A stretch of DNA of 64,000 bases from Fodinisporobacter ferrooxydans. GTDB taxonomy: Bacteria; Bacillota; Bacilli; Tumebacillales; MYW30-H2. Below the pieces are notes generated by a model that did no database searches, was not told the origin of the DNA, and was given only the letters and a program-made list of their open reading frames with translations. The stretch covers positions 4,109,501 through 4,173,500 of the forward strand of contig NZ_CP089291.1 of NCBI RefSeq assembly GCF_022818495.1. The letters run 5' to 3'. Within the stretch, counting starts at the first letter, position 1. Each line of letters opens with the position of its first letter. Below, in pieces: positions 1 through 64,000 of the stretch. The position numbers and the translations under genes are program-made.

Positions 1-835
1 GTCTCCATACCTTCGGATCACGAAAATCATTTGAACCCTCCGCGGGCGGTGCAGGTATCACAGGATTACGTTCATATTTTTTAAAAACAATCCCGTCGTC
101 GCTCATTGCTAGACATTGTGATTGAATCACCTTGTCACCACGAATAATGGTTCCGGTATAAATAAGATATAGGACTCCATCATGCTCAACTGCACTCCCA
201 GAGAAACAACCGCCGCACTCATCTAAGTCATATTCCTCACTCGGAGCCAATGCAACTGGGAGATGCTCCCATGACACCAAATCCTTACTACGTGCGTGCC
301 CCCAATGCATCGAACCCCATGTTGATCCGTATGGGAAATGTTGATAAAAGAGATGGTAATAACCCTTGTAAAAAATCAGTCCATTGGGGTCATTTATCCA
401 GTATGCCGGCGCCATGAAATGATATTTTAATCTAAGAAAAACTCCAGATGCACCAAAATGATTTAAAATAGCTACAACGAGAAACGATGTAAAAATCGAA
501 CTTAATCGGCTAAAGCTAAAGGTAAAACCTACTCCTGTTGCACGAGCCCTTGTGGGAAATATTTCTGTTTGATACGTATGATACGTCGCAGAGAACATGT
601 TGTTTAATAAAGTCAGTAGTATACCACACAAAACAATGAAAACTGGATTCTTTGTCACTGCAAAAAGAATCCCGACAACTGCAATGCCTGTAGTTTCAAA
701 GGCAATCAAATATTTCCGTTCAAATTTTTCAATAACAGCCATTGCAAGTAATGGACCAAATGGATTAGCAATAGCCATCAAGAAAGTATAGAATAATGTG
801 TGAACAAGGGTAATAGGGTGTTTTTGCCCATCCCC
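1..835 (-). pseudogene. MFS permease C-terminus joined in frame to GH32 sucrose-6-phosphate hydrolase N-terminus (partial)
   Basis: An open minus-strand frame runs from about 880 off the left edge. From about 835 to 450 it encodes the last membrane segments of a major-facilitator sugar permease ([17 protein letters not shown], then an [15 protein letters not shown] helix). Without a stop it then reads [19 protein letters not shown], the start of a GH32 beta-fructosidase. WINDPNG carries the nucleophile Asp and FRDPKVW (close to position 1) the transition-state Asp. No start codon or RBS separates the two parts, so a deletion has fused two neighbouring sucrose-use genes. The permease lacks its N-terminal half and the hydrolase continues beyond the window. 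A working fused enzyme cannot be excluded, but a decayed sugar locus is more likely. Confidence 0.75.
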
Positions 836-877
836 CCGAAAAGGTGGAATAACGGAAACAGCAACCTTTGTTCTAAT

Positions 878-1504
878 CTAGCTTAACAAAGGTTGCTGAT
901 TTATACTCAATTCGTATTCCCTTACCCTTCTGTAAAAAGTGTTGCTTTTCATACCTACTATTTTCATGGCTTCCACAGCCGTTATCTTATTTTGTTTCCA
1001 GTCATGATAAACAGATTTAAATTTTTCATCAATCTCAAATTTCTTTCTTCCGAATCTGACCCCGTTCTGAATAGCAACTCGTATCCCTTCTTCTTGCCTT
1101 TCCTTTATTCTTTTCCGTTCATCTTCTGCCATATAACTTAATAATTGCAGTATTAAATCGGAGATTAAGGATTCAATACCGTTCAAATCCTTATACTTCA
1201 TGGTATTAAGGAGTGGCATATCTAAAACAACGATATCAATTTTTTTTACCTTTATCAATTCCTGCCATTCTTCTAAGATCATTTGCTTATTTCGTCCCAG
1301 CCGATCCAGTGACTTAATATATAGAACGTCACCGTTCCTAAACATACGTTTCATTAATTGATATTCCGGTCTTTTAAAGTCTTTACCGCTTGCCTTTTCT
1401 ATAAATATATACTCTTCATCAATTCCGATCTCTTTAGCGACAGAAATTTGTCTCTCTAAAGACTGGTCTTTGCTGCTGACTCTTGCATAAAAAAAATTTC
1501 TCAT
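878..1504 (-). CDS. serine site-specific recombinase (resolvase/invertase family)
   Basis: The 208-residue product belongs to the small serine recombinases, which cut and rejoin DNA through a phosphoserine link. The N-terminal catalytic domain shows YARVSSKDQSLERQ with the nucleophile serine, and SLDRLGRN with active-site arginines. The long E-helix follows (AEDERKRIKERQEEG, about residues 130-145), and a short helix-turn-helix ends the protein (AVEAMKIVGMKSNTFYRRV). Length and layout match complete resolvases. ATG at 1504 has a GGAGATACCC ribosome site. It abuts the fused permease-hydrolase remnant, so it probably arrived with, or caused, that rearrangement. Its recombination site was not identified. 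Confidence 0.9.
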   Translation of the reverse strand: MRNFFYARVSSKDQSLERQISVAKEIGIDEEYIFIEKASGKDFKRPEYQLMKRMFRNGDVLYIKSLDRLGRNKQMILEEWQELIKVKKIDIVVLDMPLLNTMKYKDLNGIESLISDLILQLLSYMAEDERKRIKERQEEGIRVAIQNGVRFGRKKFEIDEKFKSVYHDWKQNKITAVEAMKIVGMKSNTFYRRVREYELSINQQPLLS

Positions 1505-1553
1505 GGGTATCTCCTACGCTTTTGGATCTTCATTCATTTGCAATGATGAAGAT

Positions 1554-1952
1554 CTATAATTTGATGAGGGGAATGCCATACTCGGATTGGACAAAATTCA
1601 TGTCGTTATCACGAGATACTAAGGCGAGTTGATGTTCACGCGCACTAGCGATAATAATTGCATCTGGTGCTTTTAATTTTCGTCCATTCTGTTTTTGTTC
1701 TCTACGTATGTCACCCGCAGCACGAGCGATTTTAGAATCAATTCCAATGTATCGTTGATCATTGAGGAAACTAATTTCGTTGGAGACTTGTTCAATCTTT
1801 TGACCGCTGAAAATTTCACACTCAGTCATGGCAGATATATAGATATACATTCTGTCTCTGGCAGCCTACCTCAAAAAATCAACAACAGATTGGTCATTAC
1901 AAAACAGTCCGATGATAATATTGGTGTCAAGCAAATAGCCCTTATCATTCAT
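1554..1952 (-). pseudogene. PIN-domain (VapC-like) toxin interrupted by an in-frame amber codon
   Basis: The frame starts at ATG 1952, overlapping the antitoxin stop (TGATG). It reads MNDKGYLLDTNIIIGLF, whose LLDTN holds the first metal-binding Asp of PIN nucleases. It meets TAG at 1868-1866 after 28 codons, then continues in the same frame through AMTECEIFSGQ, KAPDAIIIASAREH and LALVSRDNDMNFV to residue 133. These segments carry the remaining acidic active-site residues. PIN toxins cleave RNA, commonly tRNA. A single nucleotide change explains the loss. A 98-residue fragment could restart at 1850 but would lack the first catalytic Asp. Confidence 0.8.
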
Positions 1953-2185
1953 CAATCCCAATCCTCTTCCCTGTTTTTATTGATTCTTTCCTGCAAATCT
2001 TTTGCTTGTTCTTTAGTCAGGGTTCCGGCCCATTGGAGAAGATCGTCAATGTTATGATCCTCCTCGACTTCTACCGTGCCATTGTCCAGATCGATGATCA
2101 TTCTGTTTTTCGGTAAATTCAATGAAGATAAAATGGAGCGAAGCGCACTGGCTGTATTTTGATCTAACTTTTTCGGAATAGCCAT
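1952..2185 (-). CDS. antitoxin of a PIN-type toxin-antitoxin pair
   Basis: A 77-residue acidic protein beginning MAIPKKLDQNTASALRS. ATG 2185 has a GGGAGG ribosome site 9 nt upstream and is preferred over the longer in-frame start at 2269. The last codon overlaps the start of the PIN frame by one base, the usual translational coupling of toxin-antitoxin operons. No clear DNA-binding fold can be named from sequence alone. The C-terminal helix (TKEQAKDLQERINKNREEDWD) is the likely toxin-wrapping part. With the toxin broken by a stop codon, this gene may be an orphan antitoxin. Confidence 0.65.
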   Translation of the reverse strand: MAIPKKLDQNTASALRSILSSLNLPKNRMIIDLDNGTVEVEEDHNIDDLLQWAGTLTKEQAKDLQERINKNREEDWD

Positions 2186-2857
2186 GAGTAAATTCCTCCC
2201 TGCTGAAACTTTAATATATCCATTATAATTTTGTTTCAAAATATATACAAGTTTAATGACGTGTTTCAAATTTAATTATGTTATACTTATGACATATAAA
2301 TATCACGGTTAATAGAATCTTCAAAAAGTGTATTTTTTGAAAGACTGGCCTGAAACTCAGAGTGGATCAAGGAATATAGCTTATTCCAGCTTTTCGGTAT
2401 ATGCAAAAATACCCAAGATCCGTTTTGGTCTCAAATCCATAATCCTTTTGATCATAAAATAAAAAAAACCTATCCAAGTCATGGTATGTTTATCCTTTAT
2501 ATGGGGAAATTTCCAGATGCAGAGTACTATTCCTCGAATCGTTTCCGTATCCCCACCACACTTTTGAGGAACGGAAACTGGCCACGAATTACCGGAACGA
2601 TTGGCCTACATATTTCCGGAGCAAGTGGCTGCTATTTACCGGAATAGGTGGCCATTTTGACCGGAATACGCAATTTTAGCTTACATCCGAAAAAATACGT
2701 TAAGCTAATTACATCTGAAAATGAGGTTCAATTAACCTGCTGGTATGGACAAAGGTAATTTAGTAAAATAAAAGGCTGACACCCGAACCAACGGTACATA
2801 GTGTAATCCAGAACGTCCCCGTTAAACGCATAAACAACGATCAAGTTTGAACTGTAA
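2186..2857. other. intergenic stretch with transposon-end repeats, no gene
   Basis: No credible coding frame was found between the antitoxin start and the pheA stop. The only recognisable structure is the four-copy direct repeat at 2579-2671. The rest is AT-rich unique sequence. This is the boundary between the decayed left flank and the biosynthetic set. Confidence 0.5.
2579..2671. repeat. four degenerate 23-24 bp direct repeats (transposase-binding-like array)
   Basis: Four units begin at 2579, 2602, 2626 and 2649, each of the form TGGCC/T-N5-8-ACCGGA-A-N4. The regular 23-24 bp spacing resembles the multiple terminal repeats at the ends of IS21-family elements, where IstA binds. No istA/istB lies next to it, so it looks like a solo element end left by deletion. 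Confidence 0.6.
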
Positions 2858-3688
2858 TTATACAGGTTTACTAGCTTTGTAAATACCTAAAACGCGGATT
2901 TTATGACCTAACATACCAAGAATAGAGAGTGCTTTAGACATACACTCGTCTGTTTCTCCAGCTTCAACATCCAAATAGAACTGGTATGTTCCAAGTCTCG
3001 TCTTAGTCGGCCGAGATTCTATCCATGTCAGATTAAGATTTAATACAGAAAAAATGTTCAGGATGTTTGCAAGTGCTCCTTTGTACTCCTGACATGGAAT
3101 AATTAACAGCATAGTTTTATCAGGGAAATCTAACGGTTCCTTCCCCTTAGTCACAACCACAAAGCGAGTGTGATTTACAGCTGTGTCTTGGATTTGATCA
3201 GCAAGTATTTGCAATCCAATTCGATTCGCCGCCCATGCGGATGCTACTGCACCCACATCAGTTCTACCTGATTTCTTTGCTTCTTCCGCAGCAGATGCTG
3301 TGCTCTCAAAGTGTTTAACAGTTGCTCCAATTTTTTTTATGAAGCTTCTACACTGGGCAATAGCAGGTGGAATAGACCATACCTCTCGAATATCACTAAT
3401 CTTGGCCCCTGGAATACCAAGTAAGCACTGTGTGATGGATAAAGTGATTTCTCCCTGCACGAACAAATCAGCACTTTGAGTAATACGATCTAAAGTGAGG
3501 TTTATTGAACCATCAATCGTGTTTTCAATCTGTACAACACCTTTGTCAATCATGCCTGAATCTAATCCATCCAGAACATCTACTATAGTTTGAAACGGTA
3601 ATAATTCCACATATTCATTGGAAGTATAACGGGAAGCTGCTTGTTCACTGAACGTACCAGCAGGTCCCAAATAACCAACTTTCTTCAT
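2858..3688 (-). CDS. pheA: prephenate dehydratase
   Basis: The enzyme converts prephenate to phenylpyruvate, the last committed step to phenylalanine, in the cytoplasm. The 276 residues comprise a periplasmic-binding-like catalytic domain (YLGPAGTFSEQAA at the N-terminus; NHTRFVVV near residue 170) and a C-terminal ACT domain with GALANILNIFS and ESRPTKTRLGTYQFYLDV. The GAL and ESRP motifs bind phenylalanine, so feedback inhibition is probably kept. Length is normal for the monofunctional Bacillus-type enzyme. ATG 3688 has a GGAGCG ribosome site. It lies last in the minus-strand run behind gap. Its product is the most plausible 2-oxo acid for the LeuA-like enzyme at 13.4 kb, although it may also simply serve phenylalanine synthesis. 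Confidence 0.93.
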   Translation of the reverse strand: MKKVGYLGPAGTFSEQAASRYTSNEYVELLPFQTIVDVLDGLDSGMIDKGVVQIENTIDGSINLTLDRITQSADLFVQGEITLSITQCLLGIPGAKISDIREVWSIPPAIAQCRSFIKKIGATVKHFESTASAAEEAKKSGRTDVGAVASAWAANRIGLQILADQIQDTAVNHTRFVVVTKGKEPLDFPDKTMLLIIPCQEYKGALANILNIFSVLNLNLTWIESRPTKTRLGTYQFYLDVEAGETDECMSKALSILGMLGHKIRVLGIYKASKPV

Positions 3689-3736
3689 GGTATCGCTCCA
3701 TTCTTAGCAACTAACAAGAAATGATTTAATATTACA

Positions 3737-3764
3737 GGAGTTATGCACTTCGTGGCATAACTCC
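3737..3764 (-). terminator. hairpin between gap and pheA
   Basis: A perfect 10-bp stem (GGAGTTATGC/GCATAACTCC) with an 8-nt loop lies 40 bp past the gap stop. On the minus strand the tail is only moderately U-rich (UGUAAUAUU). It may be a weak terminator, an attenuator or an mRNA-stability stem controlling pheA. Confidence 0.45.
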
Positions 3765-3804
3765 CGTTTCTTGGAAAAATGCATATTTATTTTTAAGACA
3801 GCTC

Positions 3805-4833
<1,029 letters not shown>

Positions 4834-4931
4834 TTAAGAAAATACTCGCATCAGCATGATGAAACTAAAACACCTTGATGAATGCCGTAGTTTAGAATAA
4901 GCATAAATTTTTACTTTACAGGAAAAAATCA

Positions 4932-4961
4932 GATATTACTAAAAATTCAGTAGAAAATATC
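4932..4961 (-). terminator. possible terminator after the aminotransferase
   Basis: The arms GATATT/AATATC enclose a short inner ACT/AGT pairing. The minus-strand transcript then runs into TGATTTTTTCC, a six-U tract. It sits 34 bp past the aminotransferase stop and would separate the 5.0-14.6 kb operon from gap and pheA. The stem is AT-rich and therefore weak. Confidence 0.4.
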
Positions 4962-4994
4962 CTAAAGGCAACCTAGGATATTGGCAAATAACCC

Positions 4995-6176
4995 TTAGAT
5001 AACGCACATAAGTGCTTCACAAAATCTTGGCATATTTGCAATGCTGAGGCTTGCAATACACATTCGCCCACTATCAAGAATATATATGCCTTGTTTATCT
5101 CTCAATGAGTCTATCTCTTGCTGTGAAAGGTTAAGACAAAGAAACATCCCTTGTTGTTGGCGATAAGAAAGAACCTTATCTATAATTCCAAATTTTGACA
5201 TTTCAGAAAATAAAATACTACGACGTCGTTGAAGATCATTTCGAATACCTGCAAGTTCCTGCTGCCAATGGGCAAAACGGAGAGTATCGTTAATAATATG
5301 ACTAACGATAAAGCTGCCATGTGTTGGTGGCATGGAATAGCTACTTCTAATTAATATTTTTATGGTTTTGTACCAATCTTCCAATTTATTTGTATCCTTA
5401 AAGATGAGTGTCAATGCTCCGGTTCGTTCATCGTAAATACCCATATTTTTCGAGAATGAACTACAGATTAAAAACATATCTAGGCGTTCCCTAAATGCAA
5501 TAAATAGTTCAGCATCTTTTTGGAGTGAATGGGCAAATCCCTGATAAGCAAAATCGAATAATGGAATAAGCTTTCGCTCTGCACAAAAATCCGCAAATTT
5601 CTCCCACTGCGACAAAGTGGGATCAATACCTGTTGGATTATGACAGCAGGCATGGAGTAATACAAAGTCTCCCGGTCTGGCAGACTGTAAATCCTCAAAA
5701 ATTGTTTCCATACATAATTGTTCCTGATTAGCTGGCTGATAACGATAATATCCAAAGCCACCCATGTGACTGTTCAAGACAGCAGGATGATTCTCCCATG
5801 TCGGTGAACTTAACCATATCCGCGCCGTCGGGAAGTAGTGATTTATCAATCGCCCGACAAGATGTAATGCACCACTAGCGCCTAAAGTTTGTATGACCTG
5901 AACATTACTATCTTCCCTTCTATTTATCATAGTAGGGAATAGAATAGTACGTACAGCTTGCTGATATTCTATTGTACCAGCAAGATTAAATGATGCTTTG
6001 CTGGCCTGGTTTTTTACTCGAAAATATTCAGCCTCTCGTACGGAGTCAAGAATAGGGCAACGGCCAGACTCATCTGTATAAACACCCACAGTCAGATTAA
6101 GTTTGTCAACACGTGGGTCCTGATTATAACGCTCTAGCAATTGCACAATACTGGTTTTTGTCCGAGTTGGCATCAT
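4995..6176 (-). CDS. class I (AspC/TyrB-type) aspartate/aromatic aminotransferase
   Basis: A PLP enzyme that moves an amino group between glutamate/aspartate and 2-oxo acids. Visible features are the LNLTVGVYTDESG N-terminal arm, CCHNPTGIDPT, FDFAYQGFA (Asp and Tyr contacting PLP) and the lysine in SSFSKNMGIYDERTG. This is the I-alpha layout of E. coli AspC/TyrB, uncommon in Bacilli, and hints at horizontal origin. The frame can be read back to 6230, but ATG 6176/6173 behind an AGGTG site fits the family start better. It still overlaps the FAD protein gene by about 50 bp, so translation is coupled. Its likely pathway role is amination of the extended 2-oxo acid to the final amino acid. Confidence 0.88.
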   Translation of the reverse strand: MMPTRTKTSIVQLLERYNQDPRVDKLNLTVGVYTDESGRCPILDSVREAEYFRVKNQASKASFNLAGTIEYQQAVRTILFPTMINRREDSNVQVIQTLGASGALHLVGRLINHYFPTARIWLSSPTWENHPAVLNSHMGGFGYYRYQPANQEQLCMETIFEDLQSARPGDFVLLHACCHNPTGIDPTLSQWEKFADFCAERKLIPLFDFAYQGFAHSLQKDAELFIAFRERLDMFLICSSFSKNMGIYDERTGALTLIFKDTNKLEDWYKTIKILIRSSYSMPPTHGSFIVSHIINDTLRFAHWQQELAGIRNDLQRRRSILFSEMSKFGIIDKVLSYRQQQGMFLCLNLSQQEIDSLRDKQGIYILDSGRMCIASLSIANMPRFCEALMCVI

Positions 6177-8037
6177 ATTCACCTGATTCATCGCTCCCTT
6201 GAAGAATATCAGCAGCAATTGCGTCTGCATCTATCATGAAATCAATCCATTTATGAGGACGGCTGCTACCAGATTGCATAAACCAACGTGTGTGTTCCGT
6301 TGGAATGCCAAGTACATATAGCCTGTCAGCTATTGTTCCATTTGCTCTAATTGGGTGAAATGGAGATGGCGTAACATTAACGCCTCCTGTTTCAAATTCA
6401 ATATCATCATTTTTATTAACAAATGGTATAAAAATACCATTATTAATAAGTGATTGAGTCAAATTTGAACAATCACGATTAATATCGGTTGTCGGGATTC
6501 TTGCATCAATTACAACATTAAGGGCTACAGCAGAGTTATGTACATTCGGTGAAGATATATAAATACAATTATTGGTACTAGAAGGTTCAAGCTTAATTGA
6601 GGGTCCCACTACGGTTACAATATTCGCCCTCATCAAAGCTTGAAGCTGTAGACTACGAAAGGCTGGTGGCCCTGCGGAAAGAAAACCGCTAACAGGATTA
6701 AATTTATTTATGAACTCAAATTGATGTGAATTAGGATTAAGCCCACCGAAATCAACAAATGAACGAATCACTGATCTCGTGTTGCGAATCACATCAAGTG
6801 CCGCTTTTATTGGAGAACCAATATTGCCATGCATTGCTTCAGCATAGTCAGCTGCAAGTACAGAATACAACGTCTCGTTGAATGCTCCAATAGATGGAAA
6901 CATACATCCTTTAAAGGGATCCGCGAGATGATAGATATTAATGGCTATTGGATAGGAGAGTCCAAGTATAAAAGCGAGTGTATTAACACCTTCTACAGAA
7001 TCTACATGATATTTAATAACATTTTCGCGTAATAGCTGTGCTACCAATTCACCCTTTTCACGGCGTAATTTTGTCTCAGCATAAACTAGAGTTATTTCAG
7101 CTTCTAGTAACGGTAAAACATCACGATCAAAGTATACATCCCCGTGTTGACGGATATTTAAAGCGCGCTCTTGAGTAAAGATTACTGGGTGATATTCATA
7201 ATTAAACGGCTTCTGATTACGACCACGTACTGGGACGGGCATTCCACTACGACTCCCTGCGTATATACGTGGCTCTCGGCCAGATGGACAATATATCATT
7301 GAACCATCATCCTTTTTTATGAACCTCCCCCCGCGCCCTATAGTAAGTTCAACCATTAGATCATAAAAGGTTAATCCCATACCGATGATGCCAACTTTTT
7401 GGTTCGGCTCAATAGACGATAAATCCATGTCAGCTACTGAGTCTCCCTGGATAAAGGTGACATCAGGTGTAGTAGATGCAAAATCATATATTGTTTTTTC
7501 AAGGGCTTGTAACCGGTTAATCGGATGTCCCGTTGCTAAAACTGTCCTATCAACCTCTAGTTCTTGATCATTAGAGAGATGTAACAATTGAGATGCATTT
7601 ATTTCGTCCAAGCTTTCTACGCGAGCTGATACTTTATGCAAAGTAACAAAAGGCGGAAGAGTACGCTCTATAGCCGATAAAACGTACAGCAAGTATTCCC
7701 CATAATATGCACGAGGTGCATAGCCACCAAATTGTGAATAATCATCATGGTGCATTTGCCACCATTGGGCAAAAGAAGGACCATTACCAGGACGAGCTTC
7801 CTTACCGTCCCACATTCCAGAGAAAGCTGAAATTTCTTGAGCTACGGTGTTCATGAGAAGAAAAGGAGATTGTTCGGTAGACCATATTCTCCCAGTACCT
7901 ATATGTCCATCATCAATTAGGAAAATTTCAACTTTCTCCCCATTTTCTAATTTAATTAAACGGGCTACTAATCTTTCAAGTACTGACATACCGCGGGGAC
8001 CACTACCAATTATGGAAATTCGTAGCAATTTACTCAT
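6124..8037 (-). CDS. FAD/NAD(P)-binding oxidoreductase (NAD_binding_9/PF13454-like), about 637 aa
   Basis: The N-terminus reads LRISIIGSGPRGMSVLERL, a dinucleotide-binding GxGxxG fold, followed by GTGRIWSTEQ. A TVLATGHP motif near residue 170 and a second nucleotide site, VGIIGMGLTFYDLM, follow. This is the arrangement of flavin-dependent monooxygenase-like proteins of the PF13454 group, which are distantly related to N-hydroxylating and Baeyer-Villiger enzymes. The substrate is unknown. The C-terminal 250 residues show no motif I recognise. ATG 8037 lies 4 bp after the leuD stop. GTG 8058 behind AAAGGAG is an alternative start. Position between leuD and the aminotransferase, with overlaps on both sides, makes it part of the pathway, perhaps as the redox tailoring enzyme. 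Confidence 0.8.
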   Translation of the reverse strand: MSKLLRISIIGSGPRGMSVLERLVARLIKLENGEKVEIFLIDDGHIGTGRIWSTEQSPFLLMNTVAQEISAFSGMWDGKEARPGNGPSFAQWWQMHHDDYSQFGGYAPRAYYGEYLLYVLSAIERTLPPFVTLHKVSARVESLDEINASQLLHLSNDQELEVDRTVLATGHPINRLQALEKTIYDFASTTPDVTFIQGDSVADMDLSSIEPNQKVGIIGMGLTFYDLMVELTIGRGGRFIKKDDGSMIYCPSGREPRIYAGSRSGMPVPVRGRNQKPFNYEYHPVIFTQERALNIRQHGDVYFDRDVLPLLEAEITLVYAETKLRREKGELVAQLLRENVIKYHVDSVEGVNTLAFILGLSYPIAINIYHLADPFKGCMFPSIGAFNETLYSVLAADYAEAMHGNIGSPIKAALDVIRNTRSVIRSFVDFGGLNPNSHQFEFINKFNPVSGFLSAGPPAFRSLQLQALMRANIVTVVGPSIKLEPSSTNNCIYISSPNVHNSAVALNVVIDARIPTTDINRDCSNLTQSLINNGIFIPFVNKNDDIEFETGGVNVTPSPFHPIRANGTIADRLYVLGIPTEHTRWFMQSGSSRPHKWIDFMIDADAIAADILQGSDESGEYDANSDKNQYCAIARAL

Positions 8038-8041
8038 TATC

Positions 8042-8659
8042 TTATTTAGATTTAGCACTAGTGAGACTTACTCCTTTATGTAAAGTAGTGGTTAAGTGTA
8101 TATTTCTTGATTCATATTCATTAATACACTCAATGTCCTCGAGGGTTTGGGCAATATCATCTAGATTGAGAATATATTTCCTCTTATAGTGTTGATCAAT
8201 AATAGCAGGCAGTTTACATTCTTCAATACTAATAGTTTCATTTTCTAGATCAATTTTAATCAATGTTTTAGGATTACGACTTAGGATACTCCACAATGAT
8301 TCAATTCCTTGCTCGGTCGTTTTTAATGGCAGCAGGTCGTTAATAATTGCATTTTTATAAAAAATATCACCAAAACTTTGTGCAATAACAACTTTAAAAC
8401 CATAGTCTTTGATCGCCCAAACCGCATATTCTCGTGATGAACCAGTAGCAAATTCACGTCCAGCAACTAAAATAGTAGCACCAGAGTAACTTGGATCGTT
8501 TAATACAAAGGATGGGTCTAGACGCCAATCACCAAACAATGATCCACCATGTCCAATACGTTTTGGTTGATAGCAAAAGCGTGCAGGAATAATCTGATCC
8601 GTATCAATATTGTTTCTCAACAAAGGAAGACCGAATCCACTAATTTGTTCTCTGCTCAT
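8042..8659 (-). CDS. LeuD-like small subunit of an isopropylmalate-isomerase-type dehydratase
   Basis: Forms a heterodimer with the LeuC-like subunit and supplies the swivelling substrate-binding domain. Motifs are NNIDTDQIIPARFC near the N-terminus and GREFATGSSREYAVWAI around residue 70. Ordinary LeuD has GSSREHA, so the His-to-Tyr change sits in the conserved substrate loop and may alter specificity. The length (205 residues) is normal. ATG 8659 follows GAGGAAGG. The gene lies 18 bp behind leuC. Confidence 0.9.
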   Translation of the reverse strand: MSREQISGFGLPLLRNNIDTDQIIPARFCYQPKRIGHGGSLFGDWRLDPSFVLNDPSYSGATILVAGREFATGSSREYAVWAIKDYGFKVVIAQSFGDIFYKNAIINDLLPLKTTEQGIESLWSILSRNPKTLIKIDLENETISIEECKLPAIIDQHYKRKYILNLDDIAQTLEDIECINEYESRNIHLTTTLHKGVSLTSAKSK

Positions 8660-8677
8660 TTAATCCTTCCTCCATTA

Positions 8678-10078
8678 TTATAAATCTGATGGACAAGCAA
8701 TTCGCCCCATGATCGCACTGGCTGCTGCCACAGCAGGTGAAGCAATATGCGTCATTGCACCTGTTCCCTGTCGTCCCTCAAAATTTCGATTACTGGTCGA
8801 GACAGATCGTTGCCCTTCCCTCATACTATCTTCATTAAGACCACAACACATTGAACAACCCGGTAAAGAACGGAAGTCCGCCCCAGCCTCTTTGAATATT
8901 TTATCCAGTCCTTCACGAATTGCCTGGTCTCGCACTTTAATGGAGCCAGGAACGATCACCATATCCACATTTAAATAAACAGATCGCCCCTCCAAGATTC
9001 CTGCAACAACTCGCAAATCCTCTATGCGTCCATTAGTACAAGATCCGATAAATACTTTATCTATCAAGATGTCTTGGAGAGATTGACCTGGCTTCAGTTT
9101 CATATATTCGAGAGCACGCTTAGCTGCCTGTTGCTGACTTGTATCACTATAATCAGTGAAATCTGGAATTCTTTCATTGAAACAGATATTTTGAGACGGA
9201 TTTGTACCCCATGTAACGTTCTCATTGACTACGGCGGCATCAATTACAATTTCTTTATCAAAAATTGCGTCAGAATTGCTTACAAAAGTACGCCATCTTT
9301 CAATTTCTTCCTCTAAAGGTGGACGCCCATTGGATACGAATATCTTACGTAGATAGTCTATGGTAACGTCATCAACACCTATAATTCCTGCACTTGCACC
9401 TGCTTCTACTGACATGTTACACAATGTCATACGAGCTTCCATGCTGAGCGAATGAATTGCATTGCCTGTATATTCTATGACATACCCAATACCACCACCT
9501 GTACCTATGTGGCGAATAATATACAGTGCCAAATCTTTTGCTGAAATGTTTGCTCGTAGACTATTTTCTACTGTGATACGCATAGACTTGAACTTTTGAA
9601 ATCTTAAAGTTTGGGTTGCCAACACGTGTTCAACTTGGCTTGTGCCAATACCAAACGCAAGTAAAGCCAATGCGCCATGCGTAGTTGTGTGTGAGTCACA
9701 GCAGACTAGTGTTGTACCAGGAAGCACAAGCCCCTGCTCAGGTGCAATTACGTGTGTAATACCTTGACCAGGTTCACCGAGCTTGTATAAAGGGATACCA
9801 AATTCAGAACAATTATGACGCAATAAATCAACCTGTTGTCTGCGTAGCACATCACCTTGTAGTGCTTCAATTGAACGAGTTGGCGTGTTGTGATCTTCGG
9901 TTGCTACAGTTAAATCTGGCCGTCGCACTATCCGTTTATCAGCACGCAAACTATCAAACGCTTGAGGAGTATTAATTTCATGCAACAAATGCATATCAAA
10001 ATAAATCAAATCCTCAGTATCTCCTAAATGCTTCACACAATGGGACTGCCAGATTTTTTCAAGTAAAGTATTAGCCAT
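8678..10078 (-). CDS. LeuC-like large subunit of an isopropylmalate-isomerase-type dehydratase
   Basis: An aconitase-superfamily [4Fe-4S] enzyme that would move the hydroxyl group of a 2-alkylmalate to the 3-position. The 466 residues retain the cluster cysteines C347 (GSCTNGR), C408 and C411 (GCSMCCG), the substrate motif TEDHNTPT, and NRNFEGRQG. It overlaps the MFS transporter gene upstream by 8 bp. The residues that select the side chain cannot be assigned by eye. The neighbouring LeuA-like gene lacks the leucine-feedback domain and no leuB follows, so a dedicated role on a different alkylmalate, for example benzylmalate, is more likely than leucine synthesis. Confidence 0.92.
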   Translation of the reverse strand: MANTLLEKIWQSHCVKHLGDTEDLIYFDMHLLHEINTPQAFDSLRADKRIVRRPDLTVATEDHNTPTRSIEALQGDVLRRQQVDLLRHNCSEFGIPLYKLGEPGQGITHVIAPEQGLVLPGTTLVCCDSHTTTHGALALLAFGIGTSQVEHVLATQTLRFQKFKSMRITVENSLRANISAKDLALYIIRHIGTGGGIGYVIEYTGNAIHSLSMEARMTLCNMSVEAGASAGIIGVDDVTIDYLRKIFVSNGRPPLEEEIERWRTFVSNSDAIFDKEIVIDAAVVNENVTWGTNPSQNICFNERIPDFTDYSDTSQQQAAKRALEYMKLKPGQSLQDILIDKVFIGSCTNGRIEDLRVVAGILEGRSVYLNVDMVIVPGSIKVRDQAIREGLDKIFKEAGADFRSLPGCSMCCGLNEDSMREGQRSVSTSNRNFEGRQGTGAMTHIASPAVAAASAIMGRIACPSDL

Positions 10079-11309
10079 TGCTTACACCTTCTGTATTGGT
10101 AGGTATTTTGACAAATTCGATCATAAGTGGCAAAGCAATTAGAGATGCAACACCTACTACGATCCATACTCCATTCCATGAAGATAGTCTCAATATGAAT
10201 GGAATCATATAAGGTATGATAAAAGACACTGCAAAAACAGTGGTCCCCATCATTCCTAAAGCTCTACCTGCATATCGTACACCTGCAGTCACAGCAATCT
10301 CGGTATATCCAATACCATGCCATGCATTCCCAGCGAGCCCAGTGATAACTAACAAAGATACTACGACGTACGCATTCTGATCGGATACCAAACCAAGCGT
10401 TATACCTGCTATTCCAGCAATTATTGCAATAATGCTAATTACTTTTCGTCGATTTTTATGCTTATCCGTAAGGCGCCCCGTAATAATTCGCAAACACCCG
10501 CCACCTAAATTAATACAAAAATTTATAATAGAAATGGTGACTAGATTTAGATGGTGCTTATCAGAAAGAAATACAGACGAAAAAGTTAGGACTGACATCT
10601 GAGGAAAAGTTAATACGGCTCCAGCTAGAGCAACCTTCCATACTGTAATTCGTTTAAATGGTGACTTTACTTCCGTATGTGATGCCCCTTTAGAAGTGTT
10701 TGATATCTTAAGTTCTACCAGCCAAAACCATACACATATGGAAACGATAAAGCTTAAAACGGCAAGAGTTAAAAATGCGCGACCGAACCCGTAGACTGAA
10801 GCTACATACGGAATTAATAATGAACCAATTGCTGCGCCGACAGGAATAGCCGTCTGGCGAATACTCATCGCAAAACCTCGTTCATTGTCCTGAAACCATG
10901 ACATGACGGCACGACCAGAGGAAGAGTTGATACTTCCTCCTACAGCTCCTGCAACCATCAAAAGTATTCCCAAAGATAAATAATTCGGAAACATACCTGC
11001 TTTTGGTACAAAACCAAAACAGATAATCAAAAACGTAGCTCCCATTGATACTAGACCAATAATCAGAACGACCTTATCCCCAAGTTTATCTGTCAATATC
11101 CCCCAGACAATTTCTGAAATCGCAACACCCAACCCCATAGATCCGAGGACAAACCCTAACTGACTTATGGAAAAATGATAATCAGTACGCATAATCACTG
11201 CAGAAATAGGAATGCCTGCAAATCCTACAGCAAAAGTGATTTGTGCAAGAACACCAATAGATAATATAAGCCACCGATACCTAGATGTAGGCGAATAATT
11301 TGTCTCCAT
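10071..11309 (-). CDS. MFS transporter, 12 TM
   Basis: A 412-residue hydrophobic protein with about twelve membrane segments. It carries the MFS loop-2/3 signature VWGILTDKLGDKVVLIIG and its repeat ITGRLTDKHKNRRKVIS. It resembles the OFA/monocarboxylate-type facilitators. ATG 11309 is preceded by AAAGGAG. It is embedded in the operon (12 bp from the cupin gene, 8-bp overlap with leuC), so it probably exports the pathway product or imports a precursor. Confidence 0.88.
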   Translation of the reverse strand: METNYSPTSRYRWLILSIGVLAQITFAVGFAGIPISAVIMRTDYHFSISQLGFVLGSMGLGVAISEIVWGILTDKLGDKVVLIIGLVSMGATFLIICFGFVPKAGMFPNYLSLGILLMVAGAVGGSINSSSGRAVMSWFQDNERGFAMSIRQTAIPVGAAIGSLLIPYVASVYGFGRAFLTLAVLSFIVSICVWFWLVELKISNTSKGASHTEVKSPFKRITVWKVALAGAVLTFPQMSVLTFSSVFLSDKHHLNLVTISIINFCINLGGGCLRIITGRLTDKHKNRRKVISIIAIIAGIAGITLGLVSDQNAYVVVSLLVITGLAGNAWHGIGYTEIAVTAGVRYAGRALGMMGTTVFAVSFIIPYMIPFILRLSSWNGVWIVVGVASLIALPLMIEFVKIPTNTEGVSNG

Positions 11310-11321
11310 TTGAATCTCCTT

Positions 11322-11717
11322 TCATGCCTCAATAGTTTGAGGAGGTTTTTCCCAAATAATTAACGCCAAGCAACCAGTTTCACTTCGTGAACTATGTTGA
11401 CTACCCGGAGGCAACAACATCAGGTCATTCTTTTTTACTACACCTTGATTAGTGATCATCTCTCCATCAAAAATATAGGCAAGCTCAAAACCCGTATGTA
11501 CATGAAGTGGAGATTGTCCCCCCGGTTGATAACGAACGAGGGCAGCACCAGAACCTCCCGTTTCCTCAGGACGAAATAACCAATGGATTTCTGATTTTGA
11601 CCGAGCTTTTGCACTAAATGATGTAAATTCAATTTCTGTTTCAGAAAGGATGCCTAATTGATTCTCCTTAAGAAGTACTGGCAACCCTTGTATAAGGTTA
11701 CGCAATTGATTGTTCAT
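11322..11717 (-). CDS. small cupin-domain protein
   Basis: A 131-residue single-cupin protein. PLHVHTGFELAYIFDGE gives the two histidines and glutamate of cupin motif 1, and LLPPGSQHSS supplies the histidine of motif 2, so a divalent metal is probably bound. The layout resembles ChrR-type cupins. It could be an isomerase, dioxygenase or sensor. The sequence does not decide. An 85-bp gap separates it from the oxygenase gene upstream and 12 bp from the transporter downstream. Confidence 0.8.
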   Translation of the reverse strand: MNNQLRNLIQGLPVLLKENQLGILSETEIEFTSFSAKARSKSEIHWLFRPEETGGSGAALVRYQPGGQSPLHVHTGFELAYIFDGEMITNQGVVKKNDLMLLPPGSQHSSRSETGCLALIIWEKPPQTIEA

Positions 11718-11803
11718 AAGACCAACCTACCTTTCCATTCTTAAATTTTTAAACTAAAATAGTTAAAGACACTTGAACTTTTTATAAGTCCTTATAGCAT
11801 TGA

Positions 11804-12835
11804 TTATTTAATGGGGGATATTGCCAGTAGTTCATCACTCACGTAGCCATAAATACCATTAACCCAATAATTTGCGTACGTATCAGCTACTGCAGGATCT
11901 TTGAATGTATAGGTTTTTAAAAGCCAACGCTTAGATGCATCTTCAGGATTGTTTACTTCAATGCGTTCGCGATTATGAAGTCCATATTGATTTGAAAAAA
12001 CAAACAAATCACCGTATTCAATTCGATGACGAACTTTAGGTGACTTAATTATGGCATCCTTGAATGCTAGCAACGCTTCAACTGCGCCAAGAGGTGCATT
12101 GGCCACAGGCTTAGTAAGAGTATCCTGGAAACAAATCATTCCATCTTTAAGGATGGCATGTACACTCGACTTATCCCAATTTTTTACCTTTTCTCGTGTT
12201 AAATCATCTACTTCAGTGTAATACCACTTTTCACTTAGAACCCGAATCTGCTCTGGTGATAAGTTACTAATGATATCTTGACCATCAACATAAGTGGTAT
12301 AAACTAAATCATTTGATGGACAACGCACCCCCAAGAGGGTTATATAATCAGCTCTCACTGGATGACTAGTACGATCATTGTGGAAAATTAAATCACCATC
12401 AGTAAAGCCTGTACGTTTACCCCGAAAACGATTAATACTCACTACATCAGTAAAAAAGTCCCCATTATTACGGGATGCATAAGACAACAGTGGAGTATTA
12501 AGAAGGTAAGCGAATGTTCCTAAAAATGCCTCTCCAAGAAAAGTTTTCTTCAATCGATACTTATCATTCACTGGATCATCGTGATTCAATTCTGGAATAT
12601 CAGTATCAATAGGACAATTCTTCAGAACATGAACATGTTTGCCATTTGCTCTATCAGCACGAATATGTTCGCATAATGTAATAAAGTAATCAGGCATTAA
12701 GCCATCTTGAATGGTACGTATCATTCTGTCTTCAAAAATGGAATATTCCACATACGGTGAGATTGTAGCGACACTGGAAAGTGTCGAACTTAAATCGTTA
12801 CGTTGCCCATCTGTAAAAATGTGATATGCTTTCAC
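11804..12835 (-). CDS. 2-oxoglutarate/Fe(II)-dependent oxygenase (TauD / clavaminate-synthase-like)
   Basis: A 343-residue non-haem iron oxygenase. The HxD...H facial triad is visible as His152-Asp154 in FHNDRTSHP and His287 in GLHNRER. Arg303 (SKRWLLKTY) is placed to hold 2-oxoglutarate. The length and HND motif resemble free-amino-acid hydroxylases of the VioC/AsnO type more than taurine dioxygenase. It starts 2 bp past the isochorismatase-fold gene. The likely role is hydroxylation or desaturation of the pathway amino acid. The substrate is not known. Confidence 0.85.
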   Translation of the reverse strand: MKAYHIFTDGQRNDLSSTLSSVATISPYVEYSIFEDRMIRTIQDGLMPDYFITLCEHIRADRANGKHVHVLKNCPIDTDIPELNHDDPVNDKYRLKKTFLGEAFLGTFAYLLNTPLLSYASRNNGDFFTDVVSINRFRGKRTGFTDGDLIFHNDRTSHPVRADYITLLGVRCPSNDLVYTTYVDGQDIISNLSPEQIRVLSEKWYYTEVDDLTREKVKNWDKSSVHAILKDGMICFQDTLTKPVANAPLGAVEALLAFKDAIIKSPKVRHRIEYGDLFVFSNQYGLHNRERIEVNNPEDASKRWLLKTYTFKDPAVADTYANYWVNGIYGYVSDELLAISPIK

Positions 12836-12837
12836 AG

Positions 12838-13425
12838 CTAAACTTCCTCCTCCATAATTAATTGTTCAAGGCAATAAATATCCGAAAGTTTTTCAATAAC
12901 GGTCATAGCACATTCATGACTATAGGAATCGCTTGATGAAATACAATCTGACAGAGGCCTAACCTCATAACCTCGGTCATGTCCGCTTAATACAGCACTC
13001 AATACAACGAATTCTGTTGATACTCCACACAAATAAATTGTATCAATATCCATTGCACGTAAAATTGTTTCTAAATTCGTGTTATAGAAAGGATCAATAC
13101 GGTTTTTTGTAATGACAATTTCATTTGGCAAGGGTCGGAGTGCATCATGTACCTGTGTTGCCCACGTACCTAGCAAAACCTGCTGTTTACTTTTTACATG
13201 ACGAAACAGTTTTGATCGTTCACACCATTCTGGATATCCTTGGCTAAAACCAACAATTACATAAATTACTGGAATACCAACTTTTCGACAGTGGTATATA
13301 GCTTGAGCAGTATGAGTAACTGTTTGTCGTTCCTGTGCCTGTTCATAAAAACCATCTTTTCCTACACTTCCATGTTCATGAACAAGATCATTAATTAAAT
13401 CAAGCACAAGTAATGCCTTCTTCAT
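12838..13425 (-). CDS. isochorismatase-fold hydrolase lacking the usual catalytic cysteine
   Basis: A 195-residue Rossmann-like hydrolase with ALLVLDLINDL (Asp9) and ITKNRIDPF (Lys107), two members of the family triad. In the amidase members the third is Cys in GVxTxxCV. Here the segment reads CGVSTEFVVLSA, so Val140 replaces Cys. True isochorismatases such as PhzD also lack this cysteine and hydrolyse vinyl ethers without a covalent intermediate. The protein is therefore either a non-amidase hydrolase or inactive. It overlaps the LeuA-like gene by 4 bp (ATGA), and the oxygenase gene follows 2 bp later. Confidence 0.85.
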   Translation of the reverse strand: MKKALLVLDLINDLVHEHGSVGKDGFYEQAQERQTVTHTAQAIYHCRKVGIPVIYVIVGFSQGYPEWCERSKLFRHVKSKQQVLLGTWATQVHDALRPLPNEIVITKNRIDPFYNTNLETILRAMDIDTIYLCGVSTEFVVLSAVLSGHDRGYEVRPLSDCISSSDSYSHECAMTVIEKLSDIYCLEQLIMEEEV

Positions 13426-14594
13426 AAGACTCCTACCTCAAAAGTTTGAAATTCAAGTTCATTCTGAATCTTCTGCGTAAAAGTAATTAAATCATCACAT
13501 GAACTTGAATGATTTATAAACTTTTCATATAGATGATTAATTTCTTTATCGCTTGGTGATACACCTAGTTCCTGAAGAAGATGACGAATTATAGTCCTCC
13601 CTGAATGACGGGTTACTAAAAGTTGTCTTTCTCTACCTATATCCATAGGTTTTACGTATTCATAGGTATCAGGATCATTTAAAATTCCTTGCTGGTGAAT
13701 ACCAGCTGCAGTACTAAAAACATATTTTCCAAACAAGGGCTGCATACGGCATTCTTCCAATTTAATGAGATCTCTTAATGTAAGATAAATTTTATATAAC
13801 TTGTCAAGTTGGATGGTAGTACCTAGTTCGTATTCGTCTCCCTTGTAATAAAGAAATGCTGCAACTTGTTCTAGTGAAGTATTTCCTGCTCGCTCACCTA
13901 TTCCACCAATGGTTGCCTGAATCTCGTCCGCACCGGCTTTAATGCCTTCTAAAGCATTTGCAACACCAAGACCAAGATCATTATGGCAATGTGTCGAAAC
14001 TTTAATATTAGGCCCAACTATCTCACGTACGTAACGAATTAAATTGCCAAATGAAGTGGGGGTTGCATATCCAGTGGTATCAGCAAGAATAATCTGGTTT
14101 GCACCCGCCTGTATAGATATTCTAGTAATAGCTTCAATATAATCATACTGAGCACGACTAGCATCCTCTATTCCTACAGCGATATTAGTAAGACCCTGTT
14201 CCTTTGCATAAGTTACTGCTTCAGTTATTTCAGCAAGCCCTTCCTCACGCGTGATATGACGCTTGTTTTTTAAATGTAGATCACTACCAGTAGCAACCAA
14301 CATAACAAGATGCCGATCACTATGCCCACCAGCATCCAAAGCGATTTTAACATCCTTTACTTGAGTGCGAGAAAATGTGGCAAATGATGCCTTCTTCAGC
14401 CGGGAACTGATCATCTGGGTTGCTAAAAAATCAACATGCGATGATGCAGGGAATCCTGTTTCGATTGTATCTACTCCAGCATCTTCAAGCATCAGAGCTA
14501 ATTTTAATTTTTGTTCCGGAGTCATAGCATTACCAGGAGCTTGTTCACCATCTCTGAGTGTAGTATCAAGAAAACTAATCAAACGCTTTGACAT
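13422..14594 (-). CDS. 2-isopropylmalate synthase/homocitrate synthase-like enzyme without regulatory domain
   Basis: A DRE-TIM metallolyase that condenses acetyl-CoA with a 2-oxo acid. LDTTLRDGEQAPG (residues 9-21) and THCHNDLGLGVANAL (His202, His204) give the catalytic and metal sites; GGIGERAGNTSLE and AAGIHQQGI follow. At 390 residues it lacks the roughly 130-residue leucine-binding domain of LeuA. That is also the size of the dedicated synthases FrbC, HphA and homocitrate synthase. It is the first gene of the operon. ETGFPASSHVDF is closer to isopropylmalate synthases than to homocitrate synthases. Phenylpyruvate is my best guess for substrate, because pheA is in the same run and an aromatic-type aminotransferase is in the operon. 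Confidence 0.9.
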   Translation of the reverse strand: MSKRLISFLDTTLRDGEQAPGNAMTPEQKLKLALMLEDAGVDTIETGFPASSHVDFLATQMISSRLKKASFATFSRTQVKDVKIALDAGGHSDRHLVMLVATGSDLHLKNKRHITREEGLAEITEAVTYAKEQGLTNIAVGIEDASRAQYDYIEAITRISIQAGANQIILADTTGYATPTSFGNLIRYVREIVGPNIKVSTHCHNDLGLGVANALEGIKAGADEIQATIGGIGERAGNTSLEQVAAFLYYKGDEYELGTTIQLDKLYKIYLTLRDLIKLEECRMQPLFGKYVFSTAAGIHQQGILNDPDTYEYVKPMDIGRERQLLVTRHSGRTIIRHLLQELGVSPSDKEINHLYEKFINHSSSCDDLITFTQKIQNELEFQTFEVGVL

Positions 14595-14728
14595 TCCATC
14601 ACATCCTTAATAATAATTTTTACAAGTAGTAAAACCCAAGTAAATTTATTGATTTGGGGCCTTCAGAATCCAAATTTCATTCGTAATTGCTCTCACTACT
14701 AATATATAAATTTTCCGAAAATGTGTAT

Positions 14729-14746
14729 ATATCCCATATGGGATAT
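14729..14746. promoter_or_regulatory. 18-bp perfect palindrome, candidate operator
   Basis: ATATCCCATATGGGATAT is a perfect inverted repeat located 135 bp upstream of the LeuA-like start, between the regulator's terminator and the operon. LuxR-type regulators bind such palindromes. A partial match (ATATCCCGTAT, 15885-15895) lies upstream of the regulator gene itself. No promoter hexamers could be assigned with confidence. Confidence 0.5.
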
Positions 14747-14893
14747 TATTGCTAAAAATAGCTTGACCATGACATTGCTTGATTAGAGTCTTAAAAGACC
14801 TAAATCTAAAAGTGTGTTGCACCTCATTTTCTTTGATATCGTAAAAATAACATAGTTTCACGGCTTACGATGCGAACATGACCAAACACGAAA

Positions 14894-14929
14894 GAGGACC
14901 TCACCCACTTGGTCGTGGATGAAGCCCTC
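14894..14929 (-). terminator. terminator of the GAF-LuxR regulator gene
   Basis: On the minus strand a 15-bp stem (GAGGGCTTCATCCAC with GTGGGTGAGGTCCTC, fully paired when G-U is allowed) encloses a 6-nt loop. It is followed by CTTTCGTGTTT. It begins 24 bp after the regulator stop and separates it from the operon. Confidence 0.7.
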
Positions 14930-14953
14930 AATGAAATATCAAATAAAACATAT

Positions 14954-15769
14954 TCAAGTAAGGAATTTCTTAAAAAACTGCCCTTTATCGCGGACGCCAG
15001 TTTTAGCGTACACTTTTTTCAACATATTCCGTACAGTTCCTTCCGTAATCCCCATCAAATGAGCCATTTGTAAAACGCTTTTATTTTGCAGCCATCCAAA
15101 AGCCACTTCTCTTTCCCGATTGGACAGGTTATAGGGTTTAAACAACAAATAAGCCGCTTCCTTGTTTATGGACTCTCTGCTTTTTTTCAACTTTCTCTCT
15201 AATTTCTCGATCATCTTTTTTAAAAGGGGGACTGCAAATGTCACATCTACGTCTGTGCTAAATGATAAATCTATATATCCGATAATTTCCTCATCAATCG
15301 TACGAACAGGCGAACATATGCAATTCCAGTCTTTAAAAAACCGCATCGTGTGTTGAACGCCCTGAACTACTACTGTGGAATGTAGTTGCATCGCCAAAGA
15401 GATACCATTAATTCCCGCATACTCGAATGCAAAGGAAGTTCCCATATTGACATTGTTTCCGCAGGCCTTATCTATAATTTCAGCTTGCCCGATTAAATGA
15501 ATCGCGGTTCCGTTCGAATCGGTGATCATAAATAGATGTGGAATACCGATCTCGGTATAAACCGATGAAAGGTCCTGCGTCGCCATAGCAATAAAATCCC
15601 TATTATGTTTTAAAATATGTTCCATATCTTTCGAGGATAATCTTTGAGGTATGTACTCGGCGTTCAGATATTTGAAACTTTGCTCCCTAGCTGTTATGGT
15701 ATAGTGGTCCAAATCAGACAACTCAGACCAACAACGTTGAAACTGTTCAGCCCGTCCAAAAATACTCAT
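14954..15769 (-). CDS. GAF-sensor LuxR/GerE-type transcription regulator
   Basis: Residues about 45-180 form a GAF-like sensor resembling the N-terminus of AcoR/DhaR activators (MGTSFAFEYAGINGIS, then RFFKDWNCICSPVRT and IIGYIDLSF). Residues about 210-265 are a LuxR helix-turn-helix (LSNREREVAFGWLQNKSVLQ and MGITEGTVRNMLKKVYAKTGV). AcoR-type GAF domains usually sit on sigma-54 activators, so pairing with a LuxR domain is less common. It lies directly upstream of, and in the same direction as, the biosynthetic operon, and is the obvious pathway-specific regulator. The ligand is unknown. Confidence 0.85.
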   Translation of the reverse strand: MSIFGRAEQFQRCWSELSDLDHYTITAREQSFKYLNAEYIPQRLSSKDMEHILKHNRDFIAMATQDLSSVYTEIGIPHLFMITDSNGTAIHLIGQAEIIDKACGNNVNMGTSFAFEYAGINGISLAMQLHSTVVVQGVQHTMRFFKDWNCICSPVRTIDEEIIGYIDLSFSTDVDVTFAVPLLKKMIEKLERKLKKSRESINKEAAYLLFKPYNLSNREREVAFGWLQNKSVLQMAHLMGITEGTVRNMLKKVYAKTGVRDKGQFFKKFLT

Positions 15770-16543
15770 ACGATTGCCCCTTTTATCTACAGAAAGTGCT
15801 TTAAGTCATATCTTTTATCCTACATAGTCTTAAAAAGAGTGCTACCAAGAACGGGACGAATACGCGAGACAGATTTTGTTTTCAATATCCCGTATCACTA
15901 CCCGCATCGTAAAAGGCTGCCGTTAGTTAATTATCTAAGCACTACTTACGTTATATTGGGAAATCCATTAATTAATCATATTTCCCCCTTATATATTCAT
16001 TTAATATGCTATTTATAATATGAATTATGTGGTAACCCTGATTCTCTATCCAGTTACGAATTATAATACAAGTAATATTACTTTTGTGTCGAAACGTGTC
16101 ACCTAAAAGAATTTTTACGGTACCTTAACAAAATGATAAAAAACCTACACTAATATAAATTATAGAGAGTAAGGCTGATTCTTCCTGGAGGTTCGGCTTT
16201 TTATGTATCTTTTTCCTCGATCCTACACGAATTTAAAAATTAGAAGATTTAGAGCCCCCGACAAAATTCCTAAGTTCTCTAAAATACTGGCCTATAAAGA
16301 ATACGCCAGATGACATTGATCCCGCTCTCCTCTCGGAGAATGAGATCTTTTTATTTTTTCAAATTCCAAATCAGTCGATTTAAGGCCATTTTTTCTATTT
16401 TATCAAGTTGTACCAACGAAATATTAACAGTAAATTTATGGGTGATGGGAAGTTGTCACTTTTGGAAAAAAAGAAAAGCCATGATTATTTTACTCAGGTA
16501 AAATGGAGGTACCACCCAACCACTACGAGAGGAAAGACAAATC
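15770..16543. other. non-coding stretch with a small plus-strand terminator-like stem
   Basis: No convincing gene. An 8-bp stem (AAGGCTGA with TCGGCTTT, 16171-16200) followed by TT looks like a plus-strand terminator with no gene upstream of it. The half-palindrome at 15885-15895 resembles the operator ahead of the biosynthetic operon. The rest is AT-rich sequence at the edge of the mobile-element zone. Confidence 0.4.
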
Positions 16544-16813
16544 ATGACTACCATCATTATACCAAAATCCTATTCAAATGTAATCTACCTTCAATCTTCC
16601 TTTTGTTTTCAGGAGCCCTTCATTCCCGAATATATTCTTGAACATCCATTCGCCAAAGTATCACTGAACTTCCTACGGAAAGCAGTCTTTGCTTCCTGTG
16701 AACAAGAGTTTTTCGAAGCTCACTATGCCTTTTATAAGAAGAAGCATGAAAAACAAGAAAAAGGTCTGTTCGACCTTCCTGCTGAGTGGGATCGACCGAT
16801 AAAAAAAATATAA
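16544..16813 (+). CDS. hypothetical protein, 89 aa
   Basis: I do not recognise this 89-residue frame. ATG 16544 is preceded by AGAGGAAAG, a fair ribosome site. The product is lysine/glutamate-rich at the end (YKKKHEKQEKG) and aromatic-rich in the middle (FFEAHYAFYKK). Its stop lies about 30 bp before the 3' end of a group II intron remnant. It may be the surviving start of a longer gene cut by that intron, or a genuine short protein. Confidence 0.4.
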   Translation: MTTIIIPKSYSNVIYLQSSFCFQEPFIPEYILEHPFAKVSLNFLRKAVFASCEQEFFEAHYAFYKKKHEKQEKGLFDLPAEWDRPIKKI

Positions 16814-16842
16814 CCGAAAGGACGGAAAGGAACCGACTTTTA

Positions 16843-17215
16843 TGGGTAAGTAGCCCTGGGGAATTTCACCACAAGGCTCTCTCAGAACCGGACTTGAACC
16901 TCTCAGCTCATCCGGCTCCCATTATCCAGCCCAACTTAGAAACCCCATCTCCCACTGCACGAATAGCGTTGGCTCTCTCTGAGCAATCCTGCCAAGCCAG
17001 TCCAACGCTCGCTTGCGCCGCTTTCTATATCTTTTATACTTGCCATCAATGCTCGATTCATGCGTCTGTACACGGAGTACAGTTCCGATTTGTAAAAGCG
17101 TCCGTAGTAATTCACCCAGCCTCTGAGCACTGGATTGAACATTTTCGACAGGTCTTCCAAGGTCTTATCAGATTTTAGCTGTACATACCAATCACGAATT
17201 GTCTGTCGCATAGCT
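16843..17215 (-). pseudogene. 3' stub of a group II intron with the maturase C-terminus
   Basis: The minus-strand frame ending at 16936 encodes the domain-X end of an intron reverse transcriptase (FNPVLRGWVNYYGRFYKS). It then shifts frame: the alternative frame continues RALDWLGRIAQREP. Downstream, 16918-16885 folds as domain V (GAGCCGG...CCGGTTC), and the intron closes near 16843 with GGGCTACTTACCC. Everything upstream, including the catalytic RT domain, is missing where the IS21-type element begins at about 17233. It is inactive. Confidence 0.8.
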
Positions 17216-17318
17216 TTCTTTGCTTATATAAATGCTATTTTAAGAATGTACAAAAGTGATCATTTAAGTATGTACAGTTTTGATGATCACCCTGCATAAT
17301 ATTTCTGAGGTGAATATT

Positions 17319-18608
17319 ATGCATATGCAAATAAATATTAATACAGATATTGAAATGAATAATCTTTCAGATTTACCTAAATTAAACATGTTAATGGAGA
17401 ACTTGAAGATGAAAATCAATAAAAGTAAATTGGCTCGTGATATGGGGGTGGATCGGAGGACGATTGAAAAATATCTTAAGGGCTATGAGCCGAAAAGGAT
17501 TCGGGAACGGTCATCAAAGATAGATGACTATTACGAAATTATTGCATTATTACTTTCGGAAGAGTCTAAGCAAATATTTTATTACAAACGAGTATTATGG
17601 CAATATCTAAAAGATAATCATGGATTAAGCTGTAGTCAATCCAATTTTAGAAAGTACATATTAAACAAAGTAGAATTTCAAAGCTATTTTGATTCAGGTA
17701 AAAGAAAGAGTTCAAACGTTGAAGTGGTTCGCTTTGAAACACCTCCAGCCGAACAAGCACAGTTGGATTGGAAGGAAAATATTCGATACATCACCAAGGA
17801 TGGCGAGATCTTGTATGTAAATATTTGCGTGCTCTTACTTGCCTTTTCAAGATTTCGAACTTTTCATCTATCAATATCCAAATCTCAAAGCCTATTATTC
17901 GCATTCCTGACGGAAAGCTTCGAAGCATTTGGAGGAGTTCCCAAAACGATTGTGACAGACAATATGAAAACAGTTATGGACGAACCTCGAACCGAGTATC
18001 AAAAAGGAAAGGTAAATGAGCGTTTTGATCAATTCGCTAAAGATATGGGATTTGAAGTGTGGCCTTGCATCGCTGGGAGACCGAGAACAAAAGCTAAAGT
18101 AGAAGCTCCCATGAAGATAATTGATGAAATTCATGCCTATCAAGGAAAATTTGATTATGAGGAACTCCATCAATTTGTACAAAAACTTTGTGATCGAATC
18201 AATCATAGTTACCACCAAGGAACAGGAAAAATACCTATATTAGCATTAAAAAAAGAAAGAAACCTCTTATCTCCACTACCACATGAAAGAATAAGAGATT
18301 TCTATAAAATTGATCAAATACTTGTGAAAGTGAATACATCCAATATGATCACTTTCAAGTCCAACCAGTATTCAGTCCCACCTGGATACATTGGACAAAC
18401 CCTGAGTTTACAAGTATATGATAACCATATCTACATCTATTATAACACTGAGTTAGTTGTCCAACACGCAATTAGTCATTTGAAAATCAATTACAAACCT
18501 GATCATTACGTTGGGGCTTTGGCTAGAGGGCTGCCTTCTTCGACCAATATAGAAGAACTGGCGATAAAAAATTTAGAGGCAATTCATGAGGTGTATAAAA
18601 ATGAATAG
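17319..18608 (+). CDS. istA: IS21-family transposase IstA
   Basis: A 429-residue DDE recombinase. It begins with a helix-turn-helix (MKINKSKLARDMGVDRRTIEKYLKGY). The catalytic acids lie in QLDWKEN, IVTDNMKT and KAKVEAPMKIIDE. The C-terminal beta-barrel domain includes FKSNQYSVPPGYIGQ. ATG 17319 behind GAGGTGAATATT is preferred over the 17280 start. The last codons overlap the istB start by 8 bp, the standard istA-istB coupling. It appears intact, but its ATPase partner is broken. Confidence 0.92.
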   Translation: MHMQININTDIEMNNLSDLPKLNMLMENLKMKINKSKLARDMGVDRRTIEKYLKGYEPKRIRERSSKIDDYYEIIALLLSEESKQIFYYKRVLWQYLKDNHGLSCSQSNFRKYILNKVEFQSYFDSGKRKSSNVEVVRFETPPAEQAQLDWKENIRYITKDGEILYVNICVLLLAFSRFRTFHLSISKSQSLLFAFLTESFEAFGGVPKTIVTDNMKTVMDEPRTEYQKGKVNERFDQFAKDMGFEVWPCIAGRPRTKAKVEAPMKIIDEIHAYQGKFDYEELHQFVQKLCDRINHSYHQGTGKIPILALKKERNLLSPLPHERIRDFYKIDQILVKVNTSNMITFKSNQYSVPPGYIGQTLSLQVYDNHIYIYYNTELVVQHAISHLKINYKPDHYVGALARGLPSSTNIEELAIKNLEAIHEVYKNE

Positions 18609-19198
18609 CAGTTATAACAAATTAGTCCAAAATTTAGAGTATTTAAAGTTAAAACAAATGGTGGTCCATCTTGATGACACGATCGATTTTATGACAAATA
18701 ATCAACTATCATTTACGGATGCGTTAATCAAACTTACAGATTATGAGATTGATATGAAAGAAATAAACATGGTGAAATCCATGGTTAGGGTAGGAGCATT
18801 CCCACATTTTAAGGAAGTAAAAGACTTTGATTTTGATTTTCAGCCATCGATTAATAAACAGCAGATATTAGATTTTACCACCTTACGGTTTATTGAACAA
18901 AAAGAAAATATTGTATTTTTAGGAACAAGTGGAGTTGGAAAAACACATTTAGCAACTTCTATAGGAATAGCAGCTGCTAAAAAAAGGACGAGCACTTATT
19001 TTATCAAGTGTAATGAATTGATCATGAATTTAAAAAAGGCAAAACTTGAAAACCGGCTGGAAAACAGATTAAAACATTATGCAAAATACAAACTGCTTAT
19101 AATCGATGAAATCGGCTATTTACCGATTGATGCAGAAGATGCAAAGTTGTTTTTTCAGTTGATTGATTTGAGATACGAACAGAAAAGTACCATATTAA
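18601..19198 (+). pseudogene. istB: IstB ATPase, N-terminal part (interrupted)
   Basis: The AAA+ helper of IstA, cut after STIL by the transposon at 19199; two stray codons from the insert end the frame. Walker A is GTSGVGKTHLA and Walker B is KLLIIDEIGYLPID. The remaining C-terminal third is found in frame at 22768-22944 on the far side of the insert, so the gene would be restored by precise excision. Confidence 0.93.
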
Positions 19199-19322
19199 TG
19201 TGAATGAGCACTTTGTTTCCGCAGGAAACAAGTGCTCATTTGCACATTGGAACAGATTACCGCTATTTTAATGCCGCCTCAATTTGCTAAACTTTTTGCA
19301 AATTATAAGGGCGGTGTTTCGA

Positions 19323-19889
19323 GTGATTATTACCCATCATTTTCCAGTTGATCTTCCCTGTTATTTTCAGCTCGGCAGGGCCAATAATTTCCCTGTGATT
19401 GAATCTTGCCCGATTTGTAAGTCCCAACAGAAGTTAAAACGCCATGGTTTTTATAACCGCTACGCGATCGAGACCGATGCAGAATATCGGATTCCCATTT
19501 GCCGTTACAAATGTCCGAATCCCAAATGTAACAAAACATTCGCTATTCTTCCGGATTTTCTGCTTCCCTACTTTCAGAACACGCTCTCTTCCATCTTGCA
19601 GACCTTACAACTATTCTGGGCTTATTGTGTACTGCTATTTAGCCGCCAGTTAGTTTGTTTTTACCGGAAACGGTTGATGGCCAAAAGCAAAATCATCGAG
19701 ATGTTCTTTCGTCTTGAGGGGAACAAACAGATCTTCCCAGAAGATCCCATAGAAAAAGCCATAATGCTTCTGAATATGATTGAAACTCTCCCCAGAGTCA
19801 CCTTCATTCGAAAGTGGCACAATCATTACATTAGCAGCTTTATGGCACATTCATTTTATCACGGATCACCCGTGGCCAAAACAGAATAA
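19323..19889 (+). CDS. DUF6431-like zinc-ribbon protein of the transposon
   Basis: About 188 residues. The N-terminus carries ESCPICKSQQKLKRHGFY and CRYKCPNPKCNKTFAILPDF, a zinc ribbon with CxxC and CxxxxC pairs. A helical region follows. GTG 19323 with AAGGGCGG upstream is preferred to 19284, which would place the start inside the terminal repeat zone. Proteins of this type regularly accompany the DDE transposase/ATPase pair. The role is unknown, perhaps target or end recognition. Confidence 0.65.
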   Translation: MIITHHFPVDLPCYFQLGRANNFPVIESCPICKSQQKLKRHGFYNRYAIETDAEYRIPICRYKCPNPKCNKTFAILPDFLLPYFQNTLSSILQTLQLFWAYCVLLFSRQLVCFYRKRLMAKSKIIEMFFRLEGNKQIFPEDPIEKAIMLLNMIETLPRVTFIRKWHNHYISSFMAHSFYHGSPVAKTE

Positions 19890-20034
19890 TGTTTCCACAT
19901 ACCTTTTTCCTCGTCAGGGACCGTGTACGGGTTTTATAATGCATCGTAATGGTTAGCCGGCTAGCCTTCGAAAAGGAAGAACGAGAAAGCGCGCCAGTTC
20001 TTTCCAATTTAGACAATGGGAGGCTACTTAACCA

Positions 20035-21300
20035 ATGGATGAACAAAACCGGGAACGCGTGGCCCTTTTTCGCTATGGGATCATCGCTCCCTTGCTCAAT
20101 GAACAGGTGGATCGCGCCACATATTTGGCTGAGGTGTCTGCCAAAACCCACGAAGTCCCTTACTATGGTTCCAAAGAATTTACACCCAAGACAATCTTAG
20201 CTTGGCTAAGGCAATATCGCCGTAATGGTTTTGACGCGTTAAAGCCCCAGGCACGTTCGGATCGAGGACAATCCCGATCGTTATCCGGTGAATTACAGCT
20301 GCACTTGGTATCCCTGCGTAAAGAAAATCAAGGAATGCCAGTGACGGTGTTTTATGACCAATTGGTGCAACAAGGAGAGATTTTACCGCAGGATGTATCT
20401 TATACCTCTATCTATCGCTTACTGAAAAAGGAGGGATTGCTGGGGAAGGGGATAGTGCGTTCGCCCGAACGAAAACGGTTTTCTCATGATACGGTCAATA
20501 TGCTCTGGCAAACCGACCTGTCAGATGGGCCATATCTTCGTACAGGCGACAAAAAAATCAAGACGTATTTAATTGCGGTGATCGATGATTGCTCTCGCCT
20601 ATGCACATTTGCGCAATTTGTCCCATCCGAGAAATTTGACGGGCTACGCACAGTCTTGAAAGAAGCTTTGCTTCGCAGAGGCATTCCCAAGATGCTGTAT
20701 ACCGACAACGGCAAGATCTTTCGTTCCGATACGCTGCATTTGGCTTGTGCAGAATTAGGCATACACCTCCTGCACACGCAGCCCTATGATGCCGCTAGCA
20801 AAGGGAAAATAGAACGCCTGTTCGGAACGATTAAGACGCGTTTCTATTCGCTGTTAAAAGCAAAACCGGCTTCTTCATTGGAAGAACTGAATGAACGGTT
20901 TTGGAAGTGGTTGGAGGAAGACTACCATCGCAAGCCACATTCTTCTCTCAATGGAAAAATGCCGCTCGAAGTGTACTTGTCCCAGATTGATCAAGTACGG
21001 ATGGTCGACGACCCTGCCAAATTAGATCCTATCTTTCTTAAACGGGAGAATCGAACTGTCAAACATGACGGAACGTTTTCGCTCAATAACCAGCTGTATG
21101 AAGTTCCCGAGCGATTTATAGGTCAAAAGATCGAGATTCGTTACGATGAACAAGGCGTGCATATCTATGAGGACGGGAAACCAGTCGCTCGCGCTTCTGA
21201 AGTGAATTTTCATGATAATGCTCATGTAAAACGAAAACGACCCGCCATCTCCTTCGCTGATATGCAAGGGATGGACAGGAAAGGAGAAGATAGGGAATGA
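20035..21300 (+). CDS. DDE transposase (Mu/TnsB-like, rve core)
   Basis: A 421-residue transposase. The N-terminal helix-turn-helix region ends near KTILAWLRQYRRNGFDALKP. The RNase-H core has its acids in MLWQTDLSDGPYL, MLYTDNGKIFRSD and KGKIERLFGTIKTRF. A C-terminal beta-barrel includes LNNQLYEVPERFIGQKIEI. ATG 20035 has GGGAGG upstream. The stop overlaps the ATPase start by 4 bp, coupling the two subunits. Confidence 0.9.
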   Translation: MDEQNRERVALFRYGIIAPLLNEQVDRATYLAEVSAKTHEVPYYGSKEFTPKTILAWLRQYRRNGFDALKPQARSDRGQSRSLSGELQLHLVSLRKENQGMPVTVFYDQLVQQGEILPQDVSYTSIYRLLKKEGLLGKGIVRSPERKRFSHDTVNMLWQTDLSDGPYLRTGDKKIKTYLIAVIDDCSRLCTFAQFVPSEKFDGLRTVLKEALLRRGIPKMLYTDNGKIFRSDTLHLACAELGIHLLHTQPYDAASKGKIERLFGTIKTRFYSLLKAKPASSLEELNERFWKWLEEDYHRKPHSSLNGKMPLEVYLSQIDQVRMVDDPAKLDPIFLKRENRTVKHDGTFSLNNQLYEVPERFIGQKIEIRYDEQGVHIYEDGKPVARASEVNFHDNAHVKRKRPAISFADMQGMDRKGEDRE

Positions 21301-22106
21301 TCATGGCATTCTATTCCCTTTCCAAAATCCCTTTTGCCAAGGAAACCAAAGGTATGTCGCCCTATACTTCCCGTTCCTTTCAAGAAGCAATGGGATGTTT
21401 AACCTACATGAAGCAGGTTCGCGGCATGGCACTTGTTGTCGGCGACCCGGGAGCCGGTAAAACCTACGCCTTGGGTGCATTTGCCGAAGGCTTGGGCCAA
21501 TCGCTCTACAAGGTCATCTATTTCCCGTTGTCTACAGGAACAGTAACTGACTTTTACCGTGGATTGGCCTTCGGCCTAGGAGAACAGCCACAAAGTCGGA
21601 AAGTGGATCTGTTTCGCCAAATCCAACAGGCGATTAGCCGTTTGTTCTACGAACAAAAGATTACGCCGGTTTTCATCCTTGACGAGATGCAAATGGCCAA
21701 AGATGTCTTTTTACAAGATTTGAGCCTGCTCTTTAATTTTCACATGGATACCCAGAATCCTTTTGTCCTTCTTATATGCGGCTGGCCTTACTTACGGGAC
21801 CGTCTGTCGTTAAACCCACATAGATCCTTATCCCAGCGGCTTTTGGTTCGACATCAGGTCGAGCCGCTGGATAAGGAAGAGGTCAAGGGATATATGGAGC
21901 ATCACCTTGCCTATGCCGGGGCGAAATATCCGATTTTCACGGAAGACGCAATAGAAGCTGTTAGTGCCTGTTCCAATGGATATCCACGCCTGATTAATTT
22001 ATTGGCTATGCACGCCCTATTATATGGCAGCCAAAACAAAAAAGAACAGATCGATGCCGAAGTCATCCGGATCATCGCCCCGGAGTGCGGTCTGGCATTG
22101 AGATAG
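21297..22106 (+). CDS. AAA ATPase of the transposon (ExeA/TniB-like)
   Basis: A 269-residue ATPase with Walker A GDPGAGKTYALG, Walker B VFILDEMQMA and a sensor-like LLICGWPYLRDR. Such proteins (MuB, TnsC, TniB) assemble on target DNA, recruit the transposase and give target immunity. The start overlaps the transposase stop. DUF5348 follows 70 bp later. Confidence 0.88.
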   Translation: MIMAFYSLSKIPFAKETKGMSPYTSRSFQEAMGCLTYMKQVRGMALVVGDPGAGKTYALGAFAEGLGQSLYKVIYFPLSTGTVTDFYRGLAFGLGEQPQSRKVDLFRQIQQAISRLFYEQKITPVFILDEMQMAKDVFLQDLSLLFNFHMDTQNPFVLLICGWPYLRDRLSLNPHRSLSQRLLVRHQVEPLDKEEVKGYMEHHLAYAGAKYPIFTEDAIEAVSACSNGYPRLINLLAMHALLYGSQNKKEQIDAEVIRIIAPECGLALR

Positions 22107-22176
22107 CTTGGATGGCTTAGAACGAGTCAAAGGGGACAACCCTGATCCCCAAATATTCTCAGGAAAGGAAAGAATC

Positions 22177-22413
22177 ATGATGACCCGAACCCAAAAACCA
22201 GGAATCCTCGTCTATTGTCCTGCCAAGGAACGCTGGCAAATCCAAAAGATAGACCATTCTTACGACCTTCACTGCGGCGATTGTTTCGAGATTAAGGTAG
22301 GCTATGAGTATATCCCTTGTAGAATAGAACTTGGCTGTGAATGGCTGTTATACCTTCGGGAAACTCGATTTTATTTACATCCAAAACAGAAATACGAAGT
22401 GAAAGTCGATTAA
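22177..22413 (+). CDS. DUF5348-like small protein of the transposon
   Basis: A 78-residue protein starting MMTRTQKPGILVYCPAKE. ATG 22177 follows AAAGGAAAG; the longer frame from 22108 has no ribosome site. The compact beta-rich sequence (LHCGDCFEIKVG, then WLLYLRETRFYLH) matches the small proteins that travel as the last gene of this transposon type. Function unknown. Confidence 0.6.
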   Translation: MMTRTQKPGILVYCPAKERWQIQKIDHSYDLHCGDCFEIKVGYEYIPCRIELGCEWLLYLRETRFYLHPKQKYEVKVD

Positions 22414-22441
22414 CAAAGAGTGACAAGTGATTACTTCTTAG

Positions 22442-22488
22442 ACCCAGTAGAAAGGCAATAGCTAAATGCTATTGCCTTTCTACTGGGT
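22442..22488. terminator. perfect 21-bp inverted repeat after the transposon genes
   Basis: The arms 22442-22462 and 22468-22488 are perfectly complementary around a TAAAT loop. It lies 28 bp after the DUF5348 stop. It could end transcription of the transposon operon from either side and shield it from readthrough, although no long U tract follows. Confidence 0.6.
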
Positions 22489-22767
22489 GCAACAAGCGAT
22501 AGCGCGTTAGGAAAAAAGCAAACTTGATCACGTATTAGACGAGTATATAGGGAATGAACGATTTGAACAAGAGCGGAATTGGGATAAAGTGTAGTTGAAG
22601 TAGGATGGATTGGATAATAGTGGAATGAAATACTCGCCAGAAGACCGCGAAAGCGTGCAAATTTTTTAATCATTGGCTAATTTATTCTGAAAAAGGGGCC
22701 TAAAATCTTTCGATATGGGACCTAAATAATTTGCAAATCCTAAGCCGATTTATTGTGCAAATTCACA
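22489..22767. other. right-end region of the transposon with repeated TTTGCA motifs
   Basis: No coding frame. In reverse complement the end reads TGTGAATTTGCACAATAAAT, then GGATTTGCAAATTATTTAGG, and further in CGTGCAAATTTTTTAAT-like sequence. The TTTGCAAATTAT motif is repeated at the left end near 19303, which supports its use as a transposase-binding site. Confidence 0.5.
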
Positions 22768-22944
22768 ATATTAACAACGAATGCAAGTTTTAAAACTTGG
22801 GGAGATATATTTCAAGACCCCAAAATTGCCAACGCCATCTTAGACCGTGTTCTCCACCACGCAACAGTGGTAAATATTATCGGAGATTCCTACCGTCTAA
22901 AGGACCACTTTGAAAATGAGAATAATAAACGGGGAGAAAGATAA
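22768..22944 (+). pseudogene. istB: IstB ATPase, C-terminal part
   Basis: Resumes exactly where the upstream fragment stops, reading ILTTNASFKTWGDIFQD and then AILDRVLHHATVVNI, the arginine-finger region of IstB. It begins in the second copy of the 7-bp target duplication. It cannot be expressed as part of IstB while the insert remains. Confidence 0.9.
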
Positions 22945-22945
22945 G

Positions 22946-23257
22946 ATGGGAGTATTGGGATTAAAGGAAACAACACAGTTCTTTCGTTCATATGGGATAA
23001 AATGTGATGAGAAATGGATTGAAGAGTGGCTGAAAACTACTGCCGCAAAAGATTTAACCTATCAAGTTTGTGAAGATGATCTTTATGAATTTAATGAGTG
23101 GTGTAGATGGAAAGGCACAGCCTATGAAGAAGGAATAGATGATCAAACAAAAATCGCAAGATTATTAGAGGAAATAGATGAGCTAAAAAGTGAAATAACC
23201 ATGTTAAAAAAGGAGAAGGAGCTTTTAGAAAATAAACTAGGGATCATTCCCTTTTAA
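22946..23257 (+). CDS. IS21-associated accessory protein, coiled-coil C-terminus
   Basis: A 103-residue protein (MGVLGLKETTQFFRSYGIK...) with a helical heptad-rich tail (IARLLEEIDELKSEITMLK). ATG 22946 follows GGGGAG and starts one base after the istB stop, so it belongs to the IS21-type operon. I do not recognise a domain. The N-terminus resembles a small winged-helix binding module, which is a guess. Confidence 0.5.
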   Translation: MGVLGLKETTQFFRSYGIKCDEKWIEEWLKTTAAKDLTYQVCEDDLYEFNEWCRWKGTAYEEGIDDQTKIARLLEEIDELKSEITMLKKEKELLENKLGIIPF

Positions 23258-23463
23258 TCAATAGCAGCTTCCCCCAGTCCAATTGAAGCTGATTGGCTGG
23301 GGGAAAATAAAAATGATTGGAAAACAAATATGTACATTCTTAAACGATCAAAAATGTACATATTATCATTGACATTTATAGTCCATCTTTGCAATACACG
23401 ATTCGTGTCTTGGTGGGATGAAGTTCTAATCCACATTCCCTGAACCGAATTTCGTATGTCCAC

Positions 23464-24311
23464 TCAAGTAATAAAACATTCGAAGTACACCTACACGATT
23501 GGCTTGAGCTGATCGCCAAACAGAAGGTTCGTGATACAACTTTCAAAAACTATAAACGAGCCGTCGAACATCGGATTATTCCTGCCCTTGGAAAAATGAA
23601 GTTAGATGAAATCAAAGTAGGACATGGACAAGAATTCGTATAGAAATTATCTGACGAGGGATTGTCCCCACGATACATTGAATATATTTGTACAATTATG
23701 AAAAGTGCGCTCGATCAGGCAGTTGATTGGGAGTTGCTTGCTCGAAACCCACTACAAAATATTGAAATTCCTAGAGCGCGAAGAAGAGATATTCATTCTA
23801 CATGGTCAATGGAGCAAGTGAATCACTTCTTAAATTCTGCCAAATTCGAAAGCGTAATATACTATGCATTATTCCTTGTTATGGTTAACACAGGAATGCG
23901 CAGAGGCGAAGTCTTAGGTTTACGTTGGCAAGATGTTGATATGAACCAAGGAAAAATAAATGTGGTCAGAACACTTGTGTATGATGAAGACGGATTTCGA
24001 TTCCATGAGCCAAAAACGAGCAGTTCAAAACGCCAAATTTCGATTGATGAGTTTGTTTGTGAAGAACTTAGGAAATACAAATCGAAACAAAATGAATTTA
24101 AGCTTGCAATTGGTTCAAGTTACGAAGATAATGGACTATTGTTTTGCCGCGAAGACGGAAAACCAATCTATCCACGTCAACTGGCGACTGTTTTTAATCG
24201 AATTGCAAAAGCAGCGAAAGTACCAAAAATTCGCATTCATGACATCCGACACACGCATGCAACCTTACTTTTGAAGTTAGGTGAAAATCCTAAAGTGGTC
24301 AGTGAATATGA
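23464..24311 (+). pseudogene. phage-type tyrosine integrase, amber-interrupted and 3'-truncated
   Basis: The N-terminal core-binding domain reads FEVHLHDWLELIAKQK and RIIPALGKMKLDEI. It hits an in-frame TAG at 23641, then continues LSDEGLSPRYIEYICTIMK. The catalytic domain keeps the first arginine (NTGMRRGEVLGLRWQDVD) and HDIRHTHATLLLKLG (His-x-x-Arg). The protein is cut by the IS3 end at 24312 before the nucleophile tyrosine. It is certainly inactive and marks a former phage or ICE insertion. Confidence 0.88.
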
Positions 24312-24473
24312 TGGCCCCATTTGTCAAGACAACAATTTTTAATCTCTAAGCTATAGTCCAGTTTTCCCTGTTCCTATCCTCTTTTTAGGAGGAGTGGGAG
24401 GGGTGAATGGCCGTAGGCCAGAGGGGAGGAGCGAAGCGGCTTCCCCTGTTCGTTTTCTTTCATCCCTTTGTTG

Positions 24474-25403
24474 CTAAGCAATCTCCTTTCCTGAATATGT
24501 ATTTTGCCGAGAAGAAGTAGGAATCGGATCCTCAGGTTTCATGCCATCCAGGTAAATCTCAGCAGGCGTGTGATAGTTGAGCGATTGGTGTGGCCGTTCG
24601 TGATTGTACTTGTATATGAATTTTCTGATTGATTCCCGCGCCTCCCGTGGTGTGGCGTATTCTTTTGTGTATACTTCCTGGTACTTGAGCGTTCGCCAAA
24701 ATCTTTCAATAAAGATATTATCCACAGCTCGATTCTTTCCGTCCATGCTAATTCGGACGCCAGCTTGCTTGAGTATATCCGTGTACTGTGGACTGGTGAA
24801 ATGACTGCCTTGGTCGCTGTTCCAAATCTCTGGCTTCGCATGCCCCAAAGCCGTCTGAGTGGCCTTCAGCACGAAGTCGATCTCCAGTGTCTGGTCCAAC
24901 TCCCAACTCACAATATAGCGGGAATACAAGTCAATCACGGCGACAAGATACATCCATCCACGCTTGAGGCGGATATAGGTGATGTCGATTGACCAGACAT
25001 GATTGGGGTGACTGGCCTTAACGCCTCTAAGCAGATAGGGATAAATCTTGTGGGCCAGGTTCCGTTTACTCAGATTCGGACCAGGGCTCACACCGGCAAT
25101 CCCCATTTCCCTCATGCAGCGTACGACACGCTTGCGGTTGATGGCCCAGCCCTCTCGCCGCAGGATCGCCGTAATGTAACGACTTCCTGAGACTGGCCGA
25201 TCTGTGTATATCTCGTCGATGCGTCGCCGGAGACGGATCTCCTCGTCAGAGACGCTCACAGGGTTGTAGTAAAGGCTCGAACGATTCAGGCTGAGTAACT
25301 CTGCCTGCCTAGAAATAGAAAGTTTCTCACTATCGTGATCGACCATAGCAACTCTATCATCTCTAGTTCGGTTTGATGCCAGATTTTTTTTTAAGCCACT
25401 CAA
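24474..25403 (-). CDS. IS3-family transposase OrfB (DDE)
   Basis: A 309-residue catalytic subunit. An HTH_21-like region (RPVSGSRYITAILRREGW) precedes the rve core with acids in VWSIDITYI, WNSDQGSHF and NIFIERFWRTLKY. It lacks its own clear start and is normally made as an OrfAB fusion by -1 frameshifting. A nine-A run at 25383-25391 in the overlap with orfA is the probable slippery site. Confidence 0.92.
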   Translation of the reverse strand: MSGLKKNLASNRTRDDRVAMVDHDSEKLSISRQAELLSLNRSSLYYNPVSVSDEEIRLRRRIDEIYTDRPVSGSRYITAILRREGWAINRKRVVRCMREMGIAGVSPGPNLSKRNLAHKIYPYLLRGVKASHPNHVWSIDITYIRLKRGWMYLVAVIDLYSRYIVSWELDQTLEIDFVLKATQTALGHAKPEIWNSDQGSHFTSPQYTDILKQAGVRISMDGKNRAVDNIFIERFWRTLKYQEVYTKEYATPREARESIRKFIYKYNHERPHQSLNYHTPAEIYLDGMKPEDPIPTSSRQNTYSGKEIA

Positions 25404-25662
25404 CCTCCGTGGTTAAGCGACCGATTTTCGCATAGAGTTCAGACGTTTCTTTTTCATGCTCCTTCTTGAGGGTGGCGTTCTTCTTGCCTTCGTCCTCAAA
25501 CAGGCTTGACATATTCTCTACGGCAGTGTTCTTCCAACGGTGGAGCATCGTGACGTGCACACCGTATTCAGATGAAATCTGAGCGATAGTTTTTTCTTCT
25601 TTGAGTAGTTCCAAGACGACTTCTGCTTTGAATGATGCCGAATAATGTTTTCTCATACTCAT
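25363..25662 (-). CDS. IS3-family OrfA (helix-turn-helix)
   Basis: A 99-residue DNA-binding protein: YSASFKAEVVLELLKEEKT, then ISSEYGVHVTMLHRWK, the HTH_Tnp_1 fold. A leucine-zipper-like tail follows (LYAKIGRLTTEVEWLKKK). It ends 40 bp inside orfB. The A9 tract encoding the final lysines is the frameshift point. Confidence 0.9.
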   Translation of the reverse strand: MSMRKHYSASFKAEVVLELLKEEKTIAQISSEYGVHVTMLHRWKNTAVENMSSLFEDEGKKNATLKKEHEKETSELYAKIGRLTTEVEWLKKKSGIKPN

Positions 25663-25710
25663 ATTGTAGCTTAATCGGTCCCTTCTGAGTTGTTTAGTTT
25701 CTGGGGACCA

Positions 25711-26835
25711 CTATACCTTTTATCGGTTCAAGATACCTGCATGCTCAATTATACCTCCCATAAAAATACCAAAGGGTTGGGGGATTTTGGCGCAGGTCCT
25801 GTTCAAAGAGGGTTAATCATACATTCCACGCTTGCCGTGACTACCAAAGGGATTGCACTTGGACTATTGGATCAATTTATATGGACGCGCGACCCTGAGG
25901 ATCGCGGTAAACGTATAGAAAAACGTCAGAAGCCAATTAAAGAGAAAGAAAGTTACAAATGGCTCAAAAGTATGGATAGAAGTCAGATCGGTGTTCCAAA
26001 CGAAATCCGATTGGTTCACGTTGGTGACCGCGAAGCGGATGTCTATGAGTTTTTTGACTATGCTATCGCAAATGAGCAGGATTTTCTAGTGCGAGTCGTC
26101 CAGAATCGAGTCACGACGGATGATTGCAAACTGTTTGATAAAGTCAAACAGTTACTTGCCGCAGGGAATATCGTAGTTGAAATTCCAAGGGATACGCGCC
26201 GGAATCTGCCCAAACGCGAAGCCACACTTGAAATTCGATATAGCCGGGTGAATATAAAAGCTCCTGTCAATACGCCCAAGAAATTTGTGAAACACGGAAC
26301 GGTTACTTTATCGATCGTGCATGTTCATGAAATAAATCCTCCCGAAGGGATCGAGCCGATTGAGTGGTACTTGGTTACCAGTTTCAACATCGCGAATCTG
26401 GACGAGGCCGTAGAGAAGGTAAGCTGGTATATCCACAGATGGAAAATTGAGCGTTTTCACTACATTTTAAAAAGTGGTTGCGAAATCGAAAAAAAGCAAA
26501 ACCGGACAGCAGAACGCTTACAAAAATTAATCCTTGTGTATTCGATTCTATCGGTTCGCATCCTAGGTATGACGTATATGGCCAGACAAAATCCGGAGGC
26601 TCCGTGTACTATATTCCTGGAGGAAGAAGAGTGGAAGGTCTTGTATTGTATTGCAACTCGAACTTCAACTCCTCCAAAAACCGCTCCAACGATCAAAGAG
26701 GCCGTATCATATTTGGCCAAACTTGGCGGATTCCTTGGACGCAAAGGAGATGGTGAACCTGGTGCACAAGTGATATGGAAAGGACTCAATGAGTTAAATA
26801 CTGTACTTAAACATCTTAGATACCTATATCCATAA
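25711..26835 (+). pseudogene. IS4-family (Tn5-like) transposase, N-terminus lost
   Basis: The frame enters from the IS3 end at YLLSVQDTCMLNYTSH, where the first catalytic Asp lies. It keeps the second in HVGDREADVYEFF and the YREK-like motif W(Y)IHRWKIERFHYILKSGCEIE. The roughly 90-residue DNA-binding N-terminus is missing; the listed ATG at 25690 lies in IS3 DNA. It is inactive. The rest of the gene is not on the other side of the IS3 element. Confidence 0.85.
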
Positions 26836-27019
26836 TTTAGATGCGTTATGGGTCAAGCATAGCCTCTATAGGTGGGGGAACACCGCTTCCTGCATCAGTC
26901 GGGGTTGAGTCCCCGACTAATGTGCCAATGTTCGGCGACAACCGAACGAGTTCAAACGTCCCATGACAAAAAATATTGATATTACCTTTGCCCCTGGTAT
27001 CAGCTTTGCTGGTACAGGG
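26836..27019. other. short spacer with two GC hairpins
   Basis: Two small stems, GTCGGGG/CCCCGAC and GTTCGG/CCGAAC, lie about 20 bp apart at 26899-26950 after the IS4-type gene. They may mark the lost right end of that element or a terminator of the crotonase gene. Nothing else is recognisable. Confidence 0.35.
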
Positions 27020-27790
27020 CTATTTCTTTACAAACTGGGCGAGCCTCTCACGGGCATCGGCGAAGTCTCCTAGACTCGAATAGCCGTATAGCGTCTCCAG
27101 CCTCAGTCCGTCATCCAGTGGGCGTCCAATCAGTTCAAGGATGGTCTCCTTGGCGGATCGAACGGCATTGCGGCTGTTGCGCCGTATCATGCGCGCCGTT
27201 TCCTCGGCGGCCTGCATCAATTCTTCCGACGACACGATGCGGGTGACCAATCTTAGTGCGAGCGCCTCCTGGACTGAGACCTCCCGCCCTGTCAGGGTGA
27301 GATCAAGGGCTACGCCAATCCCGGCCACAGCCACCAGGCGGACCAGGCCGCCATCGCCTTGGTGCAGGCCATAGCGTACCTCGAAGACACCGAATTTGGC
27401 CTTTTCGGAAGCGATGCGGATATCACAGGCCAGAGCGATTTCCAGGCCGGCGCCGATGGCATAGCCGTTGATCGCGGCAATGATGGGCTTGTAGAGACGG
27501 TGCTGCCCACGAGTCAGCCCACCGCCGAGGCCATGGGGGATATTCTTGCGAACATCCAGCATGTTAGCTTCCTCCCACTTGGGGATAAAGGTCTTCAGAT
27601 CGGCCCCAGCGCAAAAAGCCCGCCCGCTGCCGGTGAGAATGGCCACATCTACGGCATCGTCGTCGGCGAAATCCCGCCATACTTCCTCCAGTTCCGCATT
27701 GGTGGCCTCGTCAATGGCATTCATCGCCTCGGGGCGATTGAGGGTGACATAGGCCACGCCATCGCGTTTTTCATAAAGAACATTGCTCAT
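27020..27790 (-). CDS. enoyl-CoA hydratase/isomerase (crotonase) family protein
   Basis: About 256 residues. The oxyanion-hole motif is FCAGADLK, and AIGAGLEIALACDIRIAS with FGVFEVRYGL supply the two catalytic glutamates, so hydratase activity on a trans-2-enoyl-CoA is likely. ATG 27790 is chosen; AAAGGA lies 12 nt upstream. GC content is clearly above that of all neighbours and the codons are GC-ending, so the gene was acquired recently, probably from a high-GC proteobacterium or actinobacterium. It is a lone pathway gene between an IS4 stub and a group II intron. The exact substrate is unknown. Confidence 0.88.
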   Translation of the reverse strand: MSNVLYEKRDGVAYVTLNRPEAMNAIDEATNAELEEVWRDFADDDAVDVAILTGSGRAFCAGADLKTFIPKWEEANMLDVRKNIPHGLGGGLTRGQHRLYKPIIAAINGYAIGAGLEIALACDIRIASEKAKFGVFEVRYGLHQGDGGLVRLVAVAGIGVALDLTLTGREVSVQEALALRLVTRIVSSEELMQAAEETARMIRRNSRNAVRSAKETILELIGRPLDDGLRLETLYGYSSLGDFADARERLAQFVKK

Positions 27791-27958
27791 AATTATTGCC
27801 ATTCCTTTCGCTTCGCTCAAGGCACAAAACAGGATGAAATTGTTGTGCTTGTAGCGACTTTTTTTATTCTAAACGCATAGGGGTACCTCGTTAACTACAA
27901 ATCACGTGGAGGTGAGTGGGCTATTCCAGTTGTGGAGTGACCGCATAATTATATGTGG

Positions 27959-29653
27959 TCGAGTAGGCGGGGCCTCGCCGTTCGCGGCTTGCGCCCCTTC
28001 CCCCTCACAGATCCGTACGTGCGCAATTCACGCATACGGCTCCTCACATCATCATTCACAGATTGGTTTAGCCGTAGATATTGACGTAGATTTTGGGTTT
28101 TGGCAATTTGAATTTCCCAAGCATTTCTCGAAAATTCTCCCAAGTAAAACTTTTGCGCTGGCTTCTGCGGTTTAGCCACTTATACATCAGATTAATCGTT
28201 TGGTCGTAAAAGGAGTGAATCATCTTGAAGTTGTCCGTTATCCCGTAGTAGCGATAGTGTCCTGCTAGCTTGGAGCGTATCGTCCTGAGAAATTCCTCTT
28301 GTTCCATGTGCCGATTAAACCTGATCCACGTCTTCATGGCTTTCATCTTTTGTCTGAATTTCTTCCCGCTCGTTTTACGTTTGACGCGGAAAGCGCCCCT
28401 TTGGCTTTTGGAACAGTAATGGGTGAATCCCAGAAAGACGAATGTTTCCGGTTTTCCTTCCCCTCGCCTCTTCCTATTCGTCTCCGCAAAACGTCCGAAT
28501 TCGATGATTTTCGTTTTCTCTTCCGCTATGCTAAGATTGAATTTACTCAACCTGTTCCGAAGTGCTGCATAGAATCTTTCTGCATCGTCTCTATATTGGA
28601 AGCAGCATACGAAATCATCGGCAAAACGCACCATTTCAGCCTGACCCTTGCAATGCTTCTTCACCGCCACTGCAAACCAGATATCCAGCACGTAATGTAA
28701 ATATACGTTCGCAAGTATGGGTGAAACCACCGACCCTTGCGGAGTACCTTCTTCGGTTGGCTCGAATTCGCCGTCCTCTTGTATACCTGCTTTCAGCATA
28801 CGTCTCACCAGACGGTGGATGTTCGGGTCCCCTATTCGCAAGTTCAGGAATTTCATTAACCATTCGTGGTCGACGTGATTGAAGAAACCCTTAATGTCTG
28901 CATCCACTACGTAGTTTATTTTTCCTCGTTCGATGATCACAGTCAGCTTCTTCAGTGCATCGTGCATGCTTCGTCCCGGGCGGAATCCATACGAGAAATT
29001 CATGAAGTCTTGTTCATAAATCGCTTCCAGCACATTCTTCAGCGCGTCTTGCACCAGCTTGTCTTCATAAGCAGGGATTCCAAGCGTGCGCATGCTTTTC
29101 TCATCCTTGGGAATATAGGTTCTACTGGCGGGTTGCGGTCTGTAGCTTTTCTGCCTCAACCGCTTTTCCAGATTCTCCACATTGGCTTCCAGATTTGCCT
29201 CGTACGCTTCTTTCGTAACTCCGTCGACACCCGTTGCCTTTTCCGATTTCATCTTTCTGTGGCTTTCCATTAACGTTTGCGCGTTAATGAAGTGCCCGAT
29301 GGAGGTAAACCGCAGCTTCGGGTCGGCTTTGGCCATCTCTGCTATTCTTGCTAATTTCGTTTCCATTCTTCTCCACCTCGGTGTGTGGTAAATGTTTCCT
29401 TACCAAGATCGATTCTGTGTCGCCTGCCTTTCCTCCACCAGCATTACACCGGCTTCATTGGTAATACGCGGCGATCCGACTCCCTGACTGCCATTTGGCT
29501 TCCTTACGTTTTACCGCTTGTCTGCCATACTCCTGCAGTTGTTCCTAAAGAGTACTCGACTGTAGAAGAGCGTCAGGGCCTCCCGAGTTGCTAAGTAACC
29601 ATTGGTATACATGCCTGGCTCTTCGACCCCGGGGAAGCTCCTTCAGACTAGTA
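27959..29653 (-). mobile_element. group II intron, possibly 5'-truncated by IS630
   Basis: On the minus strand the intron encodes a full RT and ends with domain V at 28042-28009 (GAGCCGTATGCG, TGAA loop, CGTACGGATCT). A GC-rich domain VI follows, with CTACTCGAC near 27959. About 290 nt of structured sequence precede the RT start. That is short for complete domains I-III, and the IS630 element abuts at 29654, so the 5' end may be missing. The RT lacks an HNH endonuclease domain, as in group IIC and some other retrohoming introns. Confidence 0.75.
28068..29366 (-). CDS. ltrA: group II intron reverse transcriptase/maturase
   Basis: A 432-residue RT. It contains KATGVDGVTKEAYE (RT0), YSYGFRPGRSMHDAL-like FSYGFRPGRS, DADIKGFFNHVDH (first Asp), EGTPQGSVVSPILANVYLH, and the catalytic pair in VRFADDFVCCF. 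The thumb/domain X ends with LRTIRSKLAGHYRYYGI. No C-terminal HNH endonuclease is present. The frame is intact, so the protein could still act on this or related introns even if the RNA is damaged. Confidence 0.93.
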   Translation of the reverse strand: METKLARIAEMAKADPKLRFTSIGHFINAQTLMESHRKMKSEKATGVDGVTKEAYEANLEANVENLEKRLRQKSYRPQPASRTYIPKDEKSMRTLGIPAYEDKLVQDALKNVLEAIYEQDFMNFSYGFRPGRSMHDALKKLTVIIERGKINYVVDADIKGFFNHVDHEWLMKFLNLRIGDPNIHRLVRRMLKAGIQEDGEFEPTEEGTPQGSVVSPILANVYLHYVLDIWFAVAVKKHCKGQAEMVRFADDFVCCFQYRDDAERFYAALRNRLSKFNLSIAEEKTKIIEFGRFAETNRKRRGEGKPETFVFLGFTHYCSKSQRGAFRVKRKTSGKKFRQKMKAMKTWIRFNRHMEQEEFLRTIRSKLAGHYRYYGITDNFKMIHSFYDQTINLMYKWLNRRSQRKSFTWENFREMLGKFKLPKPKIYVNIYG

Positions 29654-30898
29654 GATCGATTCAAAAATAAGCTTTAAATTGAACATGCTACTTTGCGGCA
29701 GATTCCATGCCATATTTCCAACGAAACGGAATCGGATTGGCATTGATTTCTTTCAAGTAGAGTTCAATCCGTTCTTTTAATTCTTCCTTGGACGCAACCC
29801 GAATTCCGCGAAGGAAAGAGCGCGACATTTTGGAAAAGAAAGTTTCAATCACGTTGAGCCAAGAACCATGCTTGGGAGTGAACACGAACTCGAAGCGATT
29901 GGGAACCGTATCTAAGTACGCTCTTGTCTCCTTGGATGTATGGGCGGAATGATTATCTAAAACAACTTGAATTCGTAAGTCTGGTTCATAATGGGTATCA
30001 AGCATTTTTAGAAAGTCAACAAATTCCCGACTGCGATGGCGATCCACAACCGATCCGAGTACTTCGCCGCTAACAAGATCGATAGCCGCCATGAGCGTCA
30101 CTGTACCATGGCGCACATACTCATAATCTCGGGAAATCGTCGGATGCTCACCGGGAACCGGCGGCAAGTCAAGCGAAGTTGTCCCGATGGCTTGGATCCC
30201 AGGTTTTTCATCGTATGAGACAACAACATCACAGGACATTTGAAAGTTGTCATTTTCGATCTTCCATTCGACCTGTTGATAGACATGCAGCACCTGCGCA
30301 CGTTTGGTATCGAAATCAGGATCTCTGCGCTCTACGTAATACGACACTTTATGCGGTTTCAGGTCATGAGACGAAAGGATGCGCGAAACGGTTCCTTTCG
30401 CCATTCGCGCTGCGCTGGGATGACCTTCTGCCATTGCATGTTGGCGAACGTGTTGGGCAAGCAGGCTCATGGTCCACAATTCATATGAGTACCCCAGTTC
30501 CTTAGGTTTTTGACAAGCGAGAGACACAATCCACGCTCGGGCTTCCGGTGTTAATTCCACCGGACGACCGGAACGTTTAAAATCTTCCAATGCTTGTCTC
30601 ACACCGAATTGGAGTGCTTTCTTAATGCATGTATCTGTGTTAGGTACGCTAATTCCCATCCGTTTGGCAATCTGAGGCGAACTCATCCCATCGGCATAGT
30701 GAAGAAGAATCGTTGCACGCTCCACACGGCGCACCTGTTCGGTTCGAGAATTACAGATTTTTTGAAGGTATTGTTTATCTTCTTCACTTAACAAGAGTGC
30801 TGCTTTTTTGGAACGTGCCATGGGTATCTCTCCGATCATCTTTCGATGATCTTATTATACCAAAATATAAAAATATTAAGTGGATTTTTGAATCGATA
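29654..30898 (-). mobile_element. IS630-family insertion sequence with TA target duplication
   Basis: Inverted ends ATCGATTCAAAAAT are found at 29655 and, in reverse complement, near 30897. TA dinucleotides flank the element at 29652-29653 and 30899-30900, as expected for IS630/Tc1 transposition. One gene fills the element. The boundaries join group II intron DNA on the left to a resolvase fragment on the right. Confidence 0.82.
29688..30821 (-). CDS. IS630-family transposase
   Basis: A 377-residue DDE transposase: an N-terminal helix-turn-helix (GMSSPQIAKRMGISVPNTDT), then catalytic acids in VVSYDEKPG, VVLDNHSAH and LNVIETFFSKM. ATG 30821 (MARSKKAALL) follows GGAGAG and is preferred over 30839. 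Complete and apparently active. Confidence 0.93.
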   Translation of the reverse strand: MARSKKAALLLSEEDKQYLQKICNSRTEQVRRVERATILLHYADGMSSPQIAKRMGISVPNTDTCIKKALQFGVRQALEDFKRSGRPVELTPEARAWIVSLACQKPKELGYSYELWTMSLLAQHVRQHAMAEGHPSAARMAKGTVSRILSSHDLKPHKVSYYVERRDPDFDTKRAQVLHVYQQVEWKIENDNFQMSCDVVVSYDEKPGIQAIGTTSLDLPPVPGEHPTISRDYEYVRHGTVTLMAAIDLVSGEVLGSVVDRHRSREFVDFLKMLDTHYEPDLRIQVVLDNHSAHTSKETRAYLDTVPNRFEFVFTPKHGSWLNVIETFFSKMSRSFLRGIRVASKEELKERIELYLKEINANPIPFRWKYGMESAAK

Positions 30899-30900
30899 TA

Positions 30901-31067
30901 CTAGAGCGCGTAGGCGTGTTGGTGGTCGCCCAAAAACGGATCATCGAAAGGTTGAACAGGCGTTAAAGTTATACGATAGTAATGCGCATAGTATCGCAGA
31001 AATAACGGAAATGACAGGCGTTACAAAGGCGACTTTGTATCGGGCGTTGAAATCGCGTAAAGCGTAA
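30901..31067 (+). pseudogene. C-terminal stub of a serine resolvase
   Basis: The frame RVGGRPKTDHRKVEQALKLY followed by EITEMTGVTKATLYRALKS is the hinge plus helix-turn-helix of Tn3/Hin-type resolvases. The catalytic N-terminal two-thirds are absent; the frame opens directly at the IS630 target site. Confidence 0.8.
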
Positions 31068-31223
31068 TTATCGATTTTTAAATATCTTGTAAATTTTACG
31101 AATTACCCAATATACACCATCATAAATAGCAAACGAGATTTTACGAATCGTTTCAAAAATTATATTACCAATGATATACATAACAATTTCAAAAATTGTT
31201 TCAATAATCCAATCAAGCAACAT
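31068..31223 (-). CDS. small hydrophobic protein, 51 aa
   Basis: A 51-codon frame starting MLLDWIIETIFEIVMYIIGN and ending KIFKNR. Residues 4-24 are strongly hydrophobic with regularly placed Glu, and the C-terminus is basic (IRK, IRKIYKIFKNR), so it is probably membrane-associated. A GTGGTGAAAAC stretch precedes ATG 31223. Small proteins of this composition are scattered in Bacillales, but I cannot name a family. Confidence 0.5.
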   Translation of the reverse strand: MLLDWIIETIFEIVMYIIGNIIFETIRKISFAIYDGVYWVIRKIYKIFKNR

Positions 31224-31469
31224 GTTTTCACCACTACTTAATTTTTTATTACATTTGTATTTTGATAGTGTATGCCTGATTGTTCAATCTGAAAATATTG
31301 GTCATACGGTTACCTAACGATTCAGAATAACCATTATTAAATTGTAAAAAACTACAACGGATAGCAAGGATGAAAATTGGAGTTAATTCAATTTTTCAAT
31401 AAGATATATTTTTCAATTTGAATTCAAAGAAAATTCTATTGCAATGAAATTATAGATCAACATTTCTAT

Positions 31470-31751
31470 CTATATCTCACCAGGAAACTTTACTGCCAAC
31501 ACAACAATATCATTTTCCATTTGTTCATAATAAGCCCTGAATCCATGCACAACTACACGAGATACTCCCTCATATTCCCCAAATTCTTCAGTGTAAGTTT
31601 TCGTTAGAACCGGGTTTAAAAGCAACTCTTCTATTTCTATTATTAATTGCACAATAAAATCAAGCGTTTCCTCAGGTGTAAAATGTCTGCCATGAAAGGA
31701 AAGAAGCTTTTCTCTGACGGGCACTGGCCAAACCACTCTATTTGTTTTCAC
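31470..31751 (-). CDS. RelE/ParE-like toxin of a type II toxin-antitoxin pair
   Basis: A 93-residue protein ending in EGVSRVVVHGFRAYYEQMEND and VVLAVKFPG, consistent with the RelE/ParE fold in which the last strand carries basic and aromatic residues. GTG at 31751 overlaps the stop of the partner gene by one base (TAGTG), so the two are translated together. Ribosome-dependent mRNA cleavage or gyrase poisoning is typical for the fold; the target here is not decided. Confidence 0.6.
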   Translation of the reverse strand: MKTNRVVWPVPVREKLLSFHGRHFTPEETLDFIVQLIIEIEELLLNPVLTKTYTEEFGEYEGVSRVVVHGFRAYYEQMENDIVVLAVKFPGEI

Positions 31752-32017
31752 TAGGCAAAATCCTTTGGTGAAAGAGATTTGATGAAGTCAGTCGTTGTCA
31801 TAGCGTTTCCTTTTTTGTACGATTCCCGGCTGTCCTGAATCATTTGCTTAAGTTTTTTGTCCGATTCTACATCCACAGCGATAGATTGAAAATCTTCTTC
31901 TTGAAGAACAATGGTGAACTTTCCTTTGCCCGGAATCAGTATTTGACAAACAGAATTATCCCTGTTCATTTTTTCGATTTTATCCATTAATTCTTCCGGA
32001 GATTGAATCTGCTCCAT
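31751..32017 (-). CDS. antitoxin partner
   Basis: An acidic 88-residue protein, first gene of the pair. The N-terminal part (EELMDKIEKMNRDNSVCQIL, then KGKFTIVLQEED) is followed by a helical C-terminal tail (KLKQMIQDSRESYKKGNAMT) of the kind that wraps the toxin. The fold is not obviously Phd, RHH or HTH. Upstream lies an AT-rich segment with no clear promoter. Confidence 0.55.
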   Translation of the reverse strand: MEQIQSPEELMDKIEKMNRDNSVCQILIPGKGKFTIVLQEEDFQSIAVDVESDKKLKQMIQDSRESYKKGNAMTTTDFIKSLSPKDFA

Positions 32018-32255
32018 TCGTATTCACCACCCAATTACGCCGCGATTTCGTAATTATAATTATACCACAAGTTATACCGACAAAAGACATTGATCATCTT
32101 TTGGAATCACCCGCCGGCTTATGTTATGCCACTATGGAAAAGCCGAATCCGATCCATGTTGAAGTTTATCATTTTATACTCACAACAAACTTATACTTTC
32201 ACCGGCGTACGCATAACCAACCTTGGTTTTTGCCAGCGTAAGGATTTTGAGTTAA

Positions 32256-33897
32256 TCAGACTTGGAATGTTATCGCCTGCTCGCTGTACCCCATCGCATG
32301 GTATCCTTTCAACCTCTTCTTGTACATACGCATAAACGTGGGAACCTGAATATCCACATAATCGTAAACTTGAACCTCGTGTTTTCCCTCGTAAAGTCGA
32401 TGAAGTCTGCCTGCGTATTGTTGCAACGTTCCCTTCCAGGAAATCGGCATCACCAAAAACAGCGTATCAAGGCGGGCATCATCGAACCCTTCCCCAATAA
32501 ATCGGCCGGTGGCAAGCAGAACTCGTTCTTGATCGCCAGGAATAGAACGAATCTGTTCCTGTATCGCCTTCCACTGCTTTTTTCCCATTCCGCCACGCAG
32601 TACGATAACATTTTTGGCGAACCCCTGTAGTTTACTCTCGAAATATTCCAGATGAGATGTGCGATCCGTTAGCAATATCGGCGACCGCATGGATTGAGCT
32701 TTATAAAACTCGGGGTTTTGAAAAGCAGCCATACGAATAAACTGGTTGATTTGTGAAGATGACAAACCCACTTTGTCCACATACAGCATGTTGCTAAGTA
32801 CAAATTTCATATAAGAAGGAAGCGGTTCTTTCAGAAGAAGTGGTTTCTTCTTGTCCATCGGCAAATTCCAAGGTTTGATTTCACCTTCTTCTTCCATTGC
32901 CGATTTTGCAATACGAATGACATCACCTTTTCGTTCTGCCTCGCGAACAATTGCTTCCACCTCAGATAACGTCATTTTTCTGAGTGAGGACAAGAAAACC
33001 CACTGATCTTTGTAAGGCTCGTAGTGTTTGTCAACAAACAAAGCGTTGCCTTCCTTGCCTGGCAACCTTTGCAGTGGCAAAGCAATCAAATTGCCAAGTT
33101 TCTTCTCTTTCGGTAGTGTATCCTGATTGGGAAACATTCGGTCATACGAGTCCAAACCTAGTTGATGGCGTTTCTCCAAAGTAAGGGTCAATAGGCTGCT
33201 GCCTAACATTCGCGCTGTACGGGCTGGGACCGGCTTATTAAAAAAGATCCACACATGACCCCCGTTCCCCCGAGCGCGAACGTTCCAATGCAGCAGGAAC
33301 ATTCAATTTTTCACAAGTTTGCAGAAAAGCCGCTGTATCCTCCTGCCAGCTTGCTTTATCGAAATCGATCGCGAGAAACCAGCATGTCTCATCAAGCAAA
33401 AGCGGATAAATCCCGATTGTAACAGGTCTATTCTCTTCCTGCAAATGGGACTTGATGACTTCATCCGTCAAAGGCAGAAAATCACCCCAAATGATTTTTC
33501 CATTTTCTTTTCCGAGCCATTCCTTTTGCGGAAAATACGCTGGTTTTCCCGTTCTATCGAATCCGCGTACTGCGTAAACATCTTCCCTACCTTTAAAGTA
33601 ACTGCGAAACAATCTGATTTTTTCTTCAATATTCGATTGTTTTGTCACCATACTCGAATCAGCAGCATTTTCCGAACAAGTTGACTCCTTTGCCATCGTC
33701 TCTGGTAAAGACTTGTTATCACAATAACGCTTTTCATGCGTTTCAGAATGGAGCAATTGTTTCAAACGTTCAATTTCGGCCATTAATCTAACATTCAGTT
33801 CTTGCAACCGATTGTTTTCTGCCCGCAAACGTTCCATTTCATCAGGATCATAAATATCCAATTTCAATTGAGCCGATTCATCACGCCTTTTTGCCAT
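32256..33897 (-). pseudogene. TOTE-type primase-helicase, frameshifted and internally deleted
   Basis: The first frame (33897-33238) begins with a coiled coil. It then has the archaeo-eukaryotic primase-like module: KGREDVYAVRGFDRTGKPAY and CWFLAIDFDKASWQED. One extra G in the G5 run at 33267-33271 shifts it. The next frame continues GNGGHVWIFFNKPVPAR and LDSYDRMFPNQD. After NPEFYKAQSMR it jumps to the second RecA-like lobe (VIVLRGGMGKKQW, LLATGRFIGEGFDDARLDT, QYAGRLHR). The first helicase lobe with Walker A and DEAD box is deleted. TOTE proteins are linked to conflict with mobile DNA. This copy is dead. Confidence 0.82.
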
Positions 33898-34215
33898 AGT
33901 GCCTCCACCTATACGCATCCGGAAAATGTGTCTTAAGAAACGATTTATTCCCTGCTTCTGAAAGTTTTCCCCTACCTGATTAATTGTTTGTAATTCTCTT
34001 GAAAAATCCTTTTTTACCCTATACTACCATAGAATTTTTACCTTATTTATCCAAATGATTAAAGATATCTTCTCCTCATGACTGGACAGGTCTATAGACG
34101 GGATGTGGCGGTGTTCGCTGAAATAGACACAAAAAAGGATTTTCTTGAATCGTATTTTCCAAGGTGTTTTTCGAAACCATTTTAACCCTGATATTCCATT
34201 GTTTTGATGCCTTGC
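33898..34215. other. spacer without a recognised gene
   Basis: Only a 34-codon plus-strand frame at 34078-34182 (MTGQVYRRDVAVFAEIDTKK) stands out. It has no convincing ribosome site and may be a leftover of a longer transposon or phage gene. The remainder is AT-rich. Confidence 0.35.
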
Positions 34216-34898
34216 TTATTTCCTTTTTATTAAAATTGCTTCCCAATCTTCAGGGAAACCAATTCGGCCTAATTCTAAAACATCCTTATACTCTGAAAAT
34301 AATGCCTCTAACCGGGTAATAAAGTCTCTCCATCTACTTCGATCAGGAATCATTTCCTTAAGTATATATAAGTGCGCAAAAATTTTATTTTGTTGAATTC
34401 CTAGTTTTTTGGACTTTTGATCCAGTCTCGGTTTACTTGTAAGCGGTCGATTATAAAGTCTACCATAGTGTGCAAAAATATTACGCACATAGGACAGACA
34501 TTTTAGCCAACTTTCAAGATAGATTGCAGGTACTGGATAATTGTTTTTAGCAATATGACTTCTATCTTCGTTTTTCATATTGGAAAAAAGTTTTGATAGT
34601 GCTCCAAATGACAATACTTCAACGGCTACCCAGATAGGTATTTTTCCTTCGTATTTTTCGAAAAGAGATGGTCAAATTCATACAATGCGTAGATTTGATT
34701 AAATGTTACGCCCGGTTGGTATTGGTCATTTTGCTTGAGACTTAATCCATATGCGCTGAGGCGGTAGTAATTGATTTTCTTTAACGTTCGGATTGCGAAA
34801 TCTTCATCTTCAATAATGAGACCCCGACTCTTTAAAATTTGTATCTGTTCTTCAAACGTAGCAGGAGGCTTAAGTGAAAGAAAGGGATTTTGTTCCAT
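34216..34898 (-). pseudogene. Abi_2 family (AbiD/AbiF-like) abortive-infection gene, internally deleted
   Basis: The first frame (from ATG 34898, GGAGGAATCT site) encodes the typical start: FEEQIQILKSRGLII, then KKINYYRLSAYGLSLK and YALYEFDHLF. It then breaks. In another frame the C-terminal half follows: IPIWVAVEVLSFGALSKLFSNMK, ending with the HEPN RNase motif RNIFAH in LSYVRNIFAHYGRLYNR. Roughly 60 residues between the halves are missing. Abi_2 proteins block phage growth through HEPN RNase activity. Here the toxin cannot be made in full length. Confidence 0.82.
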
Positions 34899-34912
34899 AG
34901 ATTCCTCCGGAT

Positions 34913-34966
34913 AAAAAAAGGCCCACCTTGGTACGCATTGTTAAGAGGCGTGGTGGGATCTGTTGC
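34913..34966 (-). ncRNA. abiF-like structured RNA upstream of the Abi_2 gene
   Basis: Starting about 6 nt after a consensus promoter, the transcript reads GGCAACAGAUCCCACC... and closes with GGUGGGCC plus seven U. The outer stem CCCACC/GGUGGG (34952-34957 with 34922-34927) and inner ACGC/GCGU enclose a CUCUUAACAAU loop, giving a compact RNA of about 54 nt ending in an intrinsic terminator. Position, size and shape fit the abiF RNA motif described upstream of Abi_2 genes. The RNA probably restrains the protein and limits its transcription. It is intact although the protein gene is broken. Confidence 0.65.
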
Positions 34967-34970
34967 CTTT

Positions 34971-35000
34971 ATTATACTGGAGTTTGTATGACACCGTCAA
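34971..35000 (-). promoter_or_regulatory. sigma-A promoter of the abiF-like RNA
   Basis: TTGACG (35000-34995) and a perfect TATAAT (34976-34971) are separated by 18 bp. This is the strongest consensus promoter seen in the window and would drive constant high expression of the small RNA. Confidence 0.8.
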
Positions 35001-35296
35001 CACTCCGCACTCATAACTGAATTACAAAAAATCAATTTGCCCTTAACCCAAGGTTAAAGGGGAAGACATCTAACTTCTTGAAGAATTAAAACAACCGAAT
35101 GCATAGGCTTTTTTACATTTTTGATGACCACTTGACTTCCCCACCATCCAGAGCTAAACTAACACCAATTCATCGGAATGGCTGGAGTTCGTCGCTATGG
35201 CGCGAAAAAGTTTGTCACAGTTGTACCTTCCAGTTGGAAGGCTTTTTGGGGTGTTCGCATCGAATACGAACACCGTCAGCCCAGTCGTGGCGCGGC
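35001..35296. other. spacer between accessory zone and spo0A, with a plus-strand terminator-like stem
   Basis: CCTTCC-AGTT-GGAAGG followed by CTTTTT (35226-35247) would terminate plus-strand transcripts. A second stem, GTGTTCG/CGAACAC, follows at 35251-35273. A plus-strand open frame through here runs into spo0A antisense and is not credible. This is the junction to the conserved backbone. Confidence 0.45.
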
Positions 35297-36133
35297 TTAC
35301 GAGATTTTTGCCTCTATCCTTAGCTTATCCGCCACCATCGCTATAAATTCCGAATTGGTAGGTTTTGCCTTGCTCATGCTGACCGTGTATCCGAATACAT
35401 TGCGGATCGCTTCGCTGTTGCCGCGGCCCCAGGCGACTTCGATGGCATGGCGAATAGCGCGCTCCACACGGCTTGGAGTAGTGTTGTATTTGTCGGCGAT
35501 TTTGGGATATAAGACTTTGGTGATCGAGCCGAGGATCTCCACATCGCGGAAGACCATGCCGATCGCTTCTCTTAGATAATGATAGCCTTTGATGTGTGCA
35601 GGCACACCGATTTCATGAATGATCGTCGTGATGTTGGCGTCGACTGTGTTGCGTACATTGGATTGTCTTGCTGAGCCGTGATTGGAACGCATGACATTGG
35701 AAATAACGGTAGGAATCGTAGCCTGAGCCTGAACAGGGGAATTTGAAACCTGTGCAGTATTGCGAACGACTTGCCGAATCCGGTTCGCTAAAATGTCCAT
35801 ATCAAAAGGTTTTAGAATGTAATACGCAGCGCCAAGTTCTACTGCACGTTTTGTGATATTCTCTTGACCAAAAGCGGTTAACATGATGATTTGCGGTACA
35901 GGGAATATGTTCATCGCCTGTATTTTTTCCAAAACGCCTATTCCGTCTAATACAGGCATGATAATATCCAGAATAATTACATCTGGCACCACATGTTCAA
36001 TATAGTCCAAAACATCCTGGCCGTTGTGAACGACAGCCATTACATCCATATCCTCTTGCTCCATTACAAATTCCTTTAGCAACTCAGCAAATTCCTTGTT
36101 GTCATCCGCAATTAAGACTTGTATTTGACGCAC
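35297..36133 (-). CDS. spo0A: sporulation master regulator Spo0A
   Basis: The response regulator at the end of the phosphorelay. The receiver domain (residues 1-125) has the acidic pocket DDN, phospho-acceptor Asp in [14 protein letters not shown], Thr in MLTAFG and Lys in ILKPFD. The C-terminal DNA-binding domain has the Spo0A signature [19 protein letters not shown] and the sigma-A contact region. The 278 residues are slightly longer than in B. subtilis. GTG 36133 has GGAGGAC upstream. It stands downstream of spoIVB as in all Bacilli. Confidence 0.97.
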
Positions 36134-36226
36134 CCTTAGTCCTCCTCAATTCATATAAGTTCGCCTTATGTATGATCGTTCTTGGGTGAAAATAAATAGT
36201 CAATCATCATTCACTTCTGTATCAAC

Positions 36227-36263
36227 ATCGTGTATGTACATGTCATAAAATCGTGTATGTACA
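36227..36263. repeat. 14-bp direct repeat upstream of spo0A
   Basis: ATCGTGTATGTACA occurs at 36227-36240 and again, identical, at 36250-36263 (23-bp period, about two helical turns). It lies about 100 bp upstream of the spo0A start, where a regulator could bind. No known site matches. Confidence 0.6.
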
Positions 36264-36299
36264 ATTCATAAATGTGCATTTCATTCACCTTGAAAAATA

Positions 36300-36306
36300 T
36301 TCGACA
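36300..36306 (-). promoter_or_regulatory. Spo0A box core
   Basis: TGTCGAA on the minus strand, a perfect match to the 0A-box core, about 170 bp upstream of the spo0A start codon. A second core lies at 36461-36467. Confidence 0.55.
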
Positions 36307-36857
36307 AAGATAGGTTTCATCCTTCAAAATCATTTCGAAATATTGGAAATATTATCTGACGGAATTCTACAATAAATCTTCAACAACCATTTTCTCTCAA
36401 TCCACATATAGTGATACCGTGTTTAATAATTCTTGCTCTTACACTAGAATATCGATAATTTGTCGAAAAATCTACACGCAATCACATCTTTTTGTCGGTT
36501 TTTTTCTGCATTTCTAAAAGATTAATAAAGATTTCAAAACGAATTTTCCCACCGGAAATTTTTTCAAACAGCCCCATGTTTCTTACAAAATGTCGTTCCT
36601 TATCAGCAAGCCATTTCCTTATTAAAAGGATTCGAATGAATAAAAAACGCCCCATCCAGGGGGCTTATTTTTCTGTTTGTAATTTTCGATTAGATTACAT
36701 TTTATTTCGATCTTAATTTCACTTCTGTTTGTTAATTTCACTTCTGGCCGTTTATTTAATTTAATTTAATTTTAACTAGGATTGTTTATTTATTCTCTTG
36801 CATTCCAATATATTCAAATCGCATCGATTTACAACCAATTTCTTTTGAAGCGCCGAT

Positions 36858-38222
36858 TCAGGAAGCATCTGCATGTACAAGTGTGTTTGGAACGGAAGCA
36901 GTTGCACCTGTTTGTGATTCCCGCGTTTGAACGCCCGCTTCATTTAACATCCATTCGATATAAACTCCATATCCTTGTGTCGGATCATTGACAAACACAT
37001 GTGTAACAGCGCCGACTAATTTTCCGTCCTGTAAAATGGGACTTCCGCTCATGCCTTGTACAATTCCCCCTGTTTTATTGAGCAAGCGGGGATCTGTAAC
37101 TTTGAGTACCATGCTTTTTGTCGCCGGGCTCTCTTGTTTAAACACGTTTACGATCTGAATATCGAATTGTTCTACTTTCTGTCCTTTGATAACCGTTAAA
37201 ATTTTTGCAGGACCTACATGAACCTCATCCGGCAAAGCAATCGGAACCTCTTTTGACGCATAGGCATGATCCGGGTTGTCCTGCATGCTGCCAAAGACGC
37301 CAAAGTCACTGTTTTTCTTGATTTCACCTAATACATGATCTTCGTCAATAAATACTCCCCGTTTTTCGCCGGGTTGACCACTTTCGCCTTTATTGATGGA
37401 GGTTACGCTGGCATGTATCACTTTTCCGGTTCCTTGAATCGGCTGACCGGTATCCGCATCTGTAATCACATGACCCAATGCTCCAAACACGTGATGTTTG
37501 GGATCATAAAATGTTAACGTTCCAACACCGGCTGCCGAATCGCGAATATACAATCCGATCCGATAGCGATTGCTTTCTTTATCAAGAATGGGCAATAGCT
37601 TGGTTTTGACCAACTCTTCATGTCTTTGAATGGTAAGCACCATCTCTTGATGATTCTCGCCCGCTTGTTGAATCCATTTCGCGACTTGATCGACGTTTTT
37701 TACTGTTTTTCCATCAATTTCTGTTATGACATCACCGATGCGAATATTGGCTTGTTCTGCCGGTGATATTGTTTTTACACCATCGCGTACCAAATTGTAT
37801 CCAACAACCATAATTCCTTTTGAATGGATTTTGACACCAATCGATTGACCGCCGGGAATGACTTTCAAGTCTGGCACCACATGCACTTGTACTGTTTTCA
37901 ACGGTATAACCCCGAATAATTTAAGAACAACGCTCGTATTGCCTGTCGATTCGGATTGTAAATGTAAAGGTTGACGCAAATCTGCCAACACTTCTCGCGC
38001 ATGTTGTCCGTTTACCGCCACCACTTTGTCATCTGTACTCGTGACTGTCGCACTCACAGGCATGTCCAGATTCAAATTCCTATGTGTTCCTTGTTTCATC
38101 ATCAATTGGTCCGGTGTGCCGATGAGATGTTGAACGGGCGGGGACCAACAAAGTGCTAAAAACAATCCTGAGACAATGAGGCCGATTCGTTTTTTTAGCT
38201 GAAATGTTTCCAAGCAATTCAC
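36858..38222 (-). CDS. spoIVB: SpoIVB serine peptidase
   Basis: A forespore-secreted S55 peptidase that cleaves SpoIVFA to trigger pro-sigma-K processing in the mother cell. The 454 residues include an N-terminal membrane segment (RIGLIVSGLFLALCW), a PDZ domain (IRIGDVITEIDGKTVKNVDQ) and the catalytic part with His in VFGALGHVITD and the nucleophile Ser in VQGMSGSPILQDG. Its place between recN and spo0A is conserved in Bacilli. The start is uncertain (GTG 38222 or TTG nine bases later). A sigma-G promoter is expected but was not found by eye. Confidence 0.95.
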   Translation of the reverse strand: MNCLETFQLKKRIGLIVSGLFLALCWSPPVQHLIGTPDQLMMKQGTHRNLNLDMPVSATVTSTDDKVVAVNGQHAREVLADLRQPLHLQSESTGNTSVVLKLFGVIPLKTVQVHVVPDLKVIPGGQSIGVKIHSKGIMVVGYNLVRDGVKTISPAEQANIRIGDVITEIDGKTVKNVDQVAKWIQQAGENHQEMVLTIQRHEELVKTKLLPILDKESNRYRIGLYIRDSAAGVGTLTFYDPKHHVFGALGHVITDADTGQPIQGTGKVIHASVTSINKGESGQPGEKRGVFIDEDHVLGEIKKNSDFGVFGSMQDNPDHAYASKEVPIALPDEVHVGPAKILTVIKGQKVEQFDIQIVNVFKQESPATKSMVLKVTDPRLLNKTGGIVQGMSGSPILQDGKLVGAVTHVFVNDPTQGYGVYIEWMLNEAGVQTRESQTGATASVPNTLVHADAS

Positions 38223-38358
38223 GCTCCTCTTCCCGGTCTACACCTCCGCTGTTAGCAGAAACAATAGTGAATGGAGTTGTGCTAATAACCTACCCATTAA
38301 ATAGGTCGACCATCCGACGAAAAACATGCCACCAACGTGTAATCCATACATGTAAAGT

Positions 38359-38386
38359 GAAAAAAAAACAGACCTTGAAAGGTCTG
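38359..38386 (-). terminator. terminator after recN
   Basis: A CAGACCT/AGGTCTG stem with a four-base loop (38369-38386) is followed on the minus strand by a nine-U tract. It lies about 85 bp past the recN stop and isolates spoIVB from readthrough. Confidence 0.85.
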
Positions 38387-38470
38387 CCTGCTTCATCAGC
38401 TTTTCCACACTTCCCACGAACAAAACTGCCAAAGCCTTTTTCGATCACGGCTGTTCTGCAAGAGGAAACT

Positions 38471-40216
38471 TCAGCTTGCCTTGACTTCTTTGGCAAAGTG
38501 CAGCATTTCCAATGCATGTTGGCGAGTCGTATCTGTCAATTCTGCACCGCTTAGCATTCTCGCCAATTCTTCCACTTGCTGCTCTTGTGATAACGGAGTT
38601 ACATCCGTTCGCGTACGATCAGCCGTAGAGAATTTGGCAATCAAAAAATGCGTATCGGCCATACAAGCGACCTGTGGCAAATGTGTGACACATAAGACTT
38701 GTTTGCTTTTTGCCAAAATTGCCAGACGTTCTGCTACTGATTGCGCGGCTCGACCGCTAATCCCGGTGTCCACTTCATCAAAAATGAGTGTCGGGATGCC
38801 GTCACGGTCTGCCAGAACGGTTTTTAATGCCAACATCGTCCGCGACAATTCTCCGCCTGAAGCAATTTTGGACAAAGCACGCAAAGGTTCTCCCGGATTC
38901 GGGGAAAACAAAAATTCTACGTGGTCTATACCTGATGAAGAGACACGAACATTTCTCTCTTCTATTAGGATACCCCGTTTATCCAAAACTTCTTCAATCC
39001 GAATCGAAAATTGTGTGCGCGGCATCATAAGTGCCTGCAGTTCCGTTTCCATGCGCTTTTCCAATTGGGATGCGAAGCGTTTCCGCTGTTCCGATAATTG
39101 TTTGGCTGCATGTGCAACGCTCTTTTCCATCTCTCGAATCTTGATTTCAAATTCTGCAAGTGTTTGATCATGATGAAGAAGTTGATTGTATTCTGCCCGA
39201 ATCGTTTCCAAATACGCAAGGATTTCCTCCGCATTTGCGCCGTATTTCTTTTGAAGCCGATGATATGCTGCCAGTCGGTCTTCGATCACATCCAGCCGGC
39301 TTGGATTAAACTCGATTTTATCCCGATATTCCCGCAATTGAAAAGTGGCTTCTTCCAACTGCAATTCTGCCGACTGCAAAAGTTCGCCGACTGTCTCCAA
39401 TGGTTCATCCAAATGCTTGACATTTTGCATCGTTTGCACCGTTTGATGAATGAGCTCCAACAGAGATTTTTGCCTGCCGCCGCTTGCACCGCTGTACAAT
39501 AGGTCATATGTATTGGAAGCGGCGGAATACAACCGTTCGGCAGACGCCAAGCGTTTTTTCTCCGTTTCCAATTGCTCTTCTTCGCCAGATTTGATGCCAA
39601 TGCTTTCAATTTCATTTACTTGAAACGAAAGCATATCGATTCGCTGCTGCCGCTCTTTTTCGCCCATTTTTGCTTTTTCATAAGCGGTCTTTACACTCGC
39701 ATATGTATCATATAGCTGCTTCATCTTGTCAATCAACGGTTCCAGCGATTCACCGCCAAATTGATCAATCACGGTCAATTGTTCTTCCCCATGTTGAAGG
39801 GTTTGGTGTTCGTGTTGACCATGGACATGAATCAAAGATTCCGTAAGCTGTCGAAGCGCTTGCGTTGTTACCAATCGTCCATTGCAGCGGCTGGTGGTTT
39901 TTCCACTGGCGGAGATTTCGCGTACCAGGATAAAACTTTGCGAGAAATCCCAGTCGATGCCGTATTGTTCACAGATCGCTGCGATGGAAGAAACCATTTC
40001 TTTCTCCACATCAAAAGAAGCTTCCACAATCGCTTTGTCACAGCCGGTGCGAACAAAATCGGCAGAGGCCCGTCCACCCATGATCATACCGATGGCGTCG
40101 AGCACAATCGACTTCCCGGCACCTGTTTCACCCGTCAGAATATTGAGTCCACTGGAAAAGCGGATACGAACTTCTTCAATCAAGGCAAAATTTCGAACAT
40201 ATAATTCTTGCAGCAT
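38471..40216 (-). CDS. recN: DNA repair protein RecN
   Basis: An SMC-like ATPase acting in double-strand-break repair. Of 581 residues, Walker A is GETGAGKSIVLDAIG near residue 30, two coiled-coil arms fill the middle, the signature is IASGGELSRTMLALK, and Walker B is TLIFDEVDTGISG. Length is as expected. ATG 40216 has AAGGAG upstream. It follows argR by 29 bp in the conserved tlyA-nadK-argR-recN run. Confidence 0.96.
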   Translation of the reverse strand: MLQELYVRNFALIEEVRIRFSSGLNILTGETGAGKSIVLDAIGMIMGGRASADFVRTGCDKAIVEASFDVEKEMVSSIAAICEQYGIDWDFSQSFILVREISASGKTTSRCNGRLVTTQALRQLTESLIHVHGQHEHQTLQHGEEQLTVIDQFGGESLEPLIDKMKQLYDTYASVKTAYEKAKMGEKERQQRIDMLSFQVNEIESIGIKSGEEEQLETEKKRLASAERLYSAASNTYDLLYSGASGGRQKSLLELIHQTVQTMQNVKHLDEPLETVGELLQSAELQLEEATFQLREYRDKIEFNPSRLDVIEDRLAAYHRLQKKYGANAEEILAYLETIRAEYNQLLHHDQTLAEFEIKIREMEKSVAHAAKQLSEQRKRFASQLEKRMETELQALMMPRTQFSIRIEEVLDKRGILIEERNVRVSSSGIDHVEFLFSPNPGEPLRALSKIASGGELSRTMLALKTVLADRDGIPTLIFDEVDTGISGRAAQSVAERLAILAKSKQVLCVTHLPQVACMADTHFLIAKFSTADRTRTDVTPLSQEQQVEELARMLSGAELTDTTRQHALEMLHFAKEVKAS

Positions 40217-40245
40217 CTAACGTATCACTCCTTTTGATACGCATG

Positions 40246-40689
40246 TTATAGATAATTTAAAATACGTTCTGTAATGTCTTCCGCCATTTCATTCGTTTTG
40301 CAAATTAATAAAATCGTATCGTCTCCGGCAATGGTACCCATGATATCCCAGTCCATGGCATCCAACAATGCACCGACCGCTTGTGCGTTTCCTGGCAGCA
40401 TGCGGATCACGATTAAGTTGTTTGCCCGGTCAATCGTAACAAATGCGTCCATCAGCAATCGTTTCAGCTTTAATTCCGGGTTATATTTGGGTTCCGCAGG
40501 CAGCGAATACTTGTATCTCCCATCGTCCATCGGCACTTTGACCAAATGGAGTTCTTTGATATCTCTGGAAACTGTAGCCTGTGTCACAGTAAACCCTAAC
40601 TCACTCAACATATCTACCAATTCTTCTTGCGTCTCGATTGCATGTTGTGTGATCAATTCCCGGATTTTCAGAAGTCTATGCCCCTTCAT
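40246..40689 (-). CDS. argR: arginine repressor ArgR/AhrC
   Basis: A hexameric regulator of arginine synthesis and breakdown genes. The N-terminal winged helix reads [21 protein letters not shown], then [19 protein letters not shown]. The C-terminal arginine-binding oligomerisation domain ends with [14 protein letters not shown]. The length (147 residues) is typical. It overlaps the NAD kinase gene by 4 bp. Confidence 0.96.
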
Positions 40690-41576
40690 TCATTTCCCTC
40701 ACATCTCTGCTCACTCATTGGATTCATATGAAGTTTGGTGCGCAAAACATTGAAGAACCCACGTTCCTGCCATTTTACAAGCAACGTCGAGCAAGTGGAT
40801 TTGCGCACCAGTATCACATCATTGCATTGGATTGGAACATTGACCTGACCGTCAACCGTTAGGCCAATATCGTTATGCGTACTGCATACTTCCACTTTTA
40901 CCGTCTGTTCCCCTGAAACTAAAAACGGACGGGAAACGAGAGTGTGCGGGCTGATCGGCGTAACCACAATCGCATTCATTTGGGGACTGACGATAGGACC
41001 GCCACATGACAAGGAATAAGCCGTCGAGCCGGTTGGCGATGAAACGATCACTCCGTCTCCGCTATATTCGTCCACGTACATCGAGTCGACGAACACCCGT
41101 ACGTTTACCATCCGCCCGAACGAGCGTTTGGCAATCCCTACATCGTTTAAGCCAATCCATGTACCGATCGATTTTCCTTCCCGAACCACTTCCACTTCGA
41201 GCATCAAGCGTTCTTCCAAGGAATAATCCCTGCGTATGATGCGTTCGATTGCTTTATGTAAATCTTTCGGTTCCGCTTCCGCCAAAAATCCCAAATGCCC
41301 GAGATTGATTCCGAGAACTGGCAATTTTGCATGCGCCAACTGTCTTGCGACACCTAGCAGCGTACCGTCTCCGCCTAAAACAAACACAAGATCGACGGAA
41401 TGGGCGAATTCATGAACGGGCAACTGAATATCCGACCTGCCCAGAGCTTTTGCCGTTTCAGCCTCCACATACACTTTTTCGCCATTTCCCTCGATGATCT
41501 GAATGATTTCTCGTGAAATCTCAAATGCTCTTGGTTTGGAGCGATTGACGATTAAACCAATCCGAGTCAAAGCCAC
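40686..41576 (-). CDS. nadK: NAD kinase
   Basis: Phosphorylates NAD+ to NADP+. [17 protein letters not shown] carries the GGDGT motif. GLNDVGI-type LNDVGIAK, the [15 protein letters not shown] loop and LTVDGQ follow. The open frame can be read from 41642, but the extra 22 residues lack a ribosome site. GTG 41576 (behind GGAAAGG) starting [15 protein letters not shown] fits the family better. The neighbours tlyA and argR are the standard context. Confidence 0.92.
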
Positions 41577-41654
41577 CACGACCTTTCCGACCTTCGAAAC
41601 ACCTGTTTTTGCAAATCCCTTTGAAAATGCCGACACATGCAAACAAATTACGTT

Positions 41655-42212
41655 TTAGGATTTCTTTGACAAGACCAGAGAAATCCCCAAAACCAAGCCG
41701 GTCAAAAACCATCCCAGGCTTTTTTTCCAGACTCTTTTCTTGCGATCGATCAGAGGATGTTCAAAATCAAAGGACACCTTCGTCAAATGTCCGGTTTCTA
41801 TATTTACGAACAACACACCGTCTGCCTGGTAAAGCAAAAACAGCGGGAATAGTTCCTGCCGAATGGAAACTCCGTTCAATCGCGAATTCCCCGGCTTTTG
41901 CAAGCGTTTTTTGACAACATAGAGCTTGTCTGCTTTTTCGGCGAGTCCATCGATTTGAAACGAACTGCTTATTTCCTTATCTCCGTATTGAATGTTTACC
42001 AAATGGCGTTCTGCCGGTTGGATAGATTCATAACCATGTGATGCCAAAAGAGCTTCCAATTCTGTTGACCGTTTGGCAGGCACCGCTTTGTTCCCTTGTT
42101 TTTTTGCAAGCCTGCGCACGCGAGCCGCTTTCTTTGCCAGCATGCGATACAGGATGTAAATGGATCCAACAATCAGAATGATACTGATCATAATATCGCG
42201 GGTCTGTATCAT
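41655..42212 (-). CDS. membrane protein of unknown function, two TM segments
   Basis: A protein of about 185 residues. An N-terminal membrane helix (IMISIILIVGSIYILYRML) is followed by a basic stretch (KKAARVRRLAKK), a soluble domain of about 110 residues with no motif I recognise, and a C-terminal helix (SLGWFLTGLVLGISLVL). ATG 42212 has AGAGGG upstream. It sits between tlyA and nadK, where most Bacilli have no gene, so it may be lineage-specific. Confidence 0.75.
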   Translation of the reverse strand: MIQTRDIMISIILIVGSIYILYRMLAKKAARVRRLAKKQGNKAVPAKRSTELEALLASHGYESIQPAERHLVNIQYGDKEISSSFQIDGLAEKADKLYVVKKRLQKPGNSRLNGVSIRQELFPLFLLYQADGVLFVNIETGHLTKVSFDFEHPLIDRKKRVWKKSLGWFLTGLVLGISLVLSKKS

Positions 42213-42279
42213 TCTTGTCACCGCCCTCTATCCTCATTCTTTTGTTTTTCGAGGTAAGGTGAATATTTCCTGCCGCTTT

Positions 42280-43161
42280 TTATGACTCTTCTTCATTCTT
42301 TTTTGCCAGTGCTTGATGAGCCTCTTCGACGACACGGTCGATCCATTCCGGGAGATCATCAGAAGTTGGCGGCTGTTGTTCCAAACGCCGTGTCTCCGGC
42401 GAATCTCCTGCAGGCGGATCTTGCTTCACAAGTTTTGCCAGAAATTCAATATTTCCATCACCGCCGGTGATCGGCGAAAATGTCAGCCCCTCGACAGTAA
42501 AATGATTCTGCTTTGCAGCGAGCAGGATCGTTTGCAATACTTCTTTATGTGTCTGTGCTTCACGTACAATGCCGTGTTTCCCAACTTTTTCCCGACCGGC
42601 TTCAAACTGTGGCTTGATCAGGGTCAGAAGGACGCCATCTGGTTCTAATATGTCAAAAATAATCGGCATTAATAACCGGATGGAAATAAAAGACACGTCC
42701 ATAACTGCTGTATTCGGCCTTGTCCCAGAGAGATCAGACAATTTCAAATGCCGGAAATTGGTTCGTTCCATCACGGTCACACGCGGATCTTGCCGCAACG
42801 ACCAAGCCAGTTGTCCATAGCCCACATCGACTGCATACACATGTGCTGCGCCATGTTGCAAGGCGCAATCGGTAAAGCCGCCTGTCGATACGCCGATGTC
42901 GATCACGATTTTCTCCGACATGTCGAATCCAAAGTAACGGAGAGCTTGCTCCAGCTTGCGCCCGCCGCGGCTGACATACGGATGGACTTCGCCTTTGAGG
43001 ACAATGTCTGCCGTTTGCAAAACTTTTGTGCCTGCTTTGTCGATCCGTTCACCGTTTACAACGACCAGTCCTGCCATGATTGCAGCTTTTGCCCGTTCCC
43101 GACTGGGATAAAATCCGCGATTGACCAATACAATATCAAGCCGTTCCTTGCTTCCTGCCAC
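42280..43161 (-). CDS. tlyA: TlyA-family rRNA 2'-O-methyltransferase / hemolysin A-like (YqxC)
   Basis: An N-terminal S4 RNA-binding domain (RLDIVLVNRGFYPSRERAK, then AGLVVVNGERIDKAG) precedes an FtsJ-like methyltransferase domain with VIDIGVSTGGFTDCAL as the SAM site and NTAVMDVSFISIRL. TlyA methylates ribosomal RNA in mycobacteria; in Bacilli the role is presumed similar. GTG 43161 follows AAAAGGAG. The length (293 residues) is a little over the norm because of an acidic tail. Confidence 0.93.
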   Translation of the reverse strand: MAGSKERLDIVLVNRGFYPSRERAKAAIMAGLVVVNGERIDKAGTKVLQTADIVLKGEVHPYVSRGGRKLEQALRYFGFDMSEKIVIDIGVSTGGFTDCALQHGAAHVYAVDVGYGQLAWSLRQDPRVTVMERTNFRHLKLSDLSGTRPNTAVMDVSFISIRLLMPIIFDILEPDGVLLTLIKPQFEAGREKVGKHGIVREAQTHKEVLQTILLAAKQNHFTVEGLTFSPITGGDGNIEFLAKLVKQDPPAGDSPETRRLEQQPPTSDDLPEWIDRVVEEAHQALAKKNEEES

Positions 43162-43207
43162 TGAAGATCTCCTTTTCTTTCGCTATTTTGCGGACGGATA
43201 GCAAAAG

Positions 43208-43233
43208 CCCCCGATCGTAAAAGGGATCGAGGG
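43208..43233 (-). terminator. terminator after dxs
   Basis: On the minus strand CCCTCGATC pairs with GATCGGGGG around an 8-nt loop, followed by CTTTTG. It lies 22 bp after the dxs stop and 47 bp before the tlyA start. Confidence 0.75.
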
Positions 43234-43254
43234 TTTCTGTCTATTCCCGTTTTC

Positions 43255-45129
43255 CTATGCGCGTTTTTTTCGTTTGGGCCATTGCATTTTTACAACTTCT
43301 GCAATTCCGTCCACATTCAATCCGATAGAATCCAACAATGCATCCCGCGACCCATGTTCAATAAATTGATCCGGAAGCCCCAGCAAATGCACATTCATAT
43401 CGGTAATGCCCTGTTGCGCATAAAATTCCAAAACCGCGCTTCCCATACCGCCTGCTACCGACGCTTCCTCCAATGTGACAATTCCCATTCTGCGCTTGGC
43501 CAAATCCAGCAGCAATTCCCGATCCAGTGGTTTTACAAATCGCATATTGACAACCATCGGGTGAATGCCTTCCGCTTCCAGCCGTTCTGCCGTCTGTTTT
43601 GCCAACTCCACCATCGGTCCCAACGCCAGCAATGCCAATTCTTTTCCGTCGCGGATGATTTCCGCTTTGCCCATTGGGATTTCTTTCAATTCCTGATCCA
43701 ACCGCACGCCCAAGCCGTCTGCGCGCGGGTAACGGACGGCGACAGGCCCACTTTGCCGCAAAGCCGTATACAGCATGTGCTGCAGTTCATTTTCATCTTT
43801 CGGCATCATGATCTGGATATTGGGAATCGCACGCATATAGGCGATATCAAACGCTCCCTGGTGTGTTTCTCCATCCGGACCGACAAGACCGGCTCGATCC
43901 ACCGCAAATACCACCGGCAAATTTTGAATGCAAATGTCATGAATCATTTGGTCGTATGCCCGCTGCAAAAATGTGGAATAGATCGCCAATACCGGCTTTA
44001 ATCCGCTGCAAGCCAATCCTGCGCACAAAGTAGCCGCATGTTGTTCGGCGATTCCCACATCGTAGCAACGGTCGGGAAATTGCTTATAGAAGGCATTGAG
44101 GCCGGAGCCGCTCAACATCGCAGGCGTAACGGCGACGACTCGTTCATCCGTCTCAGCCAGCCTGATCATCGTATTTGCAAATATGCTTGCGTAGCTTGGA
44201 GCCGGTGATTTCACGGCTGTCGGGCCTTTTGGCGGGCTGACTGCGTGAAATTTTTCCGGCGCATCTTCCGCGCTGGCATATCCCTTGCCCTTTTTTGTAA
44301 GCACATGCAACAATACAGGACCTTTCGTCTGTTTTGCCTGTTTGAGGGATTCGATCAGCGACGGCAGATCATGCCCATCAATCGGTCCGAGATAGGTGAA
44401 ACCGATTTCCTCAAACAGCATGCCGCTAACCATCAGATATTTCAGACTGTCTTTGACGCGCTCCAATGTTTTCAATACTTTATCGCCGATTGTCGGAATT
44501 TTATTCAACAAATGTTGAATGTCCGCTTTCGCCCTGGAATAGTACGGATCTGTCCGCAATTTCATCAGGTAGTTCGAGATCGCCCCGACATTCGGGGAAA
44601 TTGACATTTCATTGTCATTTAAAATGACCAGCATATCCTTTTTGATATGGCCAGCGTGATTCAACGCTTCAAACGCCATGCCGCCCGTCATCGCACCATC
44701 GCCGATGACCGCGATCACCTGATTTTTTTCGCCTTTCAAGTCGCGCCCGATCGCCATTCCCAAAGCGGCAGAAATCGACGTGCTGGCATGCCCGGTATCA
44801 AACATATCATGTTCACTTTCCGAACGTTTGGGAAACCCGGACATTCCTTTGTACATGCGCAAATGCTGAAATCCTTCTTTGCGCCCGGTCAATATCTTAT
44901 GTACATAGGATTGATGACCTACATCCCAAATGATCTTGTCAGAGGGCGAATCAAAAATATAATGCAACGCGATCGTCAATTCGACAACGCCCAAATTGGG
45001 CGCGAAATGTCCGCCTGTTTTTGTCACACTGTCGATAATAAATTGCCGTATTTCTTCTGCCAGCCGATGCAAATCCGGAAGGGAGAATTGCTTTATATCA
45101 GCGGGAGTATTTACCCGTTCTAGCAGCAC
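43255..45129 (-). CDS. dxs: 1-deoxy-D-xylulose-5-phosphate synthase
   Basis: A thiamine-diphosphate enzyme that condenses pyruvate and glyceraldehyde 3-phosphate, the entry step of the MEP isoprenoid pathway. HFAPNLGVVELT, WDVGHQSYVHK, the TPP motif GDGAMTGGMAFEALN and the transketolase pyrimidine domain (DVGIAEQHAATLCAG) are visible. GTG 45129 (VLLERVNTPADIKQF) with AGAGG 8 nt upstream gives a normal length of about 624 residues. The frame extends to 45252 without support. ispA nearby uses the pathway's products. Confidence 0.95.
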   Translation of the reverse strand: MLLERVNTPADIKQFSLPDLHRLAEEIRQFIIDSVTKTGGHFAPNLGVVELTIALHYIFDSPSDKIIWDVGHQSYVHKILTGRKEGFQHLRMYKGMSGFPKRSESEHDMFDTGHASTSISAALGMAIGRDLKGEKNQVIAVIGDGAMTGGMAFEALNHAGHIKKDMLVILNDNEMSISPNVGAISNYLMKLRTDPYYSRAKADIQHLLNKIPTIGDKVLKTLERVKDSLKYLMVSGMLFEEIGFTYLGPIDGHDLPSLIESLKQAKQTKGPVLLHVLTKKGKGYASAEDAPEKFHAVSPPKGPTAVKSPAPSYASIFANTMIRLAETDERVVAVTPAMLSGSGLNAFYKQFPDRCYDVGIAEQHAATLCAGLACSGLKPVLAIYSTFLQRAYDQMIHDICIQNLPVVFAVDRAGLVGPDGETHQGAFDIAYMRAIPNIQIMMPKDENELQHMLYTALRQSGPVAVRYPRADGLGVRLDQELKEIPMGKAEIIRDGKELALLALGPMVELAKQTAERLEAEGIHPMVVNMRFVKPLDRELLLDLAKRRMGIVTLEEASVAGGMGSAVLEFYAQQGITDMNVHLLGLPDQFIEHGSRDALLDSIGLNVDGIAEVVKMQWPKRKKRA

Positions 45130-45347
45130 GTAAACCGCCTCTTTCATCCATTGCTTGTTCGCTCTCCATACCTGTCTATTGTAATCCTTTGCAAAGACAG
45201 ATTGCAACGCCATTATATCAGGTACATACGTATTTATACAATAACACGACACGCCCGAAAGAAAACAACACCACCCGCAGTGTTGCCAACTTAGAATCTG
45301 GAGTGGTGCAAGAGTATTGTTTTCCCTACATTTCAGGATTCATGCTG

Positions 45348-46211
45348 TTAATATTTATGCTGCAGCGGTTGTTTTTTGGGTTCGTTTGATGTTTTTTCCA
45401 TATTTCGTAACGCGTCTTTTGTCACTTGGCTTTCCATTTGCGGTGGTTGCGGCGGTTTCATTGTCCCTTGCTGCGCTTGTTTTGCACTGGTAAATTGCTG
45501 CCCGCCGGGATCGATTCCTAATGTCATTTCATTGCGGTCAATTTTTAATGTACCGATTCCATCGACTTCCGCCAATGTGATGCAATCCAGTTGATCGATT
45601 CCCAAGCCCTGCATTTTCAATTGCTGATCGAGCCAATTGCGGGAATATCCTGCAAGGACCAAATTGTCGTCCATGATTTCCCCTTCGACAATGACAGGTG
45701 TTCGTAATTCTTCCGGTTTTGTCGCAAGCATCAAATCAGAAGGGCGTACCGGACGCTCGGACGATTTGGGAATAACGCTGATTTTTCCCACTTCCTCCAT
45801 AATGGCAAATTCCACATCGCTCACGGCTGTCAACCCGTGTGTCCGCAATTCGGAAAGCAGTTCAGGTATTGTAATTCTCGCTTGTTTCATGCCGTTTTCA
45901 TTAATATTGCCCTTGTGTATCAAGACGGTCGGCTGTGCCATTACGGTTCGCCGAATTTTATTATTGAGCATGAGGTAGGAAAATAAAAGATACGTACCTG
46001 TCAGCGAGAGTCCGGCAATCACCGTTGACAGGATACTCGTTGTGGAAAGTGGTGCTGCATAAATGGTTCCAAGAACCACAACCATAACCATGTCAAACGC
46101 CGACATTTCAGCAACTGCCCGTTTTCCCATGATTCGAAATGTAAGAAATCCAACGGCAAAGATGATAACTGCTTTTACAAGGATCATCAGGATACTTGCT
46201 CCAAAGGTCAT
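45348..46211 (-). CDS. DUF421 (YetF-like) membrane protein
   Basis: A 287-residue protein with three N-terminal membrane helices (MILVKAVIIFAVGFLTFRIMG first) and a C-terminal cytoplasmic domain with RPSDLMLATKPEEL. Start ATG 46211 behind AAAGGGG replaces the longer frame at 46289. The proline/glutamine-rich tail (MKPPQPPQMESQ) is extra. Members of this family are often linked with spores or membranes and occur beside DUF1657 genes, as here. The biochemical role is unknown. Confidence 0.88.
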   Translation of the reverse strand: MTFGASILMILVKAVIIFAVGFLTFRIMGKRAVAEMSAFDMVMVVVLGTIYAAPLSTTSILSTVIAGLSLTGTYLLFSYLMLNNKIRRTVMAQPTVLIHKGNINENGMKQARITIPELLSELRTHGLTAVSDVEFAIMEEVGKISVIPKSSERPVRPSDLMLATKPEELRTPVIVEGEIMDDNLVLAGYSRNWLDQQLKMQGLGIDQLDCITLAEVDGIGTLKIDRNEMTLGIDPGGQQFTSAKQAQQGTMKPPQPPQMESQVTKDALRNMEKTSNEPKKQPLQHKY

Positions 46212-46300
46212 ACGTTGTTCCCCTTTCAACGGATAAGAGCCTGTTGAGCGACCATACGGTTCTTTCAACAAGCTCTCAACACATCTCAAACATCCTTTGC

Positions 46301-46507
46301 TTATGATTGCCGGTATTGGGGTTCCTGTTGCTGCATGTAATTAAAACGCGACTTTAAAGTCATGACACAATTGTCCATCGTCTGGGCGAGTTGGTTGTAC
46401 ATTTGTTTTGCTTGTTTGTCATCCGTATCAAGCGAAAATTGTTTCAGACTGGCACATACGCTTTCTGCGGAAGCAATCGTTTGCTGCATCTTCGTGGCTA
46501 TTGTCAT
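46301..46507 (-). CDS. DUF1657 small protein
   Basis: A 68-residue helical protein (MTIATKMQQTIASAESVCAS, then LAQTMDNCVMTLKSRFNYM). ATG 46507 follows GGAGGGGG. DUF1657 proteins are found in spore formers, usually adjacent to DUF421 genes, and are thought to be sporulation-related. The function is not established. Confidence 0.85.
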   Translation of the reverse strand: MTIATKMQQTIASAESVCASLKQFSLDTDDKQAKQMYNQLAQTMDNCVMTLKSRFNYMQQQEPQYRQS

Positions 46508-46622
46508 ATTTAAAATCCCCCTCCTGCAGTTTTATCATGAACCGAAGGAGAGGGATTTACACTGGAAGTTGCTGTTTGATTTAGAATTGGTTGCTTGATA
46601 ATTGGATTTAAAGCTGTTTGAT

Positions 46623-47516
46623 TTAATGATCGCGCGCTACCAGGTAAACGGCAATCGCTTGCAAGAGAGACGTGTCGCAATCGATTTGCTGCAGCTGTCC
46701 GATCGCATCCGTTGTCAATTGATACACCATTTGTCTGGATTGTTCAATTCCATACAGGGATGGATATGTCATCTTTTCCAAATTTGCATCCGCACCGACC
46801 GTTTTCCCCAATTTCTCCTCTTCACCGACCACATCAAGTATGTCATCGACAATTTGGAAAGCAAGGCCAATGTTTTTCGCATAGATCGTCAAGGCTGCGA
46901 GAGTATGTGCGTCCGCTTTTGCCAAAATGGCTCCCATGCGCACAGATGCCGTGAGCAGCGCACCTGTTTTATGTGCATGAATAAATGCAAGGGAACGCTC
47001 ATTTGCCGTCTTTCCTTCATTGATGATATCCGCCACCTGACCGCCGATCATGCCATGAACGCCGGCAGCCTGGCCCAGCTCGCGGATCATCTGCAAGCCG
47101 ATTCCTTCCAGCCCCGCGGGGACCGATTGCGCCATTAATTCGAACGCATATGTCAGCAATGCGTCTCCGGCCAAAACGGCAATGCCGTCGCCGAATACTT
47201 TATGATTGGTCAATTTGCCCCGCCGATAGTCATCATCGTCCATACAAGGCAAATCATCATGAATCAGGGAATACGTATGAATCATTTCCAGGGCGCAGGC
47301 AAAAGGCATGGCCGACATTGCGGAAACGCCAAGCGTTTCCGCAACAGCAATCGCGAGAATAGGGCGCAAGCGTTTGCCGCCGGCAAACAAACTGTACCGC
47401 ATGGATTCATAAATAACTTCCGGGTACATTTCCATTTGCGACAGATAGGTATCAAGGGCCTGTTCAATTTCCTTTGCTTTCTCTTTAAAATACAAAGTTA
47501 CATCAATCTCTGACAT
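46623..47516 (-). CDS. ispA: polyprenyl (farnesyl) diphosphate synthase
   Basis: A class E prenyl synthase condensing DMAPP/IPP to geranyl and farnesyl diphosphate. The first aspartate-rich motif lies in IHDDLPCMDDDDYRRG and the second in AFQIVDDILDVVG. SLFAGGKRLRP and the length (297 residues) match IspA. ATG 47516 with AGAGGAG, located in the end of xseB, is chosen. The xseA-xseB-ispA order is conserved in Bacilli. Confidence 0.96.
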   Translation of the reverse strand: MSEIDVTLYFKEKAKEIEQALDTYLSQMEMYPEVIYESMRYSLFAGGKRLRPILAIAVAETLGVSAMSAMPFACALEMIHTYSLIHDDLPCMDDDDYRRGKLTNHKVFGDGIAVLAGDALLTYAFELMAQSVPAGLEGIGLQMIRELGQAAGVHGMIGGQVADIINEGKTANERSLAFIHAHKTGALLTASVRMGAILAKADAHTLAALTIYAKNIGLAFQIVDDILDVVGEEEKLGKTVGADANLEKMTYPSLYGIEQSRQMVYQLTTDAIGQLQQIDCDTSLLQAIAVYLVARDH

Positions 47517-47519
47517 CAC

Positions 47520-47816
47520 TTACTCCTCTGGCTGAAATGGCCGTTTTTGAAAACTTCCGGCTTCTTGCACCAACATTTCTATTTTTTGTTCTGCCTGATC
47601 CAATCGATCCCGGCACACTTTTGCTAATTGCATGCCTTCCTGAAATTGCGCAATGGCTTGATCCAAAGGCAATTCGCCGCTTTCCAACTGGCGCACAATT
47701 TGTTCCAATCGGTTTAATGCAGTTTCAAACGTTGTTTCCGGATCTTGATGTTGGCCTTGATTGGGATCTTGATTGCCCGCCATATTCTCCGTTTTTTCCA
47801 GATGTTTCGTCATCAT
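47520..47816 (-). CDS. xseB: exodeoxyribonuclease VII small subunit
   Basis: About 98 residues. The conserved core is [20 protein letters not shown] followed by [16 protein letters not shown]. It forms exonuclease VII with XseA. ATG 47816 with GGAGGAAATCG gives a 92-bp overlap with xseA, longer than usual because of an N-terminal Gln/Asp/Pro-rich extension. The farther start at 47873 has no support. Confidence 0.92.
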
Positions 47817-49188
47817 CGATTTCCTCCATCCCCCATACTTGACAATCCAGCATGCCATCCTGCAGCCGAACATGAACGATATCCCCAGGCTGCACGTCTC
47901 GCAAGGATTTTACCATCTGCGTTGCTTTTCGATCTTTAAATGTAAGGGAAAATCCCCGCCGCATGGCATGGAGCGGATTGAGCATCTCAAGCTTGTCCAA
48001 TAACCGTTCAAAGTTTCGTTCACCCGTATGATACCGTTCCTGAACTGCTTTGACCAACCGTTGTTGCAACAACCGGGTCTCCCCGGACGCTTTTGCGATC
48101 CGGTGTTTCGGGTCGCATGCCGTCAATGTTTGCGTTGCATCGGACAATCTTCGATTCAACCGTTTGGCAAGTTGTGTCAAAACCAGTTCCAATTGATTTT
48201 CCAGGTGGTCAACGTATTGTTTTTTCTCCAGCAATGTGTGTGCAGGACGGATAAACACGGAGGAAGCGGCAAGCCTCTCAAAGTGTTTCCGTCTTTCCTT
48301 GACCATGCCATGCAATGTTGCAGACAACCGATCCCGGAGTTGATCCACATGGCGCAGCAGGTCGCTCAGATGCGGAACTGCCAACTCCGCAGCCGCAGTC
48401 GGCGTGGCTGCACGTACATCTGCTGCAAAGTCCGCAATCGTAAAGTCTGTCTCATGACCGACAGCCGATATGACAGGGATCCGGGATTGATAAATGGCCC
48501 GTGCAACGATCTCTTCATTAAACGCCCAGAGTTCTTCGAGGGAACCGCCGCCCCGCCCGACGATCAGGACATCCGCTTCGCCGAGTTGATTCATCGTCTC
48601 AATCGCTTTTGCCACAGATGGCGCCGCATCCCTTCCTTGGACAAGTACCGGGTGCAACAGTACATGAACGGCGGGACATCTTCTTTGGATCGTCGTAATA
48701 ATGTCGCGCACAGCCGCTCCCGTCGGTGAAGTAATCACTCCGACCACTTTTGGAAACACAGGCAACATGCGCTTTCGTTCCTGAGCAAATAAGCCTTCCT
48801 TTTCCAACCGTTCCTTTAACTGTTGAAACGCAAGATGCAATGCGCCAATCCCGTCCGGCTGCATTTCTTCAACATAAAATTGATACTGTCCATCCCGTTC
48901 ATAGACATCGACAAAACCTCTTGCAATTACTTTTGTTCCATCTTTCGGCAAAAACATCAAATTTCGATTTTTGCCTGCAAACATCACGGCCCGTATCCTG
49001 CTTTGATCATCTTTCAAAGTAAAGTACATATGCCCGCGGCTGTGGTGAGTAAAATTGGAAATCTCTCCACGGACCCAAACATTTGCAAGAACAGGATCTG
49101 TTTGCATGAGCCGCTTTACATACAGATTGAGTTCGCCGATGGATAGAATCGTTTCTATGCTGGTTTTTGCCATAAAGCCGCTAACCAT
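47725..49188 (-). CDS. xseA: exodeoxyribonuclease VII large subunit
   Basis: A 487-residue nuclease. It has an N-terminal OB fold ([20 protein letters not shown]), the catalytic domain with [41 protein letters not shown] and [16 protein letters not shown], then a long coiled coil. It degrades single-stranded DNA to short oligonucleotides. ATG 49188 overlaps the end of folD (GTAAGATG) with GGAG 7 nt upstream. Confidence 0.96.
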
Positions 49189-49189
49189 C

Positions 49190-50038
49190 TTACGACTCCA
49201 ATCTCTTTGCTGCTTCTACTGTATTATACAAAAGCATGGCAATCGTCATCGGCCCGACTCCGCCCGGGACTGGAGTAATCGCGGAAGCAACATGCCGCAC
49301 TTCCTCAAAATCCACGTCGCCAACCAACCGCCCGTTCACGCGATTGATTCCTACATCGATCACTGCCGCCCCGCTTTTGACCATATCGGCCGTGATCATT
49401 CGCAGTTTGCCGACGGCGGCAATCAGGATGTCCGCCTGCTTTGTGAAATTCTTTAAATGAACGGTCTTCGAATGACAGATGGTCACTGTCGCATTGTGCT
49501 GCAGCAACAAGGCGGCCAACGGCTTGCCGACGATATTGCTGCGTCCGACGATCACCGCGTGCTTTCCTTCGATCGGAATGTTTTCATACTGCAGCAATTG
49601 TATGACACCATGTGGTGTACAAGGCAGGAATGTGGGCAATCCGGTTTGCAATTTACCGACATTCATCAGATGAAATCCGTCCACATCTTTATCCGGTGAA
49701 ATCGCAAGCAATATGGATGATTCCGAAATATGAGACGGCAGCGGCAATTGAACAAGAATTCCATGAATCAGGGAAGATTCGTTTAATTCGTGAATGGTAT
49801 GCAACAGCTCCGCTTCCGATACGCTTGCAGGCAATCGATACACTTTTGAGTATATTCCCAAGCTTTCACAAGCTTTTTCTTTCCCTCTCACATAACTATG
49901 TGAAGCCGGATCTTCCCCTACCAGGATCACTGCCAGGCCCGGTTGCACATGATGCGCGGCAAGTTCTGCCACCTCTTGCTTTAAGCGCTCCCGCAGCGCA
50001 TGGGCAATTTTTTTTCCATCAATTACTGTCGCTGTCAA
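49190..50038 (-). CDS. folD: bifunctional methylenetetrahydrofolate dehydrogenase/cyclohydrolase
   Basis: Interconverts 5,10-methylene-, methenyl- and 10-formyl-tetrahydrofolate. GLAVILVGEDPASHSYVRGK holds the catalytic Lys region, VQLPLPSHI and PCTPHGVIQLL follow, and HAVIVGRSNIVGKPLAALL is the NADP site. The frame extends to 50143, but TTG 50038 with AGAGG 8 nt upstream gives 282 residues, the family norm, so the upstream part is rejected. Confidence 0.93.
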   Translation of the reverse strand: MTATVIDGKKIAHALRERLKQEVAELAAHHVQPGLAVILVGEDPASHSYVRGKEKACESLGIYSKVYRLPASVSEAELLHTIHELNESSLIHGILVQLPLPSHISESSILLAISPDKDVDGFHLMNVGKLQTGLPTFLPCTPHGVIQLLQYENIPIEGKHAVIVGRSNIVGKPLAALLLQHNATVTICHSKTVHLKNFTKQADILIAAVGKLRMITADMVKSGAAVIDVGINRVNGRLVGDVDFEEVRHVASAITPVPGGVGPMTIAMLLYNTVEAAKRLES

Positions 50039-50190
50039 CAAAACCACCTCTGTTTCACATTGTATGGACATGCTTACATCTGAAGTGCTTTTATTTCTAA
50101 ATTTCAAAGTTCTTACACGCCGCATGCATTCCGATCGCATCATTCACAGATCGTATCACAGATATTTCCGTATAGATATTTACGCATGTA

Positions 50191-50228
50191 TAATAAAATA
50201 AAAGCTCACACTATTGTAGCGTGAACTT
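50191..50228 (-). terminator. terminator after the coiled-coil repeat gene
   Basis: On the minus strand AAGTTCACGCTA pairs with TAGTGTGAGCTT (G-U pairs at two positions) around a CAA loop, and TTATTTTATT follows. It separates the repeat protein gene from folD. Confidence 0.75.
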
Positions 50229-50279
50229 TTGATTGTGTCATCTTCCCGTATGGCGGCGGACAGGATTGTGGACGAATCC

Positions 50280-50807
50280 TTAACGGGCTCTTCGTAAATA
50301 GTGTATCTCTTTTTCCTGGTCAAATAATTTGACTTTGATATAGTCCTGATCATTTTGGATCTTCATTAAGCTTCCATTTGCCGATTCTTTAAACTCTTTG
50401 AATTCTTGCCGGAAGTTCGTCAAATCCGTATGGAGAGCATCGATCTTGTTGTTCATTTCTGTACGGAGTCCGGAAATCTCGGCATGCATCTCTTCGCGAA
50501 GACCGGAAATCTCGGCATGCATCTCTTCGCGAAGGCCGGAAATCTCCGCACGCATTTCTTCCCGCAGGCCGGAAATCTCCGCACGCATTTCTTCCCGCAG
50601 GCCGGAAATCTCCGCATGCATTTCTTCCCGCAGGCCGGAAATCTCGGCATGCATTTCTTCCCGGATTTCTTTGCGGAACTTGTCCGAATCCCGTCGAAAT
50701 TCATTCATTTCCTGACGCATCTCATTCATTTCCTGACGCATCTCATATACTGCTTTTGTCAAATCACGGACGGAAGCCAACAACAAATCAAGTGTTTGAT
50801 CGCTCAT
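50280..50807 (-). CDS. coiled-coil protein with six 11-residue repeats
   Basis: A 175-residue, almost wholly helical, highly charged protein. After EMRQEMNEMRQEMNEF it contains six near-identical copies of EEMHAEISGLR (or RAEISGLR), then KIDALHTDLTNFRQEFKEF. An 11-residue period favours a hendecad, right-handed or straight coiled coil. No membrane segment or enzyme motif is present. ATG 50807 follows AAAGGAG and a terminator follows the gene, so it is its own transcription unit. It resembles small DUF-type coiled-coil proteins of Bacillales. The function is unknown. Confidence 0.8.
   Translation of the reverse strand: MSDQTLDLLLASVRDLTKAVYEMRQEMNEMRQEMNEFRRDSDKFRKEIREEMHAEISGLREEMHAEISGLREEMRAEISGLREEMRAEISGLREEMHAEISGLREEMHAEISGLRTEMNNKIDALHTDLTNFRQEFKEFKESANGSLMKIQNDQDYIKVKLFDQEKEIHYLRRAR
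50470..50667. repeat. six tandem 33-bp repeats inside the coiled-coil gene
   Basis: CCGGAAATCTC recurs at 50470, 50503, 50536, 50569, 50602 and 50635, exactly 33 bp apart. Units differ at only a few bases (GCATGCAT or GCACGCAT; TCGCGAAG or CCCGCAGG). The period keeps the reading frame, so copy number can change without loss of the protein. Confidence 0.93.
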
Positions 50808-50883
50808 TGCTTTTTCGCTCCTTTAATGGATCTTTTCAACGGATCCCCCGATTCAACACATGTACGCCACATTGCGTCATACT

Positions 50884-51047
50884 TGTAGAGGATGTTCAAA
50901 AAGTAGTCAAAACTCCACGGCGGATTGCTTTGCCGAATCCCAAAAAGGCTTACTCATGTACCAAACACGTACACTCCGTCGCCTTTTCGTGCTTCGGCTT
51001 CGCACTCCTTGTGTCTTACTTAACCACTTTTTGAACACACACTTGTA
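50884..51047 (+). repeat. MITE-like repeat, copy 1 (inverted relative to copy 2)
   Basis: A non-coding unit of about 164 bp whose ends are themselves inverted (GTTCAAAAAGTAGT at 50894 and ACCACTTTTTGAAC ending 51036). The 143-bp core is virtually identical, in opposite orientation, to 52127-52269. It ends one base before the stop codon of the ferredoxin-NADP reductase gene. No transposase is present, so it would have to be mobilised in trans. Confidence 0.85.
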
Positions 51048-52040
51048 TTATAATTTCATGCTGCTGCTATGGCCAGGGTGCAATTTTGACTTGGGATCGA
51101 TATACATTTTTGCATTGTTCACAGCTGTCGGCGCTTCGCCAAAACCTGTGGCAATCAATTTTATTTTGCCCGGATATGTGACGATGTCTCCCGCTGCATA
51201 GATTCCTTCAATATTTGTTTCCATTTTTGTATTGACGACAATGGCGTTATCTTCGATTTCAAGGCCCCAGTCGAGGATCGGTCCAAGACTTGCGCTAAAT
51301 CCGAGAGCTCCAATAATCACGTCGACATCGATGTCTTCCAATTGTTTGGTTTTATTTTGAATCAAAGTTGCACGTTCCAATTTTTCTTCCCCGTGCAATG
51401 CTTGTAATTCATAAAATACTTTCATCTCCACATTGGAATCGTGCAATTGTCTGACACTTTCCTCATGTGCCCGGAATCCGTCACGCCTGTGCACCAATGT
51501 CACTTTTTCCGCTACAGTCTCCAACATCAATGCAAAATCAACGGCTGAGTCACCGCCGCCGACCACTACGCATTTTTTGCCGCGGAATTTTTCCAGATCA
51601 TCAATAAAATAATAAATGCCGTTGTTTTCAAATTTCTCCGTGTTTTCAGCCGGCAGTTGCTTCGGTGTGAATGCGCCGATTCCGCCTGTTAAAATAACTG
51701 TTTTGGAAACATGCACACCGGCTGTCGTCGTCAGGCGGAAAAGACCGTCTGCTTGCTTTTCCACATCCATGACTTGTTCTCCAAGCACAACCGTCGGTGA
51801 AAACCGGGACATTTGCTCTTTGAGTTGATCGATCAGCTCTTGTGCTTTTACTTTTGGAAAACCGGCTACATCGTAGATATATTTTTCCGGGTATAAAGCA
51901 GAAAGCTGCCCGCCCAGTTGTGGCAAACTATCGATGATTTTCGTCGAAGCAGCACGTATGCCGGCATAAAACGCCGTAAACAAACCGACAGGGCCGCCGC
52001 CGATAATCGTAATATCATACACTTTGTCGTCTTGCACCAT
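51048..52040 (-). CDS. ferredoxin/flavodoxin-NADP+ reductase, TrxB-like (YumC type)
   Basis: A 330-residue flavoprotein with the FAD site [35 protein letters not shown], the NADPH site [17 protein letters not shown] and a C-terminal FAD loop [14 protein letters not shown]. It lacks the CxxC of thioredoxin reductase, as expected for this group. ATG 52040 with AGAGGGG is preferred to TTG 52103. It is bracketed on both sides by inverted 164-bp repeats, leaving only about 75 bp for its own promoter. Confidence 0.93.
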
Positions 52041-52115
52041 GGTAAAAACCCCTCTCTTGTCCATTTCCACTGAGATAGCAAATTTGTAAACCTTTTCAAC
52101 CAAACCTCATGATAC

Positions 52116-52279
52116 TATAAGTGCGTGTTCAAAAAGTGGTTAAGTAAGACACAAGGAGTGCGAAGCCGAAGCACGAAAAGGCGACGGAGTGTACGTGTTT
52201 GGTACATGAGTAAGCCTTTTTGGGATTCGGCAAAGCAATCCGCCGTGGAGTTTTGACTACTTTTTGAACGTCCTCTATA
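52116..52279 (-). repeat. MITE-like repeat, copy 2
   Basis: The inverted partner of 50884-51047. The cores at 52127-52269 and 50894-51036 are both 143 bp. The outer flanks TATAAGTGCGT and GAGGACG-like ends are also shared, which defines a unit of about 164 bp. It lies between the TsaD-like stop (52293) and the reductase start. Confidence 0.85.
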
Positions 52280-52292
52280 ATTTTGAATTATA

Positions 52293-53303
52293 CTATAATA
52301 TAGGGTTTGTACCAATGGTCTTCTCGTACCATTTCAAACCGATTCTAGCAACTCCGAATGCATTGTCGGTAGAATATTTCGGTTCCGCAAAGAACAGCCG
52401 CAATCCCACAGCGGGATGCTGCAATCGTTGCACAAGACGTTGCCGAATCCACCGGTTCGCAGCAACACCTCCGACAAGCAACGCATGTGTCAATTGAAGT
52501 TCCTGTTTCGCTTTTACCAGCAGCTTCTCCATGCCTTTGGCAATGCAGCTTTCGACAGCCCGAGCGATCCGTTCCTTAGGCACCCCTTCCTCAAATGCCC
52601 GCAATGCCTTTGTCTCCGCGCCGGAAAAACTAAGTTCATATCCTTTTATCGGTGCCGACAAAAAAAATCCTGGCACATCCGCCTGCTCGCCATGACTCCT
52701 TGCGCCTGTGTCACATACGCGAGCCAGGTTTTCCAAATGGGGACCTGCGGGAAACGGCAAACCTAATGCAACGCCGACCCGATCGACAAACTGTCCCGCA
52801 TGCAAATCGCGGCTGCTGCCCAGTTCTCGGATTTGATACCCTGGATCTGTTCGTTCCACCAACAGCAAGTCGGTGGTCCCGCCAGACAAGTGGATCGCCA
52901 GAAATTGGTCTGTCGGCACATCACCGGCCGTTCCCTCACCGGCCGCGATGTGCCCTTCCTGATGTGTTGTTTTGACCAACGGCACGCCGCAAGTCGCTGC
53001 AATCGCCTCGGCAATGGCCATTCCCGCCGTAAACACAGGCATATAAGAACCTGACAGCGGCCGGGGTTTTTCACTGACTGCAACTGCCGCCAAGCGGTCG
53101 CCAAACGGTTGTACGGAGCGGAATAGATCAGGAAAATTTTGAATGTGCTGAAACAGCGCGGCAGACTGCTGCAAACCTCTTTGTCCTTGCGGCACCTTTA
53201 ATAGTTGCCGCGCTTCATGGATGATCTCCCCTTGCTCATCAATCACACATATGGATGTCGTGTAATTGCTCGTATCGATTCCCAAAACACACTTGGAAGT
53301 CAA
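52293..53303 (-). CDS. TsaD/Kae1-like paralogue (Gcp-family)
   Basis: A 336-residue ASKHA-fold protein. It has CVLGIDTSNYTTSICVID at the N-terminus, the metal-binding HxxxH in KTTHQEGHIAAG, LAIHLSGGTTDLLLV and ALLVGGVAANRWIR. True TsaD makes the t6A tRNA modification and is usually near tsaB/tsaE. This copy lies beside nusB and lacks those partners, so it is a paralogue of uncertain role. TTG 53303 with GGAG 8 nt upstream is the start. nusB ends 6 bp before, so the two are co-transcribed. Confidence 0.85.
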   Translation of the reverse strand: MTSKCVLGIDTSNYTTSICVIDEQGEIIHEARQLLKVPQGQRGLQQSAALFQHIQNFPDLFRSVQPFGDRLAAVAVSEKPRPLSGSYMPVFTAGMAIAEAIAATCGVPLVKTTHQEGHIAAGEGTAGDVPTDQFLAIHLSGGTTDLLLVERTDPGYQIRELGSSRDLHAGQFVDRVGVALGLPFPAGPHLENLARVCDTGARSHGEQADVPGFFLSAPIKGYELSFSGAETKALRAFEEGVPKERIARAVESCIAKGMEKLLVKAKQELQLTHALLVGGVAANRWIRQRLVQRLQHPAVGLRLFFAEPKYSTDNAFGVARIGLKWYEKTIGTNPIL

Positions 53304-53309
53304 AGCATA

Positions 53310-53768
53310 TCACTCCACTTCCGATGTCTTTCCATCATTCTCATCGGCTCCTGAAAGTTTGGAGCGCAAGGAATCGCGATCTTGAATCATTTTGCCTAAA
53401 ATGCCATTGACAAATTTACCGGATTCCTGTGTACTGAATGTTTTTGCAATTTCAATTGCTTCATTTAATACTACGTTTTCCGGTATATCTGTTTCGAACA
53501 ACAACTCATATGTTGCCAAACGCAATACATTGCGATCGACTGCAGCCATTCGATCCAATTCCCAGCCGATGCTGTATGTTTTTATGATGGAATCAATTTT
53601 CGATTTATGTTTCAAAATCCCTTCTATCAACCGTTGAAAATACGGACGATCAACTGTACTCCCTTCATGCTCCAGAGCAAAATCCATCGCCAACGTTTTA
53701 TCCGCATCTGCGACATCCATTTGAAAAAGTGTTTGCAACGCTTTTTCCCGGGTAATTCTGCGACTCAT
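53310..53768 (-). CDS. nusB: transcription antitermination factor NusB
   Basis: An all-helical protein of 152 residues: RRITREKALQTLFQMDVADA, DRNVLRLATYELLFETDIPENVVLNE (in part) and GKFVNGILGK. It binds boxA RNA with NusE for rRNA antitermination. ATG 53768 follows AGGGGAG. In most Bacilli it follows the asp23 group directly; here 194 bp with a terminator lie between. Confidence 0.95.
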   Translation of the reverse strand: MSRRITREKALQTLFQMDVADADKTLAMDFALEHEGSTVDRPYFQRLIEGILKHKSKIDSIIKTYSIGWELDRMAAVDRNVLRLATYELLFETDIPENVVLNEAIEIAKTFSTQESGKFVNGILGKMIQDRDSLRSKLSGADENDGKTSEVE

Positions 53769-53962
53769 ACAAAAACTCCCCTAACATTCGAACTATGTAC
53801 TATTTTAAGCCGGACAGACACTACAAACCGCAGCCTAATAGAAACTGCCAATCGCATTCTATAGTTATTCATGGTTGGACATCCTTGCTGCTTTCATACA
53901 CATTGTGCGCACAAGGGACCATTTGTAAACCATTTTCCGCATCCCGTTGCCTTTTCACACCC

Positions 53963-53990
53963 AAAAAACCCCACTGATTGAACAGTGGGG
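53963..53990 (-). terminator. terminator of the asp23-amaP-DUF2273 operon
   Basis: CCCCACTG/CAGTGGGG with a 6-nt loop directly after the DUF2273 stop, followed by six U on the minus strand. A textbook intrinsic terminator. Confidence 0.9.
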
Positions 53991-54227
53991 CTACTCACGA
54001 AATCGGTGGATGTTTGGAATGATGCGTTCAATCACATCATACCAACCTTCCCGCTCATCCAAAACTTTGCCAATGTACCAGCCGGCTGTCACAAACAACA
54101 CAAACATGATCGTATGCCAGAAACCTGCAATTAGATAGATAAAACCCAGCACAATACCGGAAAGCAGTCCCAATGTACGCGAATTCCGTTTTTCCCACAA
54201 TGCGACAACCCGTTCCCAACGATCCAT
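53991..54227 (-). CDS. DUF2273 small membrane protein
   Basis: A 78-residue protein with two membrane helices (TLGLLSGIVLGFIYLIAGFW and TIMFVLFVTAGWYIGKVLD). ATG 54227 (MDRWERVVALWEKRN) starts 4 bp after the amaP stop. The longer frame to 54281 lies inside amaP. DUF2273 proteins accompany AmaP and Asp23 and probably take part in the envelope stress complex. Confidence 0.88.
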   Translation of the reverse strand: MDRWERVVALWEKRNSRTLGLLSGIVLGFIYLIAGFWHTIMFVLFVTAGWYIGKVLDEREGWYDVIERIIPNIHRFRE

Positions 54228-54231
54228 TGTA

Positions 54232-54780
54232 TTATTCCACCCGTATCCGTTCCGATTTGTTGCGTTTGACCGATTGCCCATTTACAATATCCCGAATCGA
54301 AACCGTGACTGATCGGACATGGATTCCAGTCGTGTCTTGGACATATGTTCGCACTTTTTCCTGCAATTGTTCGGTAAGTGTCGGAACGTTCAAGTCCGGC
54401 TGAACAAGGCCTCGTATTTTGATGGCAATTCCGCCTTCTGCCTGAATAATGGATGCTTTCATTTCTGCCAATCCCCGCATGGATTGTGCAGCGCGAATCG
54501 CTAAACTCTCAAGGGTCTGATAGCTGATATTGACATCGCCATTCGTTGTTCGTTGTACGAATGATGAAAAACGCTCCGTTTTTTTGCCGCGCATAAAGAG
54601 AAACCGAATACTGAGCAGAAACATCACGATCCCGCTTGCAAATGTCCACATATCTCCTTGCAGCGGTGCAAGCAAATGCAACAGCAAATTTCCGCCATAT
54701 CCATGGAATGCAAGCAATGCGCTTGCCAGTCCAACGATGATGGCATACATGCAAAGAACGATACGATCCAGTATATTCAT
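54232..54780 (-). CDS. amaP: alkaline shock response membrane anchor AmaP
   Basis: A 182-residue protein with two N-terminal membrane helices (IVLCMYAIIVGLASALLAFH and MWTFASGIVMFLLSIRFLF) and a soluble Asp23-like domain (ISYQTLESLAIRAAQSMRG). In Staphylococcus AmaP anchors Asp23 to the membrane. It sits 12 bp after asp23. Confidence 0.9.
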   Translation of the reverse strand: MNILDRIVLCMYAIIVGLASALLAFHGYGGNLLLHLLAPLQGDMWTFASGIVMFLLSIRFLFMRGKKTERFSSFVQRTTNGDVNISYQTLESLAIRAAQSMRGLAEMKASIIQAEGGIAIKIRGLVQPDLNVPTLTEQLQEKVRTYVQDTTGIHVRSVTVSIRDIVNGQSVKRNKSERIRVE

Positions 54781-54792
54781 ACGATCAATCCT

Positions 54793-55188
54793 TTACCGGA
54801 CTCGTGCCGGCACTTCTTCTTCTCGTTCTTCCGGCTTATGGAAAGTGACGCCAAGAACATGGACATTGACTTCCACAACTTCCAGGCCTGTCATGCTTTC
54901 AATGGCTTGCTTGACATTTTGTTGAATGTCCCCTGCAACTTCCGGAATGCGAACACCGTATTCCGCAACGATTGACACGTCAACTGCGCATTGTTTTTGG
55001 CCTACTTCGACTTTTACACCTTTGGACAAATTTTTCCTGCCCAATAATTCTGCTATTCCACCGACGATCCCGCCGCTCATGCCGGCAACACCTTGAACTT
55101 CGGTAGCTGCAAGACCTGCGATCACTTCGATCACTTCATTCGCAATTTTGATATTCCCTTGTTCTGTCGTTGTAAAATCGTTTAGCAT
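54793..55188 (-). CDS. asp23: Asp23/Gls24 family envelope stress protein
   Basis: A 131-residue protein with the Asp23 core GNIKIANEVIEVIAGLAATE, then GVRIPEVAGDIQQNVKQAIE and VVEVNVHVLGVTF. It is recruited to the membrane by AmaP and supports cell-envelope homeostasis. First gene of the three-gene operon; GGAGAG precedes ATG 55188. Confidence 0.92.
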   Translation of the reverse strand: MLNDFTTTEQGNIKIANEVIEVIAGLAATEVQGVAGMSGGIVGGIAELLGRKNLSKGVKVEVGQKQCAVDVSIVAEYGVRIPEVAGDIQQNVKQAIESMTGLEVVEVNVHVLGVTFHKPEEREEEVPARVR

Positions 55189-55302
55189 CTGCGGATCTCT
55201 CCTTTTTATGGTAATCCGTAATACTTGCTACCTAAGTATAACAAAGGTGGTCAAATGAGACAATGTCCAAAACTGGACGACTCATTTGCAGATCGCATTG
55301 GA

Positions 55303-56643
55303 TTACAGTTGATGCAGTTCCAGGAAACGCGTATTGAATTCTCCGGATCGAAACGCCGGATGCTGCAGCAGCTTGATATGGAATGGAATCGTCGTTTTAA
55401 TTCCCTCGATATGAAATTCCCGCAATGCCCGGTCCATTCGCGCGATCGCTTCTTCCCGATCCTTCCCCCAGACGATTAGCTTGGCAATCATCGAGTCATA
55501 AAAGGGAGTAACCGTATACCCGGAATATGCCGCGCTGTCCACACGCACTCCAAAACCGCCCGGCGGCAAATATTCGCGGATGGTTCCCGGGTTGGGCATG
55601 AAATTTTTCTCCGGATCTTCGGCGTTGATGCGGCATTCCATGGCCCATCCGTCAAGGACGATGTCATCCTGTGTAAAGGATAGCGGCATACCGGCAGCCA
55701 CCCGGATTTGCTCTTTGATCAGATCAAATCCGGTGACCAGTTCCGTGACCGGATGCTCCACCTGAATGCGGGTATTCATTTCCATGAAATAGAAATTGCC
55801 GTTGTCATAGATAAATTCGATCGTACCCGCTCCTGAGTAGTTCACGGCTTTGGCGGCAGCAACGGCGGCTTCTCCCATCCGCTTGCGAACCTCCGGCGTC
55901 AGCGCAGGAGATGGCGCTTCTTCCAGAAGTTTTTGCAGGCGCCTCTGAATGGTGCAGTCCCGCTCTCCCAAATACACCGCATTGCCATGATTGTCTGCCA
56001 TGATCTGTACTTCCACATGGCGCATTTGTTCTATGTATTTCTCTATATATACACCCGGATTGCCAAACGCAGTTTCTGCTTCGACCATCGCCATCTGAAT
56101 CAAACTTTCCAGTTCTTCCGGCGTGCGTGCGATCCGGATCCCTTTGCCGCCGCCGCCGGCAGTTGCCTTGATAATCACCGGATAGCCAATCGTCTTTGCG
56201 ACATCAAGGGCATCTTGGATGTCTTCCACAAGTCCGTCTGTCCCTGGCACCACAGGTACATTTGCTTGCTTCATCGTATCTTTGGCGACAGACTTGTCGC
56301 CCATTTTTTCAATCGCTTCTACTGAAGGACCGATAAACGTAATTTTGCACGCTTGACAAATATCGGCAAAATCACTGTTCTCAGCCAAAAACCCATATCC
56401 CGGATGAATGGCGTCAACGCCTGTCAACGTTGCCACACTGATGATGTTCGGGATGTTCAAATAACTCTGTTTTCCCGGTGTAGGACCCACACAGTAAGCT
56501 TCATCCGCCAGTTTCACATGCAAAGCTTCTTTATCCGCTTCGGAATAAATCGCGACAGTACCAATCCCTAATTCACGGCATGCACGAATGACGCGGACCG
56601 CAATCTCGCCGCGATTGGCAATCAATATTTTTTTGAACACCAA
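55303..56643 (-). CDS. accC: acetyl-CoA carboxylase biotin carboxylase subunit
   Basis: Carboxylates biotin on AccB with ATP and bicarbonate. [20 protein letters not shown], the ATP-grasp [45 protein letters not shown] and the length (446 residues) are typical. GTG 56643 has AGGGGG upstream. It is paired with accB, 8 bp away, as in other Bacilli. Confidence 0.97.
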
Positions 56644-56651
56644 AAATCCCC

Positions 56652-57179
56652 CTATCTTTCTACTCTGACGAGGAACATAGGCTGCCCATAATCGACCATT
56701 TGTCCGTTTTCCACAAGGATTTCCACAATTTCGCCGCGAACATCCGCTTCGATCTCATTCATTAATTTCATCGCTTCCAGAATGCAAACAACCGATTTTT
56801 CCGTTACTTTGCTGCCAACGGAAACATACGGCGGCTTGTCAGGTGCCGGAGCCGCATAGAATGTGCCAACCATCGGCGAAACAATCCTATGCAAATCTGC
56901 ATCTTCCTTTTGGGCAACGTTTGCAGCAGCCGCCACGGCGGCAGGCGGAGCTTCTGCTGCCGCTTTGGCGCTGGCAGGAGCCTCCGATGTCGCCTGTACA
57001 GAAGGTGCTGCAATGGCTGGCGATGCTTGTACGACAGATACCGGCTGAACAGAAGCTGCTGCTTGTACATCCGGTTTTTTGATATGTAGTTTCGTACCGT
57101 CATTTTCGACTAATAATTCGGATACGCTTGTTTCATCGAGCAACCGAATCAACTCGCGAATTTCACTTAATTTAAACAT
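56652..57179 (-). CDS. accB: biotin carboxyl carrier protein of acetyl-CoA carboxylase
   Basis: A 175-residue protein. It has an N-terminal helix ([20 protein letters not shown]), a long Ala/Pro/Val linker (residues 35-95) and a C-terminal biotinyl domain with [16 protein letters not shown], whose Lys carries biotin. Start of the accBC operon. Confidence 0.97.
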
Positions 57180-57309
57180 TGTATGTTACGTCACTCCTCA
57201 TAGAATGGTAGCAGTGCCCATCTGTTCTAGTATAGCATATCTGTTTCTGTCGCTGCTAGGAGGAGGAACGGGAATTCGCGCCAAATTCACGGCAAACCGC
57301 AACAAAACA

Positions 57310-57331
57310 CTCCCGCTTCTGCAAGCGGGAG
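57310..57331 (-). terminator. terminator of the spoIIIA operon
   Basis: A perfect 9-bp stem, CTCCCGCTT/AAGCGGGAG with a CTGC loop; the minus-strand tail is TGTTTTGTT. It lies 100 bp after the spoIIIAH stop. The surrounding 57180-57430 region holds the accB promoter and nothing else recognisable. Confidence 0.75.
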
Positions 57332-57430
57332 ATACGTGCAGTTCAAGCTCGTGGATCAGCCACACGAGGGGATCTGTCTTGGCTGGAATGCCAATGCGCC
57401 ATTTTTACAGCCAATGAAACCCGCGAGCCC

Positions 57431-57979
57431 TTATGAATGGAAAGAAACACTGATGTCGGTCGACGGCACATGCAATTGATTGTGAACCGTATTGAGGATT
57501 TTTACCACCTGGTCATTGGATAGTTGGGTAGCCTCAACGACCACTTGCACCTTGCTTGTATCCGGATCTTCAGAGACTAACACATCTTTGAAGCCTTGGC
57601 CTTTGATCTCATCCTGCAGCGTTCCCAGCTTTCCTTGCAATTGTTGCAGCTGATCAAGTTTTTTCGATGCTTGTGCCACTTGTTCGGATGTTGCTTTCGT
57701 ATCTAATTTGATCGCCGTCAATTGATCTTCTGCCCGTGCTTCTCTGGCTGCCGCATCCATTCGCAATTGGGCGAAATAGTCACTGCCGCTTAATTTGGAT
57801 GAACCCGGCGCAGCTGATTCCGTTTGCACGGAAGGCTTTTCACTGCCTGTTGTCTTCACACCCACTGGCGAATTCGATGTGTTTGTTGCCGTGGTGTTTG
57901 TTCCTACCGTGTAATACCCGATCAACATGAGCGATAATACCATCATTGTCGACAACCATACTGTTTGACGTTTGACCAT
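57431..57979 (-). CDS. spoIIIAH: stage III sporulation protein AH
   Basis: A mother-cell membrane protein whose extracellular domain binds forespore SpoIIQ to form the feeding-tube channel. The N-terminal membrane helix is TVWLSTMMVLSLMLIGYYTV. A Ser/Thr-rich linker, a helical YFAQLRMDAAAREAR region and the YscJ/FliF-like ring-building motif at the end (DVLVSEDPDTSKVQVVVEA) follow. The length (182) is normal. Last gene of the operon. Confidence 0.95.
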   Translation of the reverse strand: MVKRQTVWLSTMMVLSLMLIGYYTVGTNTTATNTSNSPVGVKTTGSEKPSVQTESAAPGSSKLSGSDYFAQLRMDAAAREARAEDQLTAIKLDTKATSEQVAQASKKLDQLQQLQGKLGTLQDEIKGQGFKDVLVSEDPDTSKVQVVVEATQLSNDQVVKILNTVHNQLHVPSTDISVSFHS

Positions 57980-58009
57980 TTTCGCTTCCTCCTCGACTTT
58001 GTTCCTTGA

Positions 58010-58582
58010 TTATTTTTTGGGCAATACAGAGATTTTATAGATCGGAATATCCAATGCTCCCTGAATGGCATTTTTAATTTCTTCCTGGACGCGGGCGCTT
58101 TCGGCACCTTTGGCTTCTACCAGTACACCGCGAATTTTTGGCATGACTTTCTTTTCGACGACGGGTACATCATTGCCATTTTGATGAACGATTACCAGCT
58201 GTCCATTCTGGTTGCTTTGTGTAACCGTTCGCTGCACACCTGTTTTATCGGATTCATTGGTGGTTTGTTTGGTCGATTGCAAATTTTGTGCGTATATGAC
58301 ATCTGCAGTCGAGTCGATTGTCACCATGACTTGCGCATCACTCACGCCAGGCAACTGGTTCAGCATCGTTTCCAGTTGTTTGTTATACGTTTCTTCATAA
58401 CTCATAAAATTGTCCACTTCCGGATTGCCGGGATTGGCCTGTGCAGGCGCCGGTGCGCCACGAATTTGTTTATCCGTAATGGCAGTGGAACCAAAGGAAC
58501 CGAATAGCATCAAAAAAACCCCGAAAATACCGACAATCCAAATCCATTTTGGAAACTTGGAAAAATCGCGGAAGGATGGCAT
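58010..58582 (-). CDS. spoIIIAG: stage III sporulation protein AG
   Basis: A 190-residue single-pass protein (WIWIVGIFGVFLMLFGSFG) with an extracellular ring-building domain (YNKQLETMLNQLPGVSDAQV, then KKVMPKIRGVLVEAKGAES). It forms the large ring of the SpoIIIA-SpoIIQ complex. ATG 58582 behind AAGGAGGTG is chosen over GTG 58591. Confidence 0.95.
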   Translation of the reverse strand: MPSFRDFSKFPKWIWIVGIFGVFLMLFGSFGSTAITDKQIRGAPAPAQANPGNPEVDNFMSYEETYNKQLETMLNQLPGVSDAQVMVTIDSTADVIYAQNLQSTKQTTNESDKTGVQRTVTQSNQNGQLVIVHQNGNDVPVVEKKVMPKIRGVLVEAKGAESARVQEEIKNAIQGALDIPIYKISVLPKK

Positions 58583-58587
58583 TCGTA

Positions 58588-59295
58588 TCACCTCCTTATC
58601 GAATCATCAAAAGATATATGAATCTGTTGCTGTGGAACTGAGAGCTGTTGCTGCAAATATTCCTGCACTTGCTGTTTGATCTGTTTTTCTTGCGGCGACA
58701 ATGTTGCTTGCGCTGTTGACAGACTGTCCGCCTTCTGTATCGAATCGGTTTTCAATGACGGCAGCGGTTGAACTGGAGCTATGTGCAGGGACGATTGCAT
58801 CGCTGTCGATGTTGCTGCGTTTGGTTTCTTTTCACTGCCGATCTGCGGGAGCCGTATATCCACGCTTGTGATCGCAGCGCCTGTTTGCTTGTTGCCGGGA
58901 TCGCCATGCACGGATACAGAATCTGCTTGAATCGAAAACCGCTGCTGCAACTGATTTTTTATCAATTCATTCAAATGCGTCTCCCAATCGCTAACCGATT
59001 GCCTGGCATCTTGCCGCTTGAGTTGTTCACCCTGCTGCAGAATGGATGAAAGACTCGAATTTGTCATTGATCCGCCCTGCACCATTTGCAATACCTGTTG
59101 TTCGACCTGATTGATATCGATATGCAAAAATTGGCTGATCGGCAGCAGCATGATCGTGATCAATACGAATCCCATGACAAGCCGAACGTATCGCTGCATC
59201 AGATTTGACGGGAGTAAAAATTCCAAAAACACGGACAGCAGCAAAACGAGAATCATCCGTTTAAACCAAAGCCCTAGATACATCATGGTATCCAC
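58588..59295 (-). CDS. spoIIIAF: stage III sporulation protein AF
   Basis: A 235-residue protein with two N-terminal membrane helices (KRMILVLLLSVFLEFLLP; YVRLVMGFVLITIMLLPIS) and a soluble domain with ENHLNELIKNQLQQRF-like sequence (THLNELIKNQLQQRF). The middle is longer and more Gln/Ser-rich than in B. subtilis. Start GTG 59295 is probable; an ATG nine bases later is possible. Confidence 0.92.
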   Translation of the reverse strand: MDTMMYLGLWFKRMILVLLLSVFLEFLLPSNLMQRYVRLVMGFVLITIMLLPISQFLHIDINQVEQQVLQMVQGGSMTNSSLSSILQQGEQLKRQDARQSVSDWETHLNELIKNQLQQRFSIQADSVSVHGDPGNKQTGAAITSVDIRLPQIGSEKKPNAATSTAMQSSLHIAPVQPLPSLKTDSIQKADSLSTAQATLSPQEKQIKQQVQEYLQQQLSVPQQQIHISFDDSIRR

Positions 59296-59305
59296 CGCAT
59301 TTCAC

Positions 59306-60574
59306 CTACCTCATCATGACAGACAAATTGCTGGCTGCAATGATCATCGTAATCGAGATAAAAAACATCAATCCGACAGTCGCCAAAGCGGCGAACACGA
59401 GTGACATGCTTTTGCCAATTTGACTCAGACAGGATACAATCGGTGAATTCCCCAGCGGTTGAATCAAAGCAGATGCCAAATTGTATATAAGCGACAGAGA
59501 TAGTATTTGAATCGACGGAAATGCGCAAATAAACAGAACAATCAGCACGCCGCCGAGTCCAACGGCGTTTTTCACCAAAAGCGATGCGCCAATTACAGTC
59601 TCTGTAGCATCCGAAAACATTTTGCCGACGACAGGAATAAAATTACTCGCCAAAAATTTTGCCGCTTTGATCGAGTAGCTGTCAGTGACAGTTCCAATCG
59701 CTCCCTCAACGGAAATAATTCCGAGAAAAAACATGAATAACACACCCAACAAAGTCAGTGAAACAGTTCGAATGAGTCCGGCCAAATTGCTGAATTTGAA
59801 GGAATCGGAAAGTCCGCTGACAATGTTTAAAATGGCTGAGAAAAACAACAGTGGAAATACGACATATAAAACTACGGCACTCGTAATGTTAATAATAAAA
59901 GCCATCAACGGGTGAAACAGGGTTACGGTTGTAATGTTTCCTACAGATGCCAGCATCGTCAGCATCATCGGGATCATCGCCGCCATAAAATCGACCATTG
60001 TCTGAATCGCCTGTTTGGCGTAACCAATCGCAGTATTGAAAGATGTAATGGCAAGTACGATCAATACCATATAGCAAACATAATACGATAGCTTGCTGAC
60101 CATATTGGATTCAAACGCCGATTGCATCGTTGTCAGCAATGCCGCCAAAAGTCCAAGAATTAAAATCGTCCCAAGCAGCTTGGAGTCCGACCACAATTCA
60201 TGGAATACAAATCGGACAATCCCCTCGATCACCCCTTTTATGCCAAAACCTTTGTTGCCTGGCAGAAAGGCATGGAATATATCTCCGTTTTGCATATTGG
60301 GCAGGTAACCGCCATACTTCTCATGCAGATCATTCCAGAACTTGTCTACCTTTGAGGTATCTATATGCTGGCTTGTCTGATTCGATGCCTGATTTTCGCC
60401 ATTATTTTTCTGACCGGGATCTGCACTGCTTACTTGCGGGTATTCAGCCTGAACCTGCGGCGCCGTAATGCCCGGATCACTTGCGGCGAAAGCAGTCAAA
60501 TTCCCCAAAAGCAATGTTCCTCCTTGGCACAACAGAAGCAAAACAATGACACGTAGCCATTTGAACAGATGCAT
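59306..60574 (-). CDS. spoIIIAE: stage III sporulation protein AE
   Basis: A 422-residue polytopic membrane protein with an N-terminal signal segment (VIVLLLLCQGGTLLLGNLTAF) and about seven further helices (TILILGLLAALLTTMQSAFES first). It is the probable membrane core of the SpoIIIA export machine. ATG 60574 follows GAGGTG. Confidence 0.95.
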   Translation of the reverse strand: MHLFKWLRVIVLLLLCQGGTLLLGNLTAFAASDPGITAPQVQAEYPQVSSADPGQKNNGENQASNQTSQHIDTSKVDKFWNDLHEKYGGYLPNMQNGDIFHAFLPGNKGFGIKGVIEGIVRFVFHELWSDSKLLGTILILGLLAALLTTMQSAFESNMVSKLSYYVCYMVLIVLAITSFNTAIGYAKQAIQTMVDFMAAMIPMMLTMLASVGNITTVTLFHPLMAFIINITSAVVLYVVFPLLFFSAILNIVSGLSDSFKFSNLAGLIRTVSLTLLGVLFMFFLGIISVEGAIGTVTDSYSIKAAKFLASNFIPVVGKMFSDATETVIGASLLVKNAVGLGGVLIVLFICAFPSIQILSLSLIYNLASALIQPLGNSPIVSCLSQIGKSMSLVFAALATVGLMFFISITMIIAASNLSVMMR

Positions 60575-60583
60575 ATGTTCACC

Positions 60584-60973
60584 TCACTGCGGCAATAAGT
60601 GCAAAATGGTATCGACGATCACTTGTAAAATCGGTATGGCAAACACCAGAATCAATATCTTTCCGACGAGTTCAATTTTTTGCGCAATCGCTCCTTGTCC
60701 GGCATCCCGGGCAATTTGCGCACCAAACTCGGCAATATAAGCAATTCCGATGATTTTAAAAATGGTCTGCACATAGATACTTCCAATGTTCGCCTGATTG
60801 GCCAAATTTTCAATAAATCCGATGACGGTTCCAACCTTTTGCAATACGAACAAAAACATCAGAATGCATACGACAAGCCCCAATAAAAAGGCAAAGGATG
60901 GCGCCCTTTCTCTGACAAGCAAGATAAAAATGGTAGCTGAAAGACCGAGACCGACAATTTGTATGATCTCCAT
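60584..60973 (-). CDS. spoIIIAD: stage III sporulation protein AD
   Basis: A 129-residue membrane protein with four helices (IIQIVGLGLSATIFILLV; FAFLLGLVVCILMFLFVL). ATG 60973 (MEIIQIVG) is the family start. The upstream extension to 61096 overlaps spoIIIAC and is rejected. It resembles FliQ-like export proteins. Confidence 0.94.
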   Translation of the reverse strand: MEIIQIVGLGLSATIFILLVRERAPSFAFLLGLVVCILMFLFVLQKVGTVIGFIENLANQANIGSIYVQTIFKIIGIAYIAEFGAQIARDAGQGAIAQKIELVGKILILVFAIPILQVIVDTILHLLPQ

Positions 60974-60996
60974 TGAAAGGAAACCTCTTTTCCGGA

Positions 60997-61200
60997 CTAT
61001 TGCATGAAAAATACTTGCTTCACCTGTATAAATAATTGACCGAGATAACTGACAATGAAATACATCACCACTGCAACGGCAGTCAGTGTCGCCCAATGTG
61101 CAAACTCTTCCTGTTTCAATTGTTTGAGCACTGTGTGCAAAATCGCGACAACAATCCCAATTCCTGCAATTTTGAAAATCATGCCAACATCCATTAACAT
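60997..61200 (-). CDS. spoIIIAC: stage III sporulation protein AC
   Basis: A 67-residue two-helix membrane protein (VGMIFKIAGIGIVVAILHTV; TLTAVAVVMYFIVSYLGQLF). ATG 61200 has GGAGG 8 nt upstream, giving the usual length. Part of the FliQ-like core with SpoIIIAD. Confidence 0.94.
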   Translation of the reverse strand: MLMDVGMIFKIAGIGIVVAILHTVLKQLKQEEFAHWATLTAVAVVMYFIVSYLGQLFIQVKQVFFMQ

Positions 61201-61280
61201 GTAACCCGCCTCCTCAGCTTTCGTCCCGCTCATATCATCGACGATATTCTCGAACTGACAACGTCATGCAAATCGCTATG

Positions 61281-61799
61281 CTAATACAATAAAATGACAA
61301 GGATCACTGCCGTAACTGCACCGAGGTATTTCCACATTTTCTCCAGGCGAGCTTGTTCCTCGCGCGCCTGCTCTTCCGACACTCGCAGCATTTCACAAAC
61401 GCCATGGATATGCTGGATTTGATCTTGACGGTCCGATGAACCAAGAGTAAAACCGAATTGACGCAACAGTTCTCCGTCAGCATCCAATAATGCAGCTTCC
61501 TGCAGCATCTCATCGACCGCTGCCGACCAATACTCCGACAATGGCCGCCCTTCGCTTTTGGATAACCGTTCAGCCGTCTCCAAAAATAATACGGCGATCG
61601 GCATAGCCACCCGCTTCCCGACATTCTGTAAAGCAATTGGCAACGGTTGCGCATGGTAGGAAATCTCAGTTTCCAGTATTTTAAAAGCGATTAAGAGCTG
61701 TTGCAGTTGTTTCGGCCGCTCCCGATATTTTTTGGCAATGGCAAAACCAATCCAGCTTCCCCACAAAAGGATGCAAACGGCTCCGATCGTTTTAAACAT
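61281..61799 (-). CDS. spoIIIAB: stage III sporulation protein AB
   Basis: A 172-residue protein with an N-terminal helix (TIGAVCILLWGSWIGFAIAK), a helical GspF-like cytoplasmic domain (RPKQLQQLLIAFKILETEIS) and a C-terminal helix (YLGAVTAVILVILLY). It partners the SpoIIIAA ATPase. ATG 61799 behind GGAGGG overlaps spoIIIAA by 8 bp. Confidence 0.94.
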   Translation of the reverse strand: MFKTIGAVCILLWGSWIGFAIAKKYRERPKQLQQLLIAFKILETEISYHAQPLPIALQNVGKRVAMPIAVLFLETAERLSKSEGRPLSEYWSAAVDEMLQEAALLDADGELLRQFGFTLGSSDRQDQIQHIHGVCEMLRVSEEQAREEQARLEKMWKYLGAVTAVILVILLY

Positions 61800-62805
61800 G
61801 GCAATCCCTCCGCCACTCGGATAGGATCCGACCTTCTTCATTCAAAACAGACTCGATCGTACAAACCCCTTTCCGCCGGCTCAATACCACGAAACGCTGA
61901 AACGCCTTGTCACGGAATAACCGCTCGAGGGAATGACGTTTTTTGGCATCCTCTATCCCTATCCCATGAATGGTGGACACTACTTTTACTCCTGCATAGA
62001 GCGCTTCCATAACGGCATACGCATCTTCATCCCGGCCAAGTTCATCTGTCATGATCACATCAGGAGACATGGAACGAATCAGCATTTGCATCCCTTGCGC
62101 TTTCGGACAAGCGTCCAAAATATCGGTTCGCACCCCGACGTCATGCTGGGGAATCCCGCGAACGGCGGCGGCGAGTTCCGAACGTTCATCGACCAAACCG
62201 ACTTTTAAGCCGGGAATCAGGCGGTGAAACGTTCCATTGCTGATTCGTCTGCATAAATCCCGCAGAATGGTCGTTTTCCCACATTGCGGCGGTGCGATAA
62301 TCAACGTATTCCAGATCGTTTTTGCAACCGTGTCGGAAAGCAGGTTTTCCAATCCTCGCGATGCTTCATGGATCGCTTTGGCAATTCGAATGTTTATGTG
62401 TGTAATATCGCGCATCGTTTGAATACTTCCACTGGCATCCAGAACGACTCGCCCGGCAATTCCTACCCGATGACCGCCTTCGATGGTGATAAATCCTTTC
62501 CGCAGCTCTTCTTCCAAGGCGTAAAAGGAGGACTTTGTAATCAGTTGCAAACAAGCTTCTACATCTTCCGCTTGTACAAGCAACGCTTCCTGTTGCTGCT
62601 CGGTAAGGCGACCCTTTGCTGTAACGAAATAGTCGTTTCCGGCGATATGAAACTGCAGCGGTCGCCCAAGACGAAGGCGAATTTCTTGTAATTCCTGTGA
62701 AATATTCGGAAACAGCTGACGAAATCGTTCACGAAAACTTTGTGGAAGAACTGACAGTATCTGTTGCTCCAATGCTCGCTGGGTTTTTGTTTCTGCAATA
62801 GCCAT
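61792..62805 (-). CDS. spoIIIAA: stage III sporulation protein AA (secretion ATPase)
   Basis: A 337-residue AAA+ ATPase related to type II/IV secretion ATPases. Walker A is APPQCGKTTILRDLCRR, Walker B-like VIMTDELGRDEDAYAVMEAL, and an upstream GHRVGIAGRVVLD. It powers the SpoIIIA-SpoIIQ complex. First gene of the eight-gene mother-cell operon. ATG 62805. Confidence 0.96.
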   Translation of the reverse strand: MAIAETKTQRALEQQILSVLPQSFRERFRQLFPNISQELQEIRLRLGRPLQFHIAGNDYFVTAKGRLTEQQQEALLVQAEDVEACLQLITKSSFYALEEELRKGFITIEGGHRVGIAGRVVLDASGSIQTMRDITHINIRIAKAIHEASRGLENLLSDTVAKTIWNTLIIAPPQCGKTTILRDLCRRISNGTFHRLIPGLKVGLVDERSELAAAVRGIPQHDVGVRTDILDACPKAQGMQMLIRSMSPDVIMTDELGRDEDAYAVMEALYAGVKVVSTIHGIGIEDAKKRHSLERLFRDKAFQRFVVLSRRKGVCTIESVLNEEGRILSEWRRDCHV

Positions 62806-62840
62806 CTCTTGTCACATCCTTTTCGTTGTCCGATATTCCA

Positions 62841-62869
62841 TATATATGGGACGAGTCTGAAGGATATGC
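62841..62869 (-). promoter_or_regulatory. sigma-E-type promoter of the spoIIIA operon
   Basis: On the minus strand GCATATC and CATATATA are separated by 14 bp, close to the sigma-E consensus (ATATT-like -35, CATACAAT-like -10). It ends 35 bp before the spoIIIAA start. The operon is sigma-E controlled in B. subtilis, which agrees. Confidence 0.65.
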
Positions 62870-63033
62870 AAACAAGCCTTTGTACATTTTTAAAACATGG
62901 GATTTTGTACGTGGCAAACTTTCTGATGGTTTCATTTATTAATAAAGAATACTTTCCGGTTGTGGAGTAAAGTCACGCATCGTTGGGAACGGGAGAAATG
63001 TGGTGGCAAAGGAAAAGGAGGGGATGGCTTGCG

Positions 63034-63186
63034 ATGAATGAACTAGCGGTCATCACCAAATGGATCGTTGCATTTTTGATTGTTTTTTTACTTTGCATGG
63101 TTCTTATCTTTCATTTCCTGCGCAGGCGAACACAACAGAAGGAAGAACAAAAGCGCAGACAAATACCGATCTATCATTTGTTTTAA
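63034..63186 (+). CDS. small single-pass membrane protein, 50 aa
   Basis: MNELAVITKWIVAFLIVFLL followed by CMVLIFHFLRRRTQQKEEQK: one membrane helix with a strongly basic tail, on the strand opposite all neighbours. GGAGGGG lies upstream of ATG 63034 at a rather long spacing. It lies divergently from spoIIIAA, between sporulation genes. I cannot assign a family. Confidence 0.5.
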   Translation: MNELAVITKWIVAFLIVFLLCMVLIFHFLRRRTQQKEEQKRRQIPIYHLF

Positions 63187-63277
63187 TGCGGATATTTGTT
63201 TTCATGCAGGTATTAAATGCAGGCAGAACATTCGAATTCGTGTAAAGTCGGTTGGAATGATAGGGGCATCAGACAAA

Positions 63278-63333
63278 TGGTGGTCGTTCCGTCGTACATG
63301 ATACAACGCCAAGTACGGCTGAAACGACCACCA
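63278..63333. other. long imperfect stem-loop of unknown role
   Basis: TGGTGGTCGTT (63278-63288) pairs perfectly with AACGACCACCA (63323-63333), and inner GTAC/GTAC extends the stem. Neither strand has a U tract after it. It sits between the small membrane gene and the convergent zinc-ribbon gene and could be a bidirectional terminator or an RNA element. Confidence 0.5.
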
Positions 63334-63438
63334 AAGTCTAATATCGGCGAACGGTCTTGGAGTGTACATAGAAATGCGCTTTTTCAATAGATTTCCTATA
63401 CTTGTCAATCATTAACGGTTGGACATCTTGCTTGCATA

Positions 63439-63888
63439 TCACTCAACTGTGACCGTATCGTCCACTTCTACAAAAGACTCCCGCAGCTCAGAGAATTCAT
63501 CTGCGACGAGAAGGGTATGTTGACATTCCGGACAGACAATTTCTGCAACTTCCTCCTCATCCATCATATCATCATATATAACGACCGTTTCATGGCAATT
63601 TGGACATTCCATTTCGTAATAATCAGCATCTTCATCGTATTCATACAGATCATCATCAAAATCCGACTCGTAGACTTCCACTTCCAAATCGGACAAGTCG
63701 TCATCCAATGTTTCCACGTAATCCTCTAACAAACTATGTGCGGAGTTTAGAACTTGAAGTTCTTTTGCCAGTTCCTCGATCACTTCCATCATCTCCCGCA
63801 GCAGACGACCTTCGGGTGATGTCTGCTGAACGTTTAAACCAGACGATAATCCTTTCAAATATGCAATACGTTCGCGTAAATTTTGCAC
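63439..63888 (-). CDS. CD1247-like acidic zinc-ribbon protein
   Basis: About 150 residues. The N-terminal helical domain (NLRERIAYLKGLSSGLN, then EGRLLREMMEVIEELAKELQ) is followed by a very acidic linker (YESDFDDDLYEYDEDADYYE) and a zinc ribbon with CPNC and CPEC pairs. GTG 63888 behind GGGGG is chosen over 63936. Such proteins are conserved next to spoIIIA in Firmicutes. The function is not established. Confidence 0.82.
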   Translation of the reverse strand: MQNLRERIAYLKGLSSGLNVQQTSPEGRLLREMMEVIEELAKELQVLNSAHSLLEDYVETLDDDLSDLEVEVYESDFDDDLYEYDEDADYYEMECPNCHETVVIYDDMMDEEEVAEIVCPECQHTLLVADEFSELRESFVEVDDTVTVE

Positions 63889-64000
63889 AGACGTTCCCCC
63901 TATTTTTGGTATATGTACATAGACTAGTATGACCAATATCCTGTTGTTTAAACATATTTGTATCAGGGATATGCTGACAAAAATGGTTAACTGTGCACGC

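Follow-up and report, generated by a model that had tools for sequence, protein, structure and literature searches.

We investigated a predicted abiF RNA that lies ahead of a broken Abi_2 gene in a 64,000-nt stretch of the Fodinisporobacter ferrooxydans genome (hereafter, the window). We consider it probable (roughly 0.8) that this is a decayed AbiF (AbiD/F, Abi_2) toxin–antitoxin locus, with an RNA that could still act in trans to neutralise AbiF. The letters of the window show the RNA family, the promoter match and the break in the toxin gene, and sequence comparison places the RNA in a large class of toxin-less abiF RNAs of bacteria and phages with covarying predicted structure. The structure of these RNAs is probably constrained, suggesting that selection acts on them. 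By analogy with characterised systems, the RNA of the window is probably still made and could neutralise an AbiF arriving on another element.

The abiF locus of the window

The features of the locus are listed below in the order in which they are read on the minus strand.

34971–35000, minus strand: sigma-A type promoter match, TTGACG-18 nt-TATAAT (11 of 12 consensus bases), with the −35 box TTGACG at 35000–34995, the −10 box TATAAT at 34976–34971 and an 18-nt spacer between them
34913–34966, minus strand: predicted abiF RNA, a sequence-based call of ~54 nt, a length that depends on the start position inferred from the −10 box
34959–34964, minus strand: AACAGA leader, recurrent by leader-motif counts across relatives and outside the Rfam model
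34921–34957, minus strand: abiF motif RF03085 by covariance model, with an outer 6-bp stem, an inner CGC/GCG stem and a CUCUUAACAAU loop
34913–34919, minus strand: seven U after the abiF stem, likely a terminator tail judging from the sequence
34904–34908, minus strand: GGAGG, ribosome binding site of the abiF gene by sequence
34626–34898, minus strand: abiF gene, N-terminal piece, an ORF of 90 aa that is AbiF-like to about residue 79 (Pfam, PADLOC, identity)
34216–34659, minus strand: abiF gene, C-terminal piece in another frame, with the HEPN motif RNIFAH (Pfam, PADLOC, identity)

The TTGACG-18-TATAAT site was the better of two promoter-like sites in 34600–35100, where shuffled sequences held 1.0 on average (sd 0.8). 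The Rfam model RF03085 (abiF) aligned over its full length (1–37 of 37) to 34921–34957 with 45.5 bits, above the gathering score of 37 bits that marks membership in the abiF RNA family, and this was the sole abiF match reported in the 4.86 Mb genome, by Rfam's model as well as by model R1 (see below). The RNA also lies just upstream of a same-strand Abi_2 (AbiD/F) gene, as members of the family do, though here the gene is broken; the order on the minus strand is abiF stem, seven U, GGAGG and then ATG at 34898. Folding energy was unremarkable (−12.4 kcal/mol, z = −1.52; 18 of 200 shuffles equally good), so the case for an abiF RNA comes from the covariance model and not from folding energy.

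The N-terminal piece matched positions 2–44 of 184 of Pfam Abi_2 (E = 6.2e-10) and 4–74 of 277 of PADLOC AbiD, with 64–76% identity to four Paenibacillus AbiF proteins, and the C-terminal piece, open for 147 codons, matched positions 119–184 of 184 (E = 1e-21) and 139–275 of 277, with 76–78% identity to four Paenibacillus AbiF proteins. Positions 45–118 of the 184 in Abi_2 are absent, and ~67 residues are missing relative to Paenibacillus AbiF; a single deletion, of a length that is not a multiple of three, would account for both the gap and the frameshift. The locus thus lacks the intact Abi_2 protein with a HEPN motif that a functional AbiF toxin–antitoxin system has, and a whole-genome search reported no further Abi_2 in this genome. 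Since both halves are otherwise open, are 64–78% identical to Paenibacillus AbiF and are separated by one lesion, AbiF was probably inactivated recently, in which case an intact RNA is expected even without selection. We therefore rejected the intact RNA of the window as proof of selection, the break being too young for decay.

A sequence-only reading of this stretch had described a near-perfect promoter and an abiF-like RNA; the consensus match agrees with the former and the covariance-model scan bears out the latter. Its claim that the RNA ends in a C/G-rich hairpin and seven U upstream of Abi_2 agrees with the letters: the seven T are present after the stem, at 34919–34913. An automatic terminator scan made no call at the abiF stem (the loop limit of the scan is 8 nt, and the loop here is longer). 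The internally deleted, frameshifted Abi_2 gene behind an intact RNA was confirmed by the two pieces in different frames and the loss of positions 45–118, and the further claim of a remnant RNA–protein toxin–antitoxin system is supported by the covariance-model match to abiF in front of the disrupted Abi_2/AbiF gene.

Immediately downstream of these abiF pieces, a gene for a TOTE-type archaeo-eukaryotic primase (32256–33918, minus strand) is also split across two frames, which match positions 1–129 and 122–229 of Pfam AEP-TOTE. With both genes split, decay seems to affect the entire defence island; the broken abiF locus is flanked on its opposite side by spo0A. Elsewhere in the window, two group II intron matches exceeded the Rfam threshold, at 16845–16920 and 27958–28044 (minus strand).

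Toxin-less relatives in bacteria

A survey of the class Bacilli (398 genomes) with the Rfam abiF model found 22 abiF RNAs in 21 genomes, 13 of which had a match over the gathering score. Ten of these RNAs preceded an intact AbiF gene, one (that of the window) preceded a broken gene, and 11 had no adjacent AbiF in the flanking DNA examined, one of the latter (L043) retaining a short remnant. The 11 toxin-less RNAs came from 10 genomes; a search found no Abi_2 anywhere in seven of them, and three had Abi_2 elsewhere. Within the order of the window (14 genomes), we found four abiF RNAs, comprising one intact system, the broken one of the window and two toxin-less RNAs, both in genomes where no Abi_2 was found; the genus and family of the window were represented in the collection searched by its own genome alone. 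Intact relatives had the same arrangement of promoter, RNA, ribosome binding site and ATG as the window.

Searching the GTDB genome collection by pattern yielded 92 stretches. Pooled with the model-based survey and deduplicated by sequence, these amounted to 105 bacterial sites, 14 of which were cut by contig ends. The 91 sites left consisted of 38 with an intact AbiF, 13 with a broken, partial or complex arrangement (including the complex cases L085 and L099), 39 without AbiF (including five with short AbiF remnants and the chance match L071) and one with AbiF on the opposite strand. L071, from Mycobacterium deserti, was rejected as an abiF RNA because it is a chance pattern match that reached 13.1 bits with R1. 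Promoter-like sites (at least 9 of 12 consensus bases) preceded the RNA at 30 of the 38 intact, 10 of the 13 broken or partial and 25 of the 39 toxin-less sites, compared with 7–10% at random places in the same loci. A blastn search of E. coli genomes gave no match to the abiF core.

Several bacterial loci had unusual surroundings. Three Clostridia-type contigs (L101, L121 and L129) carry a toxin-less abiF RNA in related surroundings, and in L101 it comes after two genes that resemble an AbiEi/AbiEii pair by eye, a candidate assignment. In two strains of Segatella copri (L055, L072, L077 and L106), abiF RNAs lie at the very ends of contigs, and these copies probably belong to a repeated element that broke the assembly. 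Candidatus Pacebacteria (L078) has an unusual divergent layout: a full-length AbiF frame lies 14–890 nt upstream of the motif and on the other strand. Neobacillus notoginsengisoli (L099, reverse strand) has two abiF RNAs before one intact AbiF, their cores 485 nt apart, and the first has a weakened stem.

Toxin-less relatives in viral loci

Viral sequences contained 40 stretches matching a 22-nt core pattern and at least 120 matching a 17-nt core; the reversed core matched one. Abi_2 was encoded in six of the 154 distinct viral loci among the matches listed, leaving 148 without it. Counted by the 17-nt core, the matches listed comprised 144 sites in 102 context groups, five of them with Abi_2. 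Toxin-less here means that no Abi_2 match occurs in the available DNA, which extended at least 1000 nt downstream at 124 of these 144 viral sites among the matches listed. The longest flanking helix was under 5 bp at 13 of the 144 sites among the matches listed, so some viral sites are chance matches.

To represent each context group without Abi_2 once, 97 toxin-less viral RNAs among the matches listed were aligned without gaps; 20 of the 97 cores lie inside an ORF of at least 100 aa. Outside the searched core, 66 of the 97 RNAs among the matches listed had a Watson–Crick stem of at least six pairs, a proportion that fell to 8.4% when 3′ flanks were swapped and to 1.0% after shuffling. With G–U pairs allowed, 81 of these 97 had a helix of at least six pairs, with 54 distinct inner stem sequences among them. 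Across the 97 RNAs among the matches listed, pairing cells (85.1% versus 70.4% in shuffled alignments), cells changed on both sides (172 versus 62.5), further pair types (35 versus 27.6) and the covariation score (0.400 versus 0.163) all exceeded the shuffled values, and none of 500 shuffles reached the observed value in any of the four measures. The number of pairs with any both-sided change was not distinct in the same 97 RNAs among the matches listed (eight versus 7.6; 324 of 500 shuffles). Three inner-stem pairs were invariant, being set by the search pattern. Pairing fell to 32–48% when the partner was shifted by one to three columns.

A pyrimidine–purine (Y–R) loop pair, absent from the Rfam structure line, covaried as well: among the 97 viral RNAs of the matches listed, it was UA in 51, CG in 44, UG in two and CA in none. 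In the toxin-less class that we propose here, structure is thus kept by compensatory change, as seen in the 97 viral RNAs among the matches listed.

The sequence-only reading had further held that the RNA outlived the toxin. For this locus, the young break with its one lesion gives that claim no support as an outcome of selection; in a more general sense, which that reading did not foresee, it is supported, as RNAs without an intact AbiF are common (12 of the 22 RNAs in the Bacilli survey and 148 of the 154 viral loci among the matches listed, with covarying stems).

On a 213 kb phage contig (L226), positions 8371–9472 bring together a ROOL RNA, tRNA genes and an abiF core within ~1.1 kb; the abiF core is below the Rfam gathering score.

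Model R1 and named phages

We built a covariance model, R1, solely from the 97 toxin-less viral RNAs among the matches listed. R1 matched the window at 34910–34964 with 65 bits (E = 1.6e-19), and the RNA of the window thereby belongs to the toxin-less class as recognised by a model from toxin-less RNAs alone. R1 also matched all 21 Bacilli survey loci examined, whether linked to AbiF or not, and gave no match at E up to 1 in a control locus (L307). Rfam's own model reached its gathering score in 14 of the 18 viral loci scanned.

The leader extends the resemblance. AACAGA-like leaders preceded 32 of 38 AbiF-linked RNAs, 28 of 38 bacterial toxin-less RNAs (L071 dropped) and 27 of 81 viral toxin-less RNAs (those with a helix of at least six pairs among the matches listed), whereas control windows gave 3–18%, with one at 14 of 38. 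AbiF-linked and toxin-less RNAs therefore have the leader in common, and mostly also the segment after the inner stem.

From blastn matches in 50,697 phage records, 16 regions were chosen, and R1 confirmed 14 of them at 34.9–53.4 bits:

Bacillus phages phiNIT1 and SBSphiJ: RNA among tRNA genes
Enterococcus phages phiSHEF4 and EhiS_268: RNA between terminase genes
Staphylococcus phage SapYZU04 and Lactobacillus phage P1: RNA matched by R1
Streptococcus phage Javan129 and Sulfurimonas phage SNW-1: RNA overlaps an annotated hypothetical gene
Salicola phage CGphi29 and Rhizobium phage Pasto: RNA matched by R1
Aeromonas phages PZL-Ah8 and PT2: RNA before a capsid assembly gene
A faecal phage and Mycobacterium phage Thibault: RNA matched by R1

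Two blastn matches were rejected as carriers, Mycobacterium phage TM4 (no R1 match) and Streptomyces phage ZL12 (just 9 bits with R1). In the first 12 named phage loci, no Abi_2 was found within the DNA scanned, and Rfam's model reached its gathering score in only two, so the named-phage copies depend mainly on R1. Several of these phage groups are, we take it, strictly lytic. The placement of the RNA varies among phages, from among tRNA genes to between terminase genes or before capsid genes. We scanned downstream genes at 10 of 47 suitable viral sites, and nine matched a PHROG family; these families include endolysin, portal, major head protein, tape measure, endonuclease and methylase. Such diverse neighbours favour an RNA that acts in trans.

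The loop pair was U–A in all seven loci of Bacillota phages and C–G in all four of Pseudomonadota phages, host phyla being assigned partly from record titles and partly on our own presumption, and U–A in 23 of 24 AbiF-linked RNAs grouped under Bacillota. The few AbiF-linked RNAs of Pseudomonadota show both forms, and this fit to the host phylum may therefore merely follow base composition.

In the faecal phage (L191), the abiF RNA at 3001–3038 is followed ~300 nt on by a DUF3800-VIII RNA (3344–3407, 76.7 bits), which may be another toxin-less RNA from a defence-type family.

Divergence between relatives and the terminase locus

Since sites were found through exact core patterns or a covariance model, which biases them towards conservation, the core cannot serve as conservation evidence, and we counted only RNA positions outside the search pattern. 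In 16 sister pairs (13 of them viral), these free RNA positions differed at 44 of 346, compared with 764 of 2904 in the flanks. Each pair was the most diverged of its flank-sharing group, with flanks 3–40% different, and other groups were excluded. The three bacterial pairs gave 4 of 66 in the RNA and 131 of 559 in the flanks. Two of the 16 pairs ran opposite, and one has a largely changed stem.

The RNA is not always kept at a given phage locus. Among 13 Enterococcus-type loci found through the terminase small subunit protein, an R1 RNA was present in two, one of which was the query phage, and we rejected the idea of invariable retention on these grounds. The remaining terminase loci carry different inserts, mostly behind a similar promoter, and 121 phage records had a terS match versus only 14 Enterococcus records with an abiF blastn match. 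With the RNA in two of 13 loci and other inserts elsewhere, the abiF RNA is an accessory cassette at the terminase locus, as is usual for counter-defence genes, yet dispensable. A search of 12 Enterococcus-type phage loci with Rfam by E-value gave one match, abiF at 31.1 bits, below the gathering score.

In these loci (L183, L188 and L313–L323), the intergenic region between the terminase genes measures 597 and 711 nt in two annotated phages and is shorter elsewhere (e.g., L319). Most begin with an extended −10 type promoter, followed by varying structured-looking inserts that include the abiF RNA, so that the region looks like an exchangeable small-RNA cassette site. After the promoter-like site downstream of terS, L315 and L321 have what appears by eye to be an abiF-like variant, in which the outer stem and a GCACC-type segment are kept and a longer hairpin replaces the loop; R1 does not match it.

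Alternative explanations

The RNA of the window could be a passive relic, intact only through the recent inactivation of the toxin, functionless and bound to decay. We give this slightly less than an even chance, since the gene has a single lesion, both halves are open and 64–78% identical to intact AbiF, and the adjoining TOTE primase gene is split too, in an island that seems in decay. For relics, however, the toxin-less RNAs of bacteria retain too many promoter-like sites (25 of 39, control ~7%), and in sister pairs the RNAs diverge less than their flanks, both overall (44/346 versus 764/2904) and in bacteria (4/66 versus 131/559). The relic account can hold for the copy in the window even with selection acting on the class overall. 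That the broken gene is itself alive, frameshifting or internal initiation giving a short HEPN protein still under RNA control, seems to us highly improbable: the C-terminal piece retains RNIFAH and 147 open codons, but ~67 residues of the domain are absent in any frame.

Two further accounts concern the class. The hairpin and U run might be kept merely as a convenient transcription terminator, in line with the U runs that follow the stem in the window and many relatives and with a copy (L025) just downstream of a same-strand gene. This appears quite unlikely, because termination needs neither the AACAGA leader that toxin-less and AbiF-linked RNAs have in common nor a covarying Y–R loop pair, and phage copies L181–L183, L186 and L187 lack a U run immediately behind the stem. 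It is somewhat easier to imagine, though still doubtful, that the RNA core binds another widespread protein, with AbiF as one user and the toxin-less copies serving that other role. Most viral loci (148 of 154 among the matches listed) are indeed toxin-less, and toxin-less copies occur in genomes without any Abi_2 found (7 of 10). Against this, the leader and, for the most part, the segment that follows the inner stem are common to AbiF-linked and toxin-less RNAs, the flanking genes vary so widely that they point to no second partner, and AbiF is the partner for which binding has been demonstrated in the available text of PMC12373285 and PMC12737573.

Interpretation and comparison with known systems

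On the reading that we prefer, a decayed AbiF locus with a potentially active RNA, a sigma-A type promoter would drive a short abiF RNA terminated by its own hairpin and U run, and read-through would formerly have produced AbiF, a HEPN ribonuclease restrained by the abiF RNA. One deletion would then have taken ~67 codons and shifted the frame, leaving no full toxin and an untouched promoter, RNA and U run. By analogy with the C. difficile system, transcription would mostly halt between the RNA and the toxin gene, and the RNA would neutralise AbiF in trans through direct binding (PMC12373285, in part).

For the class, it is an evenly balanced proposal from sequence comparison that abiF RNAs are widespread free-standing counter-defence: phage copies would soak up host AbiF and so block abortive infection, and toxin-less chromosomal copies would immunise cells against AbiF-bearing plasmids and phages. 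With the same even odds, this decoy role would cover phages of Bacillus, Enterococcus, Staphylococcus, Lactobacillus, Streptococcus, Aeromonas, Salicola, Bradyrhizobium, Mycobacterium and Sulfurimonas. If abiF RNA does circulate alone in phages as a decoy, antitoxin RNA mimicry would be a general strategy, and AbiF would be a danger that phages commonly meet. The RNA is present in SBSphiJ and phiNIT1, two isolated phages that infect Bacillus subtilis, making the decoy idea directly testable. We found no earlier proposal of phage abiF RNAs as decoys in the literature searched (titles, abstracts and passages, mainly open-access).

Among the closest known systems is AbiF/RCd22 of C. difficile phage phi027, in which, according to the available passages of PMC12373285, the AbiF gene lies downstream of an RNA, RCd22, with two abiF motifs, both under one sigma-A promoter, and transcription mostly ends ahead of the gene. 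RCd22 neutralises AbiF in cis and in trans via direct binding, and stem mutants are inactive whereas compensated mutants are active (same passages of PMC12373285). Like AbiF/RCd22, the window has RF03085 behind a sigma-A type promoter match, a likely terminator before the gene and an Abi_2 HEPN toxin gene downstream; it differs from the system in these passages in having one motif rather than two, a U run after the abiF stem itself and a broken toxin. The structure of an AbiF–RNA complex has been solved, and AbiF has been linked to Cas13 and proposed as its ancestor, with the antitoxin RNA as the source of crRNAs (available parts of the review PMC12737573). The Prevotellaceae AbiF–ncRNA complex (Zilberzwige-Tal et al., as cited in passages of PMC12373285 and PMC12737573), also a proposed Cas13 ancestor, resembles the present case in its HEPN AbiF family and in an antitoxin RNA bound one per monomer, but its toxin is intact and toxin-less RNAs are absent from its description as cited. 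Excerpts of PMC12165695 report RF03085 as co-occurring with AbiD/F as an RNA “of unknown function” and linked to the origin of Cas13, and these excerpts describe no toxin-less RNA. In the lytic cyanophage S-CREM1, an abiF sRNA was reported at 51.6 bits, with mention of three phage genomes in Rfam, and the available text of that report draws no tie to AbiF neutralisation (PMC9964418).

By analogy, two kinds of RNA mimic offer precedents for a possible phage decoy role of abiF RNA. Pseudo-ToxI is an RNA mimic in phage PhiTE evolving against ToxIN (PMC3475682, in part); it belongs to another RNA family (ToxI repeats) and arose in one phage expanding its repeats, whereas the putative abiF decoys extend across many phage groups. 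Racrs (RNA anti-CRISPRs) are, like the phage abiF RNAs, solitary RNA mimics in phage genomes, and they engage a defence protein, but in the passages available their target is CRISPR-Cas and the mimic is a CRISPR repeat (PMC10651486).
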